This document shows, piece after piece, positions 1 to 33,946 of a stretch of DNA of 33,946 nucleotides (positions within the stretch are counted from its first letter, which is position 1; every line of letters begins with the position of its first letter). Under the pieces are notes generated by a model. The model searched no databases, was not told where the DNA came from, and worked only from the letters and a program-made list of their open reading frames with translations. The DNA comes from Verrucomicrobiota bacterium. Lineage in GTDB: Bacteria > Verrucomicrobiota > Verrucomicrobiia > Limisphaerales > UBA1412. Location: the NCBI GenBank assembly GCA_019136955.1, contig JAGVTF010000068.1, forward strand, positions 1 through 33,946, read 5' to 3'. Both the position numbers and the translations under genes were made by a program.

Positions 1-497
1 GCCATCCATAGCAATCCTACAATCCCATCTCTTTCAATCGGTAGCACACCGGGTGAAATAACTGGGGCTTTTCCATCCTTTTCGTCTAAACTTCCATTTG
101 AAAGAAGACAGTAAATATTAGTCCCATCGCATGTAACAAAACTCACCGATGTAATGGAAATCTCCGAGTCACTATAACTCATAAATACTTTAGCCTTCCA
201 AAACTGACTATTCCCCATAGAAAAAGAAAATGGGCAGATTTGAGTGAACTGAGCATCTCCCGAACTAAAAAAACTCTCCCTCTTGATCACGCCCTCCACC
301 GTATAGAGTGGAGTGAACCAGCCGCCTTGAGGTTCCGGGCCTTCGGGTATTGAAGAGCCGGGGCCCTGAGTAATGGTGACGCCGTTATTGGTGGCACTTA
401 CTGCCTCCGCCTTCTGCGCAGCCGTCTGGTTCGGCATAAAAGCCAGGGCGCAGAATCCGAGACAGGCGACGACAACATATTTTCTCAGTTTTTCCAT
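1..497 (-). CDS. Secreted protein of unknown function (partial)
   Basis: The minus strand is open from an ATG at 497 to the left window edge (165 codons), so the C-terminus is missing. The protein begins MEKLRKYVVVACLGFCALAF and continues to an AAQ-like signal peptidase site near residue 28: basic n-region, hydrophobic core, small residues before the cut. The mature part opens with a Gly/Pro-rich segment and then has a mixed, beta-looking sequence with WF and FW aromatics. No domain is recognised. An in-frame ATG at 554 would add 19 residues ahead of the signal peptide; I prefer 497 because it puts the basic n-region at the terminus. The far part (left edge) is noticeably more AT-rich than neighbouring genes, which may indicate a less constrained or acquired gene. 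It is divergent from the TPR gene at 723. Confidence 0.6.
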   Translation of the reverse strand, partial: MEKLRKYVVVACLGFCALAFMPNQTAAQKAEAVSATNNGVTITQGPGSSIPEGPEPQGGWFTPLYTVEGVIKRESFFSSGDAQFTQICPFSFSMGNSQFWKAKVFMSYSDSEISITSVSFVTCDGTNIYCLLSNGSLDEKDGKAPVISPGVLPIERDGIVGLLWM

Positions 498-614
498 TAT
501 TCCGGCTGAGGCGGCTGAAGTCTTTAACACTTTTTTCTCTACGGGATTATTCATGATAAAATTTCAAAACTCGGGGAATCGTATCACTTCATATCGAGGA
601 GGTAAAGCAAACAG

Positions 615-628
615 AAGATATTTATCTT
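615..628. promoter_or_regulatory. Dyad AAGATA-tt-TATCTT in divergent intergenic region
   Basis: A perfect 6+2+6 inverted repeat lies between the divergent genes starting at 497 (-) and 723 (+). Its position would suit an operator, but I see no convincing -35/-10 pair tied to it. A second short palindrome, TGACGTCA (711-718), lies just before the GTG at 723. Either may be chance. Confidence 0.25.
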
Positions 629-722
629 ATTTTAGGATGTTCATTTTGTGTGCCTGTTTTTTGGGCTGGGGGTGAGGGAAGATTTTTTGAATAAAGGTTG
701 AAAAGGGGGTTGACGTCACGGC

Positions 723-3695
723 GTGGAAAAGCTATTCTCTTGGGCAGATTGTAAACGACTTATGCCTGCTGAAATATATAAAACTCGTTCACCCTGGGTA
801 TTGGGGTTGCTGTTTTTTGTCCTCTACCTTTCGACATTGAACCGATGGGTCTCCGTGGAAACGCTTGGGGTGCTGGCTCCGGTGGTCGGCTGGGATTTTT
901 GGGGATTGCGCATGACCGAGCCGATATTGCAGTTGATAACGCTTCCGTTTCACTTTTTATCGCAGGGTCTTGCGATACTGGGGATCAGCGTGTTGAATGC
1001 GGTTTTGGCGAGTTTGGCGATTGTCTGGCTGGCTCGCTCGGTGATGCTGTTGCCGCAGGATCGCTCGACTGATCAGCGGGTGCGGAACTCGGACCCTGAT
1101 GGTCTCTATACGGGTCGGTTTTTCTTTGTGCCGCCGGCGATAGCCGCTTTTTCATTGGGGCTGTTGTTTCATTTCTGGCAGGGGGCTACCGGTGCCGCGT
1201 CCGATATTCTCAATGTGTTCCTGCTGTCTTACATTATCCGCAATACGCTGGAGCATCGTCTGGATGGGGAGAACGGGTGGATTTATCGCGCCTCGGTGGT
1301 TTACAGCATCGCGATCGTGAATAATCCGATCATGATGCTGCTTTTGCCTTTCTGGGTGGGGGCGCTTATCTGGATCAATGGCAAGGACCTGTCGAAGTAT
1401 CGCGACCTGATCATACGTTCTTTTTTCTGTTTTTTGCCTGGGCTTATTCTTTTTCTTTATATTCCGGTAAGCGAGTATCTGGCCGGGCGCTCGGATATGA
1501 CGTTTTTCCAGCTCTTGAGCATGTTCCTGGGGATGTATGCGCGGGAGCTGACGGCGCTGCCTCCCTACATTCTCTTTATTTACGGGACGTTTTCGCTTCT
1601 GCCGCTGATCTTGCTCAGTATTCGTTGGGATCAGAGCCGGAGCCAGCATACGGGGCTCAATACGGCGATTACGCGGCTGGGGGTGCAGGCGATGAACCTT
1701 TTCTTTTTTCTCTATACGCTTGCGATTGCTTTCGATTTGCCGCTGTGCCCGCGGTATCTGACGCCGGGAGCGGGGGGACTGGAGTTCCACCTGATAGCGG
1801 CGCTGGTGGTGGGCTTTACGTCCGGTTACCTTTTGGTGGTTTTCCACTCACCGGTGCTTGAGAGCCGGCAGAGGCACTATCGGGTTTCCCCCGTGATGAT
1901 GATGGTGCGGCCGGTTGTTTGCGCATTGGTGCTTGTGGTAGGGGTCGGCACGGCGGCCGGGCTGGTTTACCAGAACTATCCCGAGCTCAGGGAGAACCGC
2001 GGGCCGACGCTTTACGAGCTGGGCTCCAACCTGGTGGAGGATATCAAAAGGGCCGAGCAGGCAGAGCCGGGCCGGCCGATAACGCTCTTTAGCGATGACC
2101 CGATCTGCCTCTACCTGGTGCAGGCGACTCTGGCGCGGCAGGGGGACCAGAGCTCCTATATTTTTGTCGATACGCGCTTCCTCTCCCATCCCTGGTATCA
2201 CCGGCGGATGGCGGAGTATTACCCTGAGCGCTGGCCTGATTATTTTTCGAAGAACCGGCAGATCGCTTATCTTGATACCGGCAATATGGTTCACTGGCTC
2301 CTGGCGTATGCCAGCCGGCACAGCGTTTACTACCTGCACCCGAGCTTTGGGCACTTTTTCGAGGCGTGCCGGCCGAGTCCGGAGGGGTTGCTCACACGGA
2401 TGACCCCCTATCAGGATGCTGATATGAGCCTCTGGACGATGAGTGAGGAGCAGCGGGAGCAGGCCCGTGTGTACTGGCTGTCGCACCAGAGCCGGCTGGA
2501 TGCGATTCCGCATGTCCCTGCAAACCAGAAACTGGCCAGCAGCGCCGTCTCCTATGCGGCGGCCTATTATGCGCGGGCGCTCAATAACTATGCGGTGGAG
2601 TTTGACAAGGTGGGTGAGCGCAGCCAGGCGCTGGCCTATTGCCAGAAGGCGCTGGAGCTTTATCCGCGCAACCTGGCAGCACTGATGAACCGGACCTATT
2701 ATCAGCGCGGTGCCCTCTCCTATGAACCGGAAGAGCAGCGGAGGGCTGACGAGCTCTTTAACAGCTATGACTCTTCGTGGGAGCGGGTCGAGCTCTTTTG
2801 CGGCAAGGTGGATGTCCCAGAGCCCCTGCATGGGATGGGGACTATTTTCATGCACAATCATCAATGGAGGCAGGCGTTCCAGGCTTTCCTGAGGGTGGAG
2901 CAATTCGAACCCAATAACAGCGAAAACATGGTGCTGCTGGCTTATGTCGATTCAATGGTCGGTGAAAGCGAGCGCGCGCTGGAGAGGATACACAAGGCCA
3001 AGGCCCGTTATCGGGAGATAAACATGCCGGCTTCCGAGTGGGTGATACTGGATACCCAGGAGGCGGCCTGCCTGCTATCCATCGGCAGGGAAAAAGAGGC
3101 GCTTAACCTGATGCTTGAAGCGCGTAAACACAACCCGCAAGATATGCGCGTCGTTAACGTGCTTATCCGCGCCTATATCGCCAACAAAAACTTCGCGGAA
3201 GCGCTCTTCCTGATCGACCGGCAGCTCTCTTCAGCCCCCGATAATGCGGAGAACCTGCGTCGCAAGGTTTACTGCCTGCTGGGGCTGCAGCGTCCGGGCG
3301 ACGCCCTGCCGCTGGTGGATGAGCTGCTGCGCAAGAGCCCGCTGAGCACCAGCCTGAAGGTGCTGCGCGTGACAACCCTGATTCAGATGGAGCTTTACGA
3401 GGATGCCCGCGAGGAATATCTGGGGATGCTCAAGGAAAATGAAAACGACCTGATGGTGATTCTCGGTCTGGCAGAGCTTTATGAGCTGATGGAGCTCAAG
3501 GATGAGGCGGTAGAGTACTACTCACGCGCATTGGCCAATGATTATATTTTAGAGAGCGAAATCCAGATTGTAGAAGAAAGGATTGAGGCGCTCAAGACGG
3601 GGGCGGCCCCGGCTGCGGAATCTGAGGCCGAGCCTGAACCTGAGCCTGAGGCCGAGCCTGGACCCACTGTGGCGGCGCCGAACAGTGAGAGTTGA
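723..3695 (+). CDS. DUF2723-like multi-pass membrane protein with C-terminal TPR repeats
   Basis: This 990-residue protein has two halves. Residues about 25-420 hold some ten hydrophobic segments. The opening pattern (LYLSTLNRWVS, then VGWDFWGLRMTEPILQLITL) resembles the DUF2723 family of membrane proteins, which are glycosyltransferase-C-like. This is a family-level resemblance only, and a substrate cannot be named. Residues about 620-950 are helical TPR units with typical Ala/Leu/Tyr spacing, for example ALAYCQKALELYPRNLAALM and EALFLIDRQLSSAPDNAENL. The tail is low-complexity Glu/Pro. Translation probably starts at GTG 723; the next candidate is ATG 762. A G-run at 705-709 is a distant possible ribosome site. 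The stop overlaps the start of the GT4 gene, implying coupled translation and a joint role in surface glycan or glycoprotein synthesis (inference). Confidence 0.75.
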   Translation: MEKLFSWADCKRLMPAEIYKTRSPWVLGLLFFVLYLSTLNRWVSVETLGVLAPVVGWDFWGLRMTEPILQLITLPFHFLSQGLAILGISVLNAVLASLAIVWLARSVMLLPQDRSTDQRVRNSDPDGLYTGRFFFVPPAIAAFSLGLLFHFWQGATGAASDILNVFLLSYIIRNTLEHRLDGENGWIYRASVVYSIAIVNNPIMMLLLPFWVGALIWINGKDLSKYRDLIIRSFFCFLPGLILFLYIPVSEYLAGRSDMTFFQLLSMFLGMYARELTALPPYILFIYGTFSLLPLILLSIRWDQSRSQHTGLNTAITRLGVQAMNLFFFLYTLAIAFDLPLCPRYLTPGAGGLEFHLIAALVVGFTSGYLLVVFHSPVLESRQRHYRVSPVMMMVRPVVCALVLVVGVGTAAGLVYQNYPELRENRGPTLYELGSNLVEDIKRAEQAEPGRPITLFSDDPICLYLVQATLARQGDQSSYIFVDTRFLSHPWYHRRMAEYYPERWPDYFSKNRQIAYLDTGNMVHWLLAYASRHSVYYLHPSFGHFFEACRPSPEGLLTRMTPYQDADMSLWTMSEEQREQARVYWLSHQSRLDAIPHVPANQKLASSAVSYAAAYYARALNNYAVEFDKVGERSQALAYCQKALELYPRNLAALMNRTYYQRGALSYEPEEQRRADELFNSYDSSWERVELFCGKVDVPEPLHGMGTIFMHNHQWRQAFQAFLRVEQFEPNNSENMVLLAYVDSMVGESERALERIHKAKARYREINMPASEWVILDTQEAACLLSIGREKEALNLMLEARKHNPQDMRVVNVLIRAYIANKNFAEALFLIDRQLSSAPDNAENLRRKVYCLLGLQRPGDALPLVDELLRKSPLSTSLKVLRVTTLIQMELYEDAREEYLGMLKENENDLMVILGLAELYELMELKDEAVEYYSRALANDYILESEIQIVEERIEALKTGAAPAAESEAEPEPEPEAEPGPTVAAPNSES

Positions 3696-4839
3696 GCATG
3701 TTATCACCCGCCTGATCGTTGGCGGAGCGCAGGAGAATACCCTCTCGACGGTGCTCGGGCTGAGCAGGATACCGGGCGTAGAGGTATCTCTCATCTCGGG
3801 GCCCACGACGGGACCGGAGGGGAGTCTGGAGCCGCTTGCGCAGGAGCTGGCGGAGGGTTTCCGGCTGGAGCCGCATCTGGTGCGTCCCGTGCATCCGTGG
3901 CATGATGTGCGGGCTCTCTTTTCGCTGGCTCGCCGCTTTCGGCAAACTCGCCCCGATATTGTCCATACGCACAGCGGCAAGGCGGGCCTGCTGGGGAGGC
4001 TTGCGGCACGGCTGGCACGGGTGCCGTGCGTGATTCATACGATTCATGGTCCTTCCTTTGGTCCATTCCAGGGAGCGGGGGCCAACTTGCTTTTCAAGAA
4101 CGCGGAGCGCCTGGCCGGTCGTTTTACCGATCATTTCATCGTGGTGGCCCATGCGATGAGCCAGCAATATCTGCAGGCGGGGATTGGGACTCCTGAGCTC
4201 TACAGCCGCATTTTTTCGGGCTTCAATCTCCGGCCCTATCTGGAAGCCCAAAACGACCCGAACCTGAGAGCCAGATATGGGATTGAGCCGGAGGATATTG
4301 TGATAGGGAAGATCGCGCGTCTTTTTTATCTGAAGGGACATGAAGAGCTGTTCGCCGTAGCGCCGCGGCTGATAGAGCTGGAGCCGCGGTTGAAGTTTCT
4401 CCTGATCGGCGATGGTATTTTGCGTGAGCAGTTTGAGAGGCAGCTCTCCGCGCAGGGCATCCGCTCGCACTTCGTTTTTACCGGCCTGGTGCCGCCATCG
4501 CAGATACCGGCGCTCACCGGCATCATGGATGGGTTGGTCCATCTCTCTCGGCGTGAGGGGTTAGCGCGGGCGCTGCCTCAGGCGCTGGCTGCCGGCAAAC
4601 CGGTCGTCGCTTTTGATTGTGACGGGGCGCGGGAGGTTTGCATCAATGGGAAAACGGGCTACCTGGTGGAGGCGGGGGATTTGGCCGGACTGGTTACTTT
4701 TCTGGGGTTGCTGCTCAGTCAGGAGGAGCTGAGAATCCGGTTGGGCGCTCAGGGTCAACAGTTTGTGAAGGAGCGGTTTTCCGAGGAGAAGATGGTTTCG
4801 GATATTTATCGGCTTTATCAGGAGCTTCTGAGCCGCTAA
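3685..4839 (+). CDS. Glycosyltransferase family 4 (GT-B fold)
   Basis: Transfers a sugar from a nucleotide-sugar donor, probably in cell-surface polysaccharide synthesis. The N-terminus HVITRLIVGGAQENTL is the standard GT4 acceptor-domain opening, followed by PDIVHTHSGKAGLLGRLAA and the second Rossmann half with GKIARLFYLKGHEEL. The EX7E region reads EGLARALPQALAAGKPVVA, so the second Glu of the motif is Gln; I have the impression this occurs in related PVC sequences. I place the start at GTG 3685, overlapping the TPR gene by 11 bases, because the family consensus starts there. The reading frame is open back to an ATG at 3583, but that extension is only the Arg/Leu/Pro-rich shadow of the upstream Glu/Pro tail. 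Length 384 aa is normal for GT4. Acceptor and donor are unknown. Confidence 0.9.
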   Translation: MRVEHVITRLIVGGAQENTLSTVLGLSRIPGVEVSLISGPTTGPEGSLEPLAQELAEGFRLEPHLVRPVHPWHDVRALFSLARRFRQTRPDIVHTHSGKAGLLGRLAARLARVPCVIHTIHGPSFGPFQGAGANLLFKNAERLAGRFTDHFIVVAHAMSQQYLQAGIGTPELYSRIFSGFNLRPYLEAQNDPNLRARYGIEPEDIVIGKIARLFYLKGHEELFAVAPRLIELEPRLKFLLIGDGILREQFERQLSAQGIRSHFVFTGLVPPSQIPALTGIMDGLVHLSRREGLARALPQALAAGKPVVAFDCDGAREVCINGKTGYLVEAGDLAGLVTFLGLLLSQEELRIRLGAQGQQFVKERFSEEKMVSDIYRLYQELLSR

Positions 4840-4840
4840 A

Positions 4841-4865
4841 AAAAGAATCGGCCGGCCTCTCTTTT
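4841..4865 (+). terminator. Possible weak terminator after the GT4 gene
   Basis: Immediately after the stop codon, AAAAGA and TCTTTT flank GGCCGGCC, giving an imperfect hairpin whose 3' arm ends in a T-rich run. The centre is self-complementary and must form the loop, so the stem is interrupted. It fits an A/U-flanked terminator but is not strong. Confidence 0.3.
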
Positions 4866-4947
4866 CCAAGCTGTTTGGCTGGAGGTTGTTTTTCTGGTTT
4901 TTAGGGAGTTTTTCTATAATTCTGACCTATTGCAGGGGAGTTTTTTC

Positions 4948-4975
4948 TTGGATGAGAGAGTGAGAGTGGTAGAAT
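4948..4975 (+). promoter_or_regulatory. Candidate promoter for the marR-kamA-ablB run
   Basis: TAGAAT (4970-4975, five of six to the -10 consensus) lies 16 bases after TTGGAT (4948-4953, a weak -35). Transcription would begin about 4982, inside the dyad at 4981-5001. A perfect TATAAT also occurs upstream at 4915-4920 with a poor -35. Either could serve; neither is proved. Confidence 0.35.
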
Positions 4976-4980
4976 CGTTC

Positions 4981-5001
4981 GTGTACGAGTGATTCGTACA
5001 C
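4981..5001. promoter_or_regulatory. Perfect 8+5+8 dyad, probable MarR operator
   Basis: GTGTACGA - GTGAT - TCGTACAC is an exact inverted repeat with centres about 13 bases apart, the size expected for a winged-helix MarR dimer site. It lies 39 bases before the ATG of the regulator gene. Autoregulation is inferred from position and symmetry. It overlaps a GTG (4989) that could be mistaken for the regulator's start. Confidence 0.6.
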
Positions 5002-5039
5002 AAACTATTTTATCGTTCGACCTGTATGTATATCCGTAT

Positions 5040-5540
5040 ATGCTGAGTTTTTCCGAAAAAGATTATAAAAGCCGAATTTTCGTGGCTTTGAGAAGGGTGA
5101 ATCGCTCCGTGGACCTTTATTCCAGTGATTTGAATAACCAGCTCGGCTTGACGACGCCTCAGTTAATTTGCCTGCATGCGATTTCTCGGCGAGAAAACGT
5201 CACTCTCAAGGAGCTGACCGATGCAGTCAACCTTTCTGCAAGCACCGTCAACGGTATCGTGGACCGCCTGGAGGCTAAGCAATACCTGGTGCGTAAGCGC
5301 TCGGAAAAAGACCGGCGTAAAACCCACCTTATACTGACACAGGCCGGATTGGGAATCGTTTCATCCTCCCCGGTTTTGCTTCAGGACCAGCTCTGGACTT
5401 CTCTTTCGCAACTGGAAGAGGGGGAGCTGCAGACCATCACCCGTTCGCTTGAAAGGGTGGTGGAGCTGATGGGAAACCAAAGAATGGATGCTTCGCCTAA
5501 CCTGTTCCCCGGAACACAAGTCATCAAGGAAGATGAATAA
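5040..5540 (+). CDS. MarR-family transcriptional regulator
   Basis: A DNA-binding winged-helix dimer of 166 residues from the ATG at 5040. The core is typical: [20 protein letters not shown] (helices before the HTH), [20 protein letters not shown] (recognition helix) and the wing [19 protein letters not shown] with the conserved D-R-R. The frame stays open to a GTG at 4989, but that start would put the operator-like dyad inside the gene and adds a non-family N-terminus, so 5040 is preferred. It is followed after 29 bases by kamA on the same strand. It most likely controls itself and the acetyl-beta-lysine genes; the signal (salt, ligand) cannot be read from sequence. Confidence 0.85.
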
Positions 5541-5569
5541 CGGAGCCGGCAGGCTTTAGAAAAAAACCG

Positions 5570-6943
5570 ATGTTAAAATTAGAAGAAAAGAAAACCCAAA
5601 ACGGGAAACTATTTCAAAACGGAAAATTCTCTCAAAACAAGGAGGCCTCTCAGAACGGAAAACTCTCTCAGAATGAGGGGGCGCTCAACAAAGAAAATCA
5701 ACAGTGGAAAAACTGGAAGTGGCAGCTCCAGCATTGCGTCAAGGACCTTGAAACATTCGAGAAGCTGCTCGGTATCAAGTTGCCTTCGGATTTGCGCAGT
5801 TCATTTGGCACTGTGAGTGCAAAGTTCCCCATGGCGGCTACCCCTTACTATCTCTCTTTGATTGATACGGGGGATTTGCGCAATGACCCGGTCTTTAAAC
5901 AATGCTTCCCGGTGAAAGAAGAGCTGGAGGTGCTCCCCTCGGAGATGGCGGACCCGCTCCAGGAGGATACTGACAGCGCCGTGCCGGGAGTGACGCATCG
6001 CTATCCCGACCGCGTGCTCTTCCTGGTCAGTAATTGCTGCGCGATGTATTGCCGGCATTGTACCCGCAAGCGGCGTGTGGGGGACCCCAACAGCATCCCG
6101 CAACGTGCTGTTATTGAAAAGGGGATTGAATATATTGCCAGGACGCCGCAGGTTCGCGATGTGCTCCTGAGCGGTGGGGACCCCTTTCTGCTCTCGACCG
6201 AGTATCTGGACTGGATTCTGACCGAGCTGGGCAAAATTCCCCATGTGGAGGTGATCCGCATCGGTACGCGGACGCCGGTCGTTCTGCCTTTTCGGATTGA
6301 TGAAGAGCTGGTGGAGATGCTTAAAAAGCATCAGCCGCTTTGGATTAACACTCACTTTAACCATCCGCGGGAGCTGACGGCTTCTTCTCGCCATGCTTTG
6401 AAGCTTCTGGCTGATGCGGGTATCCCTCTGGGCAATCAATCAGTGCTCCTGGCAGGGGTCAACGATTGTCCCCGCATTATGAAATCGCTGGTTCAGAAGC
6501 TGGTGGCCAACCGTGTGCGGCCCTACTATCTCTACCAGTGCGATCTCTCTGAGGGGTTGAACCACTTCCGGACATCTGTGGGCAAGGGGATAGAGATCAT
6601 GGAGAGCCTGATTGGCCATACCAGCGGTTTTTGCGTGCCGACCTATGTGATTGATGCACCCGGTGGCGGCGGCAAGATACCGGTCACGCCGACCTACCAG
6701 ATATCGCGCTCGACCAATAAGGTGATCTTGCGCAACTATGAAGGGGTGATTACCTCCTACCAGGAGCCGGCCTGTTATCAATCCGAGTTCTGCGACCGCA
6801 ATTGCAGCCTGTGCAAACTCCAACTGGCGACCGAGGATGCAAGCGAGTGCCGCTCAGTGGGGATTGAGAAGCTCCTGGCTGATTATGACGAGGAGATTTC
6901 TCTGGTGCCCCAGAATAATCCCCGCCACGGAAGGAGGCATTAG
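5570..6943 (+). CDS. kamA: Lysine 2,3-aminomutase
   Basis: Converts L-lysine to beta-lysine using S-adenosylmethionine, a [4Fe-4S] cluster and PLP. The radical-SAM motif CAMYCRHC is at residues 157-164. The PLP lysine is K369 in [10 protein letters not shown]. Acidic residues in LAGVNDCP (D299) and CDLSEG (D325) match the substrate-binding region. C-terminal cysteines C402, C408, C412 and C415 lie in the region that binds zinc in the clostridial enzyme. At 457 residues it is about 40 longer than that enzyme. The excess is an N-terminal extension made of five six-residue repeats (residues 10-39), with no alternative in-frame Met until residue 88. Followed two bases later by ablB, so its role here is osmolyte synthesis rather than lysine fermentation: no other lysine-degradation genes are present. 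Confidence 0.95.
5597..5686 (+). repeat. Five 18-bp tandem repeats inside the kamA 5' end
   Basis: The protein reads [30 protein letters not shown] in direct succession (residues 10-39). Each unit is one 18-base repeat resembling CAAAACGGAAAACTCTCT. The first, second and fourth units are closest; the third and fifth have diverged. Confidence 0.85.
6931..6937 (+). promoter_or_regulatory. Strong ribosome binding site for ablB
   Basis: AAGGAGG ends eight bases before the GTG at 6946 and lies inside the last codons of kamA. It supports the GTG start and efficient coupled translation. Few other genes in the window have so clear a Shine-Dalgarno. Confidence 0.75.
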
Positions 6944-6945
6944 AG

Positions 6946-7863
6946 GTGAAGCAGCCTTATGACAAAGCGGACCAGCAGTGCGCCCCTTTGCAATCTGGAG
7001 AGCAGAGTGAGCGCTTTGACAAGGTCGAGCAAATTTCAGACGGGAGCCGGGTCCAGCACGGACCGATGAATGACCGGATTTATCTGATGCAGCTCGCGAA
7101 GAACCCGGGGCGTGAGCTGCCGCGCAAGCTCATCCGGATGGCTCATGAGCATGGGTACTCGAAGATTTTTGCCAAGGTTCCCCGTCCGACGGCCGATGGT
7201 TTCATCAATGTAGGCTACCAGACCGAGGCGTTGGTCCCGGGTTTTTATAATAACAGGGAGGATGGATTTTTCCTTGGCTACTATCTGGATGAGGAGCGTG
7301 CCGAGGAGTCGCAGCCGGAACTCTATGAGAGGTGCCGGAAAATCGCGCTGGCAAAGTCGGACACCGTTTCCTCTCCGCTGGATGCCTCTTTTGAGCTTTG
7401 CAAATGTGGCAAAAAAGATATTCAGGAGATGGCTGAGATTTATCGGGAGGTTTTCCAGACCTATCCTTTCCCGATATTTGATCCCGAGTATCTGGAGGCG
7501 ACAATGGAGGGCCATGTGGACTACTTTGGGATACGGTGTGAGGAGTGTGGCCTGGTCGCTCTGGCAGCAGCGGAGGCGGAGGAGAAATCAGCCTCTGTGG
7601 AGATGACCGATTTTGCGACGCTTCCCCACTGGCGCGGCCACGGGTTGGCCACTCATCTACTGGAGGCAATGGAGCGCTTTGCCAAAAGGGAGGGGCTCAA
7701 GACCTCCTACACGATCGCACGGGCCGCTATGCCCGGGATCAATATCACCTTTGCCCGCAAGGATTACAAATGGTGCGGGCGTCTCAAGAACAACACCCAG
7801 ATATCCCGGGGCATCGAGAGCATGAATGTCTGGTATAAGAAACTGGCCCCACACCCGGCCTGA
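6946..7863 (+). CDS. ablB: Beta-lysine N6-acetyltransferase
   Basis: Acetylates the epsilon-amino group of beta-lysine with acetyl-CoA, giving the compatible solute N-epsilon-acetyl-beta-lysine. The GNAT core is C-terminal: MTDFATLPHWRGHGLATHLL (acetyl-CoA binding RxxGxA near residues 230-240), then GLKTSYTIARAAMPGINITFARKDY, the AblB-specific stretch. The N-terminal half, with DRIYLMQLAKN and YGYSKIF-like segments, matches AblB proteins. Length 305 residues is slightly long because of about 40 polar residues before DRIYLMQ. Start is GTG 6946, two bases after the kamA stop, with a strong ribosome site. The pair kamA-ablB is the established acetyl-beta-lysine pathway of methanogens and some bacteria. 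Confidence 0.92.
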   Translation: MKQPYDKADQQCAPLQSGEQSERFDKVEQISDGSRVQHGPMNDRIYLMQLAKNPGRELPRKLIRMAHEHGYSKIFAKVPRPTADGFINVGYQTEALVPGFYNNREDGFFLGYYLDEERAEESQPELYERCRKIALAKSDTVSSPLDASFELCKCGKKDIQEMAEIYREVFQTYPFPIFDPEYLEATMEGHVDYFGIRCEECGLVALAAAEAEEKSASVEMTDFATLPHWRGHGLATHLLEAMERFAKREGLKTSYTIARAAMPGINITFARKDYKWCGRLKNNTQISRGIESMNVWYKKLAPHPA

Positions 7864-8100
7864 CAGGTGCTGGAATAGTGCCCTTGGGGTGCGAGAGGAA
7901 TTAGTAGAACGCAGGGAGGGTAGAGGCGCTTTTTCTGTGCGGTTGAATCCCACTTTGGGGATAATTTCGTTTGATGAAGGGGGGTTGCAGGTCTACAATG
8001 AGTTGGGAGATGCTTCCAGGTGGTTCATCGCAAGAGTCAACCCTTTCAGAGACCGTTTGGAGAGAGAGGTGTCTGCCCGTGGTTTTCAAGATAGAGTGTC
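7864..8100. other. 237-base intergenic gap between ablB and the nfnA-like gene
   Basis: An ORF of 96 codons (7826-8116) crosses it but overlaps both neighbours and resembles no family I know. I see no strong hairpin with a U-run and no clear promoter, so it probably holds the end of the ablB transcript and the leader of the next operon. Confidence 0.4.
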
Positions 8101-8949
8101 ATGTTTAAGGTCATAGCCAATACTCAGTTGAGTCCCAATGTCTGGCGTCTGGATGTGATGGCGCCCCGGATTGCCAAGATTCGCCATGCGGGGCAGTTTG
8201 TCATTGTGTGTAAAGGGGAGGGAAGCGAGCGGGTTCCTTTGACGATTGCCAATGCGGACCCGCAAGAGGGATGGATTACGTTGGTGATTCAGGCCATCGG
8301 CAAATCGACCCGCGAGCTGGTCGATACGCAGGTGGGGGAGTCTATCCGCGATATTTCCGGACCGCTGGGTAAACCGACCGAGCTGGCCGAGCCGGGCACC
8401 AAAGCGATATGCGTGGGTGGCGGCGTGGGGACCGGTGTGGTGCATCCCATCGCCCAGGCGCTCCATGCGCGCGGCGTGGAGGTGGTCTCGGTAATTGGCG
8501 GGCGCTCCAAACAGTGGGTCTTTTTCGAGCCGGAGCTCAGGAAGTGCGGCGAGGTGGTGGTCTGTACCGATGACGGCAGCTACGGGCGCCACGGGTTCGT
8601 GACCGATGCGGTGAAGGACCAGCTTGAGGCCGGCGGCGTCTCAACGGTCTATGCGGTGGGGCCGGTGCCGATGATGCGCGCCATTTCCAATCTGACCAAA
8701 GAGTATGGGGTCCACACCATCGTTTCGCTTAATCCGGTGATGGTTGACGGCACGGGGATGTGCGGCGGCTGCCGTGTCAATGTGGGCGGCGAGACGAAGT
8801 TCGCCTGCGTGGATGGGCCGGAATTCGATGCGCATCAGGTCGATTTTGATACTTTGATAGACCGCTTGGGGATTTATAAAGAGATGGAAAAGGATAAGAT
8901 CGAGACTCCCCGCGGCTGCTGCCAGGACCTTCCGCCGCTGCAATCCTGA
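8101..8949 (+). CDS. nfnA: NfnA/SudB-type FAD/NAD-binding oxidoreductase subunit
   Basis: Small subunit of an NADH-dependent ferredoxin:NADP+ oxidoreductase or of the closely related sulfide dehydrogenase. A ferredoxin-reductase beta-barrel binds FAD (RVPLTIA at 45-51), then a Rossmann nucleotide domain has CVGGGVGTGVVHPIAQAL (104-121). C-terminal C221, C224 and C236 in MCGGCRVNVGGETKFAC bind a [2Fe-2S] cluster; D216 just before them is a candidate fourth ligand, as in the Nfn small subunit (recollection). Length 282 aa is normal. It is followed 22 bases later by the large subunit. Sequence alone does not distinguish electron-bifurcating Nfn from SudAB. Confidence 0.88.
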   Translation: MFKVIANTQLSPNVWRLDVMAPRIAKIRHAGQFVIVCKGEGSERVPLTIANADPQEGWITLVIQAIGKSTRELVDTQVGESIRDISGPLGKPTELAEPGTKAICVGGGVGTGVVHPIAQALHARGVEVVSVIGGRSKQWVFFEPELRKCGEVVVCTDDGSYGRHGFVTDAVKDQLEAGGVSTVYAVGPVPMMRAISNLTKEYGVHTIVSLNPVMVDGTGMCGGCRVNVGGETKFACVDGPEFDAHQVDFDTLIDRLGIYKEMEKDKIETPRGCCQDLPPLQS

Positions 8950-8971
8950 CCTTTGGAATTTACTTTTTGAT

Positions 8972-10381
8972 ATGAGCATACCCAAACCTTCGATGAAGGA
9001 ACGCATGGCCATTGAGCGCTGCGTGATGGATGAACAGGACCCGCTGGAGCGTGCCCGCAACTTTGAAGAGGTCAATCTGGGCCTGAGCATGGAAACCGCT
9101 GTCAGAGAGGCCCAACGCTGCCTGGAATGCAAAAATCCGACCTGCGTGGCTGGCTGCCCGGTGAGCGTGAATATTCCCCGCTTCATCGGCTTCGTGATGG
9201 AGGGCAAGATGAAGGACGCGGCTCTCTCGCTGGCATCGGATAACGCTCTGCCGGCGGTGACCGGGCGCGTCTGCCCGCAGGAAATCCAGTGCGAGTGCGT
9301 CTGCGTTCGCGCCAAACGCGGCAAGCCGGTGGCGATCGGTTATCTGGAGCGTTTTGTGGCCGATTGGGCGCGCGCCAATATGAGCACTGATATGGCCAAA
9401 GCGCCTGCGACGGGTAAGAAAGTGGCGGTGATCGGGGCCGGGCCTGCCGGTTTGACGGCTGCCGGCGAACTGGTTCGCAAGGGCCACGACGTGACGGTTT
9501 ATGAGGCGCTGCAAAAGACCGGCGGCGTACTGGTGTATGGGATACCGGAGTTCCGCCTGCCCAAGAAGATCGTGCAGGAGGAGGTGGACCGCCTGGTACG
9601 GGCCGGAGTGAAGATACAGACCAACGTGGTCGTGGGCCGGACCTGGACGATTGATGAACTGCGGGAGCAGTACGATGCGATTTTTATCGCCAATGGGGCC
9701 GGTCTGCCGGTCTTCATGAACGTGCCGGGTGAGAACTTGAAAGGTGTCTACTCGGCCAATGAATATCTGACCCGTGTGAACCTGATGAAGGCCTATCAGT
9801 TCCCGTTTGGCTCGGATACGCCGGTCATCAAGGGCAGGCGCGTCTGCGTCGTGGGCGGCGGCAACGTGGCGATGGATGCGGTCCGTACGGCCAAACGGCT
9901 GGGAGCTGAAGAGGCGGTCATCGTTTACCGCCGGAGCAAGGTGGAGATGCCGGCTCGCGTGGAGGAGGTTCATCATGCTGAGGCTGAGGGGATTCGCTTT
10001 GAAATGCTGACGGCGCCGCTGGAGGTGCTTGGCACTGAGAATCACTGGGTAAGCGGTCTGAAATGCCAGAAAATGGAGCTGGGAGAGCCGGATGCCTCCG
10101 GACGCCGCCGGCCGGTGCCGGTGCCGGGCTCGGAGTTCGTGATTGATTGCGACGTGGTCGTGGTGGCTATCGGTACCCGCGCCAACCCGCTTCTGACGGC
10201 GACCTGTCCCGATATGAAGCTCAATAAGTATGGCAATATCGAGGTCGATGAGAAGGGGATGACCAGTATAGCGGGCGTTTTTGCCGGTGGTGACATTGTG
10301 CGGGGTGCCGCGACGGTGATTTTGGCGATGGGCGATGGCAAGCGCGCCGCCGCCGCGATTTCTGAATTTTTAGAAAAATGA
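8972..10381 (+). CDS. nfnB: NfnB/GltA-type NADPH-dependent oxidoreductase subunit (glutamate synthase small-chain family)
   Basis: Large partner of the preceding subunit, 469 aa. The N-terminal domain has two cysteine sets for two [4Fe-4S] clusters: C50, C53, C58, C62 (CLECKNPTCVAGC) and C101, C107, C109, C111 (CPQEIQCECVC). Then come an FAD Rossmann motif VAVIGAGPAGLTAAGEL (151-167), an NADPH motif VVGGGNVAMDAVRTAKRLGA followed by YRRSKVEMPAR, and the closing FAD motif GVFAGGDIVRGAATVI. No glutamate synthase large subunit is nearby, and the adjacent NfnA-like gene argues for Nfn/Sud rather than GltD. The likely job is balancing NADH, NADPH and ferredoxin pools in an anaerobic metabolism (inference). 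A probable terminator follows. Confidence 0.9.
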   Translation: MSIPKPSMKERMAIERCVMDEQDPLERARNFEEVNLGLSMETAVREAQRCLECKNPTCVAGCPVSVNIPRFIGFVMEGKMKDAALSLASDNALPAVTGRVCPQEIQCECVCVRAKRGKPVAIGYLERFVADWARANMSTDMAKAPATGKKVAVIGAGPAGLTAAGELVRKGHDVTVYEALQKTGGVLVYGIPEFRLPKKIVQEEVDRLVRAGVKIQTNVVVGRTWTIDELREQYDAIFIANGAGLPVFMNVPGENLKGVYSANEYLTRVNLMKAYQFPFGSDTPVIKGRRVCVVGGGNVAMDAVRTAKRLGAEEAVIVYRRSKVEMPARVEEVHHAEAEGIRFEMLTAPLEVLGTENHWVSGLKCQKMELGEPDASGRRRPVPVPGSEFVIDCDVVVVAIGTRANPLLTATCPDMKLNKYGNIEVDEKGMTSIAGVFAGGDIVRGAATVILAMGDGKRAAAAISEFLEK

Positions 10382-10425
10382 GTCGGAGAAGTTGAAAAAA
10401 TTCTCATTCAGGTGTAGCTTTTGGA

Positions 10426-10461
10426 AGAGTGCCGTGCGCTTTCTTTTCGCGCTGGCATTTT
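10426..10461 (+). terminator. Probable terminator after nfnB-like gene
   Basis: AGAGTGCC and GCGC arms pair with GCGC and GGCATTTT across an eight-to-nine-base pyrimidine loop, with a small internal bulge. The 3' arm runs into TTTTA. It separates nfnB from trxA. Confidence 0.5.
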
Positions 10462-10496
10462 AGAAACGTGTTGCTTAATAAATAAAAATAAAAATT

Positions 10497-10823
10497 ATGG
10501 CAGAAGGTATCATTGATTTAACGAACGCTAACTTTAATTCAACCATTTCCCAGAAGGGAGTGACGTTGGTCGATTTTTGGGCTCCCTGGTGCGGACCGTG
10601 CAGAATGCTGAGTCCGGTGCTGGCGAAGGTTGCGACGGCGCTGGAGGGCAAAGCGGTCATCGCCAAGGTTAACGTGGATGAAAACCAGGAGCTGGCGGCC
10701 CAGTTCCAGGTCACCAGTATCCCAACGATGTTCATTTTCAAAGATGGTCAGGTTGTCAAACAACTCATGGGGCTCAAATCCGAGGCCGAGATCACCAAGG
10801 CGATCGAAGCGGCAGGCCAATAG
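10497..10823 (+). CDS. trxA: Thioredoxin
   Basis: Cytosolic disulfide reductase of 108 residues, the usual size. The active site WCGPC is at residues 31-35 within LVDFWAPWCGPCRMLSP. The cis-Pro motif TSIPTMFIFKDG and the conserved D26 equivalent (VDFWA) are present. The start ATG lies in an A/T-rich leader (10471-10496) without a Shine-Dalgarno. Terminator-like hairpins lie on both sides, so it can be a single-gene transcript. No thioredoxin reductase is in the window; the reductant source is unknown. Confidence 0.96.
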   Translation: MAEGIIDLTNANFNSTISQKGVTLVDFWAPWCGPCRMLSPVLAKVATALEGKAVIAKVNVDENQELAAQFQVTSIPTMFIFKDGQVVKQLMGLKSEAEITKAIEAAGQ

Positions 10824-10847
10824 TCCCTGTTTCTTTATTTGATGTGG

Positions 10848-10888
10848 GGCGCTTTCGGAGCGAAAAAAAGCTCTGAAAGCGTCTTTTT
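10848..10888 (+). terminator. Strong rho-independent terminator after trxA
   Basis: A 14-bp stem (GGCGCTTTCGGAGC with GCTCTGAAAGCGTC, two G-U pairs) closes an A-rich eight-base loop and is followed by TTTTTG. This is the clearest one-directional terminator in the window. Confidence 0.88.
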
Positions 10889-10906
10889 GTTCGGAGGTGC
10901 CGTTTT

Positions 10907-11770
10907 ATGATGACAAACTTATATAAAGCCTTTTTGCCATTGCGTTTGAGTTTGTTTTTAGTTGGGGTGGCGTTATTGGCTGGTTGCGCTTCGGAGGGCA
11001 ATCAGGGAGCGGGGAAGGGGCCCGTTCTTTATGGTGCGGGGGTGGTGGAGCGGCCGCAGGATTTGGGGCTGGTGCAGGTGGCGACGATTGATTCACTTCT
11101 GGCGGGGGTGTATGACGGTGTGATGAGCTTTGGCGAGCTCAAGCAGAAGGGTAATTTTGGCATCGGCACCGTGGATCGGCTTGATGGAGAGATGTTGATG
11201 CTCTGGGGCGATGTTTACCAGGTGCGTTCGGATGGGCGGGTTTACCTGCCTCCGGATGATGTGACGACTCCTTTCGCTTCGGTGCTATTCTTCAGGCCAA
11301 CTCTTCGGATGGGTGTCAAGGGGCCTTTGAACTATCTGACGCTCAGCGAATTCATGGATGATCTGGTACCGCAGAAAAATATCCCCGTGGCGGTTCATAT
11401 TCGCGGCAAATTCGCCTCCATGAAGACCCGATCGGTGCCGGCCCAGGAGCCGCCTTACCCGCCGCTGGTGGAGGTGACACGGAATCAGCCTGAATTTGAG
11501 TTGGGCAAAGTGGAGGGTGATGTGGTAGGATTTCGGTTGCCGGATTATTTGAAAGGGATCAATGTGCCGGGCTACCATCTGCATTTTCTCTCGGCGGATC
11601 GCACTGCCGGCGGGCATATTCTGGCGATGGAGCTGGAGGAGGGGGAAATCCAGGTGGAGCTGGTCCATGATTTTCACCTGATTTTGCCTGTGGATTCGGT
11701 CGGCTTTGCAGAGGTGGATTTGAGCCTTGACCGGAGCGAAGAGCTGCGGCAGGTGGAATCGGAGCGCTAG
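10907..11770 (+). CDS. budA: Lipoprotein-type alpha-acetolactate decarboxylase
   Basis: Converts 2-acetolactate to acetoin with a metal (Zn-type) centre. Diagnostic segments are SLLAGVYDGVMSFGELKQKG, NFGIGTVDRLDGEM, TPFASVLFFRP, TRSVPAQEPPYPPL and GINVPGYHLHFLSADRTAGGH. The metal ligands are H224, H226 and H237; E95, R175 and E251 match the known catalytic residues. The N-terminus is unusual for a fermentation enzyme: a signal sequence ending in LLAGC with C27 as the lipidated residue, so the enzyme should be membrane-anchored outside the cytoplasm. Brevibacillus has an exported enzyme of this family, so export has precedent. No acetolactate synthase gene is nearby. A ribosome site, CGGAGG (10891-10896), precedes ATG 10907. 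Next gene follows after 30 bases. Confidence 0.92.
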   Translation: MMTNLYKAFLPLRLSLFLVGVALLAGCASEGNQGAGKGPVLYGAGVVERPQDLGLVQVATIDSLLAGVYDGVMSFGELKQKGNFGIGTVDRLDGEMLMLWGDVYQVRSDGRVYLPPDDVTTPFASVLFFRPTLRMGVKGPLNYLTLSEFMDDLVPQKNIPVAVHIRGKFASMKTRSVPAQEPPYPPLVEVTRNQPEFELGKVEGDVVGFRLPDYLKGINVPGYHLHFLSADRTAGGHILAMELEEGEIQVELVHDFHLILPVDSVGFAEVDLSLDRSEELRQVESER

Positions 11771-11800
11771 GGGAGCGGAGGCTCGGGCAAAGGCAACAGT

Positions 11801-16267
<4,467 letters not shown>

Positions 16268-16276
16268 GTAAGATGG

Positions 16277-17476
16277 TTAGCTTGAGAAAAAAGGGCTCAG
16301 GATATGGTCCGCAAGTTCAAAAAGTGAGTGATACCAGTAGTAGCCGCCCATCATCCAGAGGAGCGCGCCCAGGGCCAGATAGGGGCCGTAGGGGATGCGG
16401 GCCGAGAGCTCGTGCCGGCGAAGAGCCACCAGAGTGATGCCGACCAGCGAGCCCAGAAGCGAACTGGCAAAGAGAATGAATACAACCGCTTTCCAGCCAA
16501 AAAAAGCGCCAATGGCCGCCATGAACTTGACGTCGCCCAGACCCATCACCTCACGCGGGAGGATCAGACTGTGGGCGGTGAGCTCAACCCGACGCACCTG
16601 AGCGGGGTCCCAGCTCTCTTTCCTTATTCTGAGCTGGGCTGGCGAGAGCTCGACCCGCGCGCTTTCCCACCGAAGAGGAGGGGAGACCGGGGAATCGGCT
16701 TCGGGGTTTTCCGGCTTCTCCGGCTCTTCCGGTTCCTCGGGAGTCATCAGAGTGAGTTCGACGGCGGCGGCTTCAATAACGATGCGATCGGAGGGTCGAT
16801 AAAAAATATCTGAATAGGGGATTTTTTCCGTAGGGGTCTCCATCGCCTCTTCCGAGAGGGTGATTCTATCATCGGGTTTTACTTGGTAACGGTAGCGTCC
16901 AAAGGCGATTTTGCCCAGTCGGCTGATGGCGTAGAGGAGCCCTCCGCCGGCCAGGATGCCCAGGGCGCTCTCCTGAAGCGAGACTTTGGACGAGCTGCTC
17001 AGGTGCAGGACCGGGAAGAGGAAAGAGAGGAGGAAGCCGGCGCCGATGCCGCCCAGCGTGATGGAGTCGGGGATCAGGAAGTGCTCCAGATCAATGAATG
17101 AAGAGATGATGAGCGCCCCGATGACCAGGCAGTAAATCAGGGCCAGAGCCAGACTGCTGGCACCGACGCAGAGCCAGGAAAGCGCGAAGAGCAGACCGGT
17201 CAGCAGCTCCACGATGAAGTAGCGCGCTGAGATGGGGGCCCCGCAATGGGCGCAGCGGCCCCGCAGGTAAAGCCAGGTAACCAGCGGGATATTGAGATAC
17301 CACGGAATGTGATAATTGCAATGCGGGCAATGGGAAGGGGGGAAGATGATATTTTCTCCGCGCGGCAGCCGGTAGATACAGACGTTAAGGAAGCTGCCCA
17401 CGATGCAGCCGAAGATGAAAAAGGTAACTGTCCAGAAATGGAAAGGGATGACGCTCCAGTAATCGGTCTCAGGCAT
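16277..17476 (-). CDS. pilD: Type IV prepilin peptidase / leader methyltransferase with large insert
   Basis: Inner-membrane aspartyl protease that cleaves and N-methylates type IV pilin or type II secretion pseudopilins. From ATG 17476 (399 aa): FGCIVGSFLNVCIYRLPRG at 22-40, the zinc-binding cysteines C50, C53, C75, C78, and catalytic aspartates D129 (FIDLEH) and D315 (GLGDVK). Between the two halves is an insert of about 115 residues (about 188-305), predicted cytoplasmic, with an acidic Pro-Glu segment (EEPEEPEKPENPE). I chose 17476 because its ATGCCTGA overlaps the aroE stop by 8 bases; ATG 17509 would add 11 residues. The gspF-like gene upstream in the same run fits a shared pilus or secretion function. 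Confidence 0.9.
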   Translation of the reverse strand: MPETDYWSVIPFHFWTVTFFIFGCIVGSFLNVCIYRLPRGENIIFPPSHCPHCNYHIPWYLNIPLVTWLYLRGRCAHCGAPISARYFIVELLTGLLFALSWLCVGASSLALALIYCLVIGALIISSFIDLEHFLIPDSITLGGIGAGFLLSFLFPVLHLSSSSKVSLQESALGILAGGGLLYAISRLGKIAFGRYRYQVKPDDRITLSEEAMETPTEKIPYSDIFYRPSDRIVIEAAAVELTLMTPEEPEEPEKPENPEADSPVSPPLRWESARVELSPAQLRIRKESWDPAQVRRVELTAHSLILPREVMGLGDVKFMAAIGAFFGWKAVVFILFASSLLGSLVGITLVALRRHELSARIPYGPYLALGALLWMMGGYYWYHSLFELADHILSPFFSS

Positions 17477-18410
17477 GGGGCAGAGCGGGGCTGGAGGGTG
17501 AATAAACATGTTCCCTGAGGGCGGCTCTCATCGTCTCAACGGGGGGCTCGGCGCCGCTCCAGAGCTTCAGAGCGGTGACTCCCTGATAGAGGAGCATACT
17601 CAGGCCATTGGCGCTCCGGCAGCCTGCCGCGCGGGCGGCCTCCAGAAAGGGTGTGCAGGCGGGCCGGTAGATCATGTCAAACGCCAGAGCCGAGCGCTTC
17701 AGGCAAAACTGTTGCCCGTCCCACGGCAAGGGGTCCGCTTCCCTGAGCCCCAGCGAGGTGGAGTTCATGACGAGGTCCACCGTCTCTGTCTGCGGCGGGT
17801 AGCCGATATGGACACGGAGGGCCGGATAGTGGGTCTCAATCTCACGGCGGAGCGACTCGGCCTTGCTGAGAGTACGGTTGACCAGGTAGAGCACGGCGGC
17901 TCCCTCCGTAGCCAGACGCAATGCGGCCACGCGGCCCGCGCCGCCGGTTCCCAGAATCAGAATCTTCTTACCGGCCGGGCTGAACCCGAGGTCTTCCCCC
18001 AGAGCGCGGATGATCGCCTCCGCATCGGTGTTGTAGCCGACGGAGCGAATTTGCCGCGGCGTGTTGCCGCCCCAATCGCGAACCGGCAGCCAGCCTTCTT
18101 CGGTGAGACCTTCGAAAAGCAACGTATTGATGGAGCCGAGCAGCCGGGCCGAATCCTCTACTTCATCAGCCAGCCGGAACGCCTGCTCCTTGTGCGGAAC
18201 GGTCAGGTTGAGCCCGATGAACCCCATCGCCTTGGCTCCTTCAATCGCTCCGGGGAGGTTCTCGGGCAAGACCTCCAGCGCCAGATAGCGCCAATTGAGG
18301 CCCATCGCCAGAATGCCGGCGTTCTGGAAAGCCGGTGAAGCCGAGTGGCGGACCGGACAGCCGAAGAGGCCGCAGTAGCGCGTGGAGGCGTTGATGGGAG
18401 GGGTGTTCAT
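17469..18410 (-). CDS. aroE: Shikimate dehydrogenase
   Basis: Reduces 3-dehydroshikimate to shikimate with NADPH in the aromatic amino acid pathway. The 313-residue protein has the shikimate-binding start GLFGCPVRHSASPAFQN, catalytic K74 in NLTVPHK, N95 (SIN), catalytic D129 in YNTDA, the dinucleotide motif GTGGAGR (154-160) and the NADP-binding NRT at about 178-180. It is longer than the usual 270-290 because of about 15-20 extra residues before GYNTDA (about 102-122, rich in Trp, Gly and Arg). It overlaps tmk by ATGA (18407-18410) and the prepilin peptidase by 8 bases, so three genes are translationally coupled. Confidence 0.95.
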   Translation of the reverse strand: MNTPPINASTRYCGLFGCPVRHSASPAFQNAGILAMGLNWRYLALEVLPENLPGAIEGAKAMGFIGLNLTVPHKEQAFRLADEVEDSARLLGSINTLLFEGLTEEGWLPVRDWGGNTPRQIRSVGYNTDAEAIIRALGEDLGFSPAGKKILILGTGGAGRVAALRLATEGAAVLYLVNRTLSKAESLRREIETHYPALRVHIGYPPQTETVDLVMNSTSLGLREADPLPWDGQQFCLKRSALAFDMIYRPACTPFLEAARAAGCRSANGLSMLLYQGVTALKLWSGAEPPVETMRAALREHVYSPSSPALPHA

Positions 18411-19120
18411 TTGAAAGCTTGTACGATGTTCCAGATTTCTTCGGCGAGCTCTTCGCGCGGCTTCATTCCGTCCAGTCGTCGGAAGTCGGGGAATGCCTCC
18501 AGTATCGCCTGGTAGCCCTTATAGACGTTTTCGTGGAAGAGGCGGCCCGATTCCTCAAAGCGGTCTTTTACCTCGATTCCTCTGGCCTGCAAGAGCTCCT
18601 CGTTCCGGCGGCAAAGACGCTCCCAGCTTTCCTCCAGAGGGATATCCAGGAAGATGACGAAGTCGGCATCCAATCCACCCACGGCAAAGCGGTTGACGGC
18701 GTTGAGCGCATCCCAGGGCAGCGAGCGGCCGAAACCCTGATAGGCGATCGTGCTGTAGAAATAGCGGTCGCAAATGACGATGCGGCCCTTGTCCAGAGCC
18801 GGACGGATGACCTCCCGGACGAGCTGAGCGCGCGAGGCGTTCATGAGAAGAAGCTCCGCCTCCGGGCTCATCCGCCCCAGATAGCCGGAGTCTTTCAGCA
18901 GGCTGCGGATTTTCTCGCCGATTTCCGTTCCGCCGGGCTCGCGCAGGATGAGCGGCTCGCAGCCCTCCTTGCGCAGGCGGTTGGCCAGAAGCTCGATTTG
19001 AGTCGTCTTGCCGCAGGCCTCGATTCCTTCAAAGACGATGAAGCGTCCCTTCGCCGCGGGGGTGCCGTCCGTCGTTTCGGCATGAACCCGGTTTTCCCGG
19101 TTTGGAGGTTCGGTCTGCAT
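18407..19120 (-). CDS. tmk: Thymidylate kinase
   Basis: Phosphorylates dTMP to dTDP. P-loop G32-IEAC-G37-K38-T39 within FIVFEGIEACGKTTQIELLA, DRYFYSTIAYQGFGR as the DRY/substrate segment, and a LID region near RRNEELLQARGIEVKDRFE. The 237-residue length includes about 25 polar residues before GRFIVFEG that are not part of the fold; no other Met or in-frame alternative start is evident. The P-loop has EAC where DGS or DGA is more usual. It starts 18 bases after cysS stops. A dUTPase gene higher in the same run supplies dUMP for the same pathway. Confidence 0.94.
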   Translation of the reverse strand: MQTEPPNRENRVHAETTDGTPAAKGRFIVFEGIEACGKTTQIELLANRLRKEGCEPLILREPGGTEIGEKIRSLLKDSGYLGRMSPEAELLLMNASRAQLVREVIRPALDKGRIVICDRYFYSTIAYQGFGRSLPWDALNAVNRFAVGGLDADFVIFLDIPLEESWERLCRRNEELLQARGIEVKDRFEESGRLFHENVYKGYQAILEAFPDFRRLDGMKPREELAEEIWNIVQAFK

Positions 19121-19138
19121 TCCGTAAATAGATAGAGT

Positions 19139-20581
19139 TTAAATTCGTTTCAGGCGCGGGCCCTTCGGGGTATCTTCGATCACCCAGCCTTTGGATTTCA
19201 GTTCATCGCGGATGGCGTCGGAGCGTGCAAAGTCTTTGGCTTTGCGGGCGGCCTGCCGAGCCTCCAGCAGATCGGTAATTTCCGTCGGGACTTCCTCCTC
19301 TTCCTTTTTTTGGGGGCAGACGGCCAGGACTGAATCGACCCGGGCCCAGTCAGCGAGCAGACCGGCGGCATCGGCCGGGGAGAGTTTTTCCTCGGCAATC
19401 TGCTTATTGGTTTGGCGGACCCAGTCAAAGAGCGCGGCCCAACCGGCGGAAAGATTGAAGTCATCGCTCAGAGCATCATCAAAGCTTTGGACCAGGGCGG
19501 ATTGTTTGCCGGGGGGCTCCGCCGTGCCGGCCAGTTCTCTGAGCTTGAAGAGGCATTCATCGAGTCTTGCCAGGGCGGTACGGGCGCCGTTGAGCCCCTC
19601 CAGTGTAAAATTGAAGGATTCGCGATAGTGCGCCGAGAGGAGCAGATAGCGGACTTCGCGGCCCGAGTAACCTTTCTGGAAGAGGTCGCGGACGGTGTAG
19701 AAGTTGCCCAGCGATTTACTCATCTTCTTGCCTTCGACGAGCAGATGCGAGAAGTGGAGCCAATAGCGAACGAACGGGGTTGGTTTGCAACCGCCTTCTT
19801 TGCAGAGGGTTGAGCCTTCGCTCTGGGCGATCTCATCCTCATGATGCGGGAAGGCCAGGTCTTCGCCTCCCAGGTGGATATCGAAGCTTTTCCCCAGTAT
19901 GTGGCGGCTCATGGCGCTGCACTCGATGTGCCAGCCCGGGCGCCCCTCGCCCCAGGGGCTCGGCCAGAAGAGTTCGCCATCGCTCGGGACCCGCGCCTTC
20001 CAGAGGACGAAATCGGCAACGTTTTCCTTCTCATATTCGTCGCTTTTAATTCGTTCGCCGACACGGATTTCATCAAAATTGATCTTCACCAGTTGGCCAT
20101 ACTTGCCGCCCAGGGCGATATAGCGCTGGATGCTGAAGAAGATGGAGCCATCGGGCGTCTGGTAGGCGATGCCGTTCTCCATCAGCTTGCCGATGAGCTC
20201 GAGCATCTGCGGGATGTAGTCCGTGGCTCGCGGTATGGAGGTGGGCCGGAGGCAGTTGAGCTGGTCAAAGTCTTCAAAAAAGGCTTTCTCGTAAGGGGCG
20301 GTATAATCGCGCAGAGAGGTTTTCTCTGGGGAAGCATTGAATCCGTGAATGATTTTGTCATCCACGTCGGTGATATTCATGACGTGGTTGACTTCAAAGC
20401 CTTTGAACTCCAGGAAGCGGCGGACCATATCGACGAAGAGGAAGGTGCGGAAGTTGCCGATATGGGCGAAATCATAAACAGTTGGGCCGCAACAATAGAG
20501 CCCTACTTTTTTGCTGGAGGGCTCGGAAGGCTCGAAGGTCTCTATCCGACGAGAAAGAGTGTTAAAAAATTGTAAATCCAT
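19139..20581 (-). CDS. cysS: Cysteinyl-tRNA synthetase
   Basis: Class I synthetase charging tRNA-Cys. From ATG 20581 (480 aa): LYCCGPTVYDFAHIGNFRTF holds the zinc cysteine C31 and the HIGH-type motif (HIGN, 40-43); ITDVDDKI; the zinc site GWHIECSAMS and FPHHEDEIAQSE; KKMSKSLGNF as the KMSKS loop; and the C-terminal anticodon domain ending with ARKAKDFARSDAIRDELKSK and a GPRLKRI tail. The frame is open to 20680, but the extra 33 residues are hydrophobic and not in the family; 20581 gives the usual start. A 13-bp palindrome sits 9 bases ahead of the ATG. Confidence 0.95.
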   Translation of the reverse strand: MDLQFFNTLSRRIETFEPSEPSSKKVGLYCCGPTVYDFAHIGNFRTFLFVDMVRRFLEFKGFEVNHVMNITDVDDKIIHGFNASPEKTSLRDYTAPYEKAFFEDFDQLNCLRPTSIPRATDYIPQMLELIGKLMENGIAYQTPDGSIFFSIQRYIALGGKYGQLVKINFDEIRVGERIKSDEYEKENVADFVLWKARVPSDGELFWPSPWGEGRPGWHIECSAMSRHILGKSFDIHLGGEDLAFPHHEDEIAQSEGSTLCKEGGCKPTPFVRYWLHFSHLLVEGKKMSKSLGNFYTVRDLFQKGYSGREVRYLLLSAHYRESFNFTLEGLNGARTALARLDECLFKLRELAGTAEPPGKQSALVQSFDDALSDDFNLSAGWAALFDWVRQTNKQIAEEKLSPADAAGLLADWARVDSVLAVCPQKKEEEEVPTEITDLLEARQAARKAKDFARSDAIRDELKSKGWVIEDTPKGPRLKRI

Positions 20582-20589
20582 TGCTTTGC

Positions 20590-20602
20590 CAGATACTATC
20601 TG
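20590..20602. promoter_or_regulatory. Palindrome CAGATA-c-TATCTG in the cysS leader
   Basis: An exact 6+1+6 dyad lies immediately upstream of the cysS start, where a bound protein could affect initiation. No T-box-like leader is visible. The one-base spacer argues against a stable RNA hairpin. Confidence 0.25.
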
Positions 20603-20735
20603 TGGGTTTAACGTGTCCCTTGCAAGACAATAAAGCAGAACCGCCCCCGAAACAAGAAGGAAGGCGCCCGGTGCAGCCAAAAATGTTTAATCCGGGGTTG
20701 GTTTTTCCGTTGCGGAAGGCCGGAGGGTGTTCGTC

Positions 20736-21935
20736 TTAGCGGACGTGGTTGACCATGTCGAAGACGGGGAGGAACATGGCCAGGACCATGCCGCCGATCA
20801 TGACGCCCAGGAAGATGATGAGGACCGGTTCAATGAGAGAGGTGAGGGCCGCGAGTGCCTGCTCGAGCTCCTCATCCATATAGTCGGAGACTTTCTCGAG
20901 CATGGTATCGATGGCGCCGCCCTGCTCTCCGGCGGCGATCATTCTGAGGATGATTGGCGGGAAGATGGGGTAGGCGGAGAGGGCTCCGGAGAGCGTATCG
21001 CCGCGTTCAATCCGCAGAGCCGTCTGTTTGAGGGCGTTTTCCATCTGGAGATTATTGACGGTGGCCGAGACGACGTTGAGGACCTCCAGTATCGGGACGC
21101 CGGAATGGAGGAGCGAGGAGGTGGTCCGGGCAAAACGGCTCAGGGCCAGTTTATGGAAGAGTGGGCCGAAGATCGGTATTTTCAGTTTGAAGGCATCCCA
21201 CCAGGCGCGGCCTCCAGAGGTGCGGATAAAGGAGAAAAAGCCGATTAGCAGACCGGCCAGCGCCCCCGTATAGTAAAGGATGTTCGCTTTGAGGGAATCG
21301 GCCAGTGAAATCACAAACTGGGTGAAGGCGGGCAACGGGATTTTCTGCTCCTGGTAGATATTGCTGAAGGTCGGGACCACCTGCACCAGAAGGAAGCTGA
21401 CGACGGCAATGGCGACCAGCGAGACGATGGCCGGATACATCATGGCGGAGCGGACCTTGGAGCGGAGGCGCTGGGTGTTTTCCGAGTAGGTGGCCAGGCG
21501 TGCGAGGATATCGGGGAGGATTCCGCCACGCTCGCCGGCATCGACCATATTGACATAGAGGCGGCTGAAAACCTCGGGATGTTTCTGCAATGCGCCGGAG
21601 AAGCTTTCGCCCGAGTCGATCTCTTTCAAAACGCCGCGGGTCACCTTCTGGAGGGCGCGGCTGGCTGTTTCGGTTGAAAGAGTCTGGAGCGCCTGGGGAA
21701 TGGTGAGGCCGGCATCAAGCATACTGGCCAACTGCCGGGTGAAGGCCGCCAGGTCCATCAGACGCACGGAGCGGCGGACGGTTCTGGCCGTGACCTCCTT
21801 TTCCCTCAAAGAGAGCACATAGAGATGCCTTCCCCTGAGGGCAGCCATTGCGGTCTGCTCGCTGGAGGCATCTATGGAGCCGTGGACCTGGCGTCCTGTA
21901 CCGGCTTCCCGTGCATGATACTGATAAACGGCCAC
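20736..21935 (-). CDS. gspF: Type II secretion / type IV pilus inner-membrane protein GspF/PilC
   Basis: Polytopic platform protein of a type II secretion or type IV pilus machine, 399 residues. It has the duplicated GspF domain: first copy at about 65-190 (LAAFTRQLASMLDAGLTIPQ and MVDAGERGGILPDILARLA), second at about 268-390 (FARTTSSLLHSGVPILEVL and MIAAGEQGGAIDTMLEKVSDY). Three hydrophobic segments are near 170-190, 220-240 and 368-390. The N-terminus YQYHAREAGTGRQVHGSI is typical. No other assembly genes (ATPase, pilins) adjoin it; the prepilin peptidase is four genes downstream in the same run. PilC and GspF cannot be separated on sequence alone. Confidence 0.93.
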   Translation of the reverse strand: MAVYQYHAREAGTGRQVHGSIDASSEQTAMAALRGRHLYVLSLREKEVTARTVRRSVRLMDLAAFTRQLASMLDAGLTIPQALQTLSTETASRALQKVTRGVLKEIDSGESFSGALQKHPEVFSRLYVNMVDAGERGGILPDILARLATYSENTQRLRSKVRSAMMYPAIVSLVAIAVVSFLLVQVVPTFSNIYQEQKIPLPAFTQFVISLADSLKANILYYTGALAGLLIGFFSFIRTSGGRAWWDAFKLKIPIFGPLFHKLALSRFARTTSSLLHSGVPILEVLNVVSATVNNLQMENALKQTALRIERGDTLSGALSAYPIFPPIILRMIAAGEQGGAIDTMLEKVSDYMDEELEQALAALTSLIEPVLIIFLGVMIGGMVLAMFLPVFDMVNHVR

Positions 21936-21992
21936 TGGGAGCTCTTTTTCTTTAATTCTGGCAAGAGCTGGGGGCTAAAAGCTCAACCGGCT

Positions 21993-22373
21993 CTAAATAT
22001 GTTTGGAGTCATCCTCATCCTTGGCAGTATAGCCCGAATCCTGACGCTGAAAATTGACGGCGTTCTTTTTGAGATAGGCATTGTAAACGTCATCAGCGCT
22101 CATGCCGAGGACCTGGGCGGCGCTGATCAGGAAGTGGAAAATATCGACCACCTCCACGCGGGCATTCTGCTCTTCGAACTTCTGATATTTGGCCCACCAT
22201 TTCCAGGGCACGCTATCGGTTAATTCGGCTATCTCCTGGGTCATTGCTCGGCAGTAGTTGAGGAGCCATTTGACCTTTTCTTCATCGGTCATGGAGTCGG
22301 TGTTGACGCCAATTCTCAGATTGAGCGCCTTCTGCATACTGAACATTTCCCTGAGTTGATCCAAGTGTCCCAT
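21993..22373 (-). CDS. Dimeric-type dUTP diphosphatase (all-alpha NTP pyrophosphatase)
   Basis: Hydrolyses dUTP to dUMP and pyrophosphate, keeping uracil out of DNA and supplying dTMP synthesis. The 126-residue protein has the all-alpha pattern MQKALNLRIG, EEKVKWLLNYCRAMTQEIAEL, VPWKWWAKYQKFEEQNARVE and VVDIFHFLISAAQVLGMSAD. The metal-binding acids are E47, E50, E74 and D77, matching the EExxE...ExxD signature of dimeric dUTPases and MazG relatives. KKNAVNFQRQDSGY closes the fold. It is first in a long minus-strand run and 57 bases upstream of gspF. The trimeric Dut family is unrelated, hence no symbol. Confidence 0.85.
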   Translation of the reverse strand: MGHLDQLREMFSMQKALNLRIGVNTDSMTDEEKVKWLLNYCRAMTQEIAELTDSVPWKWWAKYQKFEEQNARVEVVDIFHFLISAAQVLGMSADDVYNAYLKKNAVNFQRQDSGYTAKDEDDSKHI

Positions 22374-22513
22374 ACAGGCAGATTCTTGTTCAAGGGCCGG
22401 TCGCTTGCAAGCTTTTACTGGTTTTGCGGTAATAAAATGCTGGACAGTCGTCTTCCGGAGGATGTAGGATAATGGCTGTTGTCAATAGTTAAAAACTAAA
22501 CAGATCACTACTT

Positions 22514-23431
22514 ATGAAAAGATTAATCGTATTATCTGCCTGTCTGGTTTTGGCATTTTGCCAGAGTGGTTGCCAGTCAGTCTCTCATCGTGACAAAGCG
22601 TGCAGCTCCGAGTGGCGTCCGGAGCATGTGATTTTTATTGGCTTTGACGGGCTTTGTGCCAAGTCCCTCAGGGATGGGGCCGATATGCCGACCCTGCGGC
22701 ATTTGATGGCCGAGGGGTCCCATACGCTTGAGAGCCGGACGATTTTGCCCTCCAGCAGCGCCTGCAACTGGGCCAGCATCTTCATGGGCAGCGGCATTGA
22801 ACTGCATGGTTACACCACCTGGGGCTCCAAAGAACCGGACCTGGAGCCGCGCGTCGTCAATGAAAATGGCCGCTACCCCGACGTCTTCTGGGAGTATCGC
22901 AAGAAGAACCCCGATGCGGAGATTGGCTACATCTACGAGTGGGACGGGATGGGCTACCTGACCGACCCGGCCGCCTCGGATTTCCGGCTCAATACGAAGG
23001 ATTGCACCACGGCCGCCGTTGAATATATCAAGGAGAAGAAGCCGAACCTCTGCGGGGTTATCTATGACCAGCCCGACGGTGTGGGGCACAGTCTGGGCTG
23101 GCGCAGCCCCGAGTATATGGCCAAGATTCTGGAGCTCGATGGCTGCCTCAAGCAGATACTTGACGCGCTGGAGGAGGCTGGCATCCTGGAAGAATCGGTC
23201 GTCATCGTCACCTCTGACCATGGCGGCATTGATAAGGGCCACGGCGGAATGAAGATGGAAGAGATGCAGCGGCCGTTGGTGTTTTACGGCAAGAGCGTCA
23301 AGAAGGGCTACACCATTGAGGAGAGCACCGTTGTCTACGATTTAGCGGCGACGATGGCCTGGCTGCTTGACGTGGAGCGTCCGCAGGTTTGGACGGGCCG
23401 GCCGATCTCTTCCGTTTTTGAGGTGAAGTAA
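22514..23431 (+). CDS. Exported alkaline-phosphatase-superfamily phosphodiesterase (nucleotide pyrophosphatase type)
   Basis: A metal-dependent phosphodiesterase/phosphatase of 305 residues. Signal sequence MKRLIVLSACLVLAFCQSGC with C20 as a probable lipidated cysteine. Metal and catalytic motifs are FIGFDG (D45), LPSSSACNWASIFMGSG with S82 where NPP enzymes use Thr, YDQPDGVGHSLGW and VIVTSDHGGIDKGHGG. The C-terminal YDLAATMAWLLDVERPQVWTG is the usual ending of the family. Substrate is unknown; nucleotides, phospholipids and glycan phosphoesters are all possible. It is a one-gene transcript ending in the bidirectional terminator at 23460. A GATAAT (22468-22473) upstream could be its -10 but lacks a well-spaced -35. 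Confidence 0.87.
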   Translation: MKRLIVLSACLVLAFCQSGCQSVSHRDKACSSEWRPEHVIFIGFDGLCAKSLRDGADMPTLRHLMAEGSHTLESRTILPSSSACNWASIFMGSGIELHGYTTWGSKEPDLEPRVVNENGRYPDVFWEYRKKNPDAEIGYIYEWDGMGYLTDPAASDFRLNTKDCTTAAVEYIKEKKPNLCGVIYDQPDGVGHSLGWRSPEYMAKILELDGCLKQILDALEEAGILEESVVIVTSDHGGIDKGHGGMKMEEMQRPLVFYGKSVKKGYTIEESTVVYDLAATMAWLLDVERPQVWTGRPISSVFEVK

Positions 23432-23459
23432 CGGAAATCGCCAATCACGAAGCAAAAAT

Positions 23460-23483
23460 GGGGTCAAATGCGACCCCTTTTTT
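23460..23483. terminator. Bidirectional terminator between convergent genes
   Basis: GGGGTC - aaatgc - GACCCC followed by TTTTTT on the plus strand; read on the minus strand the same hairpin is followed by ATTTTTG. It ends both the phosphodiesterase and the methyltransferase transcripts. The minus-strand TAA stop (23482-23484) lies within the T-run. Confidence 0.88.
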
Positions 23484-24486
23484 ATCGCTTTTGGAGGATC
23501 AGGACCGCCTCTTCGCCGATGGAGGGATCGCGCTTCAGGGAGAGATGCTCCCTGTACTGGAGGAGGACCGCGCGGAGGGTGCGTTTGAAGTGGAGCGTCT
23601 TCTTTTCGATGCCCTGCAGGTTGCCCGGCTGGGAGCGGGCTTGCAGGGCCAGGCTTTCATCGAGGATGAAGTCGGCCCCGGTCGCCGTGGTGAAAGAGCT
23701 CTGCATCGGCTCGGTGAAGCCCAGCTCTCTCGCGCAGCGCCGGAGCGCCGTCAGTGAAAAGATGTTCAGGTGGCGGGGGACCTCCAGTCCTCTCCAATAC
23801 TCGTGGGTGATGCCGTGGCCGAGGCTTTCACTGTTGGGCGTGACGACGACGAGTGTGCCGCCTGGCCTCAGGATGCGCAGGCAGTGGCGCAAGGTGCCGA
23901 GGGGGTCGGGCAGATGCTCGATCACGTGCCGGAGCGTTACCGCGTCGAAGGAGCTGTCGGTGTAGTCTTTTTCTTCCAGAGTTCCCTGGCTGACATTGAG
24001 CCGGTAGAGGTCGCGCGCTCGTTTGAGCGCCTGTTCATCCAGGTCGATCCCCTCTGCTTTCCATCCTCTGGCGGCCATGAAGCGGAGGTAGGCTCCGTCA
24101 CCGCAGCCGATATCCAGAAGCCGTCCGGAGAATTTATCATCCAGGTAGAGATACTCCATCCTTCTGCGTGCCTGGGCCAGGCCGATGGGCCACTGGATCA
24201 ATTTGGAGAGGCCGTTATAGAGGAGCCTGACCGCTTTGCGGCCGAGGCTTTCGGCGGTGGCGTCGTGGGTGTAGTAGTGGGCGTAGACTTTGTGAAGCTC
24301 CGCCGGCAGGGGGGCCGGGTTGAGCCAGATGAGGCCGCAGTTGCTCCGGGGGCATTTGAAAAGGTTCCACTGCCCGGGTGCTCCAAAAAGGGAATCCGAA
24401 AGCCGCGCATAGAGCAGTTCGCCGCGCTCGGCGCAGAGGGTGCAGAACGGTTTTTCTTCAGTCAAAATTTTCGGTTCAGTTTTCAT
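23482..24486 (-). CDS. Class I SAM-dependent methyltransferase with N-terminal zinc motif
   Basis: A 334-residue methyltransferase. N-terminal CTLC (C15, C18) and KCPRSNC (C45, C50) form a likely zinc-binding unit, as in many Methyltransf_23-type proteins of surface-glycan and antibiotic clusters. Motif I is LLDIGCGDGAYL (123-134), motif II KAEGIDLDEQALKRA, then FDAVTLRHVIEHLPDP and LRILRPGGTLVVVTPNSESL. The block HEYWRGLEVPRHLNIFS is the family's typical substrate-side segment. It is the last gene of the minus run, 12 bases after the oppF-like gene. Substrate is not predictable; a sugar or small molecule is more likely than RNA. Confidence 0.87.
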   Translation of the reverse strand: MKTEPKILTEEKPFCTLCAERGELLYARLSDSLFGAPGQWNLFKCPRSNCGLIWLNPAPLPAELHKVYAHYYTHDATAESLGRKAVRLLYNGLSKLIQWPIGLAQARRRMEYLYLDDKFSGRLLDIGCGDGAYLRFMAARGWKAEGIDLDEQALKRARDLYRLNVSQGTLEEKDYTDSSFDAVTLRHVIEHLPDPLGTLRHCLRILRPGGTLVVVTPNSESLGHGITHEYWRGLEVPRHLNIFSLTALRRCARELGFTEPMQSSFTTATGADFILDESLALQARSQPGNLQGIEKKTLHFKRTLRAVLLQYREHLSLKRDPSIGEEAVLILQKR

Positions 24487-24498
24487 TTCGGTTGTTTT

Positions 24499-25464
24499 CT
24501 ATTTTGAGGAGGTATGGAGATGGCAGGCGACGGAGTGGGTAGCCGAGATTTCGCGGCGGCTCGGGTAGGAGCGGCGGCATTCTTCGGTGGCATGGGGGCA
24601 GCGTGGATGGAAGTGGCAGCCGGGCGGAGGATTGAGAGGCGAGGGGACCTCCCCCGCCAGAGGCAGAGCCTCCGAGAGCCGCTCCTTTTCAAGGGTCGGA
24701 ACCGCATTCCAGAGCGCCTGCGTGTAGGGGTGAAGCGGCTGGGAACGGACCTCCTCCACCAGCCCCTCTTCCACAATCCGGCCCAGATACATCACGGCGA
24801 CGCGGTGGCAGGTATGTTGAACCAGCGCCAGATCATGCGAAATGAAGAGATAGGATATTTTTTCACGCTGCTGAATATCAACCAGCAGGTTAATGATCTG
24901 CGCCTGAATGGAGACATCAAGCGCGCTGACCGGTTCATCGCAGATGATGAGGCGCGGCGAGAGCGCCAGAGCGCGGGCAATGCCGACTCGCTGCCGCTGG
25001 CCGCCGCTGAACTCATGGGGATAGCGCCGAGCCTGGGAGCTGTCCAGCCCGACCGACTCCATGAGAGAGTGGATTTTCTCCAGACGCTCTTCGCGGCTCG
25101 AGTAGAGGCGGTGAATATCGAGCGGCTCCCCCAGTATCTGCTCAATGGTCATCAGGGGGTCAAGCGAGCTGTAGGGGTCCTGGAAGATCATCTGGATTTT
25201 CCGGCGCAGTTGATGCAGAGCGTTGCCATTGCGCCCTGAGAGGTCTTGTCCCTGGAAGTGGATGCTCCCCTCCGTGACGGGAGCCAGCCCCAGAATGGCC
25301 CGGCCAAGGGTCGTTTTGCCGCAGCCGCTCTCGCCGACCAGCCCAAGGGTCTCACGCTCGCCCAGCCGGAGCGAGACTCCATCGACGGCACGCACAAAGC
25401 GCTTCGGCGCAAAGAGGCGCTGGGCCAGCGGGTAGTATGCCTTGAGGTTATCGATTCTGAGCAT
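24499..25464 (-). CDS. Oligopeptide/dipeptide ABC transporter ATP-binding protein (OppF/DppF type)
   Basis: Cytoplasmic ATPase of 321 residues. Walker A GESGCGKTT (44-52), Q-loop in IFQDPYSSLDPL, signature SGGQRQR (153-159), Walker B LIICDEP (D176, E177), H-loop ISHDLAL, and the C-terminal oligopeptide-family extension with CHFHPRCPHATEEC. An OppF rather than OppD assignment follows from RAVDGVSLRLGERETLGLVG. Its permeases, OppD partner and binding protein are absent on both sides, so either the rest of the transporter is encoded elsewhere or it works with other components. It is 89 bases from the upstream glycerophosphodiesterase gene. Confidence 0.92.
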   Translation of the reverse strand: MLRIDNLKAYYPLAQRLFAPKRFVRAVDGVSLRLGERETLGLVGESGCGKTTLGRAILGLAPVTEGSIHFQGQDLSGRNGNALHQLRRKIQMIFQDPYSSLDPLMTIEQILGEPLDIHRLYSSREERLEKIHSLMESVGLDSSQARRYPHEFSGGQRQRVGIARALALSPRLIICDEPVSALDVSIQAQIINLLVDIQQREKISYLFISHDLALVQHTCHRVAVMYLGRIVEEGLVEEVRSQPLHPYTQALWNAVPTLEKERLSEALPLAGEVPSPLNPPPGCHFHPRCPHATEECRRSYPSRREISATHSVACHLHTSSK

Positions 25465-25553
25465 TGCGGGTGGAAAGGGGAGTGGAAAAAGAGATGGGAC
25501 CCATTGGCCGGTTCCAGCGCGACAGATCCCATTCTTTTAGCGTCAAACGCTCT

Positions 25554-26441
25554 TTATTTCGTGGCAATCGCCTTCCAGACCAGGGCCGGATTATCCGTGA
25601 TGATGCCATCCACACCCATGGCGAGCAGCTCCTGCGCCTCTTTGATATCATTGATGGTATAGACGAAGACTTTGAGCCCCTTGCTGTGCGCATACTCAAT
25701 GCCCTCCGGCGTGAGCTGTTTATTCCAGGCGGCGCCCGCGACGCCAAGTTTGAGCATCTCGTCAACGGCGGTTTTATCCATCACTTTTTGCTCGGCGGTG
25801 AGCTTGACGCCGCGAATCTCGTTCTGGGGACCCAGTGCGACGGTGATCTGCTCGGGCAGCACCTTCTTCATATCGGCCAGGAAGTTCCAGTTGAAGGATT
25901 GGACAATCAGATCGTTGACGCAATCTAACTTTGTCAGGACCGCCGCGCATTGGGCGGCTGAGCCGGTCTTGTGCTCGGCCAGCGTCATGCCGCCATCGGC
26001 CTGAATGGCGATCAGCGCCTCTTCCAGGCTCGGCATCGGCGTGCCGGCATACATCGGGTTCTTCCATTTACCGGCGTCGAGCTTGCGCACCTGTGCATCG
26101 GTGAGGTCAAGCATGGTGGCATTGGTCAGGCTCAGCGTACTGCGGATATCGGTGGTACGGTCGAGCGTGCGGTCGTGCAGGCAGAAGAGGGTACCCTCCT
26201 TGTTGACGTAGAAATCGAGTTCCACCATGTCGGCCTCGGCCAGTTTGCCCCAGAAGAAGGCGGGGACGGTGTTTTCGGGAGCGCCCATCGAGAAACCGCG
26301 GTGAGCGACGACGATCGTACGGTCGCTCTCCATCAGCTTCAGGGCACGTCCATCAGCGGCTTGGGAGCTGGGCATGGTGAAGGTGAAGGCGGCGATAAAA
26401 GCCGCGGCGGATAACAGTTTTATATAGGTTTTATTTATCAT
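25554..26441 (-). CDS. Secreted glycerophosphodiester phosphodiesterase
   Basis: Hydrolyses glycerophosphodiesters to glycerol-3-phosphate and an alcohol. It has a signal peptide cut near residue 28 (FTMPSSQAA), so it acts in the periplasm or outside. The TIM-barrel motifs are H47-R-G, ENT (56-58), VELDFYV (metal ligands E74, D76), H89-D90 in FCLHDRTLDRTTD, and TLAEHKTG for the next strand. The C-terminal GLKVFVYTINDIKEAQELLAMGVDGIITDNP is the standard end of the family. Length 295 aa is normal. It lies 18 bases after the sugar kinase gene in the same run. Confidence 0.93.
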   Translation of the reverse strand: MINKTYIKLLSAAAFIAAFTFTMPSSQAADGRALKLMESDRTIVVAHRGFSMGAPENTVPAFFWGKLAEADMVELDFYVNKEGTLFCLHDRTLDRTTDIRSTLSLTNATMLDLTDAQVRKLDAGKWKNPMYAGTPMPSLEEALIAIQADGGMTLAEHKTGSAAQCAAVLTKLDCVNDLIVQSFNWNFLADMKKVLPEQITVALGPQNEIRGVKLTAEQKVMDKTAVDEMLKLGVAGAAWNKQLTPEGIEYAHSKGLKVFVYTINDIKEAQELLAMGVDGIITDNPALVWKAIATK

Positions 26442-26459
26442 GATTATTAAAGTGATTTT

Positions 26460-27581
26460 CTAAACTTCGGCACGGCTCCATTTGTGGATGAACCGGGCGA
26501 GCTCTTCCGCGGTGGCGCTGCGGGCTTCGCGTACGAAGAAGCCGGAGCAGGCGCAGCCCAGGAGTAGCTTCTCCCTTTGAGCGAGCCCCAGGAGGGTGCC
26601 TGCACAGAACCCGGCATTGAAGCGGTCTCCGGCTCCGGTGCTCTTTTTGGGCTGGGCGCAGTAGGGGCCCGATACGGCGTAGCTGCCGGTGGAGTCGGCC
26701 ACTGAAGCCGTCTTGACGCAATGGATGGAGACGGCGCTGATTTTGAGCTCTTCGCGAATTTCAGCGGCCTGGGTCGCGATTTCCGTCTCTGAATCGCCAA
26801 CGGTCGGGATACCCAGTACACGGGCCACGACATTGGCTTCCACACCGTTCAGCCCCAGGATGGCCTCCACGTTTTGGTCAAGCTCGCTCACTGTATCGAG
26901 CATTTCGGAGATGTCGATAATGGTCCGGCTGGAGGGGTCCACCAGGTCGATATAGAGCGGCAGACGGCGCGGCAGCTTGCTGTAGACTTCGTTATTGAGC
27001 TTCTGCCAGCAGGCGGTCATGTGCGGGAACATGCTCCAATCGGTCAGGACCAGCATCGATGCGTTCCTGCAGCACTCCTGGTAGTAGCCATCGGCGAGCA
27101 TTGCGTCCAGATGCTCCGGAGTGAAATCGAAGGTGGGGGTGATAGCGCTGAGCATGTATTTGCCGTCGCTGAATTCCAGGGCCAGCGTACGGCCGGGGGT
27201 CTTGCCCCAGGAGCGGTAACTGGCGCATTTATCGAGCAGGCTCTGGAAGGCGACGTGGACCGGCTCCCCCAGCGTGGCGAAGATGTGCATCGGGATGCCC
27301 AGCGTGGCGGTGCCATCGCTCAGGTTGACGGTGCAGCCGCCTGCGGCTGTCTCGTGAACTACGATTTCCCTCAAGCTGCTTTTGCCTGCGGCCGCCTGCA
27401 TATGCTCGGCCATGCGGGCAATGGTGGGTACGGGTATCCAGTGGCTCAAATCGGAGCGTTCTTCAACAACCGAGATCATCTCATCCACAAAAGCGTCAAA
27501 CCCTGACACAATGGGCAGGGAGCGTAACTCAGGGGAACGGTTGCCGAAAAGCTCGGCTAATTTTGCTAACTCATCATTCAT
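26460..27581 (-). CDS. PfkB/ribokinase-family carbohydrate kinase
   Basis: A 373-residue ATP-dependent sugar (or nucleoside) kinase. The signature STGAGDRFNAGFCAG contains the anion hole and catalytic base D319 (GAGD, 316-319). The N-terminal substrate region is TAAGGCTVNLSDGTATLG and FATLGEPVHVAF. Upstream, VSGFDAFVDEM resembles the family's GxxxxD opening. The sequence is long for PfkB (usual about 310-330), with an extra helical segment at about 40-75 (SHWIPVPTIARMAEHMQAA). It has no sugar-specific neighbour, so the substrate is open. It probably forms a transcript with the phosphodiesterase gene and is 57 bases from the GrpE-like gene upstream. Confidence 0.88.
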   Translation of the reverse strand: MNDELAKLAELFGNRSPELRSLPIVSGFDAFVDEMISVVEERSDLSHWIPVPTIARMAEHMQAAAGKSSLREIVVHETAAGGCTVNLSDGTATLGIPMHIFATLGEPVHVAFQSLLDKCASYRSWGKTPGRTLALEFSDGKYMLSAITPTFDFTPEHLDAMLADGYYQECCRNASMLVLTDWSMFPHMTACWQKLNNEVYSKLPRRLPLYIDLVDPSSRTIIDISEMLDTVSELDQNVEAILGLNGVEANVVARVLGIPTVGDSETEIATQAAEIREELKISAVSIHCVKTASVADSTGSYAVSGPYCAQPKKSTGAGDRFNAGFCAGTLLGLAQREKLLLGCACSGFFVREARSATAEELARFIHKWSRAEV

Positions 27582-27638
27582 AGTGGCAATTCACGTATTA
27601 TTAGAATCTCTCTCCAGGTAATTCTAAACCTAAAATCT

Positions 27639-28943
27639 CTAGAGGGGAAGCCTCTCTTCGTCATCGGGGCTCTCATCGGGTTCGTCTTCTTCCGGCGGCT
27701 CCTCCTGGCTCCAGCTCTCTTCGATTTCCCCCAGCTCTTCGGTTTCGATTTCGATTGGCTCGGAGGGTTCATCTTCTGCCGGAGATTCCTCCGGTTCAGG
27801 GGCAGCCTGCTTTGATGAAAGAGATTCGAAGCTTTCCTGACGGAAGAGCGCTTCGCTGTCATCGAGCGGCTCTTCAGCGAGCTCTATCTCGCTCTCCACC
27901 TCTGCCAGTATCTCTTCTTCGGGGCTGAGCTCTTTGATTTCCTCCGGCTCCGGCTCCAGTTCAGGTTCGAATTCGGACTGCTCGGTCGGCTCCGGCGTTT
28001 CGGAGAGCTCCTCTTCGTGGTCCACTTCCAGCGGCTCGGCCGGGGTGAAGGAGGAAGTTTCTTCCCGGGCGGGTTCAAACGGGGAGCTGGCGAAGGAGTG
28101 AGTCACCCCCTGGGCTCCGGCGGGTTCACCTGCGGCCGCCTCCATTCCTTCGGTCAGGATGAGCGCTTTGCGGGTGAGCTGCCCCTGGTAGAGGAAGCCC
28201 GGCGCCAGGACGCGGATGATTCTGGCCGCCGTCTCCGGTGGGGGGGCATCGGTGGGGACGGTATGTTTTTCGGGGTCGTAGTGCTCAGTCGGCGCCGGCA
28301 TATAGGGCTGGATGCCGGCACGGGAGGCGATATCGAGGCAGGCGGCACGGAAGCGCTTCATCTGCTCGGCGATTTCCGGCTTGCCCGAGTGGATACCGGC
28401 ACTGGCCAGGGCCAGGATATGATCTAACATGCCGCTGGCGCTGGCGACCCACTCTTTCTCGATCCTCCGCAGCTTATCGATCTCCAGTTGGAAGGTGCTC
28501 TTTTCGTACTGGGCGGCCCTGGAGATTCTTTCTTCGAAGTCTTGTCCGTACTGGGCGATTTTTTCTTCCGCTTCGGCAGCACGCCCGGCCGAGGCCTGGG
28601 CGATTTGCTGGATATTGGAGAGGGCGAGCAGGGCCGAATTGACCCCGTCAGAAAAAGTATTCATCTTCCGGATACTCTCCTGCACATCTGTGAGCCCTTC
28701 GAGCTCAGAGAGTCTGGATTTGGCGCGATGCTCCAGTATCCACGGTATCACGGCTATCCAGGCGCCCGAAGCGACCAGAAGCGTAATGGTCCAGACCGCA
28801 GAGGCTGAAAGGGGATGTTGGGCAAAGGTGAGAATCCCAATAGCGGTCAGAATGAGAACCAGATCGGTCACGACAAAGGGCGCTTTGTCTGATGCCGACG
28901 GGTTTGAAGTCTCTGACTGAGGCGTCTTCTGAAATTCATTCAT
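27639..28943 (-). CDS. Membrane-anchored GrpE-like coiled-coil protein with long acidic tail
   Basis: A 434-residue protein in four parts. Two hydrophobic helices lie at about 22-42 and 48-71. An extended coiled coil follows at about 74-165. A segment at about 168-266 reads like the GrpE C-terminal half: helices LDHILALASAGIHSGKPEIA and MKRFRAACLDIASRAGIQP, then YDPEKHTVP and GFLYQGQLTRKALILTE, which parallel the DPxxH and GYxxxGRxxRxAxV blocks of GrpE. Residues about 285-434 are mostly Glu, Pro, Ser and Asp. GrpE is the nucleotide exchange factor of DnaK; whether this protein binds Hsp70 is unproved, and no dnaK or dnaJ is in the window. With both helices inserted as a hairpin, the rest would be cytoplasmic. 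AGGTAGGA lies upstream of the ATG. A generic coiled-coil protein is the alternative. Confidence 0.65.
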   Translation of the reverse strand: MNEFQKTPQSETSNPSASDKAPFVVTDLVLILTAIGILTFAQHPLSASAVWTITLLVASGAWIAVIPWILEHRAKSRLSELEGLTDVQESIRKMNTFSDGVNSALLALSNIQQIAQASAGRAAEAEEKIAQYGQDFEERISRAAQYEKSTFQLEIDKLRRIEKEWVASASGMLDHILALASAGIHSGKPEIAEQMKRFRAACLDIASRAGIQPYMPAPTEHYDPEKHTVPTDAPPPETAARIIRVLAPGFLYQGQLTRKALILTEGMEAAAGEPAGAQGVTHSFASSPFEPAREETSSFTPAEPLEVDHEEELSETPEPTEQSEFEPELEPEPEEIKELSPEEEILAEVESEIELAEEPLDDSEALFRQESFESLSSKQAAPEPEESPAEDEPSEPIEIETEELGEIEESWSQEEPPEEDEPDESPDDEERLPL

Positions 28944-29029
28944 GGAAAAATCCTACCTGCTGAGAGACCTCTTGTGAAGTTTTTTCTCTGTTTCCAACTT
29001 GTTCCCCCTATTTTTTCTAAAACTCCCCC

Positions 29030-29183
29030 CTGGTACGCATCCACCCCCACGAGAAACCCGACCCCGGAGGGGGCGCAGCATATTTCAGGTATGCGGAGCA
29101 TACCCATCTCATAGCCAGGGGTCGCAGACCCCTGGTACGCATCCCCCCATACGAGAAACACGACCCCAGAGGGGTCGCATACC
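29030..29183. repeat. GC-rich intergenic direct repeats with nested palindromes
   Basis: Two imperfect copies of about 52 bases (about 29030-29082 and 29132-29183) each run CTGGTACGCATCC, then ACGAGAAAC-CGACCCC, then a short GAGGGG-type return arm. Between and within them are exact hairpins: GGTATGC-gga-GCATACC (29088-29104), CCAGGGGTC-gca-GACCCCTGG (29115-29135) and CGACCCC-aga-GGGGTCG (29161-29177). The pattern looks like dispersed palindromic elements rather than a gene; an ORF over it on the minus strand (28940-29161) is made of the repeat itself. Confidence 0.8.
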
Positions 29184-29194
29184 GTTACCCATTT

Positions 29195-29232
29195 AAAAAT
29201 CTGTGAAAATCTGCGTCATCTGCGGTTAAATG
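29195..29232. repeat. Short ATCTG-rich element (three near-tandem units)
   Basis: AAAAATCTGTG, AAAATCTGCG and TCATCTGCG follow each other and end in GTTAAATG. I recall very similar ATCTGTG/ATCTGCG...GGTTAA strings repeated between genes in several PVC and related genomes. It adjoins the candidate -10 for the next operon. Confidence 0.45.
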
Positions 29233-29240
29233 CCTCATCC

Positions 29241-29246
29241 TATAAT
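29241..29246 (+). promoter_or_regulatory. Candidate -10 (TATAAT) for the exported-protein operon
   Basis: A perfect TATAAT lies 44 to 62 bases before the two possible starts of the next gene and outside the repeats. No good -35 stands 16-18 bases upstream (ATCTGC at that place), so the call rests on the -10 and location only. Confidence 0.35.
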
Positions 29247-29302
29247 GTTGCGAAAGGTGAAAACGTTTGCTAGGATAGAGGCCGGTGAATGGTGTTTGGA
29301 AA

Positions 29303-30382
29303 ATGAGGAAACTGATTACGAGGATAGTTTGTTATTGTGCGGGTCTGGCCGTAGCGGCCGGCTTGCAGGCAGCGGAGCTGACGTTTAATCTTTCAAGAAC
29401 TTCGCTAACCAATGCTTATGCGTTGCCGGAGGGGTTCAAGGCGATGGTTACGGGGGAAGGCAAGCCGGGGGGGTGGAAAATTCTCCTGGATGAGGTGCCG
29501 AGTTTTTTCCCGACGGTTACGCCCGATGCCGCCACCAATGCCAGGGAGCCGGTGATCGCCCAGGAGGGCGGTGTCCTGGTGGATGAGCATTTCCCCGTGC
29601 TGGTTTATGAGGATGAGGTGTTTGGCGATTTCACTCTGACGCTGAAGATGAAGATGGTTTCCGGGGAAATGGCGCAGATGGCCGGCGTGGCTTTCCGTAT
29701 GCAGGATGAGAAGAATTACTATGTGGTTCGCGCCAGCGCAAGCGGCAATACCTTCCGTTTTTATAAATATGTGGATGGGTTGCGTTCACCGGCCATTGGC
29801 GAGAGCGCGGAGATAGCGACCAATGAGTGGCATGAGCTCAAGGTGGAGTGCCGCGGCAATAAAATCCGCTGCTCGTTGAACGAGGAGATAGTTATCCCCG
29901 AGCTGACAGACCTCTCCTACAACAAGGGGCTCATCGGGCTCTGGACCAAGTCCGATTCAGTCAGTTACTTTCGCGATATTCACATTGATTTCACGCCGCG
30001 CCAGACGCAGGCCGAGATGGTGGTTCAGGCTGCCTTGAAGCGCTTTGACCGGCTGGAGGATTTGAAGATGTTCGCCCGGCCCGAGGGTGGGGACGAATAT
30101 GTGGTGGTGGCGGCCAAGAGCCCGGAAGATATCGGCAAGCCGGTAAGCGAAGGGGCCAAAAACTGCATCCGCGACAACGCAGTCTATACGGGGGAAACAC
30201 GCAGGTCCTGGACGGTCACGATGCCTTTGCTGGATCGCAATGGCGACCCGATGGGGGCGGTCACGGTTGTTTTGAAGAAATTCTTCGGGCAGACCAAGAA
30301 GAACGCGCTCAACCGTGGACGGGCGGTTATGGACCGCATCCAGCCCCGAGTGACGACGGCGGAAGAGCTGGTTACGAAGTAG
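29303..30382 (+). CDS. Exported protein with concanavalin-like fold and cache-like C-terminal domain
   Basis: A 359-residue exported protein (ATG 29303; GTG 29285 would add six residues). Signal peptide MRKLITRIVCYCAGLAVAAG with an AA-type cut near LQAAELTF. Residues about 20-220 resemble concanavalin-like/DUF1080-type beta sandwiches: VFGDFTLTLKMKMVSGEMAQ, AGVAFRMQDEKNYYVVRASA, TNEWHELKVECRGNKIRCSL and GLIGLWTKSDSVSYFRDIHI. The C-terminal third (about 230-330) resembles single-cache sensory folds: DEYVVVAAKSPEDIGKPVSE and MPLLDRNGDPMGAVTVVLKK. Neither part has visible catalytic residues, so it may bind a glycan or a small ligand. It is first in the run leading to the di-CxxCH protein. Confidence 0.7.
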   Translation: MRKLITRIVCYCAGLAVAAGLQAAELTFNLSRTSLTNAYALPEGFKAMVTGEGKPGGWKILLDEVPSFFPTVTPDAATNAREPVIAQEGGVLVDEHFPVLVYEDEVFGDFTLTLKMKMVSGEMAQMAGVAFRMQDEKNYYVVRASASGNTFRFYKYVDGLRSPAIGESAEIATNEWHELKVECRGNKIRCSLNEEIVIPELTDLSYNKGLIGLWTKSDSVSYFRDIHIDFTPRQTQAEMVVQAALKRFDRLEDLKMFARPEGGDEYVVVAAKSPEDIGKPVSEGAKNCIRDNAVYTGETRRSWTVTMPLLDRNGDPMGAVTVVLKKFFGQTKKNALNRGRAVMDRIQPRVTTAEELVTK

Positions 30383-30409
30383 AGTTTGAGAACGGTATAA
30401 GGGGAAGTG

Positions 30410-32980
30410 ATGAAAAAGATGAGAACAATCTGGGGCGGCTCGGCTCTCATGACTCTGGGTCTGAGCGCCGCGTTGCTGCTATCAGTATGCCACGGGTCGC
30501 AGGCCCAGGCCGAGCCGGAGCCAGTATTGGCGCAGGAGGGGAGCCTGGACTCCCTGCGCGCCGCGGTGGAGTATCTCCTGAAGCAATACCCGGGGGAGTA
30601 TCAGCAAGAGTGGCTGGAGGAGGTCAGGCGTCTGGAGGAGCGGATTGGCCCCGGGGCCGATGCGGCCGGAGGCATCCCCGCTTCCCTTGAAGAGGTGAAA
30701 GAGCTGAGCCGGCGGGCGCTCCTGGCGCATCCGGTTTTGACGCAATATCCGCTGGTGTACGTGGAGCGCAGGCAGTATAGATCGGACCACCATAATACGG
30801 CGACGCTCTTCCAGCCTGGGGAGATCAATGCCGGCAGCTACGATACGCGCGGTGTCCTCAAGGCGCTCTACCTGCCTGAAGGGGTGACGCGGACGGTCTA
30901 TGATGCCGGGGCGTTTGCGACGATTCGCGACCTGGAGGTGAGCCCCGATGGCGAGAAGATACTCTTTTCCATGCGCCGCAATGCTCAGGACAGTTACCAT
31001 ATTTACGAGATTGGTCTGGATGGGCACTACCTGCTGCAGCTCACCTCAGCGCCGGGAGTCTCGGATATCGACCCGATTTATCTGGATGACGGGAGCATCG
31101 TTTTCGCCTCCACCCGCGAGCCCAAGTACTGTATGTGCAACCGACATATCATGTGCAATCTCTTCCGGATGGATGAGGATGGGGCCAATATCCACCAGAT
31201 CGGGAGGAGTACGCTCTTTGAGGGGCATCCCTCGCTGCTGGCCGATGGGCGCATCCTCTACTCGCGCTGGGAGTATGTGGACCGGAATTTTGGCGACGCG
31301 CAGGGGCTCTGGGTTTGCAACCCCGATGGAACCCAGCACGCCATTTACTGGGGCAATAATACCTCTTCGCCCGGGGCCGTGCTCGATGGACGGGCCATCC
31401 CGGGGAGCGACCTGGTGTTGACGACCTTTTCCTCCTGCCACGACCGACCCTGGGGAGCGCTGGCGATTATCGACCGCAAGCTCGGAGTCGATGGCAGGGA
31501 ATCGGTCCTCCAGACCTGGCCGGCTGATTTTATTGAACGGATCAATACGGATGCCTGGGAGGATTTTGACAGCACCGTCTCCCTGCGGGTGAAGTACGAG
31601 GACCCGTATCCGCTGGACCGGCATTTTTTCCTGGCAAGCCGCACGACCGGTTATCAGGAGGAGATGGGAATCGTCCTTTTGGATACCTTTGGCCACGAGA
31701 TCGTAGTGCATCAGGATGCGCCCGGATGCTTTGACCCGATGCCGGCGATGCCGCGTCAGATGCCGCTGGTTCGTCCGACGGCTCGGAATTTTGAGGAAAA
31801 AACCGGCAAATTCTACGTGCAGGATGTCTATATCGGCACGCACATGAAGGGAGTGGAGCGCGGCGCGGTGAAGTCTTTGCGCGTGGTGGAATCGCCCGAG
31901 AAGCGCACCTATGCCGGCTGGCGTGATGGCTGGTTCGGCCAGGGTGAGCAGGCGCCCGCCATGAGCTGGCACGCCTTTGAGAATAAACGCATTCTGGGGA
32001 CCGTGCCGGTGGAGGAAGATGGCTCGGCCTATTTTGAGATACCGGCCAACCGGTTCGTCTATTTCCAGCTTCTGGATGAGGAAGGGATGATGATTCAATC
32101 GATGCGCAGCGGCACGATCGTCCAGCCCGGGGAGATTCAGGGATGCGTCGGCTGCCACGAAAACCGTGTAGAGGATGCCGCACCTCCGGTGAGCGCGATG
32201 CCCAAGGCCGTATCCCGTCTGCCCAGCCCGATGAATGGCTGGTACGGGGAGCCGCGACTTTTCAATTATCTCAAAGAGGTCCAGCCGGTCTTTACCAAGA
32301 ACTGCGCTCATTGTCACGATGTCGGCCAGGAGGCCGGGGAAAAGCTTATCCTGGCGGCCGATCAATCCATTCCCTTCAATGCCGCCTATACGGATATGTG
32401 GCGCAAGCAGGCGATCCATGCCATCGGTGCAGGGCCTGCCGCCATTCAGGAAGCCTACTCCTGGGGCAGCCACGCCTCCAAGGTGGTTTCGCAAATCAAA
32501 AGCGGCCATAACGAGGTCGAGCTGACCCGTGAAGAGTGGGAGCGGGTGGTTACCTGGATTGACCTCAACGCAGTCTACTATCCGATTTATGAAAGCGCCT
32601 ATCCCAACTCGCCCTGCGGACGCTCGCCGATCAGCTTTGAAGAGCGGGACCGCTTGCAAAAGCTGACCCAGATCAATATCTCCAATAACCACGGCAGCCG
32701 GCAGGAGGCGCTTGTCTATTTCGACCGTCCGGAAATGAGCCCCATTCTGGCCAAACTGGAGAAGGAAAGCGCAGAGTATAAGGAGGCGCTGGCGATTATC
32801 CAGTCTGGCAGGGAACGGCTGCTGAGTAAACCGCGCGCCGACATGGAGGGCTTCACCCCCTCCGAAGAGCACCAGAAAGCGCTGGATAAATATGAGGAGC
32901 GCGCTGCCTGGGAGGCAAAAGTCTATGAAGCTGTCAGGGAAGGCAAAAAGGTGTATGACCCGGGTCTGAGCCGGCGATGA
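30410..32980 (+). CDS. HzsA-related exported protein with two CxxCH heme motifs
   Basis: An 856-residue exported protein (ATG 30410, preceded by AAGGGGAA; a GTG one codon earlier is possible). Signal peptide ending near SQAQAEPE. Residues about 165-360 contain PD40/TolB-like beta-propeller repeats: LEVSPDGEKILFSMRRN, YLDDGSIVFASTREPKY and LADGRILYSRWEYVD. Downstream are two heme-binding motifs, CVGCH (C580, C583, H584) and CAHCH (C633, C636, H637), counted from the GTG. This order matches the HzsA-related family, relatives of the hydrazine synthase alpha subunit common in PVC bacteria. Presence does not imply anammox: HzsB and HzsC are not here. A redox or carbohydrate-linked role is open. 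Its stop overlaps the next start (ATGA). Confidence 0.85.
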   Translation: MKKMRTIWGGSALMTLGLSAALLLSVCHGSQAQAEPEPVLAQEGSLDSLRAAVEYLLKQYPGEYQQEWLEEVRRLEERIGPGADAAGGIPASLEEVKELSRRALLAHPVLTQYPLVYVERRQYRSDHHNTATLFQPGEINAGSYDTRGVLKALYLPEGVTRTVYDAGAFATIRDLEVSPDGEKILFSMRRNAQDSYHIYEIGLDGHYLLQLTSAPGVSDIDPIYLDDGSIVFASTREPKYCMCNRHIMCNLFRMDEDGANIHQIGRSTLFEGHPSLLADGRILYSRWEYVDRNFGDAQGLWVCNPDGTQHAIYWGNNTSSPGAVLDGRAIPGSDLVLTTFSSCHDRPWGALAIIDRKLGVDGRESVLQTWPADFIERINTDAWEDFDSTVSLRVKYEDPYPLDRHFFLASRTTGYQEEMGIVLLDTFGHEIVVHQDAPGCFDPMPAMPRQMPLVRPTARNFEEKTGKFYVQDVYIGTHMKGVERGAVKSLRVVESPEKRTYAGWRDGWFGQGEQAPAMSWHAFENKRILGTVPVEEDGSAYFEIPANRFVYFQLLDEEGMMIQSMRSGTIVQPGEIQGCVGCHENRVEDAAPPVSAMPKAVSRLPSPMNGWYGEPRLFNYLKEVQPVFTKNCAHCHDVGQEAGEKLILAADQSIPFNAAYTDMWRKQAIHAIGAGPAAIQEAYSWGSHASKVVSQIKSGHNEVELTREEWERVVTWIDLNAVYYPIYESAYPNSPCGRSPISFEERDRLQKLTQINISNNHGSRQEALVYFDRPEMSPILAKLEKESAEYKEALAIIQSGRERLLSKPRADMEGFTPSEEHQKALDKYEERAAWEAKVYEAVREGKKVYDPGLSRR

Positions 32981-33946
32981 AAACAGGCGCGATGATTCTG
33001 CGAGGGGTGCTTGCGGGCTGGCTTTGCCTCCTGGCAGTGGTGCTTGAGTTGCCCGCACAGGATGCCTCCTCTCCGGAGCTTTTTCGGGCCGTGGAGCAGG
33101 TGCGTCAGGATTTGGAAGAGGAGCTCGGGGCAGCTATCCCTTCGCTCAATCTCTATCTGGAGACTTCGAACAGGGTCTATTTCGTCTCGGCTCCTTCTGC
33201 GGAAGGCAAGGGGCTCACCACGAATACGATTTTCCGCTTTGCCAGCAATACCAAGGTTTTCACCGCCGCTGCCATACTGAACCTCCATCAGCAGGGCAAG
33301 CTCCGCATTCAGGACCGTCTGAGCGATAGAATCCCGGGAACCGTGGAGCCTTATCTGCCCGAGACTCCCGCCTGGAACATCCCCCATAGAGGGCGGATTA
33401 CTCTGGAAATGCTCTTGCAGCATGCCGCCGGAGTCTACGACGTGAGTAATGACCCTGTGCCCGAGTGCGACGGGATGAGTTATGAGGCTTACAAGCTTTC
33501 AAAAGACCCCTCGCACACCTTCAGCGCGGAGGAGCTCGTGGGGCAGGCGGCCAGGTACAAGCTTTCCTACTTCGAGCCGGGCAAGGGGTACCACTACAGC
33601 AACACAGGCTATACTCTTCTGGGGGAGATCATCGCCCGGGTGTATTCGCTCCAATGCGGCAGCCGCAAGAGCTGCTCCGATTATTTCCATGAGGTATTGA
33701 CCGGCTCCGAAAGCCCGGTGCCGCTGCCCGATATCCGCTTCCCTGATCAGGCTTGCGACAGGACGCTGCCCGAGCCTTTTTCGCCGGGGCACATTCTGGA
33801 TAAGGAGGGCCTTCACACTCTGGCCGAGGGGAACGTGAGCGCGAACGTGGCCGAGGGGAACGGCTACGGCTCTTTTTACTCCCTGAACCGCTTCATCCGA
33901 ACCCTTTTTCAGGGCAGGAACGTCCTGCAGCCTGAAACGGTATCCC
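32977..33946 (+). CDS. Serine hydrolase, class C beta-lactamase family (partial)
   Basis: Open from the ATG at 32977, which overlaps the stop of the preceding gene, to the window edge (323 codons), so the C-terminus and any KTG-type motif are not visible. Signal peptide: basic-poor start, hydrophobic stretch AMILRGVLAGWLCLLAVVL and a cut near PAQDA. The active-site SxxK is S90-N-T-K93 in FRFASNTKVFTAAAIL, and the YxN-type motif is Y207-S208-N209 in YHYSNTGYTLLGEII. The family includes DD-peptidases, esterases and beta-lactamases; a cell-wall or ester-hydrolysing role is as likely as drug resistance. Confidence 0.88.
   Translation, partial: MKTGAMILRGVLAGWLCLLAVVLELPAQDASSPELFRAVEQVRQDLEEELGAAIPSLNLYLETSNRVYFVSAPSAEGKGLTTNTIFRFASNTKVFTAAAILNLHQQGKLRIQDRLSDRIPGTVEPYLPETPAWNIPHRGRITLEMLLQHAAGVYDVSNDPVPECDGMSYEAYKLSKDPSHTFSAEELVGQAARYKLSYFEPGKGYHYSNTGYTLLGEIIARVYSLQCGSRKSCSDYFHEVLTGSESPVPLPDIRFPDQACDRTLPEPFSPGHILDKEGLHTLAEGNVSANVAEGNGYGSFYSLNRFIRTLFQGRNVLQPETVS

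Follow-up and report, generated by a model that had tools for sequence, protein, structure and literature searches.

The window analysed here, a stretch of 33,946 nucleotides from a genome of Verrucomicrobiota, encodes a membrane-anchored paralogue of GrpE, referred to below as mGrpE, and we regard it as practically certain that this architecture is real and extends over the order to which the genome belongs (Limisphaerales). GrpE assists the Hsp70 chaperone by resetting it, and the Pfam family PF01025 represents the bacterial nucleotide exchange factor of DnaK. Sequence and predicted fold place mGrpE in the GrpE family, and the residue tests described below mark it as untypical of DnaK exchange factors. 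The presence of a second, membrane-bound GrpE in nearly the whole order conflicts with the picture given in a standard review, according to which eubacterial genomes encode just one Hsp70 exchange factor, namely GrpE (PMC4753570). A literature search retrieved no paper on a membrane GrpE.

Architecture, family membership and distribution of mGrpE

The elements that the initial annotation had read from the sequence, i.e., two membrane helices, a coiled coil, a GrpE-type motif pattern, and a tail of Glu, Pro and Ser, were confirmed by hydropathy, the AF2 model and the sequence itself (Table 1). The Kyte-Doolittle mean over 19 residues reaches up to 2.3 within residues 21-41 and up to 2.0 within residues 47-70, and the basic residues R73, K75, and R77, which are located just past the second membrane helix, suggest an N-in/C-in topology. 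The AF2 model has a single continuous helix between residues 47 and 184, the coiled-coil part of which (71-184) would be about 17 nm long if straight; K157 and R160 of this helix are invariant across the order alignment. At the first membrane helix, the order-wide consensus reads KWPFLxGDAxLLxxA, and the N-terminal MNEF of the window protein is retained in six of six same-genus genomes. The records of the same genus are Verrucomicrobia metagenome-assembled genomes (MAGs), including one obtained from buffalo omasum.

Table 1. Location of the mGrpE gene and of its parts in the window, with the basis of each assignment
Feature	Positions	Strand	Basis or remark
Whole mGrpE gene (434 aa plus stop)	27639..28943	(-)	ATG start at 28943; AGGTAGGA ~7 nt upstream of start ATG
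First membrane helix, residues 21-41	28821..28883	(-)	Hydropathy; AF2 helix 21-40
Second membrane helix, residues 47-70	28734..28805	(-)	Hydropathy, charge list, AF2
Long helix / coiled coil, residues 71-184	28392..28733	(-)	AF2 pLDDT ~79-97
Short helix of GrpE head, residues 189-208	28320..28379	(-)	AF2; F198 and C202 invariant
GrpE beta domain, residues 211-264	28152..28313	(-)	AF2 pLDDT ~95; Foldseek GrpE; PF01025
DPEKH motif, residues 223-227	28263..28277	(-)	H227 invariant in family
GFLYQGQLTRKA motif, residues 249-260	28164..28199	(-)	G249 invariant, R258 in 23/24
Disordered acidic tail, residues 270-434	27642..28136	(-)	AF2 pLDDT mostly 40-55
C-terminal EERLPL, window copy of [QE]xxL(x)[LFI]	27642..27659	(-)	Tail-motif comparison

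The joining of a GrpE domain to a membrane anchor, as proposed in the initial annotation, is backed by profile comparisons, the predicted fold and conservation across the order. When the window protein alone was compared with PF01025, it was matched over residues 119-261 with an E-value of 3.8e-5 and a score of 23.9 bits, just below the curated cut-off of 25.8 bits, and 27 of 28 orthologues match this profile, the best at 2.1e-12. A search of the PDB with the family profile gave GrpE chains as the best matches, with E. coli GrpE in the first place (8.2e-5). In the AF2 model, a long helix is combined with short helices and a beta wing, as in GrpE, and the first 12 Foldseek matches of the model in the PDB are all GrpE (TM-score by target at most 0.65), with chains of Thermus, human, E. 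coli, Geobacillus, and M. tuberculosis among them, while all non-GrpE matches have E-values above 1. Thus, both the PF01025 match and the beta domain, on which the GrpE assignment had been staked, are found.

The window protein was matched in 37 of 40 relatives, most of which encode one canonical GrpE and one mGrpE, and an alignment search of the order found mGrpE in 268/293 genomes and 112/118 genera. Among the order genomes of good quality (≥90% complete and ≤5% contaminated), 150 of 154 carry the anchor together with the GrpE head, which is the architecture that the initial annotation had suggested searching for. In one very close relative, the orthologue (L006, G003:C37) is broken by an N stretch and a change of frame, which looks like an assembly gap and not like a broken gene. 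The N-terminus, where it is complete, is the membrane hairpin, unlike in soluble GrpE with its disordered N-terminal tail (PMC12915176). All 24 mGrpEs sampled for the phylogenetic tree group in a single clade (support 100/100) on a long branch apart from all canonical GrpEs. Outside the order, a phylum-wide sample searched at E ≤ 1e-15 contained matches in class-mates alone, nearly always ending in the coiled coil, and a contig scan with one sequence matched only close relatives.

The putative Hsp70-facing surface and its possible partners

In the GrpE of M. tuberculosis, joint mutation of R64, N71, R73, K74, R75, and R78 destroys function (PMC10803776), and the G122D substitution inactivates E. 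coli GrpE, in which G122 is part of the surface contacting the DnaK IIB hairpin (PMC10825016). These positions were compared by aligning 24 mGrpEs with E. coli GrpE and with 33 canonical GrpEs from the order. With the reservation that an 8-residue insertion in the stalk alignment makes single stalk positions and their register uncertain (this does not concern G122 or the positions of the beta wing), the six essential stalk positions are retained by the canonical GrpEs of the order, whereas the mGrpE family keeps two of them, i.e., position 74, which is basic (K or R) in 24/24 (K148), and position 78, which is Arg in 21/24 (R152); the window protein, with K148 at position 74 and Gln at position 78, keeps only K74 of the six. 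Relative to canonical GrpEs, in which the residues concerned are fully or almost invariant, N71 and R73 are exchanged for Glu and R75 for Ala or Ser, and position 122 is occupied by Gly in 33/33 canonical GrpEs vs. Gln in 23/24 mGrpEs. Additionally, R183 is mostly replaced by Gln, and position 175 by Ala. The residues of the fold are retained, namely H154, G177, and Y/F178 (24/24 each), R186 (23/24), and D150 (21/24) of the beta wing, as well as V190; the Pro of the DP in DPxxH is kept in only 10/24 mGrpEs. Since conservation extends to the replacement residues, the face appears to have been adapted to a different partner and not to have decayed. Hence, of the earlier suggestion that the protein serves Hsp70 exchange at the membrane, the part concerning the fold stands, while the recruitment of an Hsp70 is weakened by the replacement of most DnaK-contact residues, including G122.

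We tentatively favour, as a reading that falls only a little short of probable, that the head of mGrpE is an Hsp70 exchange factor localised at the membrane and acting via a retooled interface. The GrpE profile and fold, the order-wide retention, the basic positions 74 and 78, and the beta-wing residues speak for it, and the stalk losses, the exchange of G122 for Gln, the variable neighbourhood, and the GrpE-less anchors in other families speak against it. In the mechanism that we infer, from topology and dimerisation to Hsp70 binding, nucleotide exchange and the function of the tail, mGrpE would be fixed in the inner membrane by a hairpin of two helices, both termini of which lie in the cytoplasm, and the long helix, probably in the form of a parallel dimeric coiled coil, would hold the four-helix/beta-wing head about 15 nm into the cytoplasm. 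The head would most likely engage the nucleotide-binding domain of an Hsp70 through the re-tooled interface, and the engaged Hsp70 would be reset beside the membrane in a GrpE-like but localised manner, as by yeast Snl1 with its BAG domain. The hydrophobic motif that ends the disordered tail might recruit a further partner, possibly the substrate-binding cleft of Hsp70.

At least one Hsp70 is encoded by each of the 40 relatives, and canonical DnaK and a second, HscA-like Hsp70 by most of them. In the four copies that were aligned, the latter has an IIB hairpin shortened by four residues, and this second Hsp70 is a possible partner for the altered GrpE face. As an obligate partner of mGrpE it was rejected, as it is present in class-mates without mGrpE, and in one genome with mGrpE (G020) it is seemingly absent. 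The copy of the window's own genome is located at L226:4890-6764 (C268), and orthologues are encoded by most members of the order and sporadically by class-mates.

A search for Hsp70 genes tied to mGrpE, also suggested by the initial annotation, revealed no stable link. The neighbourhood of the mGrpE gene varies, no conserved operon of this gene with a chaperone was found, and dnaK adjoins it in one genome only (G034), as a divergent neighbour. In the window, the region 23482-28943 comprises mGrpE and the genes of a ketohexokinase-like kinase, GDPD, an OppF-type ATPase, and a methyltransferase, in an order seen in same-genus genomes only. The region 30407-32980 encodes an 857-aa protein with an HZS_alpha domain (hydrazine synthase alpha middle domain, 6e-36) and cytochrome c motifs.

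It is also possible, although we hold it with some doubt, that the GrpE fold was repurposed and that the head is a dimeriser that does not bind Hsp70, and a docking surface for another partner, on a membrane scaffold that consists of hairpin, coiled coil and disordered tail and has exchangeable C-terminal modules. The replacement of the lost DnaK contacts by the strictly conserved E147, Q194, and A247 would then point to a new conserved partner, and the unrelated C-terminal domain borne by class-wide homologues of the hairpin, the single mGrpE clade on its long branch, and the inconstant Hsp70 linkage are in line with such a change of function. On the other hand, the beta-wing motifs that define GrpE are retained, K148 and R152 persist, and the full-length GrpE head has not decayed in dozens of families of the order, which is easier to understand with some chaperone contact. 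Because its DnaK contacts are replaced by conserved residues, mGrpE offers a natural experiment on which parts of the GrpE surface are really required.

The C-terminal tail and the weaker alternatives

The acidic tail pointed out in the initial annotation is present in the window protein, in which this tail of 165 residues (270-434) includes 53 Glu, 22 Pro, and 19 Ser and has a net charge of -56, but a long acidic tail is largely confined to the genus of the window, with a few exceptions, and lies outside the conserved architecture; most mGrpE tails have 20-60 residues. Conservation is instead seen in a short motif at the C-terminus or close to it, [QE]xxL(x)[LFI], which the initial annotation had not pointed out and which is exemplified by QSQLPL, QPQLPF, QKTLF, EQTLL, and EERLPL. 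In counts that are approximate, as a few tail cuts include the last beta-domain residues in observed and shuffled sets alike, the [QE] motif occurs in 25/46 tails when one tail per family is taken (in 2000 shuffles, 4.7 on average and at most 11), 21/46 tails end in the hydrophobic part of the motif (1.5 in shuffles), and Q..L followed by L/F/I/M or by xL/F/I was found in 32/103 tails vs. 3.0 in shuffles, with a maximum of 9 (1000 shuffles). The N-terminal tail of E. coli GrpE is acidic and disordered, and its IIM motif enters the substrate cleft of Hsp70 (PMC12915176). As the N-terminus of mGrpE is given up to the membrane hairpin, the tail motif may act like IIM from the other end of the protein.

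We consider it improbable that the tail motif binds the sliding clamp, by which the replication machinery's clamp, or DNA repair, would be linked to the membrane. On visual inspection and in comparison with shuffles this candidate was promising, since Q..L-type ends and the [QE] form are far above the shuffled counts given above, and QKTLF, QSTLF, QSQLPL, and QPQLPF resemble pentameric or hexameric clamp motifs (PMC11139829). It failed the published definition, which is Q-aliphatic-x-[LM]-[FL] or the same with one extra residue before [FL] (PMC11139829): the aliphatic residue at position 2 is required, and 1/110 tails fit, with a shuffle mean of 0.87. Moreover, Glu, which is frequent at position 1 of the mGrpE motif, greatly weakens clamp binding (PMC11139829), and the ends of Pol IV in the same genomes are of the QLxLxL type. 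Mimicry of the C-terminal tip of SSB (DDDIPF in E. coli) is very improbable and was rejected: the acidic context and the hydrophobic-Pro-hydrophobic end of the window protein (ERLPL) recall it, but SSB ends in the same genomes (DDVPF, once DEVPF, and once EDVPF) are unlike LPL, TLL, or TLF, and many copies of the mGrpE motif are internal. The view that the gene codes for a normal soluble GrpE with a falsely extended N-terminus, or reflects an assembly error, has nothing but the rarity of membrane GrpEs in its favour and is refuted by the canonical GrpE that the window genome encodes separately and by the conservation of anchor and head in about 150 good genomes.

The shared anchor and known exchange factors

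Class-mates outside the order encode proteins of about 340-670 aa (L067-L094) with a hairpin and coiled coil homologous to those of mGrpE, followed by a proline-rich/acidic linker, in several cases with a basic, AT-hook-like RAPRKPKP stretch. In place of GrpE, these proteins have a conserved C-terminal domain (GIGNKLFIRGxGPGLSWDKGVPLQFVSIGKWRWE...KLYKND), for which no match was found among Pfam or PDB profiles. The tail motif is weak in their linkers (the [QE] form in 7/18 vs. 1.6 in shuffles). When 6274 ORFs were searched with an HMM of the hairpin only, the class proteins were recovered at 1e-8 to 1e-20, and every ORF recovered also had the longer match, which indicates that the homology of the anchor is independent of coiled-coil composition. 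Most simply, the anchor would be the older part, and the head would have been exchanged. The protein is a modular membrane scaffold, the head of which in the window's order is GrpE, and the different C-terminal domain of the sister families on the same anchor offers a ready comparison. Quite possibly, though we put it forward with caution, this is a Verrucomicrobiota-specific scaffold that combines a tail motif with a GrpE head of new face, which would serve either as a localised Hsp70 regulator, of a kind new to bacteria, or as a GrpE fold with a partner other than Hsp70.

Canonical GrpE and mGrpE share the stalk helix, the short helices, the beta wing, and the DPxxH and G(Y/F)...R motifs. 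They differ in that mGrpE has two membrane helices instead of the disordered N-terminus, a longer helix, an additional C-terminal tail, and replacements of most DnaK-contact residues, and forms a separate clade. If it acts on Hsp70, mGrpE would be the bacterial counterpart of the eukaryotic membrane-tethered exchange factors. Snl1 of the yeast ER membrane (PMC3962485) likewise carries a domain of Hsp70 exchange-factor type on a membrane anchor, but this domain has the BAG fold and is eukaryotic and unrelated, and mGrpE is a candidate exchange factor only. Second GrpE paralogues have been described in other systems, such as GrpS of Myxococcus xanthus (PMC10313047), GrpEL1/GrpEL2 (PMC12987570), and chloroplast CGE1/CGE2 (PMC6987454). 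The cited descriptions of these proteins include no integral membrane form, whereas mGrpE is order-wide and strongly diverged. A further GrpE-domain gene, distinct from those of canonical GrpE and mGrpE, is present in three genomes immediately upstream of an additional Hsp70-type gene (G018:C3, G038:C441, and G039:C354).
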